A DNA stretch of 64,000 nt from Blautia sp. Marseille-P3087 (GTDB lineage: Bacteria; Bacillota; Clostridia; Lachnospirales; Lachnospiraceae). Every line of letters starts with the position of its first letter. The stretch's first letter is position 1. The position numbers and the translations under genes are program-made. Below the pieces are notes generated by a model. The model was not told the DNA's origin and did no database searches. It saw only the letters and a program-made list of their open reading frames with translations. Of the stretch, positions 1 through 64,000 are shown piece after piece. Location of the stretch: NCBI RefSeq assembly GCF_900120195.1, contig NZ_LT635539.1:2968661-3032660 (forward strand), in the 5' to 3' direction.

Positions 1-1130
<1,130 letters not shown>

Positions 1131-1212
1131 AGTAAGCATGGTTAAGATAATCGATTGCTTAGTCGACATGTATGTGGTTTTGAAGATATGATATATCTTC
1201 TAAGTAATATAA

Positions 1213-1285
1213 TCCTCCTTAGCTCAGTCGGTAGAGCATGCGGCTGTTAACCGCAGTGTCGTTGGTTCGAGTCCAACAGGGGGAG
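1213..1285 (+). tRNA. tRNA-Asn (anticodon GTT)
   Basis: The 73-nt cloverleaf has acceptor arms 1213-1219 and 1278-1284 with discriminator G1285. The anticodon loop CTGTTAA contains GTT and the T-arm reads GGTTCGAGTCC. CCA is not encoded. It is the first of three tRNAs directly downstream of the 23S gene, probably co-transcribed with the rRNA operon. Confidence 0.95.
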
Positions 1286-1297
1286 CTTTTTATATCT

Positions 1298-1369
1298 GGC
1301 TCCATGGTCAAGCGGTTAAGACACCGCCCTTTCACGGCGGTAACAGGGGTTCAAATCCCCTTGGAGTCA
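1298..1369 (+). tRNA. tRNA-Glu (anticodon TTC)
   Basis: The 72-nt cloverleaf has acceptor 1298-1304 paired with 1362-1368 and discriminator A1369. The anticodon stem CCGCC/GGCGG flanks a loop with TTC, and the T-loop is GGTTCAAATCC. It lies 12 nt after tRNA-Asn. Confidence 0.95.
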
Positions 1370-1395
1370 TTTCCTTAAATGGAATAATTAAATAT

Positions 1396-1466
1396 GGTGC
1401 CATAGCCAAGTGGTAAGGCAAAGGTCTGCAACACCTCTATCCCCGGTTCAAATCCGGGTGGCACCT
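1396..1466 (+). tRNA. tRNA-Cys (anticodon GCA)
   Basis: The 71-nt cloverleaf has acceptor GGTGCCA (1396-1402) paired with TGGCACC (1459-1465) and discriminator T1466, the base expected for Cys tRNA. The anticodon loop CTGCAAC contains GCA. It is the last gene of the rRNA/tRNA operon before a strong terminator. Confidence 0.95.
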
Positions 1467-1470
1467 CTAC

Positions 1471-1505
1471 AAAATCCAGAATTCAGTATTCTGGATTTTT
1501 TTTTG
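1471..1505 (+). terminator. Rho-independent terminator of the rRNA/tRNA operon
   Basis: AAATCCAGAAT and ATTCTGGATTT form an 11-bp AT-rich stem around a short loop, followed by about eight T residues. It ends the 23S-tRNA transcript. Confidence 0.9.
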
Positions 1506-1511
1506 CATTAA

Positions 1512-2132
1512 GGAAATCCAAAGGGGATCAAGGACTGGGATGATTTGATCAAAGAAGATGTCGGAGTTATCACACTGAATCCGAAAACGTCCGGCGGAGC
1601 AAGATGGAATTATCTGGCGGCATGGGCGTATGCGGATAAAAAGTTTGATGGCGACGAAGACAAGATCAAAGACTTTATCAAGAAACTTTATGCAAACGTA
1701 CTTGTACTGGATTCCGGTGCAAGAGGCGCAACGACTTCTTTTGTAGAAAACGGACAGGGTGATGTTCTGATTGCATGGGAAAACGAAGCTTACCTTTCTG
1801 TAAAAGATTATCCGGATGATTACGAAATTGTGACACCGAGTATCAGTATTCTGGCACAGCCATCCGTAGCAATTGTAGATTCTGTAGTAGATAAAAAGGG
1901 AACTCGAGAGACGGCAACAGAATATCTGAATTATCTTTATTCCAATGAAGCTCAGAGAATCGCAGGAGATAACTATTATCGTCCGTCTAATGAAGATATT
2001 TTGAAAGAGTATGCAGACACATTTGATCTGAATGTAAATCTTGTGACGATTGACGATTTTGGAGGATGGACAAAAGCGCAGGAAACACATTTTGCGGATG
2101 GTGGTGTGTTTGACCAGATTTATGAAGAATAA
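1512..2132 (+). pseudogene. 5'-truncated sulfate ABC transporter substrate-binding protein (Sbp/CysP-like)
   Basis: About 206 codons stay open from GGA at 1512 to TAA at 2130-2132. The product starts [12 protein letters not shown] and continues with [31 protein letters not shown] and a C-terminal [15 protein letters not shown] stretch. These are signature segments of the C-terminal two-thirds of sulfate/thiosulfate-binding proteins, which are usually about 330-350 residues long. The signal peptide and first lobe are missing: the frame has a stop at 1509-1511, directly after the tRNA terminator. There is no start codon with a ribosome binding site; a TTG at 1545 lacks a Shine-Dalgarno. No cysTWA genes follow. 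The reading frame itself is otherwise undamaged, so the truncation looks recent, either a rearrangement joined to the rRNA operon or an assembly join. Confidence 0.85.
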
Positions 2133-2144
2133 GAAATAAAAATA

Positions 2145-2195
2145 AGAGCCCTCCCCGGCAGGACTATAAGATTACTGCGCTGGAGAGGGCTCTTT
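2145..2195 (+). terminator. Stem-loop terminator after the sbp fragment
   Basis: AGAGCCCTC (2145-2153) pairs perfectly with GAGGGCTCT (2185-2193), with inner pairing possible. Only a short T run follows. It would end sbp transcription before the convergent pyrC gene. Confidence 0.55.
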
Positions 2196-2217
2196 GCATT
2201 GCATATCGAGGAGGCGC
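2194..2217. repeat. 24-bp dispersed repeat, copy 1
   Basis: The 24-bp sequence beginning TTGCATTGCATATCGAG recurs without mismatch at 13071-13094. Both copies sit immediately 3' of a terminator and between two convergent genes. Confidence 0.8.
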
Positions 2218-2242
2218 TGATTTGTAAAGTTATACACACACT

Positions 2243-3505
2243 TTATCCGCGATAAATAATTTTTCCACCACAGATCGTGTAGTGGATCTTTCCGTAAAGC
2301 TCAGATCCCTTAAACGGGCTGTTGGAAGCCTTGGAAGCAAAATCAGTGACAGTCCATTTTTCGTTTGGATCAAAGATTACAAAATCAGCCGGAGCATTTA
2401 ACTGGATAATTCCGCCTGGCAGACGATAGAGCATTGCAGGATTACAGGTCATTTTTTCCAGAAGTTCCATCAGGGTTAGATGCCCTTCTTTTACAAGGGA
2501 AGTAATACCGAGGCCGAGGGAGGTTTCAAGTCCTGTGATACCGCTCGGAGCTTCTGTAAGCGGTTTTGCTTTTTCTTCCATACTGTGAGGAGCATGATCA
2601 GTAGCAATCAGGTCAATCGTGCCATCTTTCAGTCCTTCAATGATCGCCAGACGATCTTTTTCTGCACGAAGCGGTGGATTCATTTTTGCAAGGGTGCCAT
2701 GTTTTAGAAGTGCCTCTTCTGTTAAAGTAAAATGATGAGGCGTTGCTTCTGCGTGGATGTCAGCACCGAGTTTTTTTGCTGTACGGACAAGTTCAACGGA
2801 GTTTGCGGAGCTGATATGTTGAATCACGACAGCAGCGCCGCTTCGAAGCGCAAGCATACAATCACGTGCTACCATAACTTCTTCAGCAATGGCAGGAGAA
2901 CCGATGACATCAAGTTTTTCAGCGGTTTTTCCGGCATTGATGCCGTTATTGGTGATAAAGGCTTTGTCCTCTTCGTGAAGGCTGATTGGCATATGAAGTG
3001 CAGCAGCCTTTTGCATTGCCTGATAACAGAATACCGCGTCGAGAAGCGGAATACCATCATCGGTGAATCCACAGGCGCCTGCATTGGCAAGTGCATCGAA
3101 ATCAGTCATTTTTTCACCATTCAGACTGTAGGAGACAGAAGCAGTCTGATAGATATGTATATCTTCTTTCTGTGCGCGCTCCAGAATATCTTTCAGAGTA
3201 TCAACAGAGTCTACGGTAGGCTTTGTATTTGCCATACAGATGACAGAGGTAAATCCACCCTTTGCAGCTGCAAGCGACCCGGTATGGATATCTTCTTTGT
3301 AAGTGAGTCCCGGATCACGAAAATGCACATGTGTATCGACTAATCCCGGAGCTACAGTCAGTCCTGAAAGGTCAAGAATTTCTTCTTCATTCTGCGGAGC
3401 AAGGTCTGGGGCAAGTTCAGTGATAATACCGTTTGTAATACGGATGTCCAGAGGTGCGGCGGTTCGAGTAGCAGGATCAATAAGATGACCATTTTTAAGA
3501 AGCAT
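2243..3505 (-). CDS. pyrC: Dihydroorotase
   Basis: Cytosolic zinc amidohydrolase of the de novo pyrimidine pathway that interconverts N-carbamoyl-aspartate and dihydroorotate. The 420-residue length fits type I dihydroorotase. Metal-binding HVHFRDPG lies at about residues 59-66, HEE and QHISS follow mid-protein as metal/substrate segments, and the active-site TDHAPH lies near residue 303. The ATG is preceded by GGGAG at good spacing. It stands alone on the minus strand, separated from the upstream symporter gene by a long hairpin. No other pyr gene is nearby and no PyrR-type leader was recognised. Confidence 0.96.
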   Translation of the reverse strand: MLLKNGHLIDPATRTAAPLDIRITNGIITELAPDLAPQNEEEILDLSGLTVAPGLVDTHVHFRDPGLTYKEDIHTGSLAAAKGGFTSVICMANTKPTVDSVDTLKDILERAQKEDIHIYQTASVSYSLNGEKMTDFDALANAGACGFTDDGIPLLDAVFCYQAMQKAAALHMPISLHEEDKAFITNNGINAGKTAEKLDVIGSPAIAEEVMVARDCMLALRSGAAVVIQHISSANSVELVRTAKKLGADIHAEATPHHFTLTEEALLKHGTLAKMNPPLRAEKDRLAIIEGLKDGTIDLIATDHAPHSMEEKAKPLTEAPSGITGLETSLGLGITSLVKEGHLTLMELLEKMTCNPAMLYRLPGGIIQLNAPADFVIFDPNEKWTVTDFASKASNSPFKGSELYGKIHYTICGGKIIYRG

Positions 3506-3581
3506 AGTTTTCTCCCTTCTGACAGTGCAAGAGGATATTTCCAGTTCTTTTGCTTACTGTCACTAAATTAAATTCAGTATA

Positions 3582-3625
3582 GAAGAAACCGGAGAACTTT
3601 GTCAAGCTGACAAAATCCTCCGGTT
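3582..3625 (-). terminator. Terminator after the DAACS symporter gene
   Basis: Read on the minus strand, AACCGGAGGATTTTGTCA pairs with TGACAAAGTTCTCCGGTT around a 3-nt loop, followed by a pyrimidine-rich TTCTTC. The stem of about 17 bp separates the cyuA-like/symporter unit from pyrC. Confidence 0.7.
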
Positions 3626-3670
3626 GTATATTCGCAGTAAAATAAGTAGTTTAATAGACAGAATATGAAT

Positions 3671-4891
3671 TTATAAATCTACGCTGATATTCTGTTCTTT
3701 AATATTGTGTCTCTTGGCGTATCCGGTGAGGATAAGGGTGAGAGCACCATCTCCGGTAACGTTACATGCTGTACCAAAGCTGTCCTGAAGGGCAAAGATC
3801 GTCAGCATAAGAGCAGTACCTGTTTCGTTGAAACCGAGAACACCGGTAATAAGTCCGAGGGATGCCATAACAGTTCCTCCCGGAACACCAGGTGCTCCGA
3901 GTGCGAAGATTCCGAGCAGCAGGCAGAAAAGAATCATGGTGCCAGGTGCCGGGATAGAGCCATACAGGATCTTTGAAATAGTCATAACAAAAAATACTTC
4001 AGTAAGAACAGATCCGCAGAGATGGATGTTGGCAAAAAGAGGAATACCAAACTGTACCATATCTTTACGAAGTGGTTTTGCTTTGCCTGCACACTGAAGA
4101 GCGACTGCAAGAGTAGCAGCAGAGGACATGGTTCCTACTGCAGTCAGATAAGCCGGTCCATAGTGGCGAACAACTTCCATCGGGTTTTCATGTGAATATA
4201 CGCCAGCAAGGAAATAGAGCAGTGCCATCCAGATAAAGTGACCAATCAGTACGATTACGATAACCTGAAGGAATACAGGAAGCTGTTTGGTAATAGATCC
4301 TTCGTAAGCAAGTCCGCAGAAAGTAAGTGCGATAAAGAACGGAAGAATCGGAATAATGATCTTGGATACGATGGAAAGCACGATTTTCTGGAATTCATCC
4401 AGTACACCGGTGATCAGCTTTGTCTGATTCCATGTAGCAGCCAGACCTACCATGATAGAAAATACCAGAGCACTCATAACGGACATGATCTGTGGAATGG
4501 AAAGTTCGAATACGACTTCCGGAAGTGTCTTAAGCCCTTCTACATCAGTAACAATGGAGAGATGTGGGATAAGTATATATCCTGCACCTGTGGAAAAAAG
4601 AGCTGCACCGATAGAAGATGCATAAGCAAGCACAAGAGCAACACCCAGCATACGGGAGGCGTTGTTGCCGAGCTTTGTGATAGATGGTGCAATAAATCCG
4701 ATGATGATTAGTGGTACACAGAAGTTGATCAGCTGACCGAGAACATATTTCACTGTAACAACGATATTCAGAATTGCAACAGTCAGCGAAGCACCGTCTG
4801 TTTTGTTTAAAATGATACCTGCAATGATGCCGATGATAACACCGACTAACAGTTTAAAAGGTAGGCTTGTAAAGAAATTATTTTTTTTCAT
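3671..4891 (-). CDS. Dicarboxylate/amino acid:cation symporter (DAACS family)
   Basis: Integral membrane secondary transporter of 406 residues, typical for the GltP/SstT/DctA fold, taking up an acidic or small amino acid with Na+ or H+. Multiple hydrophobic helices run from residue 10 onward. The region GTMSSAATLAVAL corresponds to the serine-rich reentrant loop HP1, and ALGAPGVPGGTV to HP2. DSFGTACNVTGDGA near residue 380 matches the substrate-contact NVTGD segment of TM8. It lies 37 nt downstream of the cysteine desulfidase-like gene, probably in one operon, which suggests cysteine or serine as substrate. Specificity cannot be read from the sequence. Confidence 0.93.
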   Translation of the reverse strand: MKKNNFFTSLPFKLLVGVIIGIIAGIILNKTDGASLTVAILNIVVTVKYVLGQLINFCVPLIIIGFIAPSITKLGNNASRMLGVALVLAYASSIGAALFSTGAGYILIPHLSIVTDVEGLKTLPEVVFELSIPQIMSVMSALVFSIMVGLAATWNQTKLITGVLDEFQKIVLSIVSKIIIPILPFFIALTFCGLAYEGSITKQLPVFLQVIVIVLIGHFIWMALLYFLAGVYSHENPMEVVRHYGPAYLTAVGTMSSAATLAVALQCAGKAKPLRKDMVQFGIPLFANIHLCGSVLTEVFFVMTISKILYGSIPAPGTMILFCLLLGIFALGAPGVPGGTVMASLGLITGVLGFNETGTALMLTIFALQDSFGTACNVTGDGALTLILTGYAKRHNIKEQNISVDL

Positions 4892-4928
4892 TTAAGTAGT
4901 CCCCCTGTAAAAAGATATAAATATAAGA

Positions 4929-6218
4929 TCAACAGTCCTGATTGATATCAGCCTGGTCGATCATGACATTGAGAATTTCCGTATCGGTGAGGCGCATGCC
5001 GACGCGTCCGATATATCCCATACTTTTGATGGTTTCTTCGATATCGTCTTTGATGATTCCCTCGCCCGGAAGAAAGCTCTTGTTCTGAATGCTGAGCTGG
5101 AAAGCCATCAGAGCGGCATCGACAGAAGAGGCGATCTTTGCGGCGCAGGATGGTTTGGCACCGTCACATACAATTCCACCGACGTTTCCGAGGGTGTTTA
5201 TGATCGTCAGGGATACCTGCTGGTAAGTACCGCCATACATATAGGTGATTCCTGCACCGGCACCGCACGCTGCACTGACGGCACCACAGTAAGCAGAAAG
5301 ACTTCCTATATAATATTTCTGATGGATGGCGATCAGATTGCTGACAACGAGAGAACGACAGAGTTTCTCATGGGAAACTTCCCATTCTTCAGCAAAAACA
5401 ATAACAGGGAGAGATACGGTCATTCCCTGATTTCCACTTCCGGAGTTGATTACAACCGGCATGGAACAGCCGCCCATACGGGCATCACTTCCGGCAGCAG
5501 CCCTTGCACATGCTCTGGTCGTTACACTTTTGCCCCAGACATGCATGAGCGTTTTTCCGATCTGCGCGCCATAGTTATTGTCCAGTCCCTCCTGAGAGAT
5601 GGCGGAGTTCAGTTTGATCTGACGATCCAGAATCGGCTGTACATCTTCTATTTTTACCTGATCGGCAAAATCAAGGATGTCTTTGACTGCCAGTTTGGAT
5701 TTATCCACAGTAGTAATATTGTCAGATCTGTATGGATTATCCAGAATTACTTCACCGTTTTTTTCGATATGGGTGACGTTGGTGTGTTGATGCTCGATTG
5801 TGACAGAAGCGTAATGTCCGCCTTTGATCACTTTGGCTGTGATGTAGAGGTTGTCTACATTCTGAACCAGAGAGCAGGAACAGACGTTCTTTGCAATCAG
5901 TTCTTTCGTGAGGGCAATGTCTTTGGGCGTTACTTCACTGAGTACTTCCAGAGCTTTGTCAGCATTTCCACCGACGATGCCGAGAATAGCTGCAACGTCA
6001 ATTCCTTTAAGTCCGCCGGAATTCGGAACAGTAACACCTTTAACATTCTTAATGATGTTTCCACTCAGAAGCATTTCTACCGTATCAGGAAATTCTCCGA
6101 GAATCTGGCGAGCTTTTGCCGCTGCATAAGCAATGGCAATCGGTTCTGTACATCCGAGTGCAGGTACCAGCTCCTGTTTCAGGATGTTCAGATAGTTTTC
6201 ATATAATGCAGAGTCCAT
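4929..6218 (-). CDS. L-cysteine desulfidase / L-serine dehydratase-like protein (UPF0597, CyuA/YhaM family)
   Basis: Predicted [4Fe-4S] enzyme of 429 residues, resembling CyuA (YhaM) and serine dehydratase alpha chains, which split cysteine or serine to pyruvate plus ammonia and sulfide. Family marks are LGCTEPIAIAYAA near residue 22, GGCSMPVVINSGSGNQG, the Cys-rich CGAVSAACGAGAG and GIVCDGAKPSCAAK; the conserved cysteines are the presumed cluster ligands. ATG 6218 is preferred because AAAGGAG lies 8 nt upstream; an in-frame TTG at 6248 has no such site. It is first in a two-gene unit with the DAACS symporter. In E. coli the partner is a different transporter family (CyuP). Confidence 0.88.
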   Translation of the reverse strand: MDSALYENYLNILKQELVPALGCTEPIAIAYAAAKARQILGEFPDTVEMLLSGNIIKNVKGVTVPNSGGLKGIDVAAILGIVGGNADKALEVLSEVTPKDIALTKELIAKNVCSCSLVQNVDNLYITAKVIKGGHYASVTIEHQHTNVTHIEKNGEVILDNPYRSDNITTVDKSKLAVKDILDFADQVKIEDVQPILDRQIKLNSAISQEGLDNNYGAQIGKTLMHVWGKSVTTRACARAAAGSDARMGGCSMPVVINSGSGNQGMTVSLPVIVFAEEWEVSHEKLCRSLVVSNLIAIHQKYYIGSLSAYCGAVSAACGAGAGITYMYGGTYQQVSLTIINTLGNVGGIVCDGAKPSCAAKIASSVDAALMAFQLSIQNKSFLPGEGIIKDDIEETIKSMGYIGRVGMRLTDTEILNVMIDQADINQDC

Positions 6219-6394
6219 TAGTGGGTCTCCTTTCCCTTTAATACGCAATTAGCGTTTGTGCAATCAGTATATCCTGTTTTGAAAAATATTACAATGTATT
6301 ATGCAAAATAACAAAAAATAAATATGATTTAACAAGTATGTATTCAGGGAAAAGGACTATTTTCATAAAAAGTGAAATGTTCGACAAAAAGCAC

Positions 6395-6423
6395 TTTACA
6401 TTTGCAAATTCATATGTTAGAAT
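6395..6423 (+). promoter_or_regulatory. Sigma-A-type promoter of the rpsF operon
   Basis: TTTACA (6395-6400) and TAGAAT (6418-6423) are separated by 17 bp. The transcript would start near 6430 and give a leader of about 75 nt before rpsF. Confidence 0.65.
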
Positions 6424-6454
6424 AACCAACTGTGTGATATATTTTCATATCCTT

Positions 6455-6476
6455 GCTCTCTGTACAGGCAGAGGGC
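6455..6476 (+). promoter_or_regulatory. Leader hairpin upstream of rpsF (candidate S6:S18 binding site)
   Basis: GCTCTCTG pairs with CAGAGGGC (8 bp, one G-T pair) around a 6-nt loop in the rpsF leader. Such rpsF operons are often autoregulated by an S6:S18 complex binding a leader hairpin. Only the position and stem support this here; the known bulged motif was not confirmed. Confidence 0.4.
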
Positions 6477-6504
6477 CATAAAGACCACAAGGAGGTAAGA
6501 AAGC

Positions 6505-6792
6505 ATGAACAAGTACGAATTAGCATTAGTTGTGAGCGCAAAAGTTGAAGACGAAGTTCGTGATGCAGTAGTAGAGAAAGCAAAAGGCTACATCGCTCGT
6601 TACAACGGAAACGTCACAGAAGTAGAAGAATGGGGTAAGAAGAAATTAGCTTACGAAATTCAGAAAATGCATGAAGGCTTCTACTATTTCATTCAGTTTG
6701 AAGCAGACGCACAGTGTCCGGCCGAAGTAGAAAGACATGTACGTATCATGGACAACGTATTAAGATACTTAGTCGTTCGTAAAGACGCATAA
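6505..6792 (+). CDS. rpsF: 30S ribosomal protein S6
   Basis: Small-subunit protein that pairs with S18 on the 30S platform. The 95-residue length is normal. The product begins MNKYELALVVSAKVEDE, contains VEEWGKKKLAYEI at about residues 41-53 and ends in the conserved VLRYLVVR strand. AAGGAGG lies 9 nt before ATG. It is the first gene of rpsF-ssb-rpsR. Confidence 0.98.
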   Translation: MNKYELALVVSAKVEDEVRDAVVEKAKGYIARYNGNVTEVEEWGKKKLAYEIQKMHEGFYYFIQFEADAQCPAEVERHVRIMDNVLRYLVVRKDA

Positions 6793-6865
6793 TCTTTTTA
6801 CAGATGGATTTTAGAAAGCACCATTAAGAAACCCGTTCACTCACTAAGAAGAAAGAGGTATAACA

Positions 6866-7324
6866 ATGAACAAAGTAATTTTAATGGGACGCTTAACAAG
6901 AGATCCTGAGGTAAGATATTCCGCAGGAGAAAATGCACTGGCAATTGCAAGATACACATTGGCAGTCGACAGAAGATTTCGCCGTGACGGAGAAGCTACT
7001 GCTGATTTTATCAGTTGTGTTGTTTTCGGACGTGGCGCGGAATTTGCAGAGAAATATTTCCATCAGGGAATCCGTATTGTAGTCAGCGGTCGTATTCAGA
7101 CAGGTAGCTACACAAACAGAGAAGGTCAGAAAGTCTATACGACAGAAGTTGTCGTTGAGGAACAGGAATTTGCAGAAAGCAAAGCATCCAGTGACAGCTA
7201 TGCAGCATCACATCCTCAGCAGAGTGCAGCACCGGCTCCGTCAATGCCGAGCCCGGGAGCAGCAAGCGCAGATGGCTTTATGAACATTCCGGATGGAATC
7301 GACGAGGAGCTTCCATTTAACTAA
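6866..7324 (+). CDS. ssb: Single-stranded DNA-binding protein
   Basis: Binds ssDNA during replication and repair and recruits partners through its C-terminal tip. The 152-residue protein has an OB fold at about residues 1-105 (MNKVILMGRLTRDPEVRYS, then DFISCVVFGRGAEFAEKY), a Pro/Ala/Ser-rich linker at 110-140, and the acidic tip EELPFN that matches the SSB interaction peptide. It lies between rpsF and rpsR, the usual Firmicutes order. Confidence 0.98.
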   Translation: MNKVILMGRLTRDPEVRYSAGENALAIARYTLAVDRRFRRDGEATADFISCVVFGRGAEFAEKYFHQGIRIVVSGRIQTGSYTNREGQKVYTTEVVVEEQEFAESKASSDSYAASHPQQSAAPAPSMPSPGAASADGFMNIPDGIDEELPFN

Positions 7325-7370
7325 GCTCTTAATTTAAACTGAAAGAAAATATGAACAGGAGGAAACCATC

Positions 7371-7634
7371 ATGGCTTACAATAGAGGCGAAAGACCGGAC
7401 TCTCCAATGAAGAGAAGAGGCGGACGCAGAAGAAAAAAAGTTTGTGTATTCTGCGGTAAAGAAAACAATGAAATCGATTACAAGGATGTAGCAAAACTCA
7501 GAAAATATGTTTCTGAAAGAGGTAAAATCCTTCCGAGAAGAATTACAGGAAACTGTGCAAAACATCAGAGAGCTCTGACCGTTGCTGTTAAGAGAGCACG
7601 TCATCTGTCCATGATGCCATACGTTCAGGACTAA
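7371..7634 (+). CDS. rpsR: 30S ribosomal protein S18
   Basis: The 87-residue S18 has a basic N-terminus ([16 protein letters not shown]) with one Cys pair-like start, [19 protein letters not shown] and the conserved [14 protein letters not shown] core. AGGAGG precedes the ATG. It is last in the operon, followed by a terminator. Confidence 0.98.
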
Positions 7635-7660
7635 TCTGATCGATATAGCGTATATGAGTT

Positions 7661-7711
7661 GCTGTCACCCAAAAGACGGAAATCTGTCTGGAGGGTGGCA
7701 GCGTTTTTTTT
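7661..7711 (+). terminator. Terminator of the rpsF-ssb-rpsR operon
   Basis: GCTGTCACCC (7661-7670) pairs with GGGTGGCAGC (7693-7702), with an inner AGAC/GTCT stem, then eight Ts. Confidence 0.9.
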
Positions 7712-7814
7712 CTGAAAAAAGACACCGAAGCTGTTTTCTTTACAATTTTATGGTAAAGTCTCTGTGAATCTGCTATAATAGAAGGCAGCATCGTTGTAAA
7801 GAATAAGAAAAAGA

Positions 7815-9884
7815 ATGGTAAAGAGTGTTATGAGTGGAAAATTAAAATTAAAAGGTCACCTGAAGCATTTAGCCCGCTGGCCATTGTATTTATCCGTTCT
7901 GCTGATTGCATTGAATATTCTGGTATACGTGATCAACATAAAAGCTGGTGTAGTTGTCACTATGGGCAATATCCTCTATCTTGTGGCAGCAGTTGCACTT
8001 TTGCTTTATCACAGACCACTGTTATTCAATGATCTGATTGCTTTTGCCAGCCAGTATGAGTTTCTTGAGAAACGTGTTCTTGAGGAACTGGCGCTTCCAT
8101 ATGCAGTGATGGATATACAGGGAAGGATGATCTGGTCTAACAGAATGTTTGCCCAGCTGACGGGGAAAGATTCCTTCTATCGTAAAAATGTCTGTACGAT
8201 TTTTCCTGATATTACAGCAGACAAGCTTCCGGGAAAGGACGGTCAAGACATCACAGAGCTCAGTACACAGTTTGGAGACCGAATTTACCGGATCTCCATG
8301 CAGAAAGTGAAGCTCGGTGAATCCGTTGTTCCATCAAAACTTTTGATGGACATTCCGGATACAGCCAGTCTTATCGCGATGTATCTCTACGATGAGACAG
8401 AGTTGAAAGAGTATATTCAGGCAAATGAGGACAATAAGCTGGTAGTTGCGCTGGCTTACCTCGATAATTACGAAGAAGCACTGGAAAGTGTTGAAGATGT
8501 AAGGCGCTCTCTTTTGATCGCACTGATCGACCGTAAGATCACGAAATATTTTTCTAATTATGACGGACTTGTCCGCAAACTGGAAAAAGATAAATATTTC
8601 CTGATAATGAGACAGAGTTCGCTTGAAGCTCTGAAAGAACAGAAGTTCCATATCCTTGAAGAGGTAAAGACAGTGAATATCGGTAATGAAATGACGGTGA
8701 CGTTAAGTATCGGTATCGGACTGAATGCCCCGACTTATCTTCAGGATTATGAGTATTCACGTATTGCGATCGAGATGGCACTTGGACGCGGTGGCGACCA
8801 GGTTGTTATCAAGAATGGTGAGAAGATTACTTATTACGGCGGTAAAGCACAGCAGATGGAAAAGACTACCAGAGTCAAAGCCAGAGTAAAGGCACAGGCA
8901 CTCAAGGAATTTATGAGTACCAAAGAGCGTGTTGTGGTCATGGGGCACAAGATTACGGATGTTGATGCGCTCGGAGCTGCTATTGGTATTTACCGTGCTG
9001 GAAAGACACTTGGTAAACCGGTACACATAGTTGTCAATGATCCGTCTACTTCGATTCGTCCGTTGATGGCAGGATATATGAACAATCCGGACTATGAACC
9101 GTCCATGTTTATTGATCGTAATCAGGCAATTGATCTGGTCGATGACAATACGGTTGTTGTCGTTGTTGATACGAACAAACCGAGTTATACAGAGTGTGAA
9201 GATTTACTGTATCTGACAAAGACAATCGTTGTGCTGGATCATCATCGCAGGGGAAATGAAGTCATTCAGAATGCCGTACTTTCCTATGTGGAGCCGTATG
9301 CATCTTCTACGTGTGAGATGGTTGCTGAGATTCTGCAGTATTTTTCAGATGATCTCCGTCTGAGAAATATTGAAGCAGACTGTCTGTATGCGGGAATTAT
9401 GATTGACACAAATAACTTTATCACAAGAGCAGGTGTGCGGACTTTTGAGGCGGCTGCTTTCCTGAGACGCTCCGGTGCGGATATGACACGTGTCCGTAAA
9501 ATGCTACGTGATAATATTGATTCCTATAAAGCAAGAGCGGAGGCAGTACGTACTGCAGAAATCTACCGTGGATGTTTTGCTATCGCACAGTGCCCGAGCA
9601 AAGGTCTGGAAAGTCCTACGGTTGTCGGTGCACAGGCTGCCAATGAACTGCTGAATATTGCAGGAGTGAAGGCATCTTTTGTTCTGACCCCTTATAACAA
9701 AGAAGTCTACGTCAGTGCCCGTGCGATCGATGAAGTCAATGTGCAGGTTATGATGGAAAAGCTTGGCGGCGGCGGACATATCAATATTGCCGGTGCGCAG
9801 GTCAGACGCCCGATGGATGAAGTCGAAGATATGATCAAAGAAATTATAGATGAGATGTATCAGGAGGAAGAAACAAAGAAATGA
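7815..9884 (+). CDS. gdpP: Cyclic-di-AMP phosphodiesterase, GdpP type (DHH family)
   Basis: Membrane-bound enzyme that hydrolyses cyclic di-AMP, a second messenger for potassium and cell-wall homeostasis. Residues 17-66 hold two membrane helices. A PAS-like segment follows (about 85-170), then a degenerate GGDEF domain (about 175-315). The DHH domain has [15 protein letters not shown] near 375 and the catalytic triad D475-H476-H477, and the DHHA1 domain ends in [12 protein letters not shown]. The 689-residue length fits. The first ATG (7815) lacks a good ribosome binding site; ATG 7830, after AAAGAG, is an equally likely start. It overlaps rplI by 4 nt. Confidence 0.93.
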
Positions 9885-10327
9885 AAGTAATTTTATTAGA
9901 AGACGTAAAAGCCCTGGGAAAAAAAGGACAGATTGTGAATGTCAGTGACGGATATGCAAGAAACATGATCTTACCGAAAAAACTTGGTGTGGAGGCTACT
10001 CCGAAGAACCTCAACGATCTGAAACTTCAGAAAGCCAATGCAGAAAAAGTTGCACAGGAAAACCTCGAAGCAGCTCAGGCATTTGCAAAAGACCTCGAAA
10101 CAAAAGAAATCATTCTGACACTGAAAGTAGGAGAAGGTGGAAGAACCTTTGGTTCTGTTTCCTCCAAAGAAATCTCCGAAGCAGCCAAAACACAGCTTGG
10201 TCTCGATATCGACAAGAAGAAGCTGCAGCTTCCGAATCCGATCAGAAATCTTGGTGTGACACAGGTTCCGGTAAAACTTCATCCTAAGGTAACCGGAAGC
10301 CTTAAAGTCTGGATCAAAGAAGCATAA
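9881..10327 (+). CDS. rplI: 50S ribosomal protein L9
   Basis: The 148-residue L9 has N-domain motif [19 protein letters not shown], with [12 protein letters not shown] at about residues 26-37, the long connecting helix (about 40-75), and a C-terminal rRNA-binding domain. The ATG overlaps the gdpP stop (ATGA), and an AGGAGGAAG site lies inside the end of gdpP. The gdpP-rplI-dnaB order is conserved in Firmicutes. Confidence 0.98.
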
Positions 10328-10346
10328 GAAATAAGGAGTGGGCACG

Positions 10347-11675
10347 ATGGAAGAAGCACTGATAAAAAGAATACCACCTCACAGTCTGGAGGCCGAACAA
10401 TCAGTAATTGGTGCCATGCTTCTTGACAGGGATGCCATTCTGGTTGCATCCGAAATTCTGACAAGTGATGATTTTTATCAGAATCAGTACGGAATTATTT
10501 TTGACGCGATGGTGGAGCTCTGTAATGAGGGAAAGCCGGTCGATCTGGTTACCCTGCAGAACCGCCTGAAAGAAAAAGATCTGCCACCGGATATCAGCAG
10601 TATGGAATATGTCCGTGAGCTGATCGAGGCAGTTCCGACTTCGGCAAACGTAAAATACTATGCCAATATCGTAAGCGAAAAAGCGCTTCTCCGTCGCCTG
10701 ATCCGGGCAACAGAGGATGTGGCAAATACCTGCTATCTTGAGAAAGAGAGCACAGAGATGATTCTTGAAGAATCTGAGAAAAAGCTTTTCAATATTCTTC
10801 AGAGAAGTATCGGCGGAGACTACGTGCCGATTCAGCAGGTCGTCCTGAATGCGATCAATAACATTGAAAAAGCATCAAAATTAAAAGGAAGTGTAACCGG
10901 TATTCCAACTGGATTTATTGATCTGGATTACAAGACATCGGGAATGCATCCGTCGGATCTGGTACTGATAGCAGCACGTCCCTCTATGGGAAAGACGGCA
11001 TTTGTTTTGAATATTGCACAGTATATGGCATTTCGTAAGAATGTCACGGTAGCAATCTTCAGTCTGGAAATGTCAAAGGAACAGCTGGTGAATCGTCTTC
11101 TGGCGATGGAATCCCATGTAGACTCTCAGAATATGCGTACCGGTAATCTGAAAGATGAGGACTGGACAAAGCTTGTAGAGGGTGCGGATATCATCGGACG
11201 TTCCAATCTGATCATAGATGACACACCGGGAATCAGTATCGCAGAGATGCGTTCGAAGTGTCGAAAATACAAGTTGGAACACAATCTCGGAATTATCATG
11301 ATCGACTACCTTCAGCTGATGAGCGGAAGCGGAAAGAGTGATTCCCGTCAGCAGGAAATTTCTGATATTTCCCGTTCGCTTAAGGCACTTGCGAGAGAAC
11401 TGAGCGTGCCGGTCATTGCGCTTTCGCAGCTGAGCCGTGCTGTAGAGCAGAGACCAGATCACCGTCCAATGCTTTCGGATCTCCGTGAGTCCGGAGCAAT
11501 TGAGCAGGATGCCGACGTGGTAATGTTTCTGTATCGTGATGACTATTATCATAAAGATACCGAGAAGAAAGATATTGCGGAAGTGATTATCGCAAAGCAG
11601 AGAAATGGTCCGATTGGTACGATCGAACTGGTATGGCTGCCGCGGTATACGCAGTTTGTAAATATGAAAAAATAG
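10347..11675 (+). CDS. dnaB: Replicative DNA helicase DnaB
   Basis: Hexameric 5'-3' helicase of the replisome (called DnaC in B. subtilis). The 442-residue protein has an N-terminal DnaB domain (IPPHSLEAEQSVIGAML), a linker near residue 170, and a RecA-like ATPase core. Walker A is ARPSMGKTAF near residue 212, Walker B is IIMIDYLQLM near 320, and the arginine-finger/DnaB region is SDLRESGAIEQDADV. ATG 10347 has AAGGAG 8 nt upstream, preferred over the in-frame GTG at 10338. Confidence 0.98.
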   Translation: MEEALIKRIPPHSLEAEQSVIGAMLLDRDAILVASEILTSDDFYQNQYGIIFDAMVELCNEGKPVDLVTLQNRLKEKDLPPDISSMEYVRELIEAVPTSANVKYYANIVSEKALLRRLIRATEDVANTCYLEKESTEMILEESEKKLFNILQRSIGGDYVPIQQVVLNAINNIEKASKLKGSVTGIPTGFIDLDYKTSGMHPSDLVLIAARPSMGKTAFVLNIAQYMAFRKNVTVAIFSLEMSKEQLVNRLLAMESHVDSQNMRTGNLKDEDWTKLVEGADIIGRSNLIIDDTPGISIAEMRSKCRKYKLEHNLGIIMIDYLQLMSGSGKSDSRQQEISDISRSLKALARELSVPVIALSQLSRAVEQRPDHRPMLSDLRESGAIEQDADVVMFLYRDDYYHKDTEKKDIAEVIIAKQRNGPIGTIELVWLPRYTQFVNMKK

Positions 11676-11691
11676 ATAATATGTGTTGAAT

Positions 11692-11744
11692 ACAGCTATA
11701 TACCGTGGAATTATACAGTTCCGATGGTGTATGGCTGTTTTTTT
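11692..11744 (+). terminator. Terminator after dnaB
   Basis: ACAGCTATATACC pairs with GGTGTATGGCTGT (13 bp with G-T pairs) and runs into seven to eight Ts. Confidence 0.85.
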
Positions 11745-11820
11745 GTCGGACTGTTTTCATTGAATTTGAGAAAAATCCTGTCTATAATAAATTGTAGCGA
11801 ATTTCATAAGGAGGTGTGAA

Positions 11821-12384
11821 ATGGAGACACGTTATACAGTCAGACAGACAGTTGAGATGACTGGCGTTAAGTCCTATGTTCTGCGGTACTGGGAGGAAGA
11901 ACTGGAGCTTCAGATCCATAGAAATGAACTGGGACACCGTTATTACACTGGATATGATATTCAGCTTTTCCTGAATATAAAAGAACTGAAGAGGCGGGGG
12001 CTGCAGCTTCGTGCAATCAAAAAACTGATTCCTCAGATCACGGCATCCATGAGCGGGTTCGCAGAAAGTGGGGCAGTGTTGCTGGAAGGTATTACAGAGG
12101 ATATATCGGAAGAGGGACAGAGCAGTGCAAAGGAAGGTGCAGATACAAAACAGAGTACAGATACCGCCAAAGCGGAAATATGCAATAATGAAAAAATACT
12201 GGAATTTCAAACGATTCTTGAGCGGTTGATCGCACAGGAATTACGTTCTCAGAACGAGGATGAGGAGCGGTGCCGTTCACTTGATTTTGCGATACGGAGG
12301 CAGCAGATGGCAAGGCGTGAAGCAGCGGCTGCATCCGAAAAAAAAGGAAAAAGCAAACATTGGGATGGCGTGGGGAGAAAATAA
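11821..12384 (+). CDS. MerR family transcriptional regulator
   Basis: DNA-binding regulator of 187 residues. The N-terminal winged helix-turn-helix (residues 4-70) has YTVRQTVEMTGVKSYVLRYW, then RYYTGYDIQLFLNIKELKRRGLQLRAIK. Residues 90-130 are acidic and low in complexity, and the C-terminus is basic and rich in Arg, Ala and Lys. No metal-binding cysteines are seen, so it is not a classical metal sensor. AAGGAGG is close to the ATG. It is a single gene with its own terminator; no target can be assigned. Confidence 0.85.
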   Translation: METRYTVRQTVEMTGVKSYVLRYWEEELELQIHRNELGHRYYTGYDIQLFLNIKELKRRGLQLRAIKKLIPQITASMSGFAESGAVLLEGITEDISEEGQSSAKEGADTKQSTDTAKAEICNNEKILEFQTILERLIAQELRSQNEDEERCRSLDFAIRRQQMARREAAAASEKKGKSKHWDGVGRK

Positions 12385-12394
12385 AAATGAACAG

Positions 12395-12425
12395 AAAAAA
12401 GCTACGGCAGATGCCGCAGCTTTTT
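12395..12425. terminator. Bidirectional terminator between merR-like and ferredoxin genes
   Basis: AAAAAAGCT and AGCTTTTT enclose an inner CGGC/GCCG stem. A runs on one side and T runs on the other serve both convergent genes. Confidence 0.8.
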
Positions 12426-12442
12426 CGTTACCATGAATGAAA

Positions 12443-12616
12443 TTATTCAGCTGGATGGATTGCTTCTGTTGGACAGGCGTCAGCACAAGTTCCACAGTCA
12501 AGGCATGCATCAGCATCGATTTCGAAATGCTCTGCACCTTCAGAGATAGCTTCAGCTGGACATTCAGCTGCACAAGTTCCACAGCTTACACATTCGTCAG
12601 AAATTACATATGCCAT
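12443..12616 (-). CDS. 2[4Fe-4S] ferredoxin (clostridial type)
   Basis: A 57-residue low-potential electron carrier. Read on the minus strand it begins MAYVISDECVSCGTCAAECP and has a second DACLDCGTCADACP motif, giving two complete CxxCxxCxxxCP cluster-binding sets with the usual pseudo-twofold symmetry. AAGGAGG lies 8 nt before ATG 12616. Such ferredoxins accept electrons from pyruvate:ferredoxin oxidoreductase and feed hydrogenases or Rnf in anaerobes. It is monocistronic. Confidence 0.97.
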   Translation of the reverse strand: MAYVISDECVSCGTCAAECPAEAISEGAEHFEIDADACLDCGTCADACPTEAIHPAE

Positions 12617-12731
12617 TATTAATATCCTCCTTTTTTCTCGTTAGTACCTTTACAGGTTCTATATCGTTATTCTAATATATATCTATCGGGATTACAAGTA
12701 TAAATTTGTGAACAAAATTCGATATTTAAGG

Positions 12732-12760
12732 TTGATTCCTACTAACTTTTATATTATAAT
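12732..12760 (+). promoter_or_regulatory. Sigma-A-type promoter of the DUF1858 gene
   Basis: TTGATT (12732-12737) and TATAAT (12755-12760) have an exact 17-bp spacer. The ribosome binding site AAAAGGAGG and the gene follow within 60 bp. Confidence 0.7.
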
Positions 12761-12817
12761 GAGAAATATCGGAAAATTTAAGAAATATTTTTTCCGTAAG
12801 AAAAGGAGGAAATTATA

Positions 12818-13018
12818 ATGGCAAAAGTTACAAAAGATATGCTGATTGGCCAGTTGATTACTTTAGATCCAAATATCGCACCGATTCTTATGAGAGCAGG
12901 TATGCACTGTCTCGGATGTCCGTCTTCACAGATGGAATCACTGGAAGAAGCTGCTATGGTTCATGGAATGGACGCCGATGTACTGGTTCAGCAGATCAAT
13001 GACTTTCTTGGAGAATAA
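12818..13018 (+). CDS. DUF1858 domain protein
   Basis: A 66-residue cytosolic protein consisting of one DUF1858 domain. Family features are the N-terminal [21 protein letters not shown] helix region (written here in part) and the [10 protein letters not shown] segment, whose two cysteines could bind a cluster or metal or be redox active. DUF1858 domains occur in anaerobes alone or fused to hybrid-cluster proteins. It has its own promoter and terminator. Function is unknown. Confidence 0.85.
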
Positions 13019-13040
13019 TATTCAACCGATTTTCTAAATG

Positions 13041-13069
13041 AAAAAAGACTGGCGATTGCCAGTCTTTTT
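13041..13069 (+). terminator. Terminator after the DUF1858 gene
   Basis: AAAAAGACTGGC, loop GATT, GCCAGTCTTTTT: a perfect 12-bp stem with flanking A and T runs, usable in both directions. Confidence 0.92.
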
Positions 13070-13070
13070 G

Positions 13071-13094
13071 TTGCATTGCATATCGAGGAGGCGC
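13071..13094. repeat. 24-bp dispersed repeat, copy 2
   Basis: Identical to 2194-2217. Here it runs into an imperfect GC-rich palindrome (GAGGAGGCGC ... GCGCGTCCTCC, to about 13110). It again lies just after a terminator and before a convergent gene end. Confidence 0.8.
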
Positions 13095-13138
13095 CGGTGG
13101 CGCGTCCTCCGCTTTGTCTTGTCTTGGTATTGCATCAA

Positions 13139-13888
13139 TCAGAGCTGTGTAAGCTGCTGTAATGCATTTTCAGAAATCAGTTCTCCGTGTTCTTTAAGAT
13201 GCGCTTCACCGGCAATCGAAAATGGCCTGCTCTTACCGTACTCGGAAAGAATGTTGCAGATTTTGTTGAACTCCTCAGGGGAGTGATCAGACTGATGGAT
13301 AACAAGCTGATAACGAGCTTCCCTGCCTTCTTTGTACAGTGTGTTGAGACCGGTAAAGAAATTGTTAAGGCCATGAGCAGCAGCAATGACATCATCAAGC
13401 TGGTTAAAGCAGAAAAGACGTGTCAGATTGACATCCGGAGTATCAGAAGAAGCATCCGGAGATTCCTGGCTGTCTTTCTGTGTAGTGGGCTGCTTACGGG
13501 AAGAGCCGCCTTTCATTTTTGCTTCGCATATTTTCTGGAAAATATCGATGATGTTATCAGCACCGTCAAGCTGAAGCGGTTCAGCCGGTGAATTTTCTTT
13601 ATATGGTGAAAACTTGGAAAAACGTGTATCCAGTTCATCAGGATCTTCGACTTTGGTTATGATGAGGATGATGCTGTCAAGATTGACCGGGATCGCCTCG
13701 ATCATCAGCGGAATATTGTCAGCTTCAAAGCCAAACTGCATCTGTGCCTGCTGCATCATATCACGGAAAAGCTTCTTGGCCTTCTCGGAGCCGTAGGCAA
13801 GTTCTTTGAGATTGACCTGATGTGTTTCCAGATCCTCACGGGTTAAAGTACAACGGATTTGGTTTTCATTGATTTTTTCTATTTTCAT
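13139..13888 (-). CDS. mecA: Adaptor protein MecA
   Basis: Adaptor that brings substrates to the ClpC/ClpP protease. The 249-residue protein has an N-terminal substrate-binding domain (MKIEKINENQIRCTLTREDL, LFRDMMQQAQMQFGF), an acidic Ser/Pro-rich linker (about residues 95-150), and a C-terminal ClpC-binding domain (ending FSIAGEAHLKEHGELI). No ComK-type competence context is visible. AGGATG precedes the ATG at 7 nt. Family assignment is firm; the substrates are unknown. Confidence 0.93.
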   Translation of the reverse strand: MKIEKINENQIRCTLTREDLETHQVNLKELAYGSEKAKKLFRDMMQQAQMQFGFEADNIPLMIEAIPVNLDSIILIITKVEDPDELDTRFSKFSPYKENSPAEPLQLDGADNIIDIFQKICEAKMKGGSSRKQPTTQKDSQESPDASSDTPDVNLTRLFCFNQLDDVIAAAHGLNNFFTGLNTLYKEGREARYQLVIHQSDHSPEEFNKICNILSEYGKSRPFSIAGEAHLKEHGELISENALQQLTQL

Positions 13889-14028
13889 TTTATCACATCC
13901 TATTCTTGTTCCCCTGTCTCTGCAATATTATATACCACAACCCTACAGAATGTAAAGAAATACAATTTGCCTGTTTATAAAATATTTAGAAAAAAAGTGG
14001 GAATTTTTTGATAAAATGACAAAAACGC

Positions 14029-14056
14029 TTGCATATATCAAAAATACAGGTATAAT
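14029..14056 (+). promoter_or_regulatory. Candidate promoter in the mecA-14310 gap
   Basis: TTGCAT (14029-14034), a 16-bp spacer and TATAAT (14051-14056). It points to the small gene at 14310, leaving a leader of about 245 nt. In the remaining gap (13889-14309) I see AT-rich sequence but no convincing ORF. Confidence 0.5.
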
Positions 14057-14309
14057 AAGCCGTAAGAAAAAATATTTGTGTAGAGGATAGTTGAAAAACA
14101 TTTTTACAGCAAACCAACACTTACACAATAACACAATTCTTTTTTTACATAAAGTCATTGCCAGATACATGTCCTGCAGCATTCACGCTGTGGCAGCAAG
14201 CAATTTCCCTAAGATTAAGTTCAATTATCGTTCCGGTATTTTTTCTTAAACCTATCAGGTGTTTTCTAAAATCAAAATCACAAGGAAAGGAGGAAAGGAC
14301 TAAGAAAAT

Positions 14310-14537
14310 ATGTCACATGACAAGAAACACAATGATCCCGTAAAGCCTCTGAAGTCAGAGCTGAAGCTTTACCGCAGACAAGGTGTGGAACTTTACCTGG
14401 ACGGCAGTCCAAGTAAGCCGAAGACGATAGCGAGAGCCTGTATGATCGCAGAAGACGGATGTTATATGCGGGATTATACAGAAGATGAGAACGGACGGAT
14501 CGCAAGAGTAGATTTTGACCGGATAAAAAACACCTAG
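14310..14537 (+). CDS. Small conserved-looking protein of unknown function
   Basis: A 75-residue soluble protein, rich in Lys, Arg, Asp and Glu, without signal peptide or membrane segment. The core reads ELKLYRRQGVELYLDG, then ACMIAEDGCYMRDYTED. Coding is supported by a strong AAAGGAGGAAAGG site about 13 nt upstream (slightly long spacing) and codon use like its neighbours. I do not recognise a family. It has a long leader and is followed by a large-loop hairpin. Confidence 0.65.
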   Translation: MSHDKKHNDPVKPLKSELKLYRRQGVELYLDGSPSKPKTIARACMIAEDGCYMRDYTEDENGRIARVDFDRIKNT

Positions 14538-14545
14538 GGCATATA

Positions 14546-14621
14546 GGAAGAGGGGATTTTCTGATTTGCCTGTAAGCAGCTTTCCCTACAATACTTAACC
14601 ATACATCAGAAAATCCCTTCC
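14546..14621 (+). other. Long inverted repeat with large loop after the 14310 gene
   Basis: GGGATTTTCTGAT (within 14551-14565) and ATCAGAAAATCCC (14605-14617) form 13 perfect pairs, extended by GGAA/TTCC, around a loop of about 39 nt. No T run follows, so this is not a typical terminator. Confidence 0.6.
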
Positions 14622-14770
14622 TGAAATAGATTTACAGTTTTGCAGAAGTGTGAAATTTTAAATAAACGACACAAGCCATAAAAAACATGATATAATAAAA
14701 AAGTATATGTCAATTTTCAGAAGAAACTGTAGAAAACTCAGAGATTCTCTGAGTCAAAAGGGAGAAACAG

Positions 14771-16450
14771 ATGAAACATGAGACAGAGAAACAAATGAAG
14801 AAACAGCAGAAGCCGATAGTGATTGTGTGTATATTGATTTTAGTACTGGCAGCTGTTGGGGTGGGAATGCACTTTATCAAAAAGTATATTCCTACGAAAG
14901 AACGAATGGACCTGACGGAATATTATGGACAGACGGGCGAGGATGAAATGACCGTTATTCTTGGTACAGATATTATGGAGACTAAGGCGGTAAAATCCGG
15001 AGACAGAGTTTATCTCCCTCTGGATATGGTAAATACATATCTGAATCAGAGATATTACTGGGATAGTGCGAATCAGCAGATTCTTTATGCTACACCTTCA
15101 GAACTTCAGTATTATCCGGCTTCAGAGAGTGGAGACAGTGAGGTCTGGTTAAAGGCCGGCTCTGTTTATTTGAATCTTGATTTTGTAAAGAAATTTACGG
15201 ATCTGGATGCATATGTGTATGACAATCCTTCAAGAATTGCGATCCAGCATCAGTTTACATCAGTAAATACTGCAACAGTAAAGAAAGATACCAGTATTCG
15301 CTACCGTGGAGGAATCAAATCACCGATTCTGACAGACGTCAGTGAAGGTACGACGCTGATCTATATGGAAGCGTTGGAAGACTGGGTACAGGTAGCGACA
15401 ACGGATGGTTATATCGGGTATATTCAGAAGGATAAGCTCTCCGATATGGAAAAAAAAGATTTTGAACGTGATTTCCAGAAAGAAGAATACACTTACCTTA
15501 CTATGGAGGATAAAGTGAATTTAAGCTGGCACCAGGTGACGACACAGGAGGCAAATGCTTATCTTGCTGACAGTATTGCAAATATCAGTGGAGTCAATGT
15601 GATCTCTCCTACCTGGTTCTATATTCAGGACACAGCGGGAAATATCGGAAATATCGCGTCAGCGGATTATGTGTCACTGGCACATGAGAAAGGTCTGAAA
15701 GTCTGGGGACTGATTGACAACTTTACTGCAGATGTGAGCACGACAGACACACTTTCACAGCTGGCATCCAGACAGAATATCATTCAGCAGCTTGTACAGA
15801 CAGCTTTATCGGTAGGTCTTGATGGAATTAATGTCGATTTTGAGTCGCTCAGTGAGGATGCAGGACCGCATTTCCTTGAATTTTTGAGAGAACTTTCTAT
15901 TGAATGTCACAAAAATAATCTGGTGGTTTCCGTGGATAACCCGGTTCCGGAGGATTTTACCAGTCATTATGACAGAAAAGAACAGGGACTTGTAGTGGAT
16001 TATGTCATCATTATGGGCTATGATGAGCATTATGTTGGCTCTGATGCGGGCTCCGTTGCATCTCTTCCGTGGGTTGAACAGGGTGTACAGGATACAATCG
16101 CTGAGGTTACACCGGAGAGAACTATCCTTGCTATTCCGTTTTATACGAGACTCTGGAAAACTACCGGAGGAGCTGTGACCAGTGAAGCAATCGGAATGGA
16201 TGAGGCGCAGAATGTACTCAGTACAAATGGAGTAGAGGCTGTCTGGGATGGAAGTGTCGGACAGAATTATGCGACTTTCGAGCAGGATAATTCAACGTAT
16301 CAAATCTGGCTGGAAGATGCACAGTCAATTGCCGAGAAGGTAAAACTGATCCAGAAATATAACCTGGCAGGTGTGGCACAGTGGAAACTCGGATTTGAGA
16401 ACAGCAGTATCTGGCAGACGATCAGCGACAATCTTCAGGCAGCATCCTGA
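14771..16450 (+). CDS. Membrane-anchored glycoside hydrolase family 18 protein with SH3-like domain
   Basis: Likely extracytoplasmic protein of 559 residues. Residues 14-34 form one N-terminal membrane segment, so the rest is outside. A copper amine oxidase N-terminal-like region (about 45-155) comes first, then an SH3b-like domain (about 170-225, ending DGYIGYIQKDKL). The GH18 domain (about 235-555) contains DGINVDFES at 351-359, where E358 is the expected catalytic acid. This architecture resembles spore-germination/cortex YaaH-like glycosidases and vegetative wall hydrolases; the choice between them is open. GGGAG precedes the ATG, and a terminator follows. Confidence 0.85.
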   Translation: MKHETEKQMKKQQKPIVIVCILILVLAAVGVGMHFIKKYIPTKERMDLTEYYGQTGEDEMTVILGTDIMETKAVKSGDRVYLPLDMVNTYLNQRYYWDSANQQILYATPSELQYYPASESGDSEVWLKAGSVYLNLDFVKKFTDLDAYVYDNPSRIAIQHQFTSVNTATVKKDTSIRYRGGIKSPILTDVSEGTTLIYMEALEDWVQVATTDGYIGYIQKDKLSDMEKKDFERDFQKEEYTYLTMEDKVNLSWHQVTTQEANAYLADSIANISGVNVISPTWFYIQDTAGNIGNIASADYVSLAHEKGLKVWGLIDNFTADVSTTDTLSQLASRQNIIQQLVQTALSVGLDGINVDFESLSEDAGPHFLEFLRELSIECHKNNLVVSVDNPVPEDFTSHYDRKEQGLVVDYVIIMGYDEHYVGSDAGSVASLPWVEQGVQDTIAEVTPERTILAIPFYTRLWKTTGGAVTSEAIGMDEAQNVLSTNGVEAVWDGSVGQNYATFEQDNSTYQIWLEDAQSIAEKVKLIQKYNLAGVAQWKLGFENSSIWQTISDNLQAAS

Positions 16451-16495
16451 GAACATCCTGACAGATAAGAAATTTTACAGAAGATAACATACAGA

Positions 16496-16564
16496 AAAGC
16501 ACTTTACTTAAAGAAAAAATCCTCAGCATAGATGGCTGGGAAATACTTGAGTAAAGTGCTTTTT
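16496..16564 (+). terminator. Terminator after the GH18 gene
   Basis: AAAGCACTTTACTTAA pairs with TTGAGTAAAGTGCTTT, with an inner CAGC/GCTG stem, followed by TTTTTG. The flanking A run makes it bidirectional. Confidence 0.85.
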
Positions 16565-16636
16565 GTTTTATAAAAAAATATTCATAAAATCTTTTCTTAC
16601 ACAGGACTGATAAAAAAGTCCCATAAATGGAAGGAG

Positions 16637-16656
16637 GCCGGTACTTTCGTACCGGC
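16637..16656. other. GC-rich hairpin between convergent genes
   Basis: GCCGGTAC TTTC GTACCGGC, a perfect 8-bp stem in an AT-rich gap (16451-16780), flanked by GGAGG and GCGT. It resembles the palindrome next to the repeat at 13071. Nothing else is seen in the gap. Confidence 0.55.
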
Positions 16657-16780
16657 GCGTATGAAAAAGAAAAATATTTTATAGAAAGCTTTCGCTCTCT
16701 ACAGTGACTACTATACTAGATAAGTGTGAAAAAAATGTGATGCGATTTTGAATAAATTGTGAAGAAATCAATTTTTTACA

Positions 16781-18220
16781 TCAGAATTTTTTCCAGGTCC
16801 CTTTAAAGAAGAGAAGCAACAGTGGGAAAATCTCCAGTCGTCCGGCAAGCATGTCGAAAACCAGAACACATTTGGAGAAATAAGAGAAAGAACTGAAATT
16901 TCCCATAGGTCCGACAATCTCAAGTCCGGGACCGATGTTGTTAAGTGTTGCGGTGACTGCGGTAAAGTTGGTAGTCATATCAAAGTTATCCAGTGATATA
17001 AGCAGTATGGAAACTGCAAAGATCAGAAGATAAAGGGTCAGATAGATATTTGTGGATCTCAAAATATCATGAGTGATCGTTTTCTGATCCATTTTAATCT
17101 TTTTGACAGCATTTGGATGCAGATATAACTGGAACTCTTTTTTTGCAGCTTTACAGAGAATCAGAATACGTGAAACCTTGATTCCACCGCCGGTACTGCC
17201 GGCACATGCACCAACAAACATCAGTAGCACAAGAATTGTTTTTGACAGGGCGGGCCATTGATTAAAGTCAGCACTGGAAAAACCGGTTGTGGTGATAATG
17301 GATCCGACCTGAAATGCTGCCTGCTGTATGGAAACACCAAGATTCTGGAACAGGTGCATAGTATTAAGTCCGATCACAAGAATTGCAGCAGCAATGATTC
17401 CGAAGTAGTAACGGACTTCTTCAAATTTAAGTGCCTGTCGGATCTTTTTTGTAAGGATCAGATAATATGCGGAAAAGTTTACTCCGAATAAAATCATAAA
17501 TATTGTTGTGACAATCTGACAATAGGTGCTGTAACTTCCCATACTGTCATTTCTGATACCGAATCCACCGGTACCTGCAGTGCCGAATGCAATACATAAT
17601 GTATCGAATAAAGGAATATTTCCAATCAGAAGCAGAACGATCTGAAGGAGCGTCATTCCGATATAGATAGAATACAGAATTTTGGCTGTCTGCTGTACTT
17701 TGGGCACCAGTTTACTTACAGAAGGTCCCGGGCTCTCTGCCTTCATCAGATTCATATGATAACCGCCTGCAAGTGGCAGCAGGGAGAGCAGAAATACCAG
17801 AACGCCCATACCACCGATCCAGTGTGTGAAACTACGCCACATAAGAATACAGTGAGGAAGAACTTCTACATCCGTGAGGATACTGGAACCGGTCGTAGTA
17901 AAACCGGAAACAGTTTCAAAAAAAGCATCGATCGGATGCGGAATGGAGTTACTCAGTACAAATGGAACGGATCCAAAGATGCAGAGTGCCAGCCAGCTTA
18001 ATGCAACAGCAACGCATCCGTCTTTTGTGTAAAATACTTTGTTTTTTGGTTTACGGGCTGTCAGAGGAATACCGACAATGAGGCAGAGTATCATGGAAAT
18101 CAGGAAAGCAAAGAATTCATGCTCCTGATAAACAAGGGCTGTGATACAGGGAAGCACCATGAAGATTGCCTGAAAGTTACACACCCATCCTACAATATAT
18201 GCAATTATACGAAAATTCAT
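16781..18220 (-). CDS. trkH: Potassium uptake protein TrkH/KtrB family
   Basis: Membrane pore subunit of a Trk/Ktr potassium importer, 479 residues, with many hydrophobic helices. The four selectivity-filter-like segments are visible: VSGFTTTGSS, GTAGTGGFG, TTTGFSS and TLNNIGPG; each central glycine is present. GAGGTG precedes the ATG. It lies 14 nt downstream of trkA on the same strand, so pore and regulatory subunit are co-transcribed. The nearby gdpP gene encodes the phosphodiesterase for cyclic di-AMP, which in Firmicutes commonly regulates potassium transporters; that link is general knowledge. Confidence 0.95.
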   Translation of the reverse strand: MNFRIIAYIVGWVCNFQAIFMVLPCITALVYQEHEFFAFLISMILCLIVGIPLTARKPKNKVFYTKDGCVAVALSWLALCIFGSVPFVLSNSIPHPIDAFFETVSGFTTTGSSILTDVEVLPHCILMWRSFTHWIGGMGVLVFLLSLLPLAGGYHMNLMKAESPGPSVSKLVPKVQQTAKILYSIYIGMTLLQIVLLLIGNIPLFDTLCIAFGTAGTGGFGIRNDSMGSYSTYCQIVTTIFMILFGVNFSAYYLILTKKIRQALKFEEVRYYFGIIAAAILVIGLNTMHLFQNLGVSIQQAAFQVGSIITTTGFSSADFNQWPALSKTILVLLMFVGACAGSTGGGIKVSRILILCKAAKKEFQLYLHPNAVKKIKMDQKTITHDILRSTNIYLTLYLLIFAVSILLISLDNFDMTTNFTAVTATLNNIGPGLEIVGPMGNFSSFSYFSKCVLVFDMLAGRLEIFPLLLLFFKGTWKKF

Positions 18221-18234
18221 CGATACACCTCATT

Positions 18235-19590
18235 TTACGCAAGGATATCGCGAATATCGCGAAGTCCCTTGTGTGTAGTTACAATAATGACATTATCACC
18301 AATCTGGATAGAGTCCTGACCTCGTGGAATCCGGACAGTTCCTTCACGGGTAAGGCAGCATACGAGGAGATTTGGCTTGAGATTTAAGTCTGCAAGCGGT
18401 ATGCCGACAACCGGGGATTCATCACGGATAATAAACTCCAATGCCTCTGCCTGATTATCAAGGACATGATAAAGTGTTTCCACATTACTGCCGATTGTAT
18501 TCTGCATGGCGCGTACATAACGAAGAATAGAATCAGAGGTGATGTATTTAGGATAAATAACACTTCCGATATCAAGATCATCAATGACATCTTTATATGG
18601 AAGACGGTTGACTTTTGCGATCAGCTTTGCCTGTGTCAGGTTCTTGGCCGACAGGGAAAGGAAGATGTTTTCTTCATCCATATTGGTCAGTGTGACGAAA
18701 GATTCTACAGTGGAGAGTCCCTCTTCAAGAAGCAGGGAACGGTCAGTGCCATCTCCGCAGATAATCGTTGCATCCGGAAGCATTTCACTGAGTTCTTCAC
18801 AGCGTTCTTTATTTTTGTCGATAATTTTGACGCTGATCTTCAGGTCGGACAAAGTCTTTGCAAGATAGTAGGAAATTGTACCGCCACCAATGATCAGAGT
18901 ATTTTTGACCTGATGCGTTTTCAGGCCGATTTTTTTGAAAAACTGGGCAGTGTTTTTCGGAGTTGCGATGATAGAAACAAAATCACCATTATGAACCAGA
19001 TGATCACCACCCGGAATACTTAAGGTCGTTTTGCTTTCGATTGCACAAAAAAGAATATCGCAGCGATACTTGTCTGTAATTTGAGAGATGGACATTCCAT
19101 CCAGACCAAATTCCGGAAGAACCTTAAACTTCAGAAGCTCTACACGGCCTCTGGAAAATGGATCGATTTTGATTGCGGCCGGGAAACGGAGCAATCGTGA
19201 AATTTCTCTGGCAGTTGCCAGTTCAGGATTGATGATCATGGACAGTCCGAGACGCTCTTTGATGAAACTGATCTCTTTGCTGTAGATCGGATTACGTACA
19301 CGGGCGATGGTCTGACAGTGACCGGTCTTCTGTGCAATAAGGCAGCAGAGCAGGTTCAGCTCATCAGAAGCAGTTACTGCAATCATGATATCGGCGGTCT
19401 TTACACCAGCCTCCATCAGTGTATTGATACTGGCACCGTTGCCGACGATTCCCATTGCATCGATATCCTCAGTAAGATCATTGATAACATCAGGATCAGT
19501 GTCGATCAGCGTCAGATCTGTATCTTCTTCCTGCAATTGATCCGCAAGGGTGCGTCCAACTTTTCCACACCCAACAATTATAATATGCAT
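18235..19590 (-). CDS. trkA: Trk potassium transporter NAD-binding subunit TrkA
   Basis: Cytosolic gating subunit of the Trk potassium system, 451 residues. It has two TrkA_N/TrkA_C units: the first Rossmann motif is GCGKVGRTLADQL at the N-terminus and the second is GGGTISYYLAKTL near residue 228. Each unit is followed by an RCK_C domain; the last ends QIGDNVIIV. ATG 19590 is chosen because the upstream ATG (19602) lies within the GGAGG site itself. It forms a two-gene unit with trkH. Confidence 0.95.
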   Translation of the reverse strand: MHIIIVGCGKVGRTLADQLQEEDTDLTLIDTDPDVINDLTEDIDAMGIVGNGASINTLMEAGVKTADIMIAVTASDELNLLCCLIAQKTGHCQTIARVRNPIYSKEISFIKERLGLSMIINPELATAREISRLLRFPAAIKIDPFSRGRVELLKFKVLPEFGLDGMSISQITDKYRCDILFCAIESKTTLSIPGGDHLVHNGDFVSIIATPKNTAQFFKKIGLKTHQVKNTLIIGGGTISYYLAKTLSDLKISVKIIDKNKERCEELSEMLPDATIICGDGTDRSLLLEEGLSTVESFVTLTNMDEENIFLSLSAKNLTQAKLIAKVNRLPYKDVIDDLDIGSVIYPKYITSDSILRYVRAMQNTIGSNVETLYHVLDNQAEALEFIIRDESPVVGIPLADLNLKPNLLVCCLTREGTVRIPRGQDSIQIGDNVIIVTTHKGLRDIRDILA

Positions 19591-19769
19591 GGTTTCCTCC
19601 ATAAAATAAAGTATATATCTATTATAAGCGTTTTCATTATATCACTCTATATGAGGATTTTAAACATATAAAATAGTTTTTGTGTAAAATTTGTGTTATA
19701 TTAAAACTACAGTTTTGCAAACAAAAAGAGTATGCTGGTTGTATGCAAAAATAACGAAGGGAGCTTTTT

Positions 19770-20684
19770 ATGAGCACAGTTGATGAAACAGTCAGTAAAG
19801 TTGATCAGGGACTGCAGGAAATGGGAATTGGCAGTGTAAAAGAAAGCATTAAAGATATTCTGGATTTTAAACAGTATCTGCAGGATCAGATTCCGGCGGT
19901 GACCGGATTTTGCATAAAAGTTGTATTATCGATCATTGTATTTTTTGTAGGAAGAAAAATTATCCACTGGCTTCTGAAAATCATGCGGCGTTCGCTGGAA
20001 CGGGCAAATGTAGATGCAGGTGTTGTGCAGTTTGCATCTTCTGCGGGCAAAGCGATTCTGTATATCCTTCTAATCATCAACATTGCAGTGAGCCTTGGGG
20101 TAAAAGAGTCATCAGTAGCGGCTTTACTGGGAACTGCCGGTGTAACAGTTGGTCTGGCACTGCAGGGAGGGCTTGCAAACCTGGCAGGCGGTGTTCTCCT
20201 GCTTTTGTTTAAGCCGTTTGTAGTGGGAGATTATATTATTCAGGATCAGTCGAATGGCTGTGAAGGTACGGTTGCAAAGATTGAGATCTGTTATACGACA
20301 CTTCTCAGTATTGATAACAAGAAAGTTGTAGTTCCGAATGGTACATTGTCCAATAGTACGATCATTAATGTGACGGCGAAAGAGAATCGTAAACTTGAGA
20401 TCAAAGTAGGAATTTCTTATGAGGCAGATATTCAGAAGGCTAAGACCATTCTGGAAAAAATACTGAAAGACGATCCGGATACAAAGAGTGACAGCCGGGA
20501 GATGGTTGTCTTCGTAGATGAACTGGCGGAAAGTGCCGTGATTATGGGGTTGAGAGTGTGGGTTGCCACTGAATCTTACTGGGCAGTAAAATGGCGTCTG
20601 AACCAGAAAATAAAAGAAGAATTCGATGCAAATGGAATCGTGATTCCATATAATCAGATGGAAGTCTATGTACATCAGAAATAG
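19770..20684 (+). CDS. mscS: Small-conductance mechanosensitive channel (MscS family)
   Basis: Membrane channel that relieves turgor on osmotic down-shift. The 304-residue protein has a charged N-terminal region, helices at about residues 45-65 and 90-110, and the pore-lining TM3 GTAGVTVGLALQGGLANLAGG, which shows the Gly/Ala packing typical of MscS (quoted in two parts by position 118-138). A beta domain (VVGDYII, VPNGTLSNSTIIN) and the C-terminal cage follow. GGGAG precedes the ATG. It is monocistronic; the neighbouring potassium genes also serve osmotic balance. Confidence 0.93.
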   Translation: MSTVDETVSKVDQGLQEMGIGSVKESIKDILDFKQYLQDQIPAVTGFCIKVVLSIIVFFVGRKIIHWLLKIMRRSLERANVDAGVVQFASSAGKAILYILLIINIAVSLGVKESSVAALLGTAGVTVGLALQGGLANLAGGVLLLLFKPFVVGDYIIQDQSNGCEGTVAKIEICYTTLLSIDNKKVVVPNGTLSNSTIINVTAKENRKLEIKVGISYEADIQKAKTILEKILKDDPDTKSDSREMVVFVDELAESAVIMGLRVWVATESYWAVKWRLNQKIKEEFDANGIVIPYNQMEVYVHQK

Positions 20685-20708
20685 AATGTAAACTATGATA
20701 CGAGAAAA

Positions 20709-20738
20709 TGTAAACCTTTTTGCGATGATAGGTTGACA
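20709..20738 (+). promoter_or_regulatory. BirA-like operator upstream of bioY
   Basis: TGTAAACC (20709-20716), 14-nt spacer, GGTTGACA (20731-20738): an inverted repeat with one mismatch, matching the form of BirA sites (GTAAAC-N-GTTTAC type). It overlaps the -35 box, so bound BirA-biotinyl-AMP would block transcription when biotin is plentiful. Confidence 0.65.
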
Positions 20739-20761
20739 ATGTGGGCATGCTGTGTTAAATT
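20733..20761 (+). promoter_or_regulatory. Promoter of bioY
   Basis: TTGACA (20733-20738) and TAAATT (20756-20761) with a 17-bp spacer; the -35 box lies inside the right operator arm. Confidence 0.65.
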
Positions 20762-20817
20762 GTTAAAATCAAAACAAAGATCAGATGACAGAAGTCTGTT
20801 ATCGCGAGGAGGACAAA

Positions 20818-21369
20818 ATGAGTACAGTAGCAGTAACCAGAAGTAAAACTTATGACATTGTATACATTGCCGTTTTTGCAGTGATTATGGCGATTTGTTC
20901 CTGGATTTCCATTCCGGCAGCAGTTCCGTTTACATTGCAGACATTTGGTGTTTTTATTGCCGTAGGGATTCTCGGAGGAAAAAGAGGAACACTTTCTGTT
21001 CTTGTATTTATCCTTCTCGGAGCCATCGGTGTGCCGGTATTTGCAGGATTTTCCGGTGGAATCGGTGTTCTTGCAGGAACGACCGGTGGGTATATCATCG
21101 GATTTCTTTTCTCTGCACTTGTAATGTGGGCAATGGAAAAACTTCCTGGCAAAAAAGCAGTGATGCAGATTGTTTCTATGATCGTAGGACTGATTGTCTG
21201 CTATGCATTTGGTACTGCATGGTTTATGATCGTTTACAGCAGAGCAAACGGAGCTGTTGGTCTGGCAACCGTTCTTGGATGGTGCGTGATTCCGTTCATC
21301 ATTCCGGATATTATCAAAATCGTACTTGCTTATGGACTTTCCAGAAAGCTTCGTAAATTTGTAGCATGA
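20818..21369 (+). CDS. bioY: Biotin transporter substrate-binding subunit BioY
   Basis: S component of an ECF-type biotin importer, 183 residues, with about six hydrophobic helices. Family segments are IPAAVPFTLQTFGVF at about residues 37-51, GAIGVPVFAGFSGG and GTTGGYIIGFL. ATG 20818 is used because GAGGAGG lies 5 nt upstream; an in-frame ATG at 20785 has no site. No ecfA or ecfT genes are adjacent, so energy coupling must come from elsewhere or it acts alone. A BirA-like operator precedes it. Confidence 0.95.
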   Translation: MSTVAVTRSKTYDIVYIAVFAVIMAICSWISIPAAVPFTLQTFGVFIAVGILGGKRGTLSVLVFILLGAIGVPVFAGFSGGIGVLAGTTGGYIIGFLFSALVMWAMEKLPGKKAVMQIVSMIVGLIVCYAFGTAWFMIVYSRANGAVGLATVLGWCVIPFIIPDIIKIVLAYGLSRKLRKFVA

Positions 21370-21749
21370 TCAGGCTGAGACCTCACCATGGGATGTGTCT
21401 GGCGTATTTCGAGGGAAAAGGATACAGTGATGGTTTTACCGGAAATATGCAGCATATGCTGGAACTTCTGGAGAAAGGCGCAGATGTGGAAATGGCAGTT
21501 TTCGGTGATGAAATCTGCAAAGCCTGTCCAAATCTTAAACATGGTGTATGCTTAAGTGCAGATCTCGTAGAACATTACGATCGGAAAGTGCTGGAGTATT
21601 GTGGATTAAAAGAAAGAGAAAATCTGAATTTCCGGGATTTTGTGGATAAAGTTCAGAAGAACATTATCGAGACCGGGAAACGTGTGGAAATCTGTGGCGG
21701 CTGTCAGTGGAATGAGATATGCAGCCGGAAAGAAAGCAGATGGAAATAA
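21366..21749 (+). CDS. DUF1284 domain protein
   Basis: A 127-residue cytosolic protein of a domain family of unknown function. It starts MIRLRPHHGMCLAYFEGKGY. Its cysteines form conserved-looking pairs (EICKACPN, then GGCQWNEIC), suggesting metal or Fe-S cluster binding. The ATG overlaps the bioY stop (ATGA), so the two are translationally coupled and share the BirA-like control. A terminator follows. Confidence 0.85.
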   Translation: MIRLRPHHGMCLAYFEGKGYSDGFTGNMQHMLELLEKGADVEMAVFGDEICKACPNLKHGVCLSADLVEHYDRKVLEYCGLKERENLNFRDFVDKVQKNIIETGKRVEICGGCQWNEICSRKESRWK

Positions 21750-21761
21750 GTATGAAATTAG

Positions 21762-21801
21762 AAACGTGCCATACAGTCATAGTACTGTGTGGCACGTTTT
21801 T
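21762..21801 (+). terminator. Terminator of the bioY-DUF1284 operon
   Basis: AAACGTGCCATACAGT pairs with ACTGTGTGGCACGTTT (16 bp) around CATAGT. Confidence 0.92.
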
Positions 21802-21802
21802 G

Positions 21803-21985
21803 GTTCGGCTTTAGCCTGTTCAAAATGTCTACGCAGCGTGTAGGCATGCCCTTTTAAGGGCGGCGACGAGTCAAGCGCAATGTGGCTGGAGCAAAGCGAA
21901 AGCCAGCGCTTTGAGACGCTGGCCTAGCATTAAAGGCTTATAGCCGTCCTACGAGCCACCCGTTTCACGGGTGGGGGCGACTGTT
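21803..21985 (+). other. Structured remnant resembling an IS200/IS605-family right end or omega-RNA
   Basis: A GC-rich stretch in an AT-rich gap with successive hairpins: GCCCTTTTAAGGGC near 21848, GCCAGCG...CGCTGGC near 21901-21923, and CCACCCGTTTCACGGGTGG near 21957. The last is followed by GGGCGACTGTT. The order 'multi-hairpin scaffold, then short GC hairpin, then a GACTGT-like end' is like tnpB 3' ends and their omega-RNAs. In one plus frame a CSKC...ACP pattern recalls a TnpB zinc finger but is broken by a stop. No tnpA or tnpB is present. The call is tentative. Confidence 0.35.
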
Positions 21986-22217
21986 GCAGCATATTATCAG
22001 GATAACACACATGACAAGGATTGTGAAACCCAGACTTTTTATTCAGAAAATAAATGCGAGAAATGCACAATCAATATGCTTAGACTGCGCTTGTGTTAGG
22101 ACAAGTCACCTTCAAAAGCCAACTAGAATGACCAACATGAAAGAAATCCTCGTTCAAGTCCACAAAAACACCAGTCTCTGATGACCTAACCAGCGGAAGC
22201 TGAGATTCTGGTCCATC

Positions 22218-22292
22218 AAATTTTGGAATTCAGATGACTTATATACATGTTACGAAAATCATAGGTAACTAAATTTTGAAATTCAGATGACT
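22218..22292 (+). repeat. 22-bp direct repeat pair in decayed intergenic DNA
   Basis: AAATTTTGGAATTCAGATGA at 22218 recurs at 22271 with one mismatch, 53 bp apart; the unit extends to ...GACT. A GGTAACTAA motif also repeats near 22264 and 22371. Between 21990 and 22370 all frames are broken. Confidence 0.65.
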
Positions 22293-22374
22293 CTGACAGA
22301 ATCTACTAATATTCAAGTCAACTTAATTAACAATTTAGGATGCCTCAGACGAGAGTTAGTGAAATCAAAGGTAA

Positions 22375-22723
22375 CTAACTCCCTTTATTCACGCTGACAA
22401 CTGATGGAGCACTGGATGACCAGGTAACTTTACGCGAAGTACCTTTGAGTTTCAGTTGCTTTGATGTCTTAGTATAAACTGATAATTTGATATTACTCAG
22501 TTTAGGCTTTTCTACTTTGATTTTGTAAGTCCATGTTACATCTGAGGTTTTTGCTGTAATAGTGGCATTTCCCTTTGCTTTTGTAGTAACTTTTCCAGTG
22601 GAGTTTACGGCAGCTACTTTGGGATTACTGCCTTTGAAGGTCATTTTTACAGGTGTTTTAATGGTTGTCTTTTGTCCGACTACCATCAAGAAGCAGGGAA
22701 AGTATCTTTGATTTCTTTTTCAT
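22375..22723 (-). pseudogene. Broken Ig-like (BIG2) domain surface protein
   Basis: On the minus strand, ATG 22723 with an AAGGAGG site opens a signal-peptide start (MKKKSKILSLLL) that then runs out of frame. The next frame carries about 100 residues of Ig-like sequence (GSNPKVAAVNSTGKVTTKAK, then VTWSSSAPSVVSVNKG) and stops where the second domain should continue. An internal deletion with a frameshift and a lost 3' end explain this. It is probably inactive. Confidence 0.75.
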
Positions 22724-22841
22724 AAAACATTCCTCCTTAGTGTATTTTCTTAATTATACTACGGATTCTCATTTATGCACACTGGCCTTTTTTATTTCAT
22801 AAAATATAAGGAAACAACTTTTTCACCAGAAAGGATTGTTC

Positions 22842-23126
22842 ATGGAAAATTATCAGATGCGCCGTGGCTGCGGTCGACCATATAATACAACCTGCGGCAT
22901 GGGAAATCAAAGAGAAATGTCCTGTACCCGCCGGACCCTGACTGAGAAGCCGGCAGTTTCCGGAAAGGAAATGTATACACACGTTGATCATATGGAACCT
23001 GCAATGGCATATGTTCCTTATCAGGATTTTACGACGACGTATGATCTGAGTTATGCCCTGAAAGTGGGAACTGTTTTCCCGCAGTTGTGCAAACCGTTTT
23101 GTGGAAAGAGAGGTAAGCAGAAATGA
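22842..23126 (+). CDS. cotJA: Spore coat protein CotJA
   Basis: A 94-residue component of the inner spore coat. Its C-terminal half matches CotJA: AYVPYQDFTTTYDLSYALKV, then GTVFPQLCKPF. The N-terminal half is Cys/Arg rich and variable. ATG 22842 fits the AAAGGA site; the TTG at 22836 is less likely. A CATAAAAT element at 22798-22805 resembles a sigma-E -10 box, which suits mother-cell expression, but no clear -35 box was found. It overlaps cotJB by 4 nt. Confidence 0.88.
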   Translation: MENYQMRRGCGRPYNTTCGMGNQREMSCTRRTLTEKPAVSGKEMYTHVDHMEPAMAYVPYQDFTTTYDLSYALKVGTVFPQLCKPFCGKRGKQK

Positions 23127-23407
23127 TGTATCGAAATCAGTGCACACCTCGTGAGAATCTGTTGAACCGGATTAATGAAGTCAGCTTTGCAGTCAACGAC
23201 ATTCTTCTGTATCTTGATACCCATCCGAAGTGCAAAGAAGGGCTTGCTTTTTATCAGGAATGTGATAAAGAACGACAGAAACTTATGAAAGAATATGCAC
23301 AGTGTTATGGGCCTTTGACTGTAGATGACGCGTTGGAGTCCGACGGTGATACATGGAAATGGGCAGAACAGCCATTTCCGTGGGAAGTGGAAGGAGGTTG
23401 CAGATAG
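23123..23407 (+). CDS. cotJB: Spore coat protein CotJB
   Basis: A 94-residue CotJB: LLNRINEVSFAVNDILLYLD, then THPKCKEGLAFYQE and the tail DTWKWAEQPFPWE, which is diagnostic. Start overlaps the cotJA stop (ATGATG). Forms the cotJA-cotJB-cotJC operon expressed in the mother cell during sporulation. Confidence 0.93.
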   Translation: MMYRNQCTPRENLLNRINEVSFAVNDILLYLDTHPKCKEGLAFYQECDKERQKLMKEYAQCYGPLTVDDALESDGDTWKWAEQPFPWEVEGGCR

Positions 23408-23410
23408 TCT

Positions 23411-24037
23411 ATGTGGAATTATGAAAAAAGACTCCAATACCCGGTCAATATAAAGACACCTAATGCAAAAATTGCACAGTTTATCATGAGTCAGTATGGT
23501 GGCCCGGATGGCGAAATCGGAGCGTCCATGCGTTACCTCTCCCAGCGTTTTACGATGCCGAACCGAACCGCTATCGCAGTTCTGAATGATATCGGCACGG
23601 AAGAACTGGCTCATCTGGAAATGGTTTCCACGATCGTGCATCAGCTCACCCGAGGGCTTTCTATGGAAGAAATCGAAAAGAGCGGTTTCGGACCATACTA
23701 TATTGACCATACAGTCGGTGTTTGGCCGCAGGCCGCCGGAGGAGTACCTTTTAATGCCTGTGAATTCCAGAGCAAAGGAGATCCTGTCACGGATTTGTTT
23801 GAAGATCTTGCCGCAGAACAAAAAGCACGTGCAACCTATGACAACATCCTTCGTGTAGTACGTGACATTCCGGAAGTTGCAGATCCTATCCGATTCCTGA
23901 GAGCTCGTGAAATCGTGCATTTCCAGCGTTTCGGTGAAGCACTCCGTTCTGTACAGGAACAGCTTGATGAAAAGAATTTCTACGCTTTCAATCCGAGTTT
24001 TGACTGCCCATGCGAAGCATCCTGTAAAAATCCCTGA
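23411..24037 (+). CDS. cotJC: CotJC, manganese catalase-like spore coat protein
   Basis: A 208-residue ferritin-like four-helix protein of the Mn-catalase family found in spore coats. Putative dimetal ligands lie in LNDIGTEELAHLEMV (Glu, Glu, His at about residues 60-66), DLAAEQKARATYD and REIVHFQRFGEAL. GGAGG lies 13 nt upstream, slightly long. It may protect the spore from peroxide; catalytic activity is inferred from family only. Confidence 0.95.
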   Translation: MWNYEKRLQYPVNIKTPNAKIAQFIMSQYGGPDGEIGASMRYLSQRFTMPNRTAIAVLNDIGTEELAHLEMVSTIVHQLTRGLSMEEIEKSGFGPYYIDHTVGVWPQAAGGVPFNACEFQSKGDPVTDLFEDLAAEQKARATYDNILRVVRDIPEVADPIRFLRAREIVHFQRFGEALRSVQEQLDEKNFYAFNPSFDCPCEASCKNP

Positions 24038-24085
24038 ATCAGAGAATATACTCATGGCACTGCTTCAATACACACGCAAAAAATT

Positions 24086-24113
24086 CAGCTCCCCAATGGC
24101 GGGGAGCTGTTTT
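24086..24113. terminator. Terminator of the cotJ operon
   Basis: CAGCTCCC pairs with GGGAGCTG around a 7-nt loop, then TTTT; AAAAAA precedes the stem, so it can also serve the convergent flavin reductase gene. Confidence 0.8.
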
Positions 24114-24131
24114 CACGCTTATACAGATAAT

Positions 24132-24668
24132 TTACTCAATTACATAAGCATTTACGATTTCACCATAATATGCCACATGTGTATCTTTGTTTGAACCGGT
24201 AAACAAACTGTCTACATCCTGCGGATAAAATTTTGCTTTGTTTTCTTCGGTCATTGCATTCATATCCTGTGCCTGTTTGTAGACAACTTTACATTCAAGT
24301 GTCAATGGAAGTTCTTTTACTCCCGGAACAGAAGTCATTTCCGGCTCTTCATAAGTCAGGCCAATTTCTTTTGCTTTATCAATGTCTCTTCCTGATTTGG
24401 AACCGCAGAAGCCGAGGATTTTTTTCGCACTGTCATCAATAGGAATGCTGACTGTAAATTCGCCAGTCTTTTCAATGAGACTTCTTGTGAAACGGTTTTC
24501 TCTGATAAAGGTAACAAAAATCGGTTTTCCCCATTCGATTCCAATCATTCCCCATGAGATAGTCATGGAATTTACTTTATCATCAGCTTTACCAGTAATG
24601 AGTACTCCTGATTTTACCCCTTTCAGAATTTCTCCCATATGTTCATAAACATCTATTGTTTTCTTCAT
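24132..24668 (-). CDS. Flavin reductase-like domain protein
   Basis: A 178-residue FMN-binding protein of the flavin reductase-like superfamily, probably using NAD(P)H or serving as an electron carrier. Residues 15-60 hold GVLITGKADDKVNSMTISWG and GKPIFVTFIRENRFT, the usual FMN-contact region; EFTVSIP and LTLECKVVYKQ follow. AGGAGG lies 9 nt before the ATG. It is a single gene convergent with the cotJ operon. The substrate is not predictable. Confidence 0.88.
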   Translation of the reverse strand: MKKTIDVYEHMGEILKGVKSGVLITGKADDKVNSMTISWGMIGIEWGKPIFVTFIRENRFTRSLIEKTGEFTVSIPIDDSAKKILGFCGSKSGRDIDKAKEIGLTYEEPEMTSVPGVKELPLTLECKVVYKQAQDMNAMTEENKAKFYPQDVDSLFTGSNKDTHVAYYGEIVNAYVIE

Positions 24669-24803
24669 TTTGGCTTTCCTCCTGTTTCATATCAATATTC
24701 TTCATCTTAAAATAAAAAAATGAAATTCGCAAGTATTTTATGCTTTATCCATTTCACAATCCAATGTATAATAGAAACAATACATATCAAAGGAGTCTTC
24801 ATT

Positions 24804-25982
24804 ATGTCTTCAGTAAAAACCAAAAATCTGACACCGCTTTATGCATTTATCCAGGGACTGTACTGGATGAATTTTGCGGCGATCATGGGATATTCCGGAT
24901 TTTATCTTCTCGGAAGCGGATTTTCCAATACAGAGATCGGCATCATCATTGCGATTGCAGGTATCCTGTCAGCAGTTCTTCAGCCGGTGCTGGCCAGTTA
25001 TGCAGACCGTCCGGAAAGCCCTTCCCTGAAAAAATTCCTGCAGTTACTGCTGGTGTTGCAGCTGATTCTCGGAATTTCCCTTCTTTTCTGCAAATCAATA
25101 TTGCTGACCGGAGTTGTCTATGGTTGCGGTGTGACCCTGCTTCAGCTTCTGACCCCGTTTATCAATTCTCTTGGAATGGAAAGTATCAATCAGGGACATA
25201 ATCTTAATTTTGGTATTGCCCGCGGGATGGGTTCGGTAGCTTATGCAGCACTTTCCTATGTCCTTGGAATTATTACATCACGCACCGGAATTACAGCAGT
25301 ACCGGTATGCATCATGATTGTTACACTTGTACTAATGGGCTGTCTGGCACTGTTTCCATTTACAAAAAACAGCTCAGGGCCGACAGGGGACAACAGTAAG
25401 AAACAAACATCAAATCCGTTACAGTTTTTACGTAAATACAAACGCTTCACAATAGTACTTGTCGGATGTATCCTGATTTATCTCGGACATGTTCTTCTGA
25501 ACAGTTTTACTTTCCAGATTGTTCAGAGTAAAGGCGGCGGCAGTTCAGAAATGGGAACCGCAACTGCAATTGCAGCAATGTCCGAACTTCCGACCTTATT
25601 TCTGTTTGGTTATATGCTGAAAAAAGCACGTTGTGATATCTGGTTCCGTCTGACAGGTATTTTCTTCACACTGAAATCACTTGGTTCACTGCTTGCACCA
25701 AATATGACAGTATTTTACGGTATCCAAATTTTCCAGATGCTGGGATGGGGGCTGATGGCAGCGGCATCGGTCTACTATGTAAATTCCATTATGGATGCAG
25801 AAGATGCAATCAAAGGACAGGCATATATCACGATGACTTACACACTTGGCAGTGTAATCGGAGCTTTCCTCGGCGGTGCGCTGATCGATTTCTCCGGTGT
25901 CAATACTATGCTCCTGTTTGCAACGATTTCTGCAGCAGTTGGAGCAGTGATTATTTTCTTTAGCGCAGAGAAGACAGCATAG
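24804..25982 (+). CDS. Major facilitator superfamily transporter
   Basis: Membrane transporter of 392 residues with about 12 hydrophobic helices. The N-terminal half (GFSNTEIGIIIAIAGILSAV, SYADRPESPSLKKF) and C-terminal half (GQAYITMTYTLGSVIGAFLGG) resemble the MFS_1-like/nucleoside or LacY-type symporters with a PPP-like layout. ATG 24804 has AAAGGAG 9 nt upstream and fits the TM1 position; the more upstream ATG at 24720 does not. A 15-nt gap separates it from the NhaC gene. Substrate unknown. Confidence 0.85.
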   Translation: MSSVKTKNLTPLYAFIQGLYWMNFAAIMGYSGFYLLGSGFSNTEIGIIIAIAGILSAVLQPVLASYADRPESPSLKKFLQLLLVLQLILGISLLFCKSILLTGVVYGCGVTLLQLLTPFINSLGMESINQGHNLNFGIARGMGSVAYAALSYVLGIITSRTGITAVPVCIMIVTLVLMGCLALFPFTKNSSGPTGDNSKKQTSNPLQFLRKYKRFTIVLVGCILIYLGHVLLNSFTFQIVQSKGGGSSEMGTATAIAAMSELPTLFLFGYMLKKARCDIWFRLTGIFFTLKSLGSLLAPNMTVFYGIQIFQMLGWGLMAAASVYYVNSIMDAEDAIKGQAYITMTYTLGSVIGAFLGGALIDFSGVNTMLLFATISAAVGAVIIFFSAEKTA

Positions 25983-25997
25983 GAAAGGACACCCCAC

Positions 25998-27278
25998 ATG
26001 GCAACTCTGACCCTAACTATATTCTGTATTTTGCTTATTATATGTATCGCAACCAATCATTTTATTTTATATGCGCTCTTTGCGGGGCTGGTTTTGTTTA
26101 GCTTCTACAGCCGAAAACAGGGCTATACATGGAAATCTATAGGGAAGATGATACTGCAGGGGATCAAAAAAGTCAGAAACATCCTGTTTACATTTATTCT
26201 GATCGGGATGCTGACGGCGCTCTGGCGTCAGGCAGGGACGATTCCTGCAATCATCTGTTATACGATTCATCTGATAAAACCATCTACTTTTCTTCTTATG
26301 ACGTTTCTTTTGAATTGCCTTGTTTCTGTGCTGACGGGGACTTCTTTCGGAACCGCGGCAACGATGGGCGTTGTCTGTGCGACAATCGCATCAACACTTG
26401 GTATCCGTCCGTGGATGGCAGGCGGGGCAATCTTGTCCGGCATTTATTTTGGAGACCGCTGTTCACCGGTATCAACGAGCGCACTTCTTGTCTCTGAACT
26501 GACGGGAACCAGTGTTTACCGAAATATCAGAAATATGATACGAAGTGGGGCGGTACCGTTTATCGTGACAGCGCTTATTTATTTCTGTGTCAGCAGGAAC
26601 CTTCATGGCACAGCAGAAGTGCCGGATCTTGTAAAAATTTTTGGAAACGAATTTCAGATTGGCTGGATCACATTGCTTCCGGCAGTTGTGATTCTGGTAT
26701 TGTCGGTAATGCAGGCCGGAGTAAAAATTTCGATGATCGCGAGTATTCTTACAGCGATACCGATCTGCATCTGGTTTCAGGAAATTCCGGTAAAAAATCT
26801 TTCGATGCTGATTTTGACCGGCTTTCATTCCGCAGATTCTGCGGTGGCATCTATGCTGGATGGTGGAGGAATTTCTTCTATGGTAAAGGTAGGCGCGATA
26901 GTCTGCATTTCATCATCCTATTCCGGTATCTTCCAGGAAACCGGTATTCTGGATGGCATTCAAAAAATGGTCATCGCACTTGCAGACAAGACGAAACCAT
27001 ATCTGGCAGTATTTGTGACGGCAGTTCTGACCGGCGTTGTGGCATGTAACCAGACATTGTCGATTATTTTGACGGATCAGTTGTGCAGCAGAACCGAAGC
27101 AAATAAAGAAAAATTTGCCAACTATCTGGAGGACAGCGCAGTGGTCATAGCACCGCTTATACCATGGTCAATTGCAGGCGCTGTGCCACTGGCAGCAGTA
27201 GGCGCACCGGAGAGCAGCGTACTGTTTGCATTGTTTTTGTACCTGCTGCCTCTGTGGGACTTATTGATAAAAAAATAA
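25998..27278 (+). CDS. NhaC family Na+/H+ (or malate/lactate) antiporter
   Basis: Integral membrane antiporter of 426 residues. Family segments are LTGTSFGTAATMGVV near residue 112, GAILSGIYFGDRCSPVSTSA near 147 and DSAVASMLDGGGISSM near 278. The symmetrical TGTSxGT and GDrxSP motifs are typical of the NhaC/ion-transporter superfamily. AGGAAAGGAC precedes the ATG. It is likely co-transcribed with the MFS gene. Some family members exchange organic acids, so the exact substrates are open. Confidence 0.88.
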   Translation: MATLTLTIFCILLIICIATNHFILYALFAGLVLFSFYSRKQGYTWKSIGKMILQGIKKVRNILFTFILIGMLTALWRQAGTIPAIICYTIHLIKPSTFLLMTFLLNCLVSVLTGTSFGTAATMGVVCATIASTLGIRPWMAGGAILSGIYFGDRCSPVSTSALLVSELTGTSVYRNIRNMIRSGAVPFIVTALIYFCVSRNLHGTAEVPDLVKIFGNEFQIGWITLLPAVVILVLSVMQAGVKISMIASILTAIPICIWFQEIPVKNLSMLILTGFHSADSAVASMLDGGGISSMVKVGAIVCISSSYSGIFQETGILDGIQKMVIALADKTKPYLAVFVTAVLTGVVACNQTLSIILTDQLCSRTEANKEKFANYLEDSAVVIAPLIPWSIAGAVPLAAVGAPESSVLFALFLYLLPLWDLLIKK

Positions 27279-27337
27279 CCGGAACTATTGTAAAGTTGAA
27301 AAAATAGTGGTATTCTGTAAGAAATTGAATAATAAAA

Positions 27338-27520
27338 CAACAGGTGCAGATGATTTTTATAAGAAATCACAAGTTAAAAGGGAAACAGGTGTAAGTCCTG
27401 TACGATCTCGTCACTGTAAACAGGGAATGTAAAGTCATGCGTGGATGCGCAGCCACTGGAGAACCGGGAAGGCGACTTTTTATGTGTTGATCTGTAAGTC
27501 AGGAAACCTGCCTGCTGTTG
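27338..27520 (+). promoter_or_regulatory. Cobalamin riboswitch
   Basis: Conserved core elements occur in order: AAAAGGGAAACAGGTGTAAG (27376 on), TCACTGTAAACAGGGAA, GCCACTGGAGAACCGGGAAG (27452 on) and the B12 box AGTCAGGAAACCTGCC (27498-27513). CAACAG (27338-27343) pairs with CTGTTG at the 3' end to close P1. A terminator follows at 27575, so adenosyl- or other cobalamins should switch off the downstream cbiK-transport operon. Confidence 0.95.
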
Positions 27521-27574
27521 GTACGGGGATTTTTTAATTCCGGATCACGAGTAATTGGTTGTACCATAATCCAG

Positions 27575-27604
27575 AAACTCTTAGCCCGGTGCAGGAGTTT
27601 TTTT
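27575..27604 (+). terminator. Expression-platform terminator of the cobalamin riboswitch
   Basis: AAACTC and GAGTTT form a short stem around TTAGCCCGGTGCAG, followed by seven Ts, 55 nt after the B12 box and about 100 nt before the gene. Stem short, but position and T run fit conditional termination. Confidence 0.7.
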
Positions 27605-27701
27605 GTGTAAAAAATACATAAAACTATCCACCGGACTATCAGCCGTACTTTGTTATTCATTTTAATTTTCATGAAAACCACAAGTACAGGAGGAAACAAA
27701 C

Positions 27702-29075
27702 ATGAAAAACAAAACTGTAAAAGCACTGGCACTGGCTATGGCTGTAGCAACAGTCACAATGATGGGATCTGCAAGCATTTATGCTTCTGATGACACTGCA
27801 GAGGCAGCAACAGAGGAAACAGCAGATACAGAAGAAGACGCAGATGCTGCAGATACAGAAGAAGACGCAGATGCTGCTGACACAGAAGAAGCATCCGATG
27901 ATGACCAGGCAGCAGCAGACGAAGTTGCAGCACTGATCGACAAGATCTACGTTCAGGAAAGAAACGATACAACTGACGAAGACTGCAAAGCTGCAAAAGA
28001 AGCATGGGACAAACTGACAGATGCTCAGAAAGAACTGGTTGAAGGCGAAGAAGCAAGCCCGGAATATTTCGGTGCAGATACAGGTGATGCATCCAAGGAT
28101 GATCCACGTAATCAGGATGAAATCGGTGAGAATGAGCTTCTCGTTGTAAGTTTTGGTACTTCTTTCAATGACAGCCGTGCACAGGATATCAAAGGAATCG
28201 AAGACAAACTTCAGGAAGCATATCCGGACTGGTCTGTAAGACGTGCATTTACAGCACAGATCATCATCAACCATGTAGAGGCAAGAGATGATGAAGTGAT
28301 TGATAACATGCAGCAGGCACTTGATCGTGCAGTTGCTAACGGAGTTAAAAATCTTGTTGTTCAGCCTACACATCTGATGCATGGTGCTGAATACGATGAA
28401 ATGACCGAAGCAATCGATGGATACAAAGATAAATTCGAATCTGTAGCAATCGCAGAGCCAATGCTTGGTGAAGTAGGCGATGATGCGACTGTTATCAACG
28501 ATGACAAGAAAGCAGTTGCACAGGCTATCACAGATGAAGCCTGCAAGATCGCAGGATATGACAGCATGGAAGCTGCAGCAGAAGACGGAACAGCATTCGT
28601 ATTCATGGGACATGGTACTTCCCATACAGCAAATGTAACATACGACCAGATGCAGACACAGATGGATGACCTTGGATTCACAAACGCTTTCATCGGTACT
28701 GTAGAAGGTGAGCCGGAAGATACAGAATGCCAGGCTGTTATTGCAAAAGTTAAAGACGCAGGATTCAAGAAAGTTGTTCTTCGTCCGCTGATGGTTGTTG
28801 CCGGTGATCATGCAAACAATGATATGGCTGGTGATGATGAAGATTCCTGGAAATCCCAGTTCGAAGCATCAGGTGCTTTTGACAGCATTGACTGCCAGAT
28901 TGAAGGACTTGGAAGAATTGAAGCAGTAGAAGATCTGTATGTAGAGCATACAAAAGCTGCAATTGATTCCCTTGGAGCAGATGCTGAAGCAGCAACAGAT
29001 GATGCTGAAGCAGAAGCAACAGACGACACAGCAGCAGATGATGCAGCAGAAACAACAGAAGAAGCTGCAGAATAA
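27702..29075 (+). CDS. Exported sirohydrochlorin cobaltochelatase-like protein (CbiK family)
   Basis: CbiK inserts Co2+ into sirohydrochlorin in anaerobic B12 synthesis. Here the 457-residue protein has a signal peptide (residues 1-28, ending SIYA). An acidic region with a repeated EEDADAADT unit follows, then a small surface-module-like helix region (VAALIDKIY ... KLTDAQKELV). The CbiK domain covers about residues 145-425: LLVVSFGTSFNDSRA, PTHLMHGAEYDEM, FMGHGTSHTAN with H304, and AGDHANND with H370. Both metal-site histidines are therefore kept. The C-terminus is a second acidic Ala/Asp/Glu tail. It is the first gene after the cobalamin riboswitch. Export suggests a role in extracellular tetrapyrrole or metal handling, not cytosolic B12 synthesis; that is inference. 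Confidence 0.88.
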   Translation: MKNKTVKALALAMAVATVTMMGSASIYASDDTAEAATEETADTEEDADAADTEEDADAADTEEASDDDQAAADEVAALIDKIYVQERNDTTDEDCKAAKEAWDKLTDAQKELVEGEEASPEYFGADTGDASKDDPRNQDEIGENELLVVSFGTSFNDSRAQDIKGIEDKLQEAYPDWSVRRAFTAQIIINHVEARDDEVIDNMQQALDRAVANGVKNLVVQPTHLMHGAEYDEMTEAIDGYKDKFESVAIAEPMLGEVGDDATVINDDKKAVAQAITDEACKIAGYDSMEAAAEDGTAFVFMGHGTSHTANVTYDQMQTQMDDLGFTNAFIGTVEGEPEDTECQAVIAKVKDAGFKKVVLRPLMVVAGDHANNDMAGDDEDSWKSQFEASGAFDSIDCQIEGLGRIEAVEDLYVEHTKAAIDSLGADAEAATDDAEAEATDDTAADDAAETTEEAAE

Positions 29076-29113
29076 TAAAATAATACATGATTTGTATCTA
29101 AGATAACGGGGGC

Positions 29114-29160
29114 TGCCCGGGAGGATTCAGGTCCTTCCGGGCATTTCCTGTAAAACAGGA
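29114..29160 (+). promoter_or_regulatory. Intercistronic hairpins, one covering the ribosome binding site
   Basis: TGCCCGG...CCGGGCA (29114-29142) with an inner AGGA/TCCT stem is followed by TCCTGT-AAA-ACAGGA (29146-29160). The second hairpin includes the start of the ACAGGAGGA ribosome binding site of the next gene. This may set relative expression within the operon. Confidence 0.5.
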
Positions 29161-29172
29161 GGATTTTATATT

Positions 29173-30114
29173 ATGAAACGTTCAGTGGCAATGATGGCAT
29201 GTGTATTAAGTGGAGCACTTATGATCGGCAGTTACAGCCCGGTTTTGGCAGAAGGAGCGAAGGCAGTTTCTGCAAAATCCGCAGAGCAGGAAACTACAGA
29301 AGAGACAAAAACAGACGAATCATCAGAAAGTGCCAAAGCAGACGATACTGCAAAAGGTGATGTCCTGGAAGATGGTGTCTACACAGCAGAGTTTGATACC
29401 GACAGCTCCATGTTCCATGTAAATGAAGCAAACGACGGAAAAGGTGAACTGACTGTCAAAGATGGCAAAATGACCATTCATGTAAGTCTGAATTCCAAAA
29501 AAATCGTAAATCTCTTTGTTGGAACGGCAGAAGATGCTCAGAAAGACGGTGCAGAGATTCTTGAGCCAACGACAGATACGGTTACCTACAGTGACGGAAT
29601 GACAGATGAAGTTTACGGATTTGACATTCCGGTACCTGCGATTGATGAAGAATTTGACGTTGCCCTGATCGGAACAAAAGATAAATGGTATGACCATAAA
29701 GTAAAAGTTACAAATCCGGAAAAAAAATCAGATGCTTCAGTTGAAACAACAGAGGATACAAAAAAAGTAACTGCTGAGGATCTGAAGCTGAAAGATGGCG
29801 ACTATACCGCAGAAGTAAAGATGGAAGGTGGCTCCGGCAAAGCATCTGTAACATCACCGGCGAAATTTACTGTCAAAGATGGTGAGGTAACTGCATCTGT
29901 AGAGTGGAGCAGTCCGTACTACGATTATATGCTGATCGGTGATGAAAAATATGAGCCGGTTAATGAGGATGGCAATTCTGTATTTGAAATTCCGGTAGAC
30001 GGATTTGACTATCCAATGGAAGTAGTTGCAGATACGGTTGCTATGAGCACTCCTCATGAAATCGAATATACGTTACAGTTTGATTCCGCAAGTATTAAAG
30101 AGGCAGATAAATAA
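29173..30114 (+). CDS. Exported protein with two NEAT-like domains
   Basis: A 313-residue secreted protein with signal peptide (residues 1-27, ending PVLA) and an acidic Thr/Glu/Ser linker. Two beta-rich repeats follow: about 65-172 (DGVYTAEFDTDSSMF, GELTVKDGKMTIHVSL, WYDHKVKV) and 195-308 (DGDYTAEVKMEGGSGKASV, KFTVKDGEVTASVEW, YYDYMLIGDEKY). The pattern 'DGxYtv ... xltVkdGk ... xv' resembles NEAT haem-binding domains, and tyrosines lie where haem ligands often sit. No LPXTG motif or lipobox is seen. Operon position suggests it binds the corrinoid or porphyrin for the ABC importer. NEAT assignment is by eye. Confidence 0.6.
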   Translation: MKRSVAMMACVLSGALMIGSYSPVLAEGAKAVSAKSAEQETTEETKTDESSESAKADDTAKGDVLEDGVYTAEFDTDSSMFHVNEANDGKGELTVKDGKMTIHVSLNSKKIVNLFVGTAEDAQKDGAEILEPTTDTVTYSDGMTDEVYGFDIPVPAIDEEFDVALIGTKDKWYDHKVKVTNPEKKSDASVETTEDTKKVTAEDLKLKDGDYTAEVKMEGGSGKASVTSPAKFTVKDGEVTASVEWSSPYYDYMLIGDEKYEPVNEDGNSVFEIPVDGFDYPMEVVADTVAMSTPHEIEYTLQFDSASIKEADK

Positions 30115-30116
30115 AA

Positions 30117-31292
30117 ATGAAAAATAAGTTACGTATGTTTTTATGTGCGGTTTTAAGTACTTCGCTTCTGTTGTCTGCACCTGTTCTGATACAGGCAGCA
30201 GATGCGCAGGAAACAACAGAAGATACAGAAACAAAACAGGACCTTGCAGGGCTGAAATATGACCACAGTCTGGAACTTCAGTATGCAGATCAGTTTTCAG
30301 TAGATTATTATGAAGACGGTTATGCGTTGATCACGATTGAAGGTGACGGGCAGTTTCTCCTCGTACCGGATGGGAAGGAAGCACCGGATGGGCTGGACAG
30401 TGACATTGCTGTGATCAGACAGCCGCTTCAGAATATTTATCTGGTGGCAACTTCAGCAATGGACCTTTTCTGTGCGCTGGACGGACTTGACAGCATCAGT
30501 CTTTCCGGAACAAATGCAGATGGCTGGTATATCGATGAGGCAAAGAAGGCTCTGGAAGATGGCAGTATTTCTTTTGCAGGAAAATACAGTGCACCGGATT
30601 ATGAACTGATTTTATCAAAAGGCTGTGATCTTGCAATTGAGTCCACAATGATCTATCACAAACCGGAGGTAAAAGAAAAACTGGAGCAGTTTGGAATTCC
30701 TGTTCTGGTAGAGCATTCCAGTTATGAAAGTCACCCACTCGGAAGAACGGAATGGCTGAAATTATATGGTGTCCTTTTGGGAAAAGAAGATCTGGCGGAT
30801 AAGCTTTTTCAGGAACAGGTAGATAAGCTGAAAGCAATCGAAGACAGCGAATCTACCGGAAAAACAGTGGCTTTCTTCTATATTAATTCTGTTGGTGCTG
30901 CCAATGTCCGTAAATCCGGCGATTATGTATCAAAAATGATCGAGCTTGCCGGTGGAAAATATATCTTTGATGATCTGGGGGCGGAGGAAGACAATTCCCT
31001 GTCCACGATGAATATGCAGATGGAAGAGTTTTATGCCGGTGCCAAAGATGCCGATTATATTATCTACAACAGTACCATTGACGGAGAGCTGACGGACATC
31101 AGCCAGCTCCTCGAAAAAAGCTCCCTGCTGGCGGATTTTAAGGCTGTCAAAGATGGGAATGTCTGGTGTACCAATCAGAATCTGTTTCAGGAGACGATGG
31201 AACTCGGTACTATGATCGAGGATATTCATACGATGCTGACATCAGATGATCCGGATCTGGATACGCTGACGTATATGCATAAGCTGAAATAA
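30117..31292 (+). CDS. ABC transporter substrate-binding protein (FecB/BtuF type)
   Basis: A 391-residue exported binding protein. The signal peptide ends near residue 27 (LIQAAD). Type III fold marks include a first lobe (residues 60-170), CDLAIESTMIYHKPEVKEKL, GIPVLVEHSSYESHPLGRTEW (the last given by position 205-225), and TVAFFYINSVGAANVRKSGD. This family delivers siderophores, haem or cobalamin. No lipobox cysteine is present in the signal peptide, unusual for a Gram-positive binding protein. The gene starts 2 nt after the NEAT-like gene stop. Confidence 0.88.
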   Translation: MKNKLRMFLCAVLSTSLLLSAPVLIQAADAQETTEDTETKQDLAGLKYDHSLELQYADQFSVDYYEDGYALITIEGDGQFLLVPDGKEAPDGLDSDIAVIRQPLQNIYLVATSAMDLFCALDGLDSISLSGTNADGWYIDEAKKALEDGSISFAGKYSAPDYELILSKGCDLAIESTMIYHKPEVKEKLEQFGIPVLVEHSSYESHPLGRTEWLKLYGVLLGKEDLADKLFQEQVDKLKAIEDSESTGKTVAFFYINSVGAANVRKSGDYVSKMIELAGGKYIFDDLGAEEDNSLSTMNMQMEEFYAGAKDADYIIYNSTIDGELTDISQLLEKSSLLADFKAVKDGNVWCTNQNLFQETMELGTMIEDIHTMLTSDDPDLDTLTYMHKLK

Positions 31293-31307
31293 AGAGAGGA
31301 ACGTAAC

Positions 31308-32324
31308 ATGCGGAAGAAATTACATTTCAGATACTGGCTGTCTTTTACAGTCTTGATCATTCTTTTGCTGGTCCTGGTATTCTGGAATATCAATTCGGGA
31401 AGCATTCCGATATCGTTAAAAGATGTTTTTCGGATTTTATTCCAAAAAGAAGGAAATCAGACCGCCTATAATATTGTATGGGAAATCCGGCTTCCGAGAA
31501 TACTGGCAGCAGTCATACTTGGAGGTGCACTTTCTGTATCCGGTTTTCTTCTGCAGACCTTTTTTGGAAACCCGATTGCGGGACCTTTTGTACTTGGTAT
31601 TTCTTCCGGGGCAAAACTGGTTGTTGCACTTACTATGATCTATCTTCTTGGAAAATCTATGGTTGCCACATCCGGAGTCATGATCATTGCGGCATTTATC
31701 GGTTCTTTGATTTCTATGGGATTTGTTCTTCTGATCTCAAGGAAAGTAAAGCAGATGTCCATGTTGGTAGTAAGTGGCATTATGATTGGATATATCTGTT
31801 CAGCTGTGACAGATTTTGCAGTCACTTTTGCAGACGATTCCAACATTGTAAATCTTCATAACTGGTCACTTGGAAGTTTTTCCGGTACAAGCTGGGATAA
31901 TGTTTCTGTGATGGCAGTTGTGGTGTTTGTTGCATTGTTTATCACATTTCTGATGTCAAAACCAATCAGTGCTTATCAGTTGGGAGAAGGCTACGCACAG
32001 AATATGGGTGTCAATATTAAGGCCTTTCGCGTTGCACTGATTTTGTTATCCAGTGTTCTGTCAGCCTGTGTGACTGCTTTTGCAGGTCCGATTTCCTTTG
32101 TGGGTATTGCCGTACCGCATCTTGTAAAGAGTCTGATGAAAACATCAAGACCATTGTTGATCATACCGGGATGTTTCCTTGGCGGTGCCGTATTCTGTCT
32201 GTTCTGTGATCTGATCGCAAGGACAGCGTTTGCACCGACAGAACTCAGCATCAGTTCTGTGACCGCAGTGTTTGGTGCTCCGGTAGTTATTTATATTATG
32301 ATACGAAGAAAGAGGATGGCCTGA
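31308..32324 (+). CDS. ABC transporter permease, FecCD/BtuC family
   Basis: A 338-residue membrane permease with about ten hydrophobic helices. Typical segments are EIRLPRILAAVILGGALSVS, FGNPIAGPFVLGISSGAKL and GPISFVGIAVPHLVK; the last is the EAA-like coupling region. AGAGAGGAA precedes the ATG. It is co-transcribed with the binding protein and ATPase, overlapping the latter by one base. Confidence 0.95.
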   Translation: MRKKLHFRYWLSFTVLIILLLVLVFWNINSGSIPISLKDVFRILFQKEGNQTAYNIVWEIRLPRILAAVILGGALSVSGFLLQTFFGNPIAGPFVLGISSGAKLVVALTMIYLLGKSMVATSGVMIIAAFIGSLISMGFVLLISRKVKQMSMLVVSGIMIGYICSAVTDFAVTFADDSNIVNLHNWSLGSFSGTSWDNVSVMAVVVFVALFITFLMSKPISAYQLGEGYAQNMGVNIKAFRVALILLSSVLSACVTAFAGPISFVGIAVPHLVKSLMKTSRPLLIIPGCFLGGAVFCLFCDLIARTAFAPTELSISSVTAVFGAPVVIYIMIRRKRMA

Positions 32325-33424
32325 TGGGAGAATATTTTGTTCATTCTGAGCAGATGACAGTGGGATATGATGGAAAACCACTGATTAAAGATATAGAGAT
32401 CCGGTTAAATCGTGGTGAGATCCTGACTCTGATCGGACCGAACGGTGCCGGAAAGTCTACGATTCTAAAGAGTCTGACGAGACAGTTAAAACTGATCAGC
32501 GGAACGGTTTATCTCGATCAGGAACTGATGAGCCATATGTCAGGAAAAGAGGTCGCACGTAAGCTTGCGGTTGTGACGACAGAGCGTATCCGTCCGGAGC
32601 TGATGACCTGTGAGGATATCGTGGCAACAGGGCGGTACCCATATACCGGAACACTTGGAATCCTTTCGAAGGAAGACTGGGAAAAAGTGCATAACGCAAT
32701 GGAAATGGTGCATGCGCTTGAATTTAAAGACCGTGATTTCACTGCAATCAGCGACGGGCAGAGACAGCGAATTCTGCTTGCGAGAGCAATCTGTCAGGAA
32801 CCGGAGATCATCGTTCTGGATGAGCCGACATCTTTTCTGGATATCCGTCATAAGCTGGAACTTCTTTCTATATTAAAGAAGATGGTTCTGGAGCATCATA
32901 CGGCAGTATTGATGTCTCTTCATGAACTGGATCTGGCACAGAAGATTTCAGATTATGTGATCTGCGTGCATGGAGACCAGATTGAAAAATACGGAACACC
33001 GGAGGAGATTTTTACTTCAGAATATATCCATCATCTCTACGGAATTACGACAGGCAGTTATAATGCTTCATTCGGATGTCTGGAAATGGGCGCGCCGGAG
33101 GGGAAACCGCAGGTATTTGTAATCGGTGGAAATGGTATGGGAATACCGACATATCGCAGACTGCAGCGTGCAGGAATACCGTTTGTGGCAGGTATCATTC
33201 ATAAAAATGATGTGGATTATGAAGTCGCGAAAGCGCTGGCGGCAGAAGTGATCTGTGAAGAAGCTTTTGAAAAGATTACAGAAGAAAATCTGGTGAAAGC
33301 GCAGAATCTCATGGATCTTTGTGGAGAAGTCATCTGCTGTGTGGATAAATTCGGTCCGATGAATGAAGGAAACCGAAAACTTGTGGAAAAAGCGCGGCAG
33401 GATGGAAAACTAAAGTCCCTTTGA
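32324..33424 (+). CDS. ABC transporter ATP-binding protein with extra C-terminal domain
   Basis: The 366-residue protein has an ABC ATPase at residues 1-245: Walker A GPNGAGKST, signature ISDGQRQRILLARAI (variant DGQ), Walker B IIVLDEPTSFLD and switch His in SLHELD. Residues 255-366 form a separate domain with a Rossmann-like start (PQVFVIGGNGMGIPTYRRL). The extension is absent from ordinary FecE/BtuD proteins (about 260 residues) and may sense a ligand or nucleotide. It is last in the riboswitch operon and overlaps the convergent tetR-like gene by 15 bp. Confidence 0.93.
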   Translation: MGEYFVHSEQMTVGYDGKPLIKDIEIRLNRGEILTLIGPNGAGKSTILKSLTRQLKLISGTVYLDQELMSHMSGKEVARKLAVVTTERIRPELMTCEDIVATGRYPYTGTLGILSKEDWEKVHNAMEMVHALEFKDRDFTAISDGQRQRILLARAICQEPEIIVLDEPTSFLDIRHKLELLSILKKMVLEHHTAVLMSLHELDLAQKISDYVICVHGDQIEKYGTPEEIFTSEYIHHLYGITTGSYNASFGCLEMGAPEGKPQVFVIGGNGMGIPTYRRLQRAGIPFVAGIIHKNDVDYEVAKALAAEVICEEAFEKITEENLVKAQNLMDLCGEVICCVDKFGPMNEGNRKLVEKARQDGKLKSL

Positions 33425-34018
33425 TTCAAAACTTGTCAGGATTGCATCAATTGTCCGGTGCAGATAAGGACGATATTCGGTCAGTGAAACCGGCTGCTGA
33501 TAAAGAATGCAGCTGTAGCAGGTGGAGCTTGCAAGCTCAATAACAGAGAAAAGCATCAGATCAGGATGGTCGTAAGTACGGCCATCTTTTTTTATTAATT
33601 CAAGATACTGCTGATAAAACTGCTGATCACTGTCCGGCATTTTATCATCGAGAGCTGCCTGAAAAACGCCCCATGAAAGATTCTTGGAGATAAAAACAAG
33701 AAGGGCATAATCCTGCTCGAGACTGTCCAGAATAAAATCAACCATAAAATGAAGCTGGTTGTCAAATCCTGAAATCTTATGTTCAAGAACCGACTGATAG
33801 GCTTGGTAAAAAAGTTCTTTTGTTTTATAGGAAACTAATTTGTTCCTGATATCATATTTATCTTTAAAATACAGATAGAAGGTTCCTTTGGCGACACCGG
33901 CTTTATCTGCGATATCTGAGATCGTAGTTTTGTTTGTGCCCTTTGTGGTGAAAAGCTCAAATGCAGTGTTAAACAGAGCATCTTTTTTCTGTTTTTTATT
34001 TGATTCTACTTTTCCCAT
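33410..34018 (-). CDS. TetR family transcriptional regulator
   Basis: A 202-residue repressor. The N-terminal helix-turn-helix lies at residues 10-55: ALFNTAFELFTTKGTNKTTI, then IADKAGVAKGTFYLYFKDKY. The C-terminal ligand domain is all helical. ATG 34018 has GGGAGG 9 nt upstream, chosen over an in-frame start at 34072. It is divergent from the MMPL gene, and three inverted-repeat boxes lie between them. It probably represses itself and the efflux operon. Confidence 0.92.
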   Translation of the reverse strand: MGKVESNKKQKKDALFNTAFELFTTKGTNKTTISDIADKAGVAKGTFYLYFKDKYDIRNKLVSYKTKELFYQAYQSVLEHKISGFDNQLHFMVDFILDSLEQDYALLVFISKNLSWGVFQAALDDKMPDSDQQFYQQYLELIKKDGRTYDHPDLMLFSVIELASSTCYSCILYQQPVSLTEYRPYLHRTIDAILTSFESKGL

Positions 34019-34075
34019 CAGAAAACCTCCCTCTAAATTACGAAAAACAACTTCGTTATTTATTATAGTCAAAAC

Positions 34076-34088
34076 TGACCAAAAGTCA
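34076..34088. promoter_or_regulatory. TetR-type operator box 1
   Basis: TGAC-CAAAA-GTCA, a perfect 4+4 inverted repeat with 5-nt spacer, on the regulator side of the divergent gap. Confidence 0.55.
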
Positions 34089-34139
34089 ATATTACAAAAA
34101 ATACAAAAGAATTTTTGGACACATTGGTCAAAACGTATA

Positions 34140-34168
34140 TTGACTAATGGTCAGTTTTGGTATATAAC
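34140..34168 (+). promoter_or_regulatory. Promoter of the MMPL operon
   Basis: TTGACT (34140-34145), 17-bp spacer, TATAAC (34163-34168). The -35 box lies inside operator box 2. Confidence 0.65.
34141..34153. promoter_or_regulatory. TetR-type operator box 2
   Basis: TGAC-TAATG-GTCA, overlapping the -35 region of the MMPL promoter. A degenerate fourth box may lie at 34117-34130. Confidence 0.6.
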
Positions 34169-34185
34169 TCTGTATGAATAAAAAG

Positions 34186-34198
34186 TGACTAACAGTCA
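34186..34198. promoter_or_regulatory. TetR-type operator box 3
   Basis: TGAC-TAACA-GTCA, downstream of the -10 box in the presumed 5' leader. Boxes 2 and 3 are 45 bp apart centre to centre. Confidence 0.55.
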
Positions 34199-34231
34199 TA
34201 AATGAGAAAGAAAGTCAATAAGGAGGACAAG

Positions 34232-36301
34232 ATGATTAAGGTTGGAAAATGGATTGCGAAGCATAAAGTCGTGATTGTCATAGTCAGTCTGCTTCTGCTG
34301 ATACCATCATTCCTGGGAATGGCAGCAACGAGAGTCAACTACGATATCTTAAGCTATCTGCCGGATTCTCTGGAGACAGTAGAAGGTCAGGACATCATGG
34401 TGGATGAATTCGGAATGGGTGCATTCTCCATGGTAGTTGTCGAAAATATGGATCTGAAAGACGTAGCAGCATTAAAGGAAAAATTTCAGGATGTAGATCA
34501 TGTGAAAGATGTGCTGTGGTATGACAGTGTAGCTGATTTAAGCATCCCAGTAAGCATGATCCCGGATAAATTCAAAGACGCATTCTTCAATGGAGATGCA
34601 ACGATGATGATTGCATTGTTTGATAATACGACATCTTCCGATGCAGCAATGGAAGCAGTCACAGACATGCGTAAGATTGCAAATGAGCAGTGTTACATCA
34701 GTGGTATGTCAGGAGTCGTAACCGACATCAAGAACATTGCCCTGGAAGAGATGCCGATCTACGTTGTGATCGCTGCCTGCCTCTCCCTTCTGGTTCTGAT
34801 TCTTGCGATGGACTCACTGGTAATTCCGGTTTTGTTCCTGATCAGTGTAGGACTTGCGGTTGTATACAACCTCGGAAGTAATATTTTCTTCGGTCAGGTG
34901 TGCTACATCACAAAATCACTGACAGCAGTGCTTCAGCTTGGTGTAACAATGGACTATTCCATTTTCCTTCTGAACTCCTTTGAAGCTTATAAGAAGAAAT
35001 ACGATGAAAAAGAACGTGCGATGGCACATGCGATAGGAGATACTTTTAAATCCGTAGCAGGAAGTTCCGTTACAACAATTGCCGGTTTCCTTGCACTTTG
35101 TGTTATGACATTTGCACTTGGACGTGACATGGGTATCGTTATGGCGAAGGGTGTTGTCATTGGTGTTATCTGTTGTGTTACCGTTCTTCCGGCAATGATC
35201 CTTGTATTTGACGGAGCAATCGAAAAGACAAAACACAAAGCTTTGATTCCGAGCCTTGATAAAGCATCCGGTTTTATTACAAAACATTATAAAGTATGGC
35301 TGATTGTTTTTCTGGTACTTTTGTATCCTGCAATTTACGGAAACAACCATACACAGATTTATTACAATATCGATAAATCTCTTCCGTCTACACTGGCAAG
35401 TAATGTTGCCAATGACAAACTGAAAGAAGACTTCGATATGAGTACCGTACATATGGTACTTTTGAAAAACGGACTGGACAGCAAACAGAAGACACAGATG
35501 CTGGATCAGATTGATAAAGTAGACGGTGTAAAATGGTCATTGGGTATGAACTCCCTGATCGGACCGACTTTCCCGGAATCCATGATTCCGTCAAATATCA
35601 GGGAAATGCTTGAATCCGATAATTATGAAGTGCAGTTTGTATGCTCTGAATATTCATCAGCAACAGATGAATGTAACGCACAGCTTGACAAGATTCAGGA
35701 GATCGTCAAATCTTACAGTCCAGAATCTATGGTCATCGGTGAAGCACCATTGATGAAAGACCTTCAGGATACGACAGACGTAGACCTCCAGAGAGTAAAT
35801 ATTCTCTCCATGGCAGCAATCTTTGTGATCATCCTGTTTGTATTCAAATCAATCTCACTGCCTTTCATCCTTCTGGCAGTTATTGAGTTTGCGATTTTTG
35901 TAAACATGGCAATTCCGTATTATCAGGGAGTAACACTTCCATTCGTGGCAAGTATCGTTATTGGCGCAATCCAGCTGGGAGCAACTGTTGACTATGCGAT
36001 CCTGATGACAAGTAATTACCAGAAACAGAGGCACCTCGGGAAGACAAAGAAAGAATCGATTTCCATTGCACATAAATTCTCTATGAAGTCAATTATTGTC
36101 AGTGGATGCAGTTTCTTTGCCGCAACATTCGGTGTTGCCCTTTATTCACAGGTTGATATGATCGGTTCCATCTGTACCCTTCTTGCAAGAGGTGCGGTGA
36201 TCAGTACGATCGTAGTATTGCTGATTCTGCCGGCAATGTTTATGGTATTTGACCCGATCATTGTTCATACATCCAAAGGATTTTTACCGGATAAGAAATA
36301 A
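34232..36301 (+). CDS. MMPL/RND family transporter
   Basis: Membrane exporter of 689 residues, like MmpL/YdfJ and HpnN. It has two repeats, each a TM helix followed by an extracellular loop and a five-helix bundle. The proton-relay-like motif in the first half is VTMDYSIFLLNSFEAYK and in the second ATVDYAILMTSNYQK, each with the conserved Asp-Tyr. ATG 34232 follows AAGGAGG at 5 nt; the upstream ATG at 34202 lacks a site. It is controlled by the divergent TetR protein and followed by a heptad-repeat protein gene. Probably exports a lipid or hydrophobic drug. Confidence 0.92.
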   Translation: MIKVGKWIAKHKVVIVIVSLLLLIPSFLGMAATRVNYDILSYLPDSLETVEGQDIMVDEFGMGAFSMVVVENMDLKDVAALKEKFQDVDHVKDVLWYDSVADLSIPVSMIPDKFKDAFFNGDATMMIALFDNTTSSDAAMEAVTDMRKIANEQCYISGMSGVVTDIKNIALEEMPIYVVIAACLSLLVLILAMDSLVIPVLFLISVGLAVVYNLGSNIFFGQVCYITKSLTAVLQLGVTMDYSIFLLNSFEAYKKKYDEKERAMAHAIGDTFKSVAGSSVTTIAGFLALCVMTFALGRDMGIVMAKGVVIGVICCVTVLPAMILVFDGAIEKTKHKALIPSLDKASGFITKHYKVWLIVFLVLLYPAIYGNNHTQIYYNIDKSLPSTLASNVANDKLKEDFDMSTVHMVLLKNGLDSKQKTQMLDQIDKVDGVKWSLGMNSLIGPTFPESMIPSNIREMLESDNYEVQFVCSEYSSATDECNAQLDKIQEIVKSYSPESMVIGEAPLMKDLQDTTDVDLQRVNILSMAAIFVIILFVFKSISLPFILLAVIEFAIFVNMAIPYYQGVTLPFVASIVIGAIQLGATVDYAILMTSNYQKQRHLGKTKKESISIAHKFSMKSIIVSGCSFFAATFGVALYSQVDMIGSICTLLARGAVISTIVVLLILPAMFMVFDPIIVHTSKGFLPDKK

Positions 36302-36367
36302 CAAAACACGTACATGATGATTGAAACATATAAATGAAGCCAATGGCTGGAAAAGGAGTCGTAGAAC

Positions 36368-39196
36368 ATGAACAGAAACAGAAAAAAAGTAGTGGCAGCT
36401 TCTGTGGCAGTAGGAATGACAATGGTAATGGGTGTGAGCCCGGTACTTGCGGCAGATACAGATATTTCAAAAGAAGAGACCGTATATGTAAATGCGGCAG
36501 CAGACGGAACACCGGAAGATATTACAGTATCCGACTGGCTGAAAAACTCTGCATCAGCAGGAGATTTAAGTGATGAATCTGATCTGAAAGATATCAAGAA
36601 TGTCAAAGGTGATGAGACTTTTGAACAGGATGGTTCCAATCTGACATGGAATACAGAGGACAAAGATATCTATTATCAGGGAACTACGAATAAAGATCTT
36701 CCTGTATCTATGGAAATCAAGTATTATCTGGACGGTGTGCAGGTAAGTCCGAGTGATCTCGGCGGCAAGAGCGGTCACTTAAAGATTGAAGTAAACTACA
36801 CAAATAAAGTTAAGAACAAAACAAAAGTAGGAAAGAAAACAACCGATGTATATGCGCCGTTTGTTATGGCAACAGCCATGATTCTTCCTACCGACAATTT
36901 TACAAATGTCACGATCGACAATGGTAAAGTCCTCTCCGATGGACAGAGAAACATCGCAATCGGCGTCGGAATGCCGGGACTGGCAGACAGCCTTGATCTC
37001 AAGAGTATAGACGAAGATATTGATCTGGATATTCCGGAAGGTTTTACAATGGAAGCAGATGTTACAGATTTCAGCATGAGTTCTACTTTTACATTTGCTC
37101 TGACAGACCTTCTTAATTCTCTTGATCTGAATGATGTAGACGGACTGGATGACCTGAAAGATTCTATGGATGATCTGACTGATGCAGCAACTAAGCTGGT
37201 TGATGGAAGCAAAGAACTTTCAGACGGTGCATCTACTCTCGATGAGAAATATCAGGAATTTGATTCCGGTATCGGAACGCTGTCAAGTGGGGTCAGCACA
37301 CTTTCAAGTGGTGCGTCAACACTCAGCAGCGGAGTATCTTCTTATACAGCTGGAGCAGATACATTGACAAGTGGTGTCAGTCAGTATGTAGCAGGAGCGG
37401 ATACCCTGACAAGTGGTGTCAGTCAGTATGTAGCAGGAAGCAATACCCTGACTTCCGGTGTGAAAACTTATGTAGATGGAGCTGCTACTCTTCAGAAAGG
37501 AATTCAGACATTAAAGAATGGTCTTGCTAAAGAGTTTACACCGGGAATTAATGATCTGGTAAAAGGCACGGATGAATTAAATACAAGGGTTTCCGGACTG
37601 GTCGAAAAATTGGCTGGAAGTTTAGAGACTTTACCGCAGGATTTAAGTGATATCATTACATTTGCACAGAGTACACAGAGCTTTGCAAAAAGTACAGGCG
37701 ATTTGGCAAATGGATTACTTAATTCTTATATGCCGGGAGTAAAAAGGGCGAAAGATAATACAGATGCCCTGAAAAAGCTGGTTGACAGTATGGTTCCAGG
37801 TGGCAGCAGTTCTCCGGCAGCAGGTACACAGCAGATTGAAGATGGTCTTGCAACCGCACAGGCAGCAGCAAACTCTGTATCAGCTGTAGCAGGAACTTCT
37901 GCAGCAGATCAGTTAAATGCAGCAGCAAATGCAGTCAGTGCGGCAGCAGGAACCGGCGATGCTCTTCAGGGAGATGCAGGTACGATCTCAGCAGGTCTGG
38001 ACAGTGCAAGCTCCGCAATTGATATCTTAAGCAGTATTGATACTTCTTCCATGGATGAAGCAACAGCAGCTGCTGTAAACAGTGCAGTACAGAGTGCAAT
38101 CGGTGCAATTTCTGGTGGTGTGGCTACCGCACAGGGCGGTGTGGCAAGTCTGGAAGCACATGCTGGTCAGGTTTCCGGACTGAATGAGCAGGCAGCAGCC
38201 GTACAGGAGGCAGCAGGAGCAGTCAGCTCACAGAGTGAACAGGCTGCCGCAGTTGGTGATGCCGCAGCACAGCTTCAGAGCGGTTTGTCTCAGATTGAAA
38301 GCGGTCTTGCAACACTGAATGCGGATGATACACAGAAACAGGATGATGCACAGACAGCAGCAGGTCTTACTGCAATTAAGCAGTATGTAGATGGAATTGA
38401 TGCAGGTCTTACCACGTTAGTTGAAGGTAAAGATGCACAGAAACTGGCAGCAGGAGCACAGACACTGCAGGCTATGGGAACAGTCGGAAGTAAGGAACAG
38501 CCATCTCTGGAGGCTGCGGCCGGTGCAGTAGCGACGAAGGTTGGAGCACTTGCAAAAGAGCTTCCGGACATTCTGGGAGAAAACAATAAGAATGTTACAG
38601 ATCTCCAGACAGGTGTAAAAAAACTGGCAGACGGAGCAAAAGCTTTACAGACTGGTTATAAATCCACTCTCCTGAAAGGTATCGACCAGCTTCTTTCCGG
38701 TGCAAAACAGCTTACAAGGAACAACAGGACAATCAAGAGCGGTGCAACACAGCTTGAGACAAGTGGCAAGACACTGACAGGCGGAGCATCTCAGCTTTCA
38801 GCAAATAGCGGTACGCTGACAAGCGGAGCATCCCAGCTTTCAGCAAACAGCGGTACACTGACAAGTGGTGCGGCACAGCTTGCATCCGGTGCACAGCAGC
38901 TTGTAAGCGGAACTGCTACACTAAGCAGCGGAAGCACACAGGTTAAGGATGGTATCAAGAGTCTTTCTGATGGCGCAAAAGAGTTGGCAGACGGAACCAA
39001 GAAATTTGACGACGAAGGTATTAAGAAACTGTCTGATCTTGTAGAAGATGATCTTCAGGATCTTATGGACCGCTTCGATGCGATCCGTTCCGATGACAAT
39101 GCTTACACTTCCTTCAGTGGAAAATCCACCGGCATGGATGGAAATGTCAAATTTGTGATCGAGACAGCAGCCATCGATAACGACAGCGACAAATAA
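36368..39196 (+). CDS. Exported YhgE/Pip-like heptad-repeat protein
   Basis: A 942-residue protein with a signal peptide (residues 1-29, ending PVLA). An N-terminal beta-rich region (about 35-240) is followed by heptad-like repeats of type xxxLxxG (SGVSTLSSGASTLSSG near 310; TSGVSQYVAGADTL near 335). An Ala/Gln-rich helical middle (about 475-760) comes next, and a second repeat block (about 780-890). It resembles the repeat part of YhgE/Pip phage-infection proteins but lacks their C-terminal membrane helices. It lies 66 nt after the MMPL gene and is likely its periplasm-like partner, bridging to the wall. AAAAGGAG precedes the ATG. Confidence 0.75.
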   Translation: MNRNRKKVVAASVAVGMTMVMGVSPVLAADTDISKEETVYVNAAADGTPEDITVSDWLKNSASAGDLSDESDLKDIKNVKGDETFEQDGSNLTWNTEDKDIYYQGTTNKDLPVSMEIKYYLDGVQVSPSDLGGKSGHLKIEVNYTNKVKNKTKVGKKTTDVYAPFVMATAMILPTDNFTNVTIDNGKVLSDGQRNIAIGVGMPGLADSLDLKSIDEDIDLDIPEGFTMEADVTDFSMSSTFTFALTDLLNSLDLNDVDGLDDLKDSMDDLTDAATKLVDGSKELSDGASTLDEKYQEFDSGIGTLSSGVSTLSSGASTLSSGVSSYTAGADTLTSGVSQYVAGADTLTSGVSQYVAGSNTLTSGVKTYVDGAATLQKGIQTLKNGLAKEFTPGINDLVKGTDELNTRVSGLVEKLAGSLETLPQDLSDIITFAQSTQSFAKSTGDLANGLLNSYMPGVKRAKDNTDALKKLVDSMVPGGSSSPAAGTQQIEDGLATAQAAANSVSAVAGTSAADQLNAAANAVSAAAGTGDALQGDAGTISAGLDSASSAIDILSSIDTSSMDEATAAAVNSAVQSAIGAISGGVATAQGGVASLEAHAGQVSGLNEQAAAVQEAAGAVSSQSEQAAAVGDAAAQLQSGLSQIESGLATLNADDTQKQDDAQTAAGLTAIKQYVDGIDAGLTTLVEGKDAQKLAAGAQTLQAMGTVGSKEQPSLEAAAGAVATKVGALAKELPDILGENNKNVTDLQTGVKKLADGAKALQTGYKSTLLKGIDQLLSGAKQLTRNNRTIKSGATQLETSGKTLTGGASQLSANSGTLTSGASQLSANSGTLTSGAAQLASGAQQLVSGTATLSSGSTQVKDGIKSLSDGAKELADGTKKFDDEGIKKLSDLVEDDLQDLMDRFDAIRSDDNAYTSFSGKSTGMDGNVKFVIETAAIDNDSDK
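37365..37438 (+). repeat. 42-bp in-frame tandem repeat in the heptad-repeat gene
   Basis: A 32-bp sequence (TGACAAGTGGTGTCAGTCAG...) at 37365-37396 is repeated exactly at 37407-37438, period 42 bp, or 14 codons (two heptads). A related 42-bp period occurs near 38787-38870. Confidence 0.8.
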
Positions 39197-39214
39197 TCAA
39201 AAATGATGTGACAG

Positions 39215-39252
39215 ACAGGGAAACGGATTGTGTGCCGTTTCCCTGTTTTTTC
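39215..39252 (+). terminator. Terminator of the MMPL/heptad-repeat operon
   Basis: ACAGGGAAACGG pairs with CCGTTTCCCTGT (12 bp) and is followed by six Ts. Confidence 0.93.
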
Positions 39253-39281
39253 TTGCGGTTAGAAAAGGAGTCTGCTATACT
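39253..39281 (+). promoter_or_regulatory. Candidate promoter of ftsW
   Basis: TTGCGG (39253-39258), 17-bp spacer, TATACT (39276-39281). The predicted start falls at about 39288, next to the ATG at 39289. Confidence 0.5.
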
Positions 39282-39288
39282 GTACATT

Positions 39289-40467
39289 ATGAGCAGAGAA
39301 AAAAAAGCAATTAAAAAACCAAAAACAAAAAAGAAAACAGATTACTATGATTACAGTCTTCTCGCTGTTATCATTCTTTTGACATGTTTTGGTCTGGTCA
39401 TGCTTTACAGTACCAGTTCCTACATGGCAGAGCTGAATTACGGTGATGACATGTATTACTTCAAAAAACAGGCGGCAATCAGTTTTGGATGTATTATCAT
39501 AGCACTTGGAATTTCGCAGATCGACTATCATATTCTGACAAAATTTACCGGGGTGCTGTACGGAATGGCAGCTATTTTGATGATGTTGGTTAAGACACCT
39601 CTCGGAAGAACGGCGAATGGTGCAAGGCGTTGGCTGAATCTCGGCCCTCTGTCCTTTCAGCCATCCGAGGTTGCAAAGATTGCAGTTATTGTGTGCCTGT
39701 CCTATATGATCGTCAATATGGGCAGGAATATTAAAACACTCAAGGCATTTATGATCCTCGCAGGAAGCGGAAGTGCACTTGCATTTCTGGCATATGCATG
39801 TACCGATAACTTAAGTACCGCGATCATCATTTTCTGCATCACGATGGGACTGATCTTCATTGCGCATCCGAAGGTGAAACCTTTTCTGATCGCGGCAGGA
39901 GTAGGTATTGTGCTGATCATTATTTTTGTTATGATCTTAAGCTCTTCTCTCGAGACGAGTTCCAGTTTTCGTCTGCGCCGTATTCTGGTATGGTTACATC
40001 CGGAGGATTTTGCATCGGGTGATGGTTATCAGACGATTCAGGCACTGTATGCGATCGGTTCCGGCGGATTTCTCGGTCGTGGTCTCGGAAACAGTATCCA
40101 GAAGCTCGGAAGCGTACCGGAAGCACAGAACGATATGATCTTTTCAATTGTATGTGAAGAACTTGGCATCCTTGGTGGAATTATTCTTTTACTGTTGTTT
40201 GCATACCTTCTGTATCGATTGTTTTTTATCGCACAGAATGCACCGGATCTGTTTGGATCGCTGATGGTCAGCGGTATTTTTATACATATTGCACTGCAGG
40301 TTATTTTTAACATTGCGGTTGTATTGAATCTGATGCCGAATACAGGTGTTACACTGCCGTTCGTCAGTTACGGAGGTACTTCAATCGTGTTCCTGATGTC
40401 GGAGATGGGACTTGCCTTAAGCGTGGCAAGACAGATTAAGTTTAAAGAGCCTGAAAGGCTTCTCTAA
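39289..40467 (+). CDS. ftsW: FtsW/RodA/SpoVE family peptidoglycan glycosyltransferase
   Basis: SEDS-family membrane enzyme that polymerises lipid II during division, elongation or spore cortex synthesis; 392 residues, about ten helices. Family motifs are ARRWLNLGPLSFQPSEVAKI near residue 107, GDGYQTIQALYAIGSGG near 243 and LPFVSYGGTSIVF near the end. The catalytic Asp region is HPEDFASGDG. ATG 39289 fits the basic N-terminus; the nearest SD-like AAAAGGAG is about 18 nt away. Whether this is FtsW, RodA or SpoVE cannot be settled from the sequence alone. Confidence 0.85.
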   Translation: MSREKKAIKKPKTKKKTDYYDYSLLAVIILLTCFGLVMLYSTSSYMAELNYGDDMYYFKKQAAISFGCIIIALGISQIDYHILTKFTGVLYGMAAILMMLVKTPLGRTANGARRWLNLGPLSFQPSEVAKIAVIVCLSYMIVNMGRNIKTLKAFMILAGSGSALAFLAYACTDNLSTAIIIFCITMGLIFIAHPKVKPFLIAAGVGIVLIIIFVMILSSSLETSSSFRLRRILVWLHPEDFASGDGYQTIQALYAIGSGGFLGRGLGNSIQKLGSVPEAQNDMIFSIVCEELGILGGIILLLLFAYLLYRLFFIAQNAPDLFGSLMVSGIFIHIALQVIFNIAVVLNLMPNTGVTLPFVSYGGTSIVFLMSEMGLALSVARQIKFKEPERLL

Positions 40468-40482
40468 AATCTGGAAAATCTA

Positions 40483-40511
40483 TTGACAAATACTTTTCCA
40501 GAATATATACT
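40483..40511 (+). promoter_or_regulatory. Promoter of acpP
   Basis: TTGACA (40483-40488) and TATACT (40506-40511), 17-bp spacer, close to consensus. The gene follows 46 bp later. Confidence 0.8.
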
Positions 40512-40557
40512 TTGCACATCAAAGCAGAGATAAGTTACTTGATAAAGGAGAAAAGCA

Positions 40558-40791
40558 ATGTTAGAAGAAATGAGAAAAATGATTGCGCAGCAGTTAAACT
40601 GCGAAGAAAGTGAGATTACCGCAGACACTTCTTTTAAAGATGATCTTGGAGCAGATTCTCTCGACCTTTTTGAACTGGTAATGGCTCTTGAGGATGAGTA
40701 CAATATAGAGATACCTGCCGAAGAACTTACAGAGCTGGCAACTGTGGGAGATGTGATCGAATATCTCAGAAGCAGAGGTATTGAAGCATAA
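40558..40791 (+). CDS. acpP: Acyl carrier protein
   Basis: Acidic 77-residue carrier of growing acyl chains. The phosphopantetheine attachment serine lies in DDLGADSLDLFELVMALE, at about residue 37. AAAGGAG precedes the ATG. It has its own promoter and terminator and is not next to fab genes here. The 4'-phosphopantetheinyl transferase encoded about 3.3 kb downstream could activate it, although housekeeping AcpS is the usual enzyme. Confidence 0.97.
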   Translation: MLEEMRKMIAQQLNCEESEITADTSFKDDLGADSLDLFELVMALEDEYNIEIPAEELTELATVGDVIEYLRSRGIEA

Positions 40792-40804
40792 GTTTTAAAG
40801 TATT

Positions 40805-40833
40805 CCCTGAGGCAGCAGTGTCTCAGGGGTTTT
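40805..40833 (+). terminator. Terminator after acpP
   Basis: CCCTGAG pairs with CTCAGGG around a 10-nt loop, then GTTTT; weak T run. Confidence 0.6.
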
Positions 40834-40858
40834 ACATTTTGAAAGGAAGGAAAGAACG

Positions 40859-42307
40859 ATGACAAAAATCAGAACCAGATTTGCACCGAGCCCGACAGGA
40901 AGAATGCACGTCGGCAATCTTCGTACAGCACTCTATGCATATCTTATTGCAAAACACGAGGACGGAGATTTTATCCTCCGTATTGAGGATACCGACCAGG
41001 AGCGTTATATGGAAGGTGCAGTCGATATTATCTACCGTACCATGAAAAGCACCGGACTTATTCATGATGAAGGACCGGACAAGGACGGTGGTGTCGGACC
41101 ATATGTACAGAGTGAGAGACAGGCATCCGGCCTTTATCTGAAATATGCAAAACAGCTTATCGAGCAGGGGGATGCTTATTATTGCTTCTGCGGACCGGAA
41201 GAACTGGAATCCATGAAACGTGTCGTTGCTGGCAAAGAGATTTCTATCTATGACAAGAGATGTCTGCACCTGTCCAAAGAAGAAGTGCAGAAGCGTCTTG
41301 ATGCAGGCGAACCGCATGTTATCCGTTTCAACATGCCGACAGAAGGAACCACCACTTTCCATGATGTTATCTATGGTGATATCACTGTAAATAACGAGGA
41401 GATGGAGGATCTGATCCTGATCAAATCCGACGGATACCCGACTTACAATTTTGCAAACGTTGTAGACGACCACCTTATGGGAATCACACATGTAGTCAGA
41501 GGAAATGAGTATCTTTCTTCCGCACCGAAATACAACCGTATTTACGAAGCATTCGGATGGGATATTCCGGTCTATGTACACTGTCCGCTGATCACAAACG
41601 AAGAGCATCAGAAGCTGTCCAAACGTTCCGGACATTCTTCCTATGAGGATCTTCTGGAGCAGGGATTTGTGACAGAAGCAATCGTAAACTTTGTTGCACT
41701 TCTCGGATGGAGCCCGCAGGACAACTGTGAGATCTTCTCCCTCCCGGAACTGGTCAAAGCTTTTGATTATCATCACATCAGCAAATCACCGGCTGTATTT
41801 GATATCACCAAGCTTCGCTGGATGAATGGCGAATACATCAAGAAAATGGATCCGGAAGAATTCTATGAGAGAGCACTTCCATACATGAAAGAAGTCCTCA
41901 AGAAAGATTACAACTTCCGCAAGATCGCAGGTATGGTTCAGACAAGAATCGAGACATTCCCGGATATCCCGGCGTTGATCGATTTCTTTGAGGAAGTACC
42001 GGAATACGATTCTGCAATGTACTGCCACAAGAAAATGAAAACAAACGAAGAAACTTCTCTTGCTGTCCTGAAAGAAGTACTTCCGGTTCTGGAAGCACAG
42101 GAAGATTATACCAATGATCCGCTGTTTGCATCCTTAAGCGCATTTGTAAAAGAAAAAGGCTACAAGAACGGCTATGTAATGTGGCCTCTGCGTACAGCAG
42201 TATCCGGCAAACAGATGACACCGGCAGGAGCTACAGAGATCATGGAGATCATCGGTAAAGAAGAAACACTGAAACGTGTAAAGGCAGCTATCGAAAAGCT
42301 CAGCTGA
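40859..42307 (+). CDS. gltX: Glutamate--tRNA ligase
   Basis: Class I aminoacyl-tRNA synthetase charging tRNA-Glu (and, in many Firmicutes, tRNA-Gln). The 482-residue length is normal. The HIGH-type motif is [18 protein letters not shown] at residues 8-25 and the KMSKS-type motif is KLSKRSGH near 252. FCGPEELE lies in the insertion domain, and the C-terminal half is the helical anticodon-binding domain. AAGGAAAGAACG precedes the ATG. Confidence 0.96.
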
Positions 42308-42312
42308 TAAAT

Positions 42313-44142
42313 ATGAAACGAAATCCATCTCAATCAAGGGCAATCGCCCACCTGTCAGGACCGATGATGGTTCTGGCAGGCCCCGGTTCGGGGAAAACTT
42401 CCGTAATCGTAGAGAGAACTGCATATATGACAGGTGAGGGTCAGATTCCGCCGGAAAATATTCTGGTAGTGACTTTTTCCAGAGCCGCAGCAAAAGAAAT
42501 GAAAGAACGCTTTCTTAAATTTACCGGACAGTCTGCAACAAGGGTGACGTTTGGTACATTTCATGGAGTGTTTTATGGAATCCTCAGGCAGGCATACGGA
42601 TTTACTGCAGCCAATATTTTGTCCGAAGAAGAAAAGTCCGGCATTTTAAAAGAGCTGATTCTGAATTACGGTGGAGATCTGGCAGAAGAAGGGGACTTCC
42701 CGGAAGAAATCGCAAAAGAGATCAGTGTGGTCAAGGGAAATCGGATTTCTCTGGAATATTATTATTCTTCCTGCTGCCCGGACGAAGTATTCCGACAGAT
42801 TTACAGTGGCTACTGTCAGACATGTCAGGCACGGCGCAAGCTGGACTTTGATGATATGCTTCTCTACTGCTATGAGCTTTTTGTTCAGAGGAAGGACATT
42901 CTGGCGGCATGGCAGAATAAATTTCAGTATATTCTGGTCGATGAGTTTCAGGATATCAATCATCTTCAGTATGATATTGTACGGATGCTGGCGAAACCGC
43001 AGGACAATCTTTTTATTGTCGGGGACGATGATCAGTCCATCTATCATTTCCGTGGGGCGAGGCCGGAGATCATGCTTAATTTTACGAAAGATTATCCGAA
43101 GGCGGAGACGGTTACGCTCGATGTAAATTACCGTTGCAGCGGCAGGATCCTTGCTTCGGCACTTCGGCTGATCGGATCAAATAAAAAGAGATTTCAGAAG
43201 AATCTTTCAACACCGAATCAGGAAGGAAATGAAGTGACCATAAGTGAATACCAGAATCCGCGGGAAGAATATCTGTCTGTGGTCGCGCGGCTTCGTGAGA
43301 GGATGGAAAAAGGAGATGATCTGAAAGATACGGCACTTCTTCTCCGTACCAATCAGGAGGCGGAAGGGCTGGTCGGAGCGCTGATGGAACGGCAGGTGCC
43401 ATTCTATATGAAAGAAAAACTGCCGAATCTTTTTCATCACTGGATATGTCGGAATCTGCTTGCTTATATGCGTTTTGCAAACGGGGACAGAAGCAGGAAA
43501 AATTTTCTGGAATTTATGAACCGTCCGAACCGGTATATAGCGAGAGATGCCCTGTCGCTTTCACCGGAAATATCTTTTGATCAGCTAAAAGAATATTACA
43601 AGGATAAAGACTGGATGTGTGACCGTCTTACTACACTGGAGACGCACCTGCGGATTCTGAAAGGACTGGCACCATATGCGGCGATAAATTTTATCAGAAA
43701 AGGTATGGGATATGAAGAATACTTGCGTGAATATGCAGAGTATCGTAAAATAAAACCAGAAGAGTTGAGTGAAATTCTGGATCGGCTGACCGAGAGTACG
43801 AAGGGTATGGACAGCCTGAAAGAATGGGAAGATTACATAGAGGATTATACGCAGAAGCTGGAAGAACAGGCACGCAAACAGGAAAAAGAAAGGGAGGGCG
43901 TTCTGATTTCCACTCTTCACGGAGTTAAGGGACTGGAATACGACAGGGTGTACATCCTCAATGTAAATGAAGGGAGCATGCCATACAAAAAAGCTGTTCT
44001 TGAAGCGGCAATCGAGGAAGAACGGAGACTTTTTTATGTTGGCATGACACGCGCCAGAAAAGAGCTGACTCTGTGTTACGTAAGACAGCAGTATGAGAAG
44101 AAACGGGAACCGTCCCGGTTCCTAAAGGAGGCTGGAGTATGA
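42313..44142 (+). CDS. UvrD/PcrA-like ATP-dependent helicase
   Basis: Superfamily 1A 3'-5' DNA helicase of 609 residues. Motifs in order: Q motif NPSQSRAI (residues 4-11), Walker A LAGPGSGKTSV (21-31), TFSRAAAKEM (Ia), VDEFQDIN (II, about residue 212), GDDDQSIYHFRGA (III), and near the C-terminus STLHGVKGLEYDRVY and RRLFYVGMTRARKEL (V/VI). It is shorter than PcrA (about 720), lacking the C-terminal tail. Starts 5 nt after gltX and overlaps the next gene by 4 nt, indicating an operon. Likely repair role. Confidence 0.92.
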   Translation: MKRNPSQSRAIAHLSGPMMVLAGPGSGKTSVIVERTAYMTGEGQIPPENILVVTFSRAAAKEMKERFLKFTGQSATRVTFGTFHGVFYGILRQAYGFTAANILSEEEKSGILKELILNYGGDLAEEGDFPEEIAKEISVVKGNRISLEYYYSSCCPDEVFRQIYSGYCQTCQARRKLDFDDMLLYCYELFVQRKDILAAWQNKFQYILVDEFQDINHLQYDIVRMLAKPQDNLFIVGDDDQSIYHFRGARPEIMLNFTKDYPKAETVTLDVNYRCSGRILASALRLIGSNKKRFQKNLSTPNQEGNEVTISEYQNPREEYLSVVARLRERMEKGDDLKDTALLLRTNQEAEGLVGALMERQVPFYMKEKLPNLFHHWICRNLLAYMRFANGDRSRKNFLEFMNRPNRYIARDALSLSPEISFDQLKEYYKDKDWMCDRLTTLETHLRILKGLAPYAAINFIRKGMGYEEYLREYAEYRKIKPEELSEILDRLTESTKGMDSLKEWEDYIEDYTQKLEEQARKQEKEREGVLISTLHGVKGLEYDRVYILNVNEGSMPYKKAVLEAAIEEERRLFYVGMTRARKELTLCYVRQQYEKKREPSRFLKEAGV

Positions 44143-44687
44143 AGGCGGTTATTTATTTTACAGAGGTTGCACAGCAGTACGAACACAAAAACATGGAGCA
44201 TATGATCGGAGAAAAGCTTCTTGAGACAGGGCTTTTGCAGGAATACGGATTGAAACTTTCGAGAGAGCCAAGGGCGACGGGAGAGCACGGAAAACCATTT
44301 TTAAGCCTGCAGCCGAAGATTCATTATAACATTACCCATTCCGGTAAGTACGTAATGTGCATCCTTGCCGGTCAGGAAGTGGGAATTGATGTGCAGCAGC
44401 ACCGTAAGGCAAATTATGAGCGGATGCTGGAACGGATGGTTCCACAGGATATGATCCGGGAGATCCTGGATGCAGATGAGCCGGAAAAAGCCTTTTTTAC
44501 ACAGTGGGTACTTCGGGAGGCCTACATCAAATGGACAGGAGAAGGACTTTCGAGAGATCTTCGAACCATCTCGCTGGATGAAGGCTCCTATATACTTTTA
44601 GATCTTGGGGAGGATTACAGTGGCGCCATATGGTCGCAGGATCCTCTTGAATTACGGTGGGAACATGTCGATGTACAGCTTCCGTAA
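44139..44687 (+). CDS. 4'-phosphopantetheinyl transferase superfamily protein
   Basis: Transfers the phosphopantetheine arm from CoA to carrier proteins. The 182-residue protein has the Sfp-type signature: HYNITHSGKYVMC near residue 66, GIDVQ near 84 (Mg-binding Asp) and FFTQWVLREAYIKWTGEGL near 109-127 (W-x3-KEAYxK form, here REAYIK). Its ATG overlaps the helicase stop. The acpP gene lies upstream in the same cluster. The carrier target, AcpP or a peptide/polyketide synthase carrier, is not decided. Confidence 0.88.
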   Translation: MKAVIYFTEVAQQYEHKNMEHMIGEKLLETGLLQEYGLKLSREPRATGEHGKPFLSLQPKIHYNITHSGKYVMCILAGQEVGIDVQQHRKANYERMLERMVPQDMIREILDADEPEKAFFTQWVLREAYIKWTGEGLSRDLRTISLDEGSYILLDLGEDYSGAIWSQDPLELRWEHVDVQLP

Positions 44688-45659
44688 ATGAAACGCCTCG
44701 CAGCGAAAACTGAGAAGAAAGGTACGGTAACTGGTACGGTGAAAAAAACAAAAGTTCAGGTTTCCATAAATTCAGGAGAGTGTATATGGGAAATTGCTGA
44801 GAGGACAGAACCTACCTGCGTGAAAAACGGAAAACTGATAGAGAAATGTAAACTTCATCAAGACACCAGAGAAACTTCAATACCTGCAACAGGTAAACAT
44901 ACTTATAAATGGGTAACAGACAAGAACCCGACGTGCGGTGCGGCAGGAAGCAAACATCAGGAATGTACAGTCTGCAAGGCAAAGGGTAGCATCGAAAAAA
45001 TTAAAGCAACCGGTAAACACAGCATGGGTGCATGGAAAGTTACCAAAGCTGCCACTGCAGTTGCAGCAGGTGTGAAAGAACGCACCTGTAAAGTATGCGG
45101 CGGTGCAAAAGAAAGGGCATCCATTGCAAAACTTAAAGCAACTCTGACTTTAAATGTTCCGGTAAACAGAACACTTCCGATGAAGATGAGACAGACTTTC
45201 CAGGCAAAAGTTTCAGGTCTTGCAAAAGGCGATAAGGTAGTGTCCTGGAGAAGCAGCAACAGAAGAGTTGCCGCAGTATCCGGAAATGGCAGGATTGTAG
45301 CACAGAGAATAGCTGGAAATGCAGTGATCACAGTAAAACTTGCAAGCGGAAAAACTGCGAAGTTTACGGTAAGAGTGCAGAGAACAGATGTTGCAACAAC
45401 AGCAATCACTGTGACAAATAAGGCAACCAGAAGAAGATTAACAGGTACAGTCAATCTGAAATTACGGAAGAACCTTGCACTGGGTGTAGGTTTAACTCCG
45501 CTTACGAGTACACAGAGAGTAACGTATTCTACTTCGAACAGCAGAATTGCAAGTGTTAATTCGAGAGGCGTTGTTACAGCAAGAAGAACCGGTACAGTGA
45601 CTATTACCGTGAGATCAGGCAGAAAGATTGCAAGAATCAGAGTAAGAGTTACAAGATAA
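44688..45659 (+). CDS. Orphan Ig-like (BIG2) domain protein without signal peptide
   Basis: A 323-residue basic protein, very rich in Arg, Lys and Thr. Residues 30-145 hold Cys-rich repeats (HQECTVCKAKG, KERTCKVCGGAKER with TGKH spacers) like those in clostridial surface proteins. Residues 150-323 form two BIG2 Ig-like domains (VSWRSSNRRVAAVSGNGRIV; TYSTSNSRIASVNSRGVVTA). The ATG directly abuts the stop of the phosphopantetheinyl transferase gene, with no ribosome binding site and no signal peptide. It may be the 3' end of a larger surface-protein gene placed here by rearrangement. A terminator follows. Confidence 0.6.
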   Translation: MKRLAAKTEKKGTVTGTVKKTKVQVSINSGECIWEIAERTEPTCVKNGKLIEKCKLHQDTRETSIPATGKHTYKWVTDKNPTCGAAGSKHQECTVCKAKGSIEKIKATGKHSMGAWKVTKAATAVAAGVKERTCKVCGGAKERASIAKLKATLTLNVPVNRTLPMKMRQTFQAKVSGLAKGDKVVSWRSSNRRVAAVSGNGRIVAQRIAGNAVITVKLASGKTAKFTVRVQRTDVATTAITVTNKATRRRLTGTVNLKLRKNLALGVGLTPLTSTQRVTYSTSNSRIASVNSRGVVTARRTGTVTITVRSGRKIARIRVRVTR

Positions 45660-45676
45660 TAAGCAATAACACGAAG

Positions 45677-45708
45677 AAACCTTCCACGGTTAATGTGGGA
45701 GGTTTTTT
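45677..45708 (+). terminator. Terminator after the Ig-like gene
   Basis: AAACCTTCCAC pairs with GTGGGAGGTTT around a 7-nt loop, then TTTT. The GGGAGG of the stem could also act as a ribosome binding site for a TTG at 45711. Confidence 0.8.
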
Positions 45709-45788
45709 CGTTGAAAGGAAAATTCCGGCAGAAGCTTTTGGTTGCCGTACTAAATTCGGATCCTTCACATATATTATGTGTAAGAGAG

Positions 45789-46715
45789 GTGAGGACAATC
45801 AGGGCGGAACAGGTACAGAATCTTTTTGCAGGGAATATCAGGAAGCTTCTTTTGGATGCAGCGCAGAATTATGAGCGGATCTATGAAATCCGCCTTAGGG
45901 TGGGACGACCGGTATTTCTCTGTTATGATGGCGGCGAAAAATTTCTCCGTACAAAAGATGCTCCCTATCTGGTGACCAGACAGGATCTTAAAGAAACACT
46001 GGAGTACATCAGTGGATATTCCCTGTATGCGTGTGAAGATGAACTGCGGCAGGGTTATATCAGTGTACAGGGCGGACACCGTGTGGGCGTGACCGGCAAG
46101 GTCATTCTCGATCAGGGAAACATCCGCAGCATCAAATATATTTCCTGTGTCAATGTCCGGCTTGCACACCAGATACTTGGGTGTGCGGATGCGGTGATGC
46201 CTTTTATCCGAAATAAAGAAAACATCTGTCATACACTTCTGATCTCACCGCCGGGCTGCGGCAAGACAACGCTTCTTCGGGATATGGTGCGCCAGATCAG
46301 CAACGGGAATGAGAAACTTCCGGGAATGACGGTCGGACTGGTTGATGAGAGGGGTGAACTGGCAGGATGTTATCAGGGAGTTCCGCAGAACGATGTGGGC
46401 ATGCGCACCGATGTGCTGGACGGCTGTCCGAAAGCAGAGGGAATGCAGCTTCTGATCCGTTCAATGTCACCGACAGTCGTAGCGGTGGACGAGCTTGGTA
46501 AAGAGGAGGATTTCCGGGCAGTGGAGTCGGTGATTCACTGTGGCTGCACACTTCTTGCAACAGCACATGGAAATTCACTCGAAGACATCATGGAGCAGCC
46601 TTTTTTTCAGAAACTGAAAAGTATGCAGGTTTTTGAACGCTACATCATACTTGGCAGACAGAAACGAAACGGAAGGAGCGTACAGATTCTGGACGGGAAG
46701 GGGAAACCATGCTGA
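45789..46715 (+). CDS. spoIIIAA: Stage III sporulation protein AA
   Basis: ATPase of the SpoIIIA-SpoIIQ channel joining mother cell and forespore, related to secretion ATPases. From GTG 45789 it is 308 residues, the usual length, with IYEIRLRVGRP at about 31-41. Walker A is SPPGCGKTTLLRD, Walker B-like is VDERGELAG, and SPTVVAVDELGK follows. The start is uncertain: the frame is open upstream to ATG 45693, and TTG 45711 has a GGGAGG site, but family alignment favours 45789. A CATATATT element at 45768 resembles a sigma-E -10 box. It is the first gene of the eight-gene spoIIIA operon. Confidence 0.93.
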   Translation: MRTIRAEQVQNLFAGNIRKLLLDAAQNYERIYEIRLRVGRPVFLCYDGGEKFLRTKDAPYLVTRQDLKETLEYISGYSLYACEDELRQGYISVQGGHRVGVTGKVILDQGNIRSIKYISCVNVRLAHQILGCADAVMPFIRNKENICHTLLISPPGCGKTTLLRDMVRQISNGNEKLPGMTVGLVDERGELAGCYQGVPQNDVGMRTDVLDGCPKAEGMQLLIRSMSPTVVAVDELGKEEDFRAVESVIHCGCTLLATAHGNSLEDIMEQPFFQKLKSMQVFERYIILGRQKRNGRSVQILDGKGKPC

Positions 46716-47227
46716 GGGCTGTCGGGGCATTCCTGGTATTTCTTGCATCTGCCGGAATGGGCTGTCAGGAGAGTCGGAAACTGTCCGAACATATACAGGC
46801 ATTGGAGGATTATTTACAAGTGATCATCTGTCTGAAAGGTGAGATTCGCTATGGAGGAAGTTCCCTTCCGGATGCGTTTTGCGAAGCTGCGATGCATTGT
46901 TCGGAGAGATATGCTGTTTTTCTTAAAACAGTATCTGAAAAAATGGAAAACCGACAGGAAGAAGATCCGGGAAGGATTGTACGCCAATGTGCAATGGAAT
47001 ATCTCAGAGAAAATGCGTTGTCAGCAGAAGAAAAGGAACGGATAGCTCAGCTTGGAGAACGGCTTGGGTATCTTGACCGGGAGATGCAGCTTCGGCAGCT
47101 TTCACTTTATGAAAGTGAATTTGAACGGATGATACAGAATGCGAAGGAGGATGCTCCGGCAAAGAAAAAAATGTATCACAGTCTGGGCATTTTCGGCGGT
47201 GCAATGATTGCGATTCTGTTTTGGTAG
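46709..47227 (+). CDS. spoIIIAB: Stage III sporulation protein AB
   Basis: A 172-residue membrane protein with similarity to GspF-type platform proteins. The N-terminal helix is AVGAFLVFLASAGMGCQ, with coiled regions and a C-terminal helix (LGIFGGAMIAILFW). SRKLSEHIQALEDYLQVII is the family's early conserved stretch (positions about 21-40). Starts inside the end of spoIIIAA (7-nt overlap). Confidence 0.93.
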   Translation: MLRAVGAFLVFLASAGMGCQESRKLSEHIQALEDYLQVIICLKGEIRYGGSSLPDAFCEAAMHCSERYAVFLKTVSEKMENRQEEDPGRIVRQCAMEYLRENALSAEEKERIAQLGERLGYLDREMQLRQLSLYESEFERMIQNAKEDAPAKKKMYHSLGIFGGAMIAILFW

Positions 47228-47255
47228 GAGGAAATCCGGGGAAAGGGGGCGTGGA

Positions 47256-47450
47256 ATGGAAGTCACGATAATATTCAAAATAGCGGCGGTCGGAATCCTG
47301 GTTTCCATTCTGTCACAGGTGCTGAAACACAGCGGAAGGGACGAGCAGGCATTTATGGTCAGTCTTGCCGGGCTTCTTATCGCTCTTTTCTGGATAGTCC
47401 CCTATATTTATGAACTGTTTCAGAGTATTCAGAAGCTGTTTGTGATCTGA
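47256..47450 (+). CDS. spoIIIAC: Stage III sporulation protein AC
   Basis: A 64-residue protein with two membrane helices: IIFKIAAVGILVSILSQVL and FMVSLAGLLIALFWIVPYI. ATG 47256 is used because AAAGGGGG lies about 8 nt upstream; the frame is open further 5' without a site. Part of the membrane channel complex. Confidence 0.93.
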   Translation: MEVTIIFKIAAVGILVSILSQVLKHSGRDEQAFMVSLAGLLIALFWIVPYIYELFQSIQKLFVI

Positions 47451-47463
47451 GAAGGGAGGCAGT

Positions 47464-47850
47464 ATGGATATCATCCGGGTTTCGATGCTTGGTATGTGCG
47501 GTGTGATCATGGGATTTTTCCTGAAAGGAACGCGTGCGGAGTATACAGCATTTATCACAATGGGAATCGGAATTATGATTCTCGGACTTGCCGTGGGAAA
47601 ACTGGAATACCTTTTTCAGACACTGGGAAATCTGCAAAAAAGTGTTTCTGTCGATCAGGAGTATTTTTACACGCTGATCAAAATGGTGGGGATCACTTAT
47701 ATCGGACAGTTTTCAGCCGGAATCTGCAAAGATGCCGGACATCAGGCAACTGCGGCGCAGATTGAGCTTTTTTGTAAATTATCGGTCATGGTCTTGAGCA
47801 TTCCGATTCTTCTGGCACTGCTTGAGACAATTCAGGAGTTTCTGGCATGA
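47464..47850 (+). CDS. spoIIIAD: Stage III sporulation protein AD
   Basis: A 128-residue membrane protein with about four helices, including MLGMCGVIMGFFLKG and FITMGIGIMILGLAVG, and the conserved stretch LIKMVGITYIGQFSAGICKD (about 76-95). GGGAGG precedes the ATG. It overlaps spoIIIAE by 4 nt. Confidence 0.94.
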   Translation: MDIIRVSMLGMCGVIMGFFLKGTRAEYTAFITMGIGIMILGLAVGKLEYLFQTLGNLQKSVSVDQEYFYTLIKMVGITYIGQFSAGICKDAGHQATAAQIELFCKLSVMVLSIPILLALLETIQEFLA

Positions 47851-49061
47851 AAGTTATCTGGCTGCTTTTATTGCTGACTTTTACATGGACATTACCATCG
47901 GCTTGTGTACGTGCAGAGACAGGGCAGATTATTGCAAAAACAGAAACAAATCCGCAATCCGACAATATGGAAACAGACCTGCAATCGGAAATGGTTCAGA
48001 CCAATACCATGCAACATCTCCTCGATGATCTGGAACTTACGCAGGTGCAAAAGATGCTGGATGACATGCTCGGAGAAAACAGTTTTTCACTTACGGATAC
48101 GCTGGTCAGTCTGACAAGAGGCGAGAAGATTTTTTCCGGCAAAGATCTGCAGGGGATTTTTTACCGCATCTTTTTTGGACAGCTTGAAAAACAAAAAGGA
48201 CTTTATATCAGGATACTGCTGCTGATTTTACTCGCGGCAGTTTTTTCGAATTTTGCAGCAGTTTTTGATAACGGACAGATCGGAGACACTTGTTTTTATG
48301 TGGTGTATTTATTGCTTTTTATGGTCTGTATGGATTCTTTTTCCGGCATGAGCCGGGCACTTCAAAATGTCCTTTCCTGGATGGCGGAATTTATGCGGGT
48401 GCTGGCTCCTGCCTATTTTCTGACAGTTTCTGTCTCAGCGGGGACGACCAGTGCGGCAGTTTTTTATGAAGGAGTGCTTTTGCTTGTCTGGCTGGTGCAG
48501 AGTCTTCTTCTTGGCATATTGCTTCCGGGAGTCGGAATGTATGTTTTGTTATCGCTTATTAACCATCTGTCAAAAGAAGAAATGCTGGATCGGATGGCAG
48601 AACTTTTAAAAACTGTCGTGAACTGGGGACTTAAGACTATGCTCGGGGCAGTTGTAGGACTTCAGGTGGTGCGTAATCTCGTGGCACCTGTTATCGACAC
48701 TCTAAAACGAAGTATGGTCGGAAAGGCAGCCGGTGCGCTTCCGGGAATCGGGAACGCAGTCAATATGGTGACGGAACTTGTGCTGACAAGTGCGGTGCTG
48801 GTGCGCAACTGTCTGGGCGTTGTGATCCTTCTGGCATTTGTGGCGGTCGGTGTCGGACCGGTGATCCATTACGGACTGCAGTCACTTGTGTATCGCTTTC
48901 TTGCGGCAGTGGCGCAGCCTGTTTCAGATAAAAGAATCGTCGAGTCACTGGCAACCATGGGGGAAGGATGTGCGATGCTTCTGAAAGTGCTTTTTACTGC
49001 GGAGGTGCTTTGCATGCTGGATTTTGTGATCCTGATGACCAGTGTGGGAGGAGGCGCATAA
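47847..49061 (+). CDS. spoIIIAE: Stage III sporulation protein AE
   Basis: The largest channel membrane protein of the operon, 404 residues: signal-like N-terminus (LLLLLTFTWTLPSACVRA), a variable extracytoplasmic segment, then about eight helices. Conserved regions include LAPAYFLTVSVSAGTTSAA near 188, NWGLKTMLGAVVGLQVVRN near 258 and PVSDKRIVESLATMGEG near 352. Confidence 0.94.
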   Translation: MKVIWLLLLLTFTWTLPSACVRAETGQIIAKTETNPQSDNMETDLQSEMVQTNTMQHLLDDLELTQVQKMLDDMLGENSFSLTDTLVSLTRGEKIFSGKDLQGIFYRIFFGQLEKQKGLYIRILLLILLAAVFSNFAAVFDNGQIGDTCFYVVYLLLFMVCMDSFSGMSRALQNVLSWMAEFMRVLAPAYFLTVSVSAGTTSAAVFYEGVLLLVWLVQSLLLGILLPGVGMYVLLSLINHLSKEEMLDRMAELLKTVVNWGLKTMLGAVVGLQVVRNLVAPVIDTLKRSMVGKAAGALPGIGNAVNMVTELVLTSAVLVRNCLGVVILLAFVAVGVGPVIHYGLQSLVYRFLAAVAQPVSDKRIVESLATMGEGCAMLLKVLFTAEVLCMLDFVILMTSVGGGA

Positions 49062-49064
49062 GAT

Positions 49065-49640
49065 ATGAAAGAATCTTTTTATCAGTGGGTAAAAACGCTG
49101 GCAGTTTTTTATATTCTTTTTTCTGCCGTTCTGCATCTGATCCCGGACTCAAAATATGAGCGTTACATCCGTTCGTTTATGGGGCTGCTTCTGATTTATA
49201 TTCTGTGTACACCTGTTTTTGCCGTTTTCGGGCGGGGGAGCGAACTGGCTGAAATTTTTTCCGACAGATATACACAGGAGATGCAGACGCTCGAAACGGA
49301 AGAAACAGAGAATCTTCAGGACTTTTATCTGCGTGAAGGTTATTGCCGGGAAATCGAAACAGAAATCGCGGCACTCTGCAAAAAAAGCGGAATAAAACTG
49401 ACTGATACAGTCGTACATATAGAAGGAGAGACGGTATCGGCAGTGCTTTATATAGAAGAAAAAATGACGGTGGAGCAGGAAAGGGGGCTGAAGGATGCGC
49501 TCGGCAGGAACTTCGGAATCGAAGAAAAAAACTGTCAGATCATGGATTCAGGGAATGAACAGGCAGAGATGGGCAGTCGTATTGCTGGCGGGACTTCTTC
49601 TGATGGTGATCTCACTTCCGGTATCAAAGGCAAACAGTGA
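49065..49640 (+). CDS. spoIIIAF: Stage III sporulation protein AF
   Basis: A 191-residue protein with two N-terminal helices (LAVFYILFSAVLHLI; FMGLLLIYILCTPVFAVFG) and a soluble C-terminal domain resembling ring-building motifs. GAGGAGGCGC lies before the ATG. Its last 49 codons overlap the spoIIIAG frame if that gene starts at 49495 (29 codons if at 49555). The extreme C-terminus (rich in Gly and Ser) looks like low-constraint sequence. Confidence 0.9.
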   Translation: MKESFYQWVKTLAVFYILFSAVLHLIPDSKYERYIRSFMGLLLIYILCTPVFAVFGRGSELAEIFSDRYTQEMQTLETEETENLQDFYLREGYCREIETEIAALCKKSGIKLTDTVVHIEGETVSAVLYIEEKMTVEQERGLKDALGRNFGIEEKNCQIMDSGNEQAEMGSRIAGGTSSDGDLTSGIKGKQ

Positions 49641-49935
49641 CACAGCAGGCGAAAAGCATCTTACGGCTTCGCAGACAACACAGGAGCAGAAGTCAGAGCT
49701 TGAAGAAAAACTGGAGAATCTTCTTGAAAATGCAGAAGGAGTCGGTAAGGTAAAAGTGATGCTTATGGAGGAAGGCGGACAGGGCGTTTATAGTGCCGGA
49801 GAAACCGAAGTTACGGGAGTCCTGATCGTGGCGGAAGGGGCAGACAACGCAGTAACTGTCCAGAAGATTCAGCAGGCAGTGATGGCATTATTTCAGATAG
49901 ATGCGCATAAAATTAGAATAATAAAAATGAAATGA
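49495..49935 (+). CDS. spoIIIAG: Stage III sporulation protein AG
   Basis: A ring-forming channel protein of 146 residues: basic N-terminus, one helix (WAVVLLAGLLLMVISLPV), then a ring-building domain (EGVGKVKVMLMEEGGQGVYS ... AVTVQKIQQAVMALF). ATG 49495 has AAAGGGGG at 7 nt; ATG 49555, just before the helix, is the alternative. Either way it overlaps spoIIIAF by 86-146 bp in another frame. It is shorter than the B. subtilis protein (about 229). Confidence 0.88.
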   Translation: MRSAGTSESKKKTVRSWIQGMNRQRWAVVLLAGLLLMVISLPVSKANSDTAGEKHLTASQTTQEQKSELEEKLENLLENAEGVGKVKVMLMEEGGQGVYSAGETEVTGVLIVAEGADNAVTVQKIQQAVMALFQIDAHKIRIIKMK

Positions 49936-49945
49936 GGAGTAAAAA

Positions 49946-50707
49946 TTGAAAAAAGTGATAAGAAAAAATCAGGTCATTATCACCTCACTGGCGATATTGA
50001 TCGCGATAGCCGGTTATCTGAACTTTGCAGATGTGGATCTGGGATTTGGTGAAAAAGAAGCAAGTACGGAGAGCAGCAGTATTCTTGATCAGGTGGATTA
50101 TGATCTGAGCGATGAGTCGGCAGCAGCAGATGAAAACAGTGTCACAGAAACTGCGGAGGGGCCGGAAGACGGCAGTACACCGGGAGAAGCCGTACTGACG
50201 GGTGCATCGGATTTTGCGGCGCAGGCGAAGCTTTCGAGGGAACAGGTGCGTTCACAGAGCAAAGCAGATCTGCAGGCAATTCTGAACAACACAGAAGTAG
50301 GGGATGACCAGAAGCAGGAAGCGGTCAATACCATGGTGCAGATGACCGAGATCGCAGAAAAAGAGGCGGCAGCAGAAATGCTTCTTGAAGCAAAAGGGTT
50401 CGAAAATGCAGTTGTCAATCTGACCGGTGAGACCGCGGATGTGGTAGTACCGGAAGCAGATCTGGAAGATTCCAGACGTGCACAGATCGAGGATATCGTA
50501 AAACGTAAGACCGGCATCGCACCGGAGAATATAGTGATCACACCATTAAATGAAAGCGAAGACACCACTGTTTCGGAAGATACATCTGTTGCGGAAGATA
50601 CGGCGGATGACGGAACGGCAGCAGAGGATCAGGCGGAAGAAACTGCTACATACGATGATCAGGAGACTTCAGGAGAGGAAATCGTGACAGAAGGGATCTA
50701 CGATTAA
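49946..50707 (+). CDS. spoIIIAH: Stage III sporulation protein AH
   Basis: Mother-cell partner of the forespore protein SpoIIQ. The 253-residue protein starts at TTG with GAGGAG 7 nt upstream. It has one helix (VIITSLAILIAIAGYLNFA), an acidic linker, and a YscJ/FliF-like ring domain: SREQVRSQSKADLQAILNNT, then AAAEMLLEAKGFENAVVNL and ADVVVPEADLEDSRRAQIED (about 155-180). A long acidic tail follows. Confidence 0.93.
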   Translation: MKKVIRKNQVIITSLAILIAIAGYLNFADVDLGFGEKEASTESSSILDQVDYDLSDESAAADENSVTETAEGPEDGSTPGEAVLTGASDFAAQAKLSREQVRSQSKADLQAILNNTEVGDDQKQEAVNTMVQMTEIAEKEAAAEMLLEAKGFENAVVNLTGETADVVVPEADLEDSRRAQIEDIVKRKTGIAPENIVITPLNESEDTTVSEDTSVAEDTADDGTAAEDQAEETATYDDQETSGEEIVTEGIYD

Positions 50708-50723
50708 ATACAGGGAATTTTCT

Positions 50724-50754
50724 TGACATCAGGGTATTCTATATACTAGAATAA
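50724..50754 (+). promoter_or_regulatory. Candidate promoter of prfC
   Basis: TTGACA followed after 18 bp by TAGAAT, about 50 bp before the GTG start of prfC. Position fits; spacer is 1 bp longer than ideal. Confidence 0.6.
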
Positions 50755-50801
50755 AAAGTTGTATAGAAATTGGAAAATGGATAATAGACAGGAGGCAAAA
50801 C

Positions 50802-52391
50802 GTGTCTAAGTATGCGAAAGAAATAGAAAAAAGAAGAACCTTTGCCATTATCTCCCACCCGGATGCAGGTAAGACGACTCTGACAGAGAAGTTCCTGCTG
50901 TATGGAGGTGCCATTAATCTGGCAGGCAGCGTTAAGGGTAAAGCCACAGCCCGCCATGCAGTATCTGACTGGATGGAAATAGAGAAAGAGAGAGGTATTT
51001 CCGTAACCTCTTCCGTATTACAGTTTCATTATGATGGGTATTGCATCAACATTCTGGATACACCGGGACATCAGGATTTCTCAGAGGATACCTATCGTAC
51101 ACTGATGGCTGCCGATTCCGCAGTCATGGTTATTGACGGAAGCAAAGGTGTGGAGGCACAGACAAGAAAGTTATTCAAAGTCTGCGTTATGCGCCACATT
51201 CCTATTTTTACATTTATCAATAAAATGGACCGTGATGCAAATGACACGTTCGACCTTCTTGATGAAATAGAAAAAGAACTCGGAATTGCGACATGTCCAA
51301 TCAACTGGCCGATCGGTTCCGGTAAGAAATTCCGCGGAGTTTATGACAGAAACACACACAAAGTCCTGACTTTCTCTGATACACAGAAGGGAACAAAGGA
51401 AGGCGTCATTGAGGAAATCAATATCGACGATGCACGTCTTGATGACATTGTAGATCCGGATCAGAGAGAACAGCTTATGGAAGAGATTGAGCTTCTGGAT
51501 GGTGCAAGCGTTGATTTTGATCAGGAACAGGTAAGTAAAGGAAACATGACACCGGTATTTTTTGGTTCTGCGCTGACAAACTTTGGTGTTGAGACATTTC
51601 TGGAGCACTTCCTCAAAATGACGACTTCTCCGCTTCCGAGAATGTCGGATGAGGGCGAGATCGATCCGATGTCTGATGATTTTTCAGCGTTTGTATTTAA
51701 GATTCAGGCAAACATGAACAAAGCACACAGAGACAGAATCGCATTTATGCGTATCTGTTCAGGAAAATTTGATGCATCTCAGGAAGTTTACCATGTACAG
51801 GGCGAAAAGAAGATGAGACTTCTCCAGCCGCAGCAGATGATGGCAGAGTCCCGTCACGTAGTAGACGAGGCATATGCCGGTGACATTATTGGTGTATTCG
51901 ATCCGGGCATCTTTTCCATCGGTGATACGATCTGTGCACCGGGTAAGAAATTTGCTTTTGAAGGAATACCGACTTTCGCACCGGAGCATTTTGCACGTGT
52001 ACGCCAGATCGATACCATGAAACGTAAACAGTTCGTCAAAGGTATCAACCAGATCGCGCAGGAAGGTGCCATTCAGATTTTCCAGGAGTTTAATACCGGT
52101 ATGGAAGAGATCATCGTCGGTGTTGTCGGTGTACTTCAGTTTGATGTTTTGAAATATCGTCTGGAAAATGAATACAACGTAGAAATCCGCCTGGAGAACC
52201 TTCCATATGAACACATCCGCTGGATCGCAAACAAAGAGCAGGTTGACGTGGCGAAGATTTCCGGAACTTCAGATATGAAGAAAGTCACGGATCTGAAAGG
52301 CAATCCGCTGCTTCTGTTTGTCAATGCATGGAGTGTGGGGATGGTTGAAGACAGAAATCCGGATCTGGTGCTTACAGAATTCAGTAAATAA
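50802..52391 (+). CDS. prfC: Peptide chain release factor 3
   Basis: GTPase that recycles RF1/RF2 after termination. The 529-residue length is typical. G1 is SHPDAGKTTLTEK (residues 18-30), G2/G3 region RGISVTSSVLQF and DTPGHQDFSEDT, G4 NKMDRDA. The EF-G-like domains II and III follow; IVGVVGVLQFDVLKYRLENE lies near residue 430. Start codon is GTG with GGAGG at 8 nt. It is monocistronic. Confidence 0.96.
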   Translation: MSKYAKEIEKRRTFAIISHPDAGKTTLTEKFLLYGGAINLAGSVKGKATARHAVSDWMEIEKERGISVTSSVLQFHYDGYCINILDTPGHQDFSEDTYRTLMAADSAVMVIDGSKGVEAQTRKLFKVCVMRHIPIFTFINKMDRDANDTFDLLDEIEKELGIATCPINWPIGSGKKFRGVYDRNTHKVLTFSDTQKGTKEGVIEEINIDDARLDDIVDPDQREQLMEEIELLDGASVDFDQEQVSKGNMTPVFFGSALTNFGVETFLEHFLKMTTSPLPRMSDEGEIDPMSDDFSAFVFKIQANMNKAHRDRIAFMRICSGKFDASQEVYHVQGEKKMRLLQPQQMMAESRHVVDEAYAGDIIGVFDPGIFSIGDTICAPGKKFAFEGIPTFAPEHFARVRQIDTMKRKQFVKGINQIAQEGAIQIFQEFNTGMEEIIVGVVGVLQFDVLKYRLENEYNVEIRLENLPYEHIRWIANKEQVDVAKISGTSDMKKVTDLKGNPLLLFVNAWSVGMVEDRNPDLVLTEFSK

Positions 52392-52467
52392 ACCTTTTAA
52401 TTTGCAGCCAGATTTGATATACTAAAACCATCAATTATTCGATTCGAAATCCGCAGGAGGAATTGAA

Positions 52468-52854
52468 ATGGCAGAAAAAAGAACAACTTATAAATTACAG
52501 GACGTAGGAGGAATCGGCGAAGTAAAGATCGCTGATGAAGTAGTTACCGTGATCGCCGGACTTGCAGCGACAGACGTAGACGGTGTTGCTTCCATGGAAG
52601 GCAATATCACAAACGAACTGGTAAGCAAACTTGGTGTCAAGAATCTTTCAAAAGGTGTTAAGGTAACCGTCCTTGAAGGTGTTGTTACCGTAGACCTGAC
52701 ACTGAACATCGAGTTTGGCAAGAATATCCTTGAAGTCAGCAAGAAAGTTCAGGACAAAGTAAAATCATCCATTGAAAATATGACAGGCCTTGAAGTTGCA
52801 GATGTAAACATCCGCATCGCAGGCGTTGATATGGAGAACGAAAAAGGAAAGTAA
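52468..52854 (+). CDS. Asp23/Gls24 family envelope stress response protein
   Basis: A 128-residue YqhY-type protein. Family features are GIGEVKIADEVVTVIAGLAA (residues 14-33), DVDGVASMEG and VQDKVKSSIENMTGLEVADVNI near the C-terminus. YqhY-like genes usually sit beside nusB and fatty-acid or xse genes; the same holds here. GGAGG precedes the ATG. Role is linked to envelope or acetyl-CoA carboxylase control in Bacillus; here only inferred. Confidence 0.92.
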   Translation: MAEKRTTYKLQDVGGIGEVKIADEVVTVIAGLAATDVDGVASMEGNITNELVSKLGVKNLSKGVKVTVLEGVVTVDLTLNIEFGKNILEVSKKVQDKVKSSIENMTGLEVADVNIRIAGVDMENEKGK

Positions 52855-52868
52855 ACCTTTCCTTTTTT
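52843..52868 (+). terminator. Terminator overlapping the Asp23-family gene end
   Basis: AAAGGAAAG pairs perfectly with CTTTCCTTT around a 5-nt loop containing the stop codon TAA, then runs into TTTTTT. Confidence 0.75.
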
Positions 52869-52944
52869 CTTTACTGTGAGAGTACTGCACAGTTATGTTT
52901 TGATAATGAATGTCTGCGTGGGCAGACATTTCCCAGGAGGAAAT

Positions 52945-53460
52945 ATGCGAAGAAGCGAGCAGAGAGAACATATCTTTAAACTGTTGTTTATGACACAGTT
53001 CAATACAGAAAACGAGATGCCGGAACAGCTTTCCATCTATTTTGAAGGACTAGGTGAAGTCAGCGAGAAAGATCAGGAAGCTATCCAGCAGAAATACGAC
53101 CACATTCTGGAACATCTGGAAGAAATCGACGGAATCCTGAATGATTACAGCCGTGGATGGAAGACTACACGTATGAACCGTGTGGATCTGACCGCTCTGC
53201 GTCTGGCAGTTTACGAAATGAAAATGGACGCGGACGTTCCGGTCGGAGTAGCAATCAACGAAGCCGTTGAGCTTGCCAAACTTTTTGGCGGTGAAGACTC
53301 AGGCTCGTTTGTAAACGGTGTCCTTGGCAAGATCGCCAGCGGCAGGAAAGATTCCGGTGAAGAACCGAAACATCCGCGTCGTCAGACACATTCTGCAAAG
53401 ATCATTATCCGGTCTTCAAAGAAAGACCATAAGAAAGCGCCGGAAGAAAGCGCAGAATAA
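52945..53460 (+). CDS. nusB: Transcription antitermination factor NusB
   Basis: Binds boxA RNA with NusE for rRNA antitermination. ATG 52945 is chosen because AGGAGG lies 6 nt upstream; the open frame begins 69 bp earlier without a site. The NusB fold covers residues 1-135 (REHIFKLLFMTQFN; AVYEMKMDADVPVGVAINEA; SFVNGVLGKIA). Residues 136-171 form a basic Lys/Arg extension not found in the typical family length. It overlaps nothing; xseA starts 1 nt after. Confidence 0.95.
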   Translation: MRRSEQREHIFKLLFMTQFNTENEMPEQLSIYFEGLGEVSEKDQEAIQQKYDHILEHLEEIDGILNDYSRGWKTTRMNRVDLTALRLAVYEMKMDADVPVGVAINEAVELAKLFGGEDSGSFVNGVLGKIASGRKDSGEEPKHPRRQTHSAKIIIRSSKKDHKKAPEESAE

Positions 53461-53461
53461 A

Positions 53462-54691
53462 ATGAAAAATATTTTTTCAGTCGGACAGATCAACCGATAC
53501 GTTAAAAATATGTTTACGCAGGACTTTATCCTGCAGAAGATCTATGTCAAGGGAGAAGTCTCCAACTGCAAATATCACACTAGCGGCCACATCTATTTTT
53601 CGCTGAAGGATGAGACTGGTGTGCTTTCCTGCGTCATGTTTGCAGGACACAGGAGGGGACTTGCGTTCCGTATGAAAGACGGCGACCGTGTCGTTGTCGG
53701 CGGAGCGGTGGATGTTTACGAAAGAGACGGCAGATATCAGCTTTATGCAAAAGAGATCACACTCGAAGGTGCAGGCGCACTTTACGAGCGTTTTCTTGCA
53801 TTAAAGGCAGAACTCGAAGAAATGGGGATGTTTGCCGAAGAATATAAGCAGCCCATTCCGCACTATATTCACAGACTTGGTGTGGTTACGGCACCTACCG
53901 GTGCTGCTGTTCAGGATATCCGTAACATTTCATTGCGCAGGAATCCGTATCTTCAGATTATTCTGTATCCGGCACTGGTTCAGGGCGAGGGTGCGGCAGA
54001 CAGTATCGTGCACGGAATCCATATGCTGGATCAGGCAGGCGTGGATACGATTATCGTAGGACGTGGCGGTGGCTCGATCGAGGATCTGTGGGCTTTTAAC
54101 GAAGAGAAGGTTGCCCGTGCAATCTTTGAATGCAGGACACCGATCATCTCCGCGGTGGGACATGAGACGGATTTTACAATCGCTGATTTTGTATCTGATC
54201 TGCGTGCACCGACACCATCGGCAGCAGCAGAACTGGCCGTTGATGATTTCAGGCAGATCATGCAGGAAATCCGAAACGGGCGTGAACGCCTTGAGCGTGG
54301 AATGAATGGAAAGCTTGAACTGTACCGCATGAAACTTGCAAAATATCAGATGCGGATGCAGTATTTAAACCCGGAAAGTAAGTTCCGTGACAGCCGGCAG
54401 CGCCTGATTGATACCGAAAACAGGATACGTAAGGCAATGCAGGATAAGGTACTCGGATATCGACATCAGCTTGGTATCTATCTGGAACGCTACCGGGGAC
54501 TTTCACCTCTGGAAAAGCTGAATCAGGGATATGCGTTTGTAGCTGATGAGCAGGGACGAGGAATTTATTCTGTAGAGCAGGTACAGCCGGGAGATATCGT
54601 AAAAGTAAATGTGACAGACGGTGTACTCGAAGCAGAGATACGGCATATCAGAAGGGAAGACTGGGAAAATGGCACAGCAGACAACAGATAA
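53462..54691 (+). CDS. xseA: Exodeoxyribonuclease VII large subunit
   Basis: Single-strand-specific nuclease subunit. ATG 53462 follows the nusB stop by 1 nt, so it is coupled; length is then 409 residues. The OB fold (residues 1-100) has FSVGQINRYVKNMF and VKGEVSNCKYHTSGHIYFSL. The catalytic domain has GVVTAPTGAAVQDI, GRGGGSIEDLWAFNEE and SAVGHETDFTIADFVSD. A long coiled-coil follows. Confidence 0.96.
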   Translation: MKNIFSVGQINRYVKNMFTQDFILQKIYVKGEVSNCKYHTSGHIYFSLKDETGVLSCVMFAGHRRGLAFRMKDGDRVVVGGAVDVYERDGRYQLYAKEITLEGAGALYERFLALKAELEEMGMFAEEYKQPIPHYIHRLGVVTAPTGAAVQDIRNISLRRNPYLQIILYPALVQGEGAADSIVHGIHMLDQAGVDTIIVGRGGGSIEDLWAFNEEKVARAIFECRTPIISAVGHETDFTIADFVSDLRAPTPSAAAELAVDDFRQIMQEIRNGRERLERGMNGKLELYRMKLAKYQMRMQYLNPESKFRDSRQRLIDTENRIRKAMQDKVLGYRHQLGIYLERYRGLSPLEKLNQGYAFVADEQGRGIYSVEQVQPGDIVKVNVTDGVLEAEIRHIRREDWENGTADNR

Positions 54692-54890
54692 CGAAAAAAA
54701 TATCGAAGACGTCTTTCAGGAGCTTGACGTCATTGCAGAAAAACTGGAAAGCAGTGACACTTCACTGGAAGACTCTTTTCGTTTATACAAAAAAGGAATG
54801 GAGCTTCTGAAATACTGCAGCGGCAAACTCGACACAGTAGAGAAAAAGATGCTCCAGATGGATGAGGATGGAACATTACGTGAATTTTAA
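54669..54890 (+). CDS. xseB: Exodeoxyribonuclease VII small subunit
   Basis: Helical 73-residue partner of XseA: EDVFQELDVIAEKLESSD, then SFRLYKKGMELLKYC. ATG 54669 overlaps xseA by 23 nt; a GGGAA site precedes it. The open frame reaches further 5' but inside xseA. Confidence 0.93.
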   Translation: MAQQTTDNEKNIEDVFQELDVIAEKLESSDTSLEDSFRLYKKGMELLKYCSGKLDTVEKKMLQMDEDGTLREF

Positions 54891-55767
54891 AGAAGAATTA
54901 CAGCAGAGAACCGCTTATGCGGAAGATGTGATACGTAGATGGCTGCCAGAGGAAGAAGGTTTTGCCCTGACCATGGCACAGGCAATGAATTACAGTATGT
55001 GCGCGGGCGGAAAGAGACTTCGTCCGATTCTTCTTCTGGAAACATTCTGTCTGTTCGGAGGAGAAGGAGAAGTTGTGGAGCCTTTTATGGCAGGTATCGA
55101 GATGATCCACACGCATTCACTGATCCATGATGACCTTCCGGCAATCGACAATGACGATTACCGCAGAGGACGTCTTACCACACACAAGGTTTACGGAGAA
55201 GCCATGGGCGTTTTAAGCGGCGTGAGTCTTTTAAACTATGCCTATGAGACGATGCTGCGTGCTTTTTCCATGACGGAGGACAGTGCGCGTGTGATCCGTG
55301 CTCTCCGGATCATGGCAGACAGGACAGGCATTCACGGTATGCTTGGCGGTCAGAGTGTCGATGTGGAAAATGATGGCAAACCGATTGATAAGGCAACGCT
55401 TGATTATATCTATGAACATAAGACTTCTGCGCTGCTTGAAGCATCCATGATGACCGGTGCCGTACTTGCAGGAGCTGATGAAGAACAGACGAAACTGATC
55501 GGTGAGGCTGCGTCTGCGATCGGTCTTGCCTTCCAGATTCAGGATGATATTCTGGATGTGACCTGTACCAGCGAAGAACTTGGCAAACCGGCACACAGCG
55601 ATGAAAAAAACAACAAAGTTACGTATGTGACATTATTTGGAATCGAAGAAGCGTCTGCACAGGTTAAGAAACTTTCTGAAAAAGCAGTCGGAATTCTGGA
55701 CAGACTGAATAATAAAAATGAATTTCTGGAGGCTCTGGTCAGAGAGATGGCAGAGCGCAGGAAATGA
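54862..55767 (+). CDS. ispA: Polyprenyl synthetase (farnesyl/geranylgeranyl diphosphate synthase)
   Basis: Condenses isopentenyl diphosphate with allylic diphosphates to make C15-C20 prenyl chains. The 301-residue protein has the first DDxxD in IHDDLPAIDND near residue 90 and the second in FQIQDDILDV near 225; GGKRLRPILLLE is an early family motif. Start overlaps xseB; ATG 54868 or GTG 54880 are alternatives. The gene stands just before dxs, which makes its precursors. Confidence 0.94.
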   Translation: MRMEHYVNFKEELQQRTAYAEDVIRRWLPEEEGFALTMAQAMNYSMCAGGKRLRPILLLETFCLFGGEGEVVEPFMAGIEMIHTHSLIHDDLPAIDNDDYRRGRLTTHKVYGEAMGVLSGVSLLNYAYETMLRAFSMTEDSARVIRALRIMADRTGIHGMLGGQSVDVENDGKPIDKATLDYIYEHKTSALLEASMMTGAVLAGADEEQTKLIGEAASAIGLAFQIQDDILDVTCTSEELGKPAHSDEKNNKVTYVTLFGIEEASAQVKKLSEKAVGILDRLNNKNEFLEALVREMAERRK

Positions 55768-55783
55768 AAGAGGGATACGAAGG

Positions 55784-57646
55784 ATGTTGGAAAAGATCAA
55801 TAAGCCAAATGATATACACAAAATTGCGCTGGCGGATTTTCCACAGCTTGCAGAAGAAATCAGAGAGTTTCTGATAGAATCCGTAAGTCACACAGGAGGC
55901 CATCTGGCATCCAACTTAGGTGTCGTGGAGTTGACTATGGCACTTCATAATGTACTGGAATTTCCAGAAGATAAGATCGTATGGGACGTAGGACATCAGG
56001 CATATACACACAAGATCCTGACAGGGAGAAAAGACGGGTTCAGGAACCTCCGCAAAGAGGGCGGTATGAGTGGTTTCCCGAAGCGTTGCGAGAGTGACTG
56101 CGATGCTTTTGATGCTGGACACAGTTCAAATTCTATTTCGGCAGGCCTTGGTTATGTACGTGCGCGTGATCTTCAGGGACAGAAATACCGCGTGGTATCG
56201 GTGATCGGAGATGGTGCACTTACCGGAGGAATGGCATATGAGGCATTAAACAATGCAGCGGAACTCAAGACAAATTTTATAATTGTCCTGAATGACAACA
56301 ACATGTCCATTTCAAAAAATGTCGGTGGCATTTCGTCTTATCTGAGCGCGCTTCGTACAGCAGAAGTCTACACCGGCATGAAAATCAATGTGACGAAAAC
56401 ACTTAAGAAGATCCCTAAGGTGGGAACTGCGGTGGTAGATACGATGCGCCGCACAAAGAGCAGTATCAAGCAGCTTATCATACCGGGTATGCTTTTTGAA
56501 AATATGGGTCTGACTTATCTGGGACCGGTTGACGGTCATGATATGCGTCAGATGATGAAACTTTTTAATGAGGCAAAGAGAGTAGAAGGACCGGTTATTG
56601 TCCATGTTCTGACACAGAAGGGACGTGGCTACGAACCGGCAAGTCTGCATCCGGATCAGTTTCATGGCACAGGGCCGTTTGATATCCGCACCGGCAGACA
56701 GCTTGCTGCAAAAAAAGGACCCTCATGGACGGATGTTTTTTCAGATGTAATGGTGCGCCTGGGAAAAGACAATCCGAAGCTTGTGGGTATTACTGCGGCT
56801 ATGAAAGCAGGCACCGGCCTTGTGGCTTTTGAGAAAGCATTTCCGGAGCGCCTTTTTGATGTGGGAATTGCAGAGGAACACGCAGTCAGCTTTGCAGCAG
56901 GACTTGCGCTGGGCGGAATGATTCCGGTCGTTGCAATTTACTCGTCATTTCTTCAGAGAGCAGTGGATCAGATGCTTCATGATGTCTGTATGCAGAAGCT
57001 GCATGTTATTTTTGCAATCGACCGTGCAGGACTGGTTGGTGCAGACGGTGAGACACATCAGGGCTGTTTTGACCTGTCATATCTGACTATGATGCCGAAT
57101 ATGACGGTCATGGCACCGAAGAATGGCAGAGAACTCGAAAAAATGATGGAATTTGCCGTACACGCGGCAGGTCCGTGTGCAATCCGTTATCCGAGAGGAA
57201 CGGCGTATCAGGGACTGGAAGAATTCGAAAGCCCGGTTCGTTACGGCAAGAGTGAGATCCTTTACAGGGGCAAAGATACCGCAATTCTTTCTGTGGGAAG
57301 TATGACGGAAGTATGCGAACAGGTTTATAAAGAGATGAAAAACAGAGGGGAAGAACCGACATTTGTCAATGCGAGATTTGTGAAACCTCTGGACACGGAA
57401 CTTCTTGATGAACTTGCAAAGGATCACAAACTGTTTGTGACAGTAGAAGAAAATGTAAAAAACGGCGGATTTGGAGAACATGTGGCAGCTTATATGGAAG
57501 CCTGTCATCCGGAGGTACGTGTGCTTCCGCTGGCAATCTGGAACCGCTTTGTACAGCATGGAGAAATCGCCAGTCTGCGGGCCAAGATCGGCCTGTCAGC
57601 ACCGGAGATTCTGAATGCAATAGAGGAATATGAGGAGCAGGCATGA
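55784..57646 (+). CDS. dxs: 1-deoxy-D-xylulose-5-phosphate synthase
   Basis: Thiamine-diphosphate enzyme, first step of the MEP isoprenoid pathway, joining pyruvate and glyceraldehyde 3-phosphate. The 620-residue length is normal. Family motifs are GGHLASNLGVVELTMALH near residue 37, WDVGHQAYTHKILTGR, the ThDP motif GDGALTGGMAYEALNNA and AEEHAVSFAAGLA near 365. ATG 55784 follows an AGGGA/GAAGG region; the earlier in-frame ATG lies inside ispA. Confidence 0.97.
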   Translation: MLEKINKPNDIHKIALADFPQLAEEIREFLIESVSHTGGHLASNLGVVELTMALHNVLEFPEDKIVWDVGHQAYTHKILTGRKDGFRNLRKEGGMSGFPKRCESDCDAFDAGHSSNSISAGLGYVRARDLQGQKYRVVSVIGDGALTGGMAYEALNNAAELKTNFIIVLNDNNMSISKNVGGISSYLSALRTAEVYTGMKINVTKTLKKIPKVGTAVVDTMRRTKSSIKQLIIPGMLFENMGLTYLGPVDGHDMRQMMKLFNEAKRVEGPVIVHVLTQKGRGYEPASLHPDQFHGTGPFDIRTGRQLAAKKGPSWTDVFSDVMVRLGKDNPKLVGITAAMKAGTGLVAFEKAFPERLFDVGIAEEHAVSFAAGLALGGMIPVVAIYSSFLQRAVDQMLHDVCMQKLHVIFAIDRAGLVGADGETHQGCFDLSYLTMMPNMTVMAPKNGRELEKMMEFAVHAAGPCAIRYPRGTAYQGLEEFESPVRYGKSEILYRGKDTAILSVGSMTEVCEQVYKEMKNRGEEPTFVNARFVKPLDTELLDELAKDHKLFVTVEENVKNGGFGEHVAAYMEACHPEVRVLPLAIWNRFVQHGEIASLRAKIGLSAPEILNAIEEYEEQA

Positions 57647-58452
57647 AGAAAAGACTGGATCTTTTGATGATGGAGCGTGCGCTGGCACCTTCCAGAGAAA
57701 AAGCAAAAGCATATATTATGGCAGGAAATGTTTATGTGGATGGCCAGAAAGAAGACAAAGCAGGAACTATGTTTCAGGAAACTGTAAAGATCGAAGTGCG
57801 CGGAAATACACTTCCGTATGTAAGCCGCGGCGGTCTGAAACTGGAAAAGGCGATGAATCATTTCGGTGTGGAACTGGATGGCAGAGTCTGCATGGACGTA
57901 GGGGCATCTACCGGTGGATTTACAGACTGTATGCTTCAAAACGGAGCAGTAAAAGTATATTCTATCGATGTCGGATATGGACAGCTTGACTGGAAACTCC
58001 GTAATGACCCGCGTGTGGTCTGCATGGAAAAAACAAATATCCGCTATGTCCTTCCGGAAGATATTCAGGAACCGGCACAGTTTTCATCAATTGATGTTTC
58101 CTTCATTTCACTGACAAAAGTACTTCTTCCGGTAAGAAATCTTCTGACGGAAGACGGAGAGATCGTCTGTCTGATCAAACCGCAGTTTGAGGCCGGACGT
58201 GAAAAAGTCGGCAAAAAAGGTGTGGTAAGAGATCCGGCAGTACATCTTGAGGTCATCGAAAAAGTAATTGCCTATGCGTCCTCGATCGCGCTGGAACCGA
58301 GACATCTTTCTTTCTCACCGATCAAGGGACCGGAGGGAAATATTGAGTATCTGTTACATCTTAAGAAAAGACCGGAAGGAGAAGTGATCGAATCTTCTCT
58401 TGAAGCAGAACCGGAGCAGGTAGTGCGGGAGGCACATGATCAGCTCGATTAA
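57643..58452 (+). CDS. tlyA: TlyA family RNA methyltransferase
   Basis: Putative rRNA (cytidine-2'-O)-methyltransferase, formerly called hemolysin A. The 269-residue protein has an N-terminal S4 RNA-binding domain (LDLLMMERALAPSREKAKAY) and an FtsJ-like Rossmann methyltransferase (CMDVGASTGGFTDCMLQNGA, SFISLTKVLLPV, CLIKPQFEAGREKVGKKGVV given by position 178-197). ATG overlaps the dxs stop by 4 nt. Confidence 0.94.
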   Translation: MKKRLDLLMMERALAPSREKAKAYIMAGNVYVDGQKEDKAGTMFQETVKIEVRGNTLPYVSRGGLKLEKAMNHFGVELDGRVCMDVGASTGGFTDCMLQNGAVKVYSIDVGYGQLDWKLRNDPRVVCMEKTNIRYVLPEDIQEPAQFSSIDVSFISLTKVLLPVRNLLTEDGEIVCLIKPQFEAGREKVGKKGVVRDPAVHLEVIEKVIAYASSIALEPRHLSFSPIKGPEGNIEYLLHLKKRPEGEVIESSLEAEPEQVVREAHDQLD

Positions 58453-58466
58453 GGAAGGCAGAAGAG

Positions 58467-59330
58467 ATGGACAAGTTTTATATCATAACAAATCGTGACA
58501 AAGATCAGAATCTGAGATTTACGGAGGAGATCGTACGGTATCTGAAAGAACACGGAAAGAAATGTCAGGTGCAGCAGGCGGAGCGTAAGACAGAGGGCAC
58601 ATATCATTATACAGATCCGGAACTGATCCCTGAGGGAACACAGTGTATTCTGGTACTCGGAGGAGACGGAACGCTTCTTCAGGCAGCGCGTGATGTAGTT
58701 CACAGAGAAATCCCGATGCTCGGAGTGAATCTCGGTACGCTCGGCTTTCTTGCGGAAATCGATAAGCCATCGATTTATGCAGCGCTGGATAAACTTTTTG
58801 CGGATGACTACGAAATAGAAGAGAGAATGATGCTTACCGGAACGGTATGGCGTGGTGATAAAATCATAGGACAGGATGTGGCACTGAATGATATTGTGAT
58901 CAGCAGAGTGGGACCACCTCTTCGTGTAGTTGGATTTAATAACTATGTGAACGACGGTTATCTGAATTCCTACAATGCAGACGGAATCATCATTGCGACA
59001 CCGACCGGTTCTACCGGTTACAGTCTGTCATGCGGCGGTCCGATCATAGCACCGAATGCGGCAATGACGGTGATGACACCGATCGCACCACATACGCTGA
59101 ATACCAGAAGTCTTATTTTTCCGGAAGATGATGTGATCACGGTTGAGCTTGGCGAAGGAAGACGACAGATTCAGGAAAACGGTCTTGCATCGTTTGACGG
59201 AGATGTCGAAGTGCCGATGTCGACAGGAGACCGGATTGTAATAAAAAAAGCTTCAGTCAGCGTCAAAATACTGAAACTGAACCATCTGAGTTTTGTTGAG
59301 GTGCTGAGACAGAAAATGAGCAACAATTAG
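58467..59330 (+). CDS. nadK: NAD kinase
   Basis: Phosphorylates NAD to NADP. The 287-residue protein has the GGDGT signature in ILVLGGDGTLLQAA near residue 60, NLGTLGFLAEID near 87, and the conserved TPTGSTGYSLSCGGPI near 178 with NE/D-type residues for NAD binding. AAGGAAGG precedes the ATG at about 9 nt. It is part of the dxs-tlyA-nadK-argR-recN run. Confidence 0.96.
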   Translation: MDKFYIITNRDKDQNLRFTEEIVRYLKEHGKKCQVQQAERKTEGTYHYTDPELIPEGTQCILVLGGDGTLLQAARDVVHREIPMLGVNLGTLGFLAEIDKPSIYAALDKLFADDYEIEERMMLTGTVWRGDKIIGQDVALNDIVISRVGPPLRVVGFNNYVNDGYLNSYNADGIIIATPTGSTGYSLSCGGPIIAPNAAMTVMTPIAPHTLNTRSLIFPEDDVITVELGEGRRQIQENGLASFDGDVEVPMSTGDRIVIKKASVSVKILKLNHLSFVEVLRQKMSNN

Positions 59331-59348
59331 TGTGATGGAGGGAATGTC

Positions 59349-59804
59349 GTGAAAAGTGCAAGACACGAAAAAATTATAGAGCTGATCCAGCAGCATGACA
59401 TTGATACACAGGAAGAGCTTGCTGCGAGACTGAACAGTGCCGGATTTAAGGTGACACAGGCAACAGTGTCCAGAGATATCCGTGCACTGAAACTGACAAA
59501 GGTTGCCGGCAAAGACGGAAAATCCCGTTATGCAGTACTTTCCAGTGCATCTGTGGAGCTTGGAGACAAGTATACACGTGTACTTCATGATGCGCTTACA
59601 TCCATTGATGTCGGACAGAATATGATCGTGATTCGGACAGTACCGGGCATGGCTATGGGGGTTGCGGCAGCACTGGATGCACTGAACTGGAAAGAAATCC
59701 TCGGAAGCATTGCCGGGGACGATACCGTTATGTGTGTGGCACGGGACAACGAACAGGCACAGAGCGTAGCTGAGCGTTTGAAAGGAATTTTGAAATTATG
59801 TTAG
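59349..59804 (+). CDS. argR: Arginine repressor ArgR
   Basis: Hexameric arginine-responsive regulator, also called AhrC. The 151-residue protein starts at GTG with GGAGGGA 7 nt upstream. Winged helix at residues 1-70 (IIELIQQHDIDTQEELAARL; VTQATVSRDIRALKLTKV) and a C-terminal arginine-binding domain (LGSIAGDDTVMCVARDNEQA). It overlaps recN by 7 nt, the standard Firmicutes order. Confidence 0.96.
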   Translation: MKSARHEKIIELIQQHDIDTQEELAARLNSAGFKVTQATVSRDIRALKLTKVAGKDGKSRYAVLSSASVELGDKYTRVLHDALTSIDVGQNMIVIRTVPGMAMGVAAALDALNWKEILGSIAGDDTVMCVARDNEQAQSVAERLKGILKLC

Positions 59805-61489
59805 TTCATCTTCATGTGAGAAATCTTGCACTGATCGAAGATATTGAAGTGGAGTTTGGTCCCGGTCTTAATATCCTGACAGGTGAGACCGGAGCCGGTA
59901 AATCCATTCTCTTAGGCTCCATGCAGTTGATCCTTGGCGGCAGAAGTGCGAAAGATATGATTCGTACCGGTGCGTCAAGTGCGCTGGTGGAGCTGCTTTT
60001 TCAGGTGGAAAATCCGCGTGCGGAGGCATCTCTCCGGGAGCTTGGAGTCGAGACATCGGAAGGCCAGGTACTTTTGACACGTAAGCTTATGGATGGCAGA
60101 AGCATCAACAAAATCAATGGTGAGACCTGTACTGTGGCACAGATGAAAGCGGCGGCATCCTGTCTTCTGGATATTCATGGACAGCATGAGCACCAGTCAC
60201 TTCTGTATCAGGATAAGCAGCTTGAAATTCTTGATATTTATGGAAAAGAAGAAATTTTTCCTGCAAAAGATCAAGTACAGAAGTCATATAAAGAGTACCG
60301 TGACTGTAAGAGACAGTTGGATGAACTTGACATTGATGAAGAACAGCGCAACAGAGAACGTGCGTTTCTTGAGTTTGAGATCAATGAGATCGAGAGCGCA
60401 CAGCTTGTATCAGGTGAAGATGAGGAGCTGGAGAAGCGCTACCGTAAGCTGAACAATGGCAGGAAGATCCTTGAGACACTACAGGGTGTACGTGATCTGA
60501 CAGGATATGAATCCGGGCAGGGAGCCGGTGAGTCGGTCGGAAATGCTGTACGTGAGATCAGCCGTGTGACAGAATATGATACACAGCTTGATTCCATGGC
60601 ATCCGCACTTCAGGAGATTGACGGCCTTCTGAATGATTTTAACCGTGAGCTGGCTTCGTACGTTGATGATCTGAATTTTGATGATGAAGCTTTTTATGAG
60701 ACCGAGAAACGTCTGGATACGATCAATGGTCTCAAGGCAAAATACGGACGTACGATTGAAGACATTCAGGAGTATTGTCTTAAACAAAAACAAAAACTGG
60801 AAAATCTGGATAAATATGAGGAACGCTTCCACGAAGCAGAAGAAAATCTTAAAAAGAGCAGAGAAGAACTGGAAACTGTTTCGCATAAATTATCCGTGAT
60901 CCGTCAAAAATACAGTCAGATGCTGACGGACAAGATCACAGAAGGTTTGAAAGATCTGAATTTTCTGGATGTACAGTTTCAGATCACATTTCGCCGCCGG
61001 AAGGAATATACGGCAGGTGGATTTGACGATATTGAATATGAGATTTCAACGAACCCGGGCGAAAGCCTGAAACCATTGGGCAAGATCGTATCCGGTGGTG
61101 AGCTTTCACGAATCATGCTGGCAATCAAGGCAATCCTTGCGGACCGTGATCAGATTGAAACGCTGATCTTTGATGAAATTGATACTGGAATCAGCGGCAG
61201 GACTGCTCAGAAAGTTTCAGAAAAAATGGCAGTGATCGGCCGGTGTCATCAGGTATTGTGCATTACGCATCTGCCACAGATCGCAGCAATGGCAGATACA
61301 CATTTCGAAATCGAAAAACATCAGAAAGACAACGAAACGATTACAGAAATCCATCCGCTTGAAGGAGATGATTCTGTCCGTGAACTGGCGCGCCTGCTTG
61401 GCGGAGCCGAGATCACGCAGGCTGTTTTTGATAATGCAAAAGAAATGAAAGAATTGGCACAGGTACATAAAAATACAAGACTGAAATAA
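59798..61489 (+). CDS. recN: DNA repair protein RecN
   Basis: SMC-like ATPase for double-strand break repair, 563 residues. Walker A GETGAGKSILLGSM lies near residue 28, the long central coiled-coil covers about 155-350, the signature is SGGELSRIMLAIKAI and Walker B is IFDEIDTGISGRTAQ near 455. It begins inside argR. Terminator follows. Confidence 0.96.
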   Translation: MLVHLHVRNLALIEDIEVEFGPGLNILTGETGAGKSILLGSMQLILGGRSAKDMIRTGASSALVELLFQVENPRAEASLRELGVETSEGQVLLTRKLMDGRSINKINGETCTVAQMKAAASCLLDIHGQHEHQSLLYQDKQLEILDIYGKEEIFPAKDQVQKSYKEYRDCKRQLDELDIDEEQRNRERAFLEFEINEIESAQLVSGEDEELEKRYRKLNNGRKILETLQGVRDLTGYESGQGAGESVGNAVREISRVTEYDTQLDSMASALQEIDGLLNDFNRELASYVDDLNFDDEAFYETEKRLDTINGLKAKYGRTIEDIQEYCLKQKQKLENLDKYEERFHEAEENLKKSREELETVSHKLSVIRQKYSQMLTDKITEGLKDLNFLDVQFQITFRRRKEYTAGGFDDIEYEISTNPGESLKPLGKIVSGGELSRIMLAIKAILADRDQIETLIFDEIDTGISGRTAQKVSEKMAVIGRCHQVLCITHLPQIAAMADTHFEIEKHQKDNETITEIHPLEGDDSVRELARLLGGAEITQAVFDNAKEMKELAQVHKNTRLK

Positions 61490-61507
61490 AAAGATCTACA
61501 GATAATA

Positions 61508-61544
61508 AGAGAGGATGATCCAAAAGGATCTCTTCTCTTTTTTT
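61508..61544 (+). terminator. Terminator after recN
   Basis: GAGAGGATGATCC and GGATCTCTTCTC form an imperfect stem around AAAA, with seven Ts. Confidence 0.8.
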
Positions 61545-61710
61545 GTGTAATAGGAAATTACTTCGTGTGGAATATGTCTGCTAAAGCAGACTGCATCTGG
61601 CGCGCAAAGCGTAACAAGTCCTTCAAAGATTGATGGATTCAGGGAGTTTGAAGCGGACTTGTCCGCTTTGTTCTATGGAGAGAAGTTTACAAAAGAAAGG
61701 ATGTGGCAGA

Positions 61711-62922
61711 GTGGACAGAAAGAAGAAATACCGACGCCTGCTTCTGTGGTTCCTGTGTCTGGATCTGCTTGCAGTGGTGTGGTTTGGATATCGTTATCTG
61801 GAGCGCAAGATCCCGGATGAACTGTTTGTTTCAGAAGGAAAAGAAGAACAGGTAAAGAATGTGCTGGATTTTCCATTTTTAAGTTTTGATGATGCAATTA
61901 CTGTATCGGGTGACGGAAGCTATCTTCTGAAAGCCCGGATCCTCGGTGTAATTCCATTTAAAGATGTGAAGATTACCCCGGCGGACAGTGAATCTGTCAT
62001 GGTATCCGGTGACACGGTCGGAATCTATATGGAGACAGACGGTGTACTGGTGATTGATACCGGAGAAATTGTTTCGCAGGAGGGATTTACACAGGAACCG
62101 GCAAAAAATATTGTGAAGCCGGGTGATTATATTGTGGCATTTAATGACCAGACGGTGCACAGTAAAAAAGAGCTGATCGAGGATCTTTCGAAGCTGGATG
62201 ATTCACAGGTGACACTTGAGGTCATCAGAAACGGGGAAAAAATCCCTCTTTCGATTACTCCGGTAAAAGATGTCCGGGGAGAGTACAAGCTGGGAGTCTG
62301 GGTGCGGGACAATACACAGGGAATTGGTACGCTGACTTTTGTGGATGAAAAGGGGAATTTCGGCGCACTCGGACATGGAATCAGCGATGTGGACACAGGA
62401 GAACTTTTGCATATAAATGAAGGCGCACTGTATCAGGCAAAAATCATCGGGATACAGAAAGGCAGCAGCGGAAGTCCCGGCGAGATTTCAGGGATGATCC
62501 ATTACGATGCGCAGCAGGTGATCGGTTCTATTGATAAGAATTGTGATCAGGGAATTTTCGGAACATTAAACATCGTTCCAAAGCCACTTTCACTGAAGAA
62601 GATGGAAGTTGCATACAAGCAGGAACTGGAAACAGGACCGGCGACTGTTTTGTGCGGTATAGATGGTGAAGTGAAAGAATTTGAAGCAGAGATCACAAGA
62701 ATTGATATGAATCATGAGGATTCGAATAAAAGTTTTGTGATCCAGGTGACCGATCAGGAACTTCTGGATATGACAGGAGGTATCGTGCAGGGCATGAGTG
62801 GCAGTCCTGTGATCCAGAATGGAAAGTTTGCAGGTGCGATTACACATGTGTTCGTGCAGGATGCAGCCGGCGGTTATGGGATTTTTGCAGAAACGATGAT
62901 AGAAAATGTGGAAAAAGAATAA
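61711..62922 (+). CDS. spoIVB: SpoIVB serine peptidase
   Basis: Forespore-secreted PDZ-serine protease (family S55) that triggers processing of pro-sigma-K through SpoIVFA. GTG 61711 is chosen for an AAAGGA site at 9 nt; the frame is open to ATG 61630 without a site. The 403-residue protein has one N-terminal helix (LLLWFLCLDLLAVVWFGY), a PDZ domain (about 125-210), the ALGHGISD motif with H222 and GMSGSPVIQNGKFAGAITHV with the nucleophile Ser at about 363-365. Precedes spo0A, the canonical arrangement. Confidence 0.94.
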   Translation: MDRKKKYRRLLLWFLCLDLLAVVWFGYRYLERKIPDELFVSEGKEEQVKNVLDFPFLSFDDAITVSGDGSYLLKARILGVIPFKDVKITPADSESVMVSGDTVGIYMETDGVLVIDTGEIVSQEGFTQEPAKNIVKPGDYIVAFNDQTVHSKKELIEDLSKLDDSQVTLEVIRNGEKIPLSITPVKDVRGEYKLGVWVRDNTQGIGTLTFVDEKGNFGALGHGISDVDTGELLHINEGALYQAKIIGIQKGSSGSPGEISGMIHYDAQQVIGSIDKNCDQGIFGTLNIVPKPLSLKKMEVAYKQELETGPATVLCGIDGEVKEFEAEITRIDMNHEDSNKSFVIQVTDQELLDMTGGIVQGMSGSPVIQNGKFAGAITHVFVQDAAGGYGIFAETMIENVEKE

Positions 62923-63052
62923 AAAAATAATGGCAGAAAAAGTCATGTCGAAGATGCGAAGAAAAAGAAAAAAGCAGAAAAATATGAAAAAAGAAGCTAG
63001 GAAAATGTCGCTTTCGGACGAACGAAAATGCTGTATTTCAGCCAGTTTCGGC

Positions 63053-63082
63053 TTGATTTCGCGAAGGCCTTTCCACTATAAT
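63053..63082 (+). promoter_or_regulatory. Candidate vegetative promoter of spo0A
   Basis: TTGATT (63053-63058), 18-bp spacer, TATAAT (63077-63082). No clear Spo0A box or sigma-H promoter was recognised. Confidence 0.55.
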
Positions 63083-63132
63083 GTCCTTGTTGTAAGGAAG
63101 TAGAATGCTGTAGGTTAGGAGGGAAAGGCCTC

Positions 63133-63939
63133 ATGGAAAAATTAAATGTGGCGATTGCAGATGATAATGAGAGAATGACAGACATACTTGGTCAGATGAT
63201 CGAAGAAGATAAAGAACTGGCGCTGGTCGGCAAAGCACATAACGGAGAAGAAATCTGTAATATCATAAGAGAAAAAGAACCGGATGTGGTGGTTCTGGAT
63301 ATGATCATGCCGAAAATGGACGGACTGACCGTTATGGAGCAGTGCAGTCATGATCAGACAGTCAAAAAGCAGCCGGCATTTATTGTGATCTCAGCAGTGG
63401 GACAGGAGAGAATCACAGAAGATGCATTTAATCTGGGGGCTTCCTACTACATGCTGAAACCTTTTGATAATCAGGTATTACTGAACCGCATCAAACATAT
63501 CCGCAAAAGCAGTGTAAAGAGATTTCGTGAGCCTGTACGCCAGACAGTACGGGAAGAGCCTGCACCGTATGGCAAACGTAATCTGGAGGCTGATGTCACC
63601 AATATTATCCACGAGATCGGAGTTCCGGCGCATATCAAGGGATACCAGTATCTGAGGGATGCGATCATCCTTGCAGTCAATGATATGGAGATGTTGAATT
63701 CTATCACGAAAGTCCTGTATCCGACGATCGCAAAAAAACATCAGACGACCCCGAGCAGGGTAGAACGTGCCATACGTCATGCAATCGAAGTTGCATGGAG
63801 CAGGGGCAAAATGGACACGATCGATGCACTTTTCGGCTATACGGTAAGCACCGGAAAAGGTAAGCCGACCAACTCGGAATTTATTGCTCTGATCGCAGAT
63901 AAAATACGTCTGGAATACAAAAATCACTCTTTCAATTAG
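63133..63939 (+). CDS. spo0A: Sporulation master regulator Spo0A
   Basis: Response regulator that starts sporulation. The 268-residue protein has a receiver domain at about 1-125: the acidic pocket ADDN (residues 9-12), phospho-acceptor D56 in [13 protein letters not shown], and the LKPFD lysine. The DNA-binding effector domain covers about 155-268: [19 protein letters not shown], then [28 protein letters not shown] precedes the ATG. In Clostridia lacking Spo0B/F it is phosphorylated directly by orphan kinases; this is general knowledge. Confidence 0.97.
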
Positions 63940-64000
63940 AAGTGTTTTAGGGTATAATAAACATAAAAATCCGGCATAGACCGAGAAAGTCAGATAATTT

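Follow-up and report, generated by a model that had tools for sequence, protein, structure and literature searches.

B12 synthesis is usually described as a cytosolic process that follows the import of cobalt. In P. gingivalis, the Iht system comprises an exported lipoprotein that resembles CbiK, along with an ATPase, a permease, and a binding protein (excerpts of PMC10913741), and the organism is without the steps to precorrin-2 according to the excerpted text of PMC6461909. Excerpts of other reports describe a single B12 element that controls both cbiK-cbiL and btuCDF in Desulfovibrio (PMC545781), a cobalamin riboswitch near Desulfovibrio cbiKP (PMC11124144), and surface cobamide-binding lipoproteins in riboswitch-controlled operons of Bacteroides (PMC12751083); a 2008 paper cited in the excerpted PMC12654859 refers in its title to two functional CbiK. 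Tetrapyrrole precursor salvagers, mostly Firmicutes, possess the corrin pathway without the early tetrapyrrole steps (Shelton et al., 2018; PMC6461909, in excerpt), and the same excerpt names no uptake system for them. Here, we analyzed a 64,000-nucleotide stretch of the Blautia sp. Marseille-P3087 genome (the window), in which five plus-strand genes lie 3' of a cobalamin riboswitch and encode an exported CbiK-type chelatase (gene 1), a two-domain NEAT-like protein (gene 2), a binding protein, a permease, and an ATPase (Table 1). This arrangement had been proposed in a first-pass annotation of the sequence and was confirmed by cmscan and by the Pfam matches of the genes. In the open-licence literature, we found no description of a Gram-positive system of this kind, or of a NEAT protein with a cobalamin riboswitch, which is no proof of absence.

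The operon and its products

Table 1. Features of the operon, in window coordinates.
Feature	Position	Strand	Evidence
Cobalamin riboswitch aptamer (RF00174)	27325..27529	+	cmscan 89.7 bits, E 7.3e-21
Hairpin then T-run, possible riboswitch-controlled terminator	27573..27604	+	Fold of 27560-27612, -12.1 kcal/mol, z -1.86
Exported CbiK-type (class II) chelatase, 457 aa (gene 1)	27702..29075	+	PF06180 E 1.3e-73
Predicted signal peptide (Lys start, hydrophobic core, SIYAS-DD)	27702..27788	+	Direct reading of translation
CbiK domain, residues 146-421	28137..28964	+	Pfam boundaries
Metal triad H304, E335, H370	28611-28613, 28704-28706, 28809-28811	+	Conservation
Strong hairpin between genes 1 and 2	29106..29151	+	Fold -34 kcal/mol, z -4.80
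Exported two-domain NEAT-like protein, 313 aa (gene 2)	29173..30114	+	Pfam NEAT 205-304; model m5bba10527096
NEAT-like domain 1	29362..29730	+	Position next to or fused to CbiK in relatives
NEAT domain 2, C-terminal strand HEIEY (H295 to Y299)	29779..30102	+	
Exported FecB/BtuF-type substrate-binding protein	30117..31292	+	PF01497 E 1.9e-32
FecCD/BtuC-type permease	31308..32324	+	PF01032 E 4.4e-83
ABC ATPase with C-terminal extension	32324..33424	+	PF00005 E 1.3e-29

The hairpin that follows the aptamer is weak, because its z-score is low, and it was not among the sites returned by a terminator scan of the window. The hairpin between genes 1 and 2 holds a terminator-like site (29114-29143) in that scan and may have a role in mRNA processing or attenuation.

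Gene 1 scored 248 bits against PF06180 (cut-off 26.2) and 201.3 bits against NF047852, the equivalog for sirohydrochlorin cobaltochelatase CbiK, which is below its cut-off of 400. Its relatives in the PDB are FetB (9b86), CbiK (1qgo), and CbiKP (2xvx), and the predicted structure of a related protein (L137) gave TM scores of 0.92 to Salmonella CbiK (1qgo) and 0.90 to periplasmic CbiKP (2xvz). H304, E335, and H370, which we take to be the metal ligands of a CbiK-type site, are at least 90% conserved in each of three groups, comprising 94 sequences of clade 1 (the window's clade; tblastn score of at least 468 bits), 5 of clade 2 (230-310 bits), and 20 of cytosolic type; the two histidines had already been pointed out in the first-pass annotation. 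The signal peptide that it had assigned to gene 1 is likewise borne out by a predicted export signal, without a lipobox, in the window sequence and by a hydrophobic N-terminus in 94/94 clade 1 (some identical) and 5/5 clade 2 chelatases, as judged by a crude hydrophobicity test that also marks 5/20 cytosolic-type CbiK proteins. A lipobox is present in 56/94 and 4/5 of these chelatases, respectively. Judged by its sequence, gene 1 may encode a sirohydrochlorin cobaltochelatase that acts outside the cell.

Gene 2 fell below the gathering score of PF05031 (30.3 vs. 32.8 bits), and neither its sequence nor the profile of each NEAT domain had a meaningful match in the PDB. Fold comparison alone worked: the model has a NEAT fold and matched NEAT structures largely solved with haem, in line with the label that gene 2 had first been given. 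The alignment used for this model (A1) includes a paralogue at 36% identity (L057) and six minus-strand rows that are one codon off at their ends. The haem-ligand motif of NEAT domains is YxxxY, and the C-terminal strand of domain 2 reads HEIEY, which may stand at the same site. Domain 1 lies downstream of CbiK in 79/80 named loci and at the C-terminus of 10/10 long CbiK proteins examined (there are 17 long ones); as far as sequence comparison goes, it is a steady partner of the chelatase and a divergent NEAT domain. The haem in the matched structures, and the fact that gene 1 has its closest PDB sequence (E 1.5e-36) in FetB, which is labelled as a haem-binding protein, would suit a reading in which the exported CbiK works in reverse and removes iron from haem-type rings, as proposed for P. 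gingivalis IhtB, while the importer takes up the iron or the empty ring. IhtB, a component of IhtABCDE, is presumably FetB itself.

The binding protein had no meaningful sequence match in the PDB. For the permease, the top NCBIfam model was BtuC (220.6 bits; cut-off 334), and for residues 9-339 of the ATPase, the corrinoid ATPase model NF007082 was second best (204.5 bits; cut-off 537). The operon shares riboswitch control with BtuCD B12 importers, and these two products score below the curated cut-offs. Both matches and the riboswitch are what would be expected if the exported CbiK and NEAT proteins were non-catalytic binders of cobamides or cobinamide feeding a BtuFCD-type importer, in the manner of BtuG, BtuH, and BtuJ of Bacteroides, whose cobamide-binding surface lipoproteins set a precedent (PMC12751083, in excerpt).

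Linkage, fusions, and loss patterns in relatives

Counts per locus were taken from tblastn matches. Riboswitch evidence was present upstream in 80/80 of the best named relatives, of which cmscan accounts for 27 and a B12 box for the other 53, and a cobalamin riboswitch was found upstream in 34/34 related loci scanned by cmscan. Gene linkage across relatives had been set as a check on the first-pass annotation, and the genes are indeed linked, though the importer is missing in part or whole nearby in 12/70 named loci; in G220 and G254, no importer adjoins CbiK and NEAT domain 1. Downstream, on the same strand and within 20 kb, cbiD occurs in at least 33 loci, a minimum since it rests on the cbiD places among the matches listed. 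In G315, a genome in which no HemC and no strong Met8 was found, a single same-strand run holds exported CbiK, NEAT, the binding protein, permease, and an ATPase-CbiP fusion, then CobT, CbiB, and CobD, and it also contains CbiC, CbiD, CbiF, CbiG, CbiH, CbiJET, CbiA, and CbiL. The fusions seen among relatives (CbiK-NEAT, NEAT-binding protein, and ATPase-CbiP) would trace a path from the chelatase into the corrin pathway. Linkage, riboswitches, and export signals uphold the original idea that a Gram-positive surface system under B12 regulation combines an importer with an exported CbiK.

The exported CbiK type occurs in 97/298 genomes of the window's family, which the named relatives indicate to be Lachnospiraceae, with exported and cytosolic types assigned by similarity, not by testing every protein for a signal peptide, and with G234, a partial match at a contig end, left out. 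Two genomes (G111 and G074) were removed from clade 2 by eye and counted as cytosolic-type for their short frames and lack of an adjacent NEAT gene, and since a missing NEAT neighbour was among the reasons, the NEAT linkage of clade 2 (25/25) is partly circular. With kinship ignored, as in all of the associations given here, cbiD was found in 95/97 genomes with exported CbiK vs. 80/201 others. Capture of corrinoids should be commonest in B12 scavengers, yet just 2/123 cbiD-negative genomes have the exported CbiK, though a cobalamin riboswitch was matched in 60/80 of the cbiD-negative genomes scanned for one (above the cut-off in 57). Such capture also gives no account of why cytosolic CbiK, CbiM, and often HemC and Met8 are missing where the exported CbiK stands alone, and the metal triad is fully retained; we therefore regard it as unlikely. 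Outside binding of tetrapyrroles or corrinoids had been suggested at the outset, and these counts favor the tetrapyrrole half of that suggestion over finished corrinoids. Plain corrinoid salvage was rejected for the same near absence from cbiD-negative genomes.

In 62 cbiD genomes, the exported CbiK is the sole PF06180 match; G063, with two tblastn matches but one CbiK-profile match, is counted as exported-only. Being the only CbiK found in these genomes, the exported gene was rejected as a mere duplicate. Every CbiX-profile match listed for exported-only genomes falls, by eye, inside the exported CbiK gene, and no hidden CbiX that could be the cytosolic chelatase was seen among the matches listed. 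Iron removal from haem or siroheme is hard to reconcile with the cobalamin riboswitch in every locus scanned by cmscan, with operons that run into B12 genes in some relatives, and with the co-occurrence of cbiD; moreover, an empty ring would still require a cytosolic cobaltochelatase, which was not found in the 62 genomes. We consider it quite improbable. Plain haem uptake was rejected on the riboswitch and B12 linkage found instead.

Cobalt-type CbiM was found in 0/62 exported-only genomes, 50/72 cytosolic-only genomes, and 7/33 with both, when defined as an open frame <330 with a profile end >=199 and with matches <60 bits left out; seven ambiguous rows leave three cytosolic-only genomes and one with both unclear, and no exported-only genome. 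Longer CbiM-profile frames are presumably nickel-type NikMN. This absence would agree with an exported CbiK and NEAT protein that merely bind Co2+, the importer carrying a cobalt complex and a CysG/Met8-type enzyme inserting the metal in the cytosol. No CbiK at all was found in 8/175 cbiD genomes, and therefore another way of inserting cobalt may exist, which also suits that reading. However, 22/34 exported-only genomes have no HemC and no strong Met8 and so show no sign of either the ring or a Met8-type chelatase, and a FecCD-type importer and a NEAT fold would be better suited to a tetrapyrrole than to a bare ion. We give cobalt scavenging alone little credence.

The 34 exported-only genomes, for the most part the better-assembled ones, were hand-picked from the 62 ahead of the result, and their test as salvagers rests on the HemC and Met8 searches. 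HemC was present in 9/34 (3/25 of clade 1 and 6/9 of clade 2) and absent from 25/34; Met8, counted only at E < 1e-15 since weaker matches lie mostly in frames of ~450-500 aa, was present in 12/34, and 9/34 hold both. Because HemC and Met8 are absent, the 22 genomes would be unable to make sirohydrochlorin by the known route. Among cytosolic-only genomes, taken from the high-scoring CbiK end and searched for HemC near CbiK only, 16/19 had HemC within ~30 kb of CbiK.

A proposed entry route for cobalt and ring

The reading toward which we lean, with modest confidence, is that the operon serves as an outside entry port into B12 synthesis, with cobalt inserted extracellularly into a scavenged tetrapyrrole and the product imported to CbiL. 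When B12 is low, the operon would be switched on through its riboswitch, and on the outside of the membrane Co2+ would be inserted by the exported CbiK into sirohydrochlorin or a similar tetrapyrrole taken from the surroundings. The product would pass by way of the NEAT-like protein to the binding protein, and the permease and ATPase would import cobalt-sirohydrochlorin for methylation by CbiL. The substrate is probably sirohydrochlorin, and a hand-over from the chelatase through NEAT to the binding protein is suggested by the gene fusions. Since cobalt and ring would enter together, the cell could do without a cobalt importer and without a chelatase in the cytosol. A change of metal outside the cell before uptake, as first suggested, fits best, and the genome evidence favors cobalt addition for B12 synthesis over the stripping of metal. 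The analysis turned up no source of free sirohydrochlorin; the nine genomes with both HemC and Met8 would need sirohydrochlorin export or another inserting enzyme, and no such exporter was seen in them.

The window genome has a separate, shorter cytosolic-type CbiK, together with relatives of HemA, Met8, HemC, and CobA/HemD at about 517.4-521.3 kb of its contig (G000:C2); a profile search for CbiM gave no match. Since its cytosolic pathway is also complete, the exported system would be a second entry route, and the window genome does not itself need it.

More tentatively, and at somewhat less than an even chance, the surface CbiK of many Gram-positive gut bacteria may make cobalt-sirohydrochlorin from a scavenged ring (sirohydrochlorin, perhaps derived from siroheme via a metal swap), with the product relayed by NEAT and imported. 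Such a route would stand in for the import of cobalt ions as well as for the early tetrapyrrole steps, and it would be the missing uptake system of precursor salvagers. This could explain B12 production by bacteria unable to make its ring precursor. If true for many gut Lachnospiraceae, cobalt supply, genome-based predictions of B12 self-sufficiency, and gut cross-feeding would have to be reconsidered. Certain species now classed as B12 makers would then rely on other organisms for the ring, and there would be a molecular answer to how precursor salvagers, perhaps including P. gingivalis, feed the corrin pathway.

Comparison with known systems

Like the precursor salvagers, the 22 exported-only genomes without HemC and strong Met8 lack early tetrapyrrole steps, whereas the window genome retains them. 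NEAT haem-relay proteins (IsdX1, IsdX2, IsdH, and Hbp2) are under iron control, whereas gene 2 is under B12 control, has a chelatase as partner, has a C-terminal strand reading HEIEY rather than YxxxY, and has a divergent domain 1. Desulfovibrio CbiKP is an exported cobaltochelatase, as gene 1 may be, and the relative's model matches its structure (2xvz); however, it has extra haem-binding histidines and belongs to a Gram-negative bacterium, the excerpted sources mention no NEAT protein beside it, and 62 family genomes here have the exported type only. The Iht system also pairs an exported CbiK-like protein with a binding protein, permease, and ATPase. However, it includes a TonB receptor (IhtA), of which Pfam found no counterpart among the five operon genes, two upstream neighbours, and one downstream neighbour, and it is discussed for haem iron, whereas the window system is linked to cbi genes, is preceded by a cobalamin riboswitch, and includes a NEAT protein.

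The operon and its chelatase

The first-pass annotation placed a B12 riboswitch ahead of five genes in the window, and this reading was upheld by a strong riboswitch match (see table) and by Pfam calls for all five products, i.e., CbiK, NEAT (slightly below the Pfam cut-off), Peripla_BP_2, FecCD, and ABC_tran. The genes lie on the riboswitch's strand, downstream of it, and the last ends at 33424. The operon is bordered by an NhaC-like antiporter gene ending 46 bases before the riboswitch and by a TetR-type gene on the opposite strand downstream. A weak hairpin with a T-run (fold z -1.86) occurs between the aptamer and gene 1, and a very stable one between genes 1 and 2 could perhaps raise the proportion of the first protein.

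The chelatase domain of gene 1 spans residues 146-421. A sequence search of solved structures found it closest to FetB of P. gingivalis (E 1.5e-36), followed by Salmonella CbiK (3.2e-36) and the periplasmic CbiKP of Desulfovibrio (2.6e-29). A structure model of the relative L137, a single chain of CbiK and the two NEAT domains (mean pLDDT 83.1), gave TM values of 0.92 to CbiK, 0.90 to CbiKP, and 0.88 to FetB. Exported CbiKs fall into two clades by similarity to the window protein, itself in clade 1. The metal-site histidines noted in the first-pass annotation, H304 and H370, are present and, together with E335, at least 90% conserved within every group compared (exported clade 1, 94 proteins, some identical; exported clade 2, 5; cytosolic-type, 20). 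The signal peptide likewise held up, being predicted in the window protein, while a crude test found a hydrophobic N-terminus in 94/94 clade 1 and 5/5 clade 2 relatives, and also in 5/20 cytosolic-type proteins. The clade 1 and clade 2 proteins carried a lipobox in 56/94 and 4/5 cases, respectively.

The window genome also encodes a cytosolic-type CbiK with CbiL nearby, a full anaerobic cluster (CbiD, F, G, H, J/E/T, A, B, P, C), and, ~26-30 kb from the cytosolic-type CbiK, relatives of HemA, Met8, HemC, and CobA/HemD; CbiM was not found in this genome. The exported system would therefore be an added entry route here, not the sole one. A small exported protein with one NEAT domain 2-type repeat adjoins the CbiL gene. 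Elsewhere in the genome, a second strong cobalamin riboswitch is not closely followed by any obvious large gene; the first one along its strand, a glycyl-radical enzyme as judged by eye, is >2 kb off, behind an oppositely oriented ORF.

Coordinates of features in the window and in other sequences (G, genome of the family sample, G000 being the window genome; C, contig; L, locus)
Feature	Location	Strand	Score
Cobalamin riboswitch of the operon	window 27325-27529	+	89.7 bits, E 7.3e-21
Hairpin between chelatase and NEAT genes	window 29106-29151		fold z -4.80
Cytosolic-type CbiK	G000:C2:547022		
Small exported NEAT domain 2-type protein	G000:C2:550163-550477	-	
Small exported NEAT domain 2-type protein	L005 13050-13571 (same protein, locus numbering)		
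Second strong cobalamin riboswitch (also L001, L006)	G000:C2:1393498-1393690	-	103.5 bits
Second cobalamin riboswitch downstream of CbiK/NEAT pair	L036 7894-8075		
Second cobalamin riboswitch downstream of CbiK/NEAT pair	L071 10889-11078		
946-aa open frame with two exported CbiK copies	G252:C6:18964-21675		
Tandem pair of exported CbiK copies	G145:C1:1336816-1340045		

Linkage, fusions, and distribution

A scan of named genomes yielded 320 relatives, and the best 80 were analyzed further; most of these are from Lachnospiraceae, among them Blautia, Roseburia, Coprococcus, Fusicatenibacter, and Pseudobutyrivibrio, and Faecalibacterium and Pseudoflavonifractor are also represented. A cobalamin riboswitch lay upstream in all 34 loci analyzed by cmscan (27 from the named genomes, 4 from the window's genus, and 3 from clade 2). 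A B12-box pattern, with a single further match across 943 kb, was positive at 72 of the best 80 loci, and the eight negatives were all among those confirmed by cmscan. NEAT domain 1 followed CbiK at 79/80. The gene order reported for the window recurs in relatives: among 70 named loci with at least 6 kb of downstream sequence, 58 had NEAT domain 1, binding protein, permease, and ATPase, 56 of them in that order, and 12 were without part or whole of the importer nearby. Within 10 kb behind, CbiP occurred at 26/70, CobT at 19/70, and CbiD at 9/70 loci. At two loci without an importer directly behind the exported CbiK/NEAT pair (L036 and L071), a second cobalamin riboswitch lies a few kb downstream.

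Gene fusions also occur. Of 17 long CbiK frames, all 10 inspected were fusions with NEAT domain 1; the CbiK chain includes both NEAT domains at two loci (L103, L137), NEAT and binding protein form a single chain at three (L152, L153, L155), and L146 encodes an ATPase joined to cobyric acid synthase CbiP. The fusions thereby link chelatase, putative relay, binding protein and, through the ATPase, B12 synthesis.

The family was sampled evenly with 298 genomes (90% completeness requested), and similarity to the window protein identified exported CbiK in 97 (72 clade 1, 25 clade 2). CbiD was present in 95 of these compared with 80/201 others (Fisher p 6e-26, kinship ignored). A same-strand NEAT gene lay within 3.5 kb at 72/74 clade 1 and 25/25 clade 2 loci, the latter figure being partly circular. 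At least 33 loci had cbiD within 20 kb behind on the same strand, 30 of them with exported CbiK alone. Exported CbiK is duplicated within one open frame in G252 and occurs as a tandem pair in G145.

Only 2 of 123 cbiD-negative genomes (G273, G337) carried exported CbiK, while 60 of 80 tested had a cobalamin riboswitch match, 57 above cut-off; thus, B12-responsive bacteria without CbiD mostly are without the exported system. This rarity speaks against a role in uptake of finished corrinoids.

Cobalt import and ring supply

The exported type was the sole PF06180 match in 62 cbiD genomes (exported-only), including the single-contig G220 and G254, and among the matches listed, checked by eye, none of the 62 had CbiX outside the exported CbiK gene. 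Eight further cbiD genomes had no PF06180 match (G062, G091, G137, G169, G181, G233, G305, G325). Cobalt-type CbiM was found in 50/72 cbiD genomes with cytosolic-type CbiK only, 7/33 with both types, and 0/62 exported-only genomes (Fisher p 9e-20 vs. cytosolic-only). PF01891 matches in exported-only genomes were weak or of a longer form (14 genomes), which we take to be nickel-type.

Whole-genome searches of 34 exported-only genomes found HemC in 9, all with Met8, a strong Met8-type match in 12, and neither in 22. HemC lay near CbiK in 16 of 19 cytosolic-only genomes (9 in the first 20-kb stretches, 7 of the remaining 10 after extending 20 kb each side). The difference (16/19 near the gene vs. 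9/34 genome-wide; Fisher p 1.2e-4) is conservative for the cytosolic group, and neither genome set is random. The clearest case is G315 (2 contigs, 99% complete), in which no HemC or strong Met8 was found and exported CbiK heads a single same-strand run of CbiK, NEAT, binding protein, permease, ATPase-CbiP, and CobT, on to CbiH, CbiJET, CbiA, and CbiL.

Proposed role and known relatives

The sequence evidence fits a port in which cobalt would be inserted into a scavenged tetrapyrrole on the outside of the membrane and the cobalt-loaded ring would then be imported through the system's importer. Such a port predicts that exported-only genomes are without a cobalt-type importer and mostly without HemC and Met8, as seen. 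One weak point is the HemC-positive exported-only genomes (3/25 in clade 1, 6/9 in clade 2). The known cobalt-insertion substrate is sirohydrochlorin, and CbiL uses the product (PMC7242693).

The gene set resembles that of IhtBCDE of P. gingivalis, a bacterium without the steps to precorrin-2 (PMC6461909). In Desulfovibrio, cbiK-cbiL and btuCDF are under the control of a single B12 element (PMC545781). A class of tetrapyrrole precursor salvagers, mostly Firmicutes, has been described, and the passages on it name no importer (PMC6461909). As far as the literature searched shows, the Gram-positive NEAT version and its spread appear to be new, as does the genomic evidence suggesting that the system can stand in for cobalt import as well as for the cytosolic chelatase.
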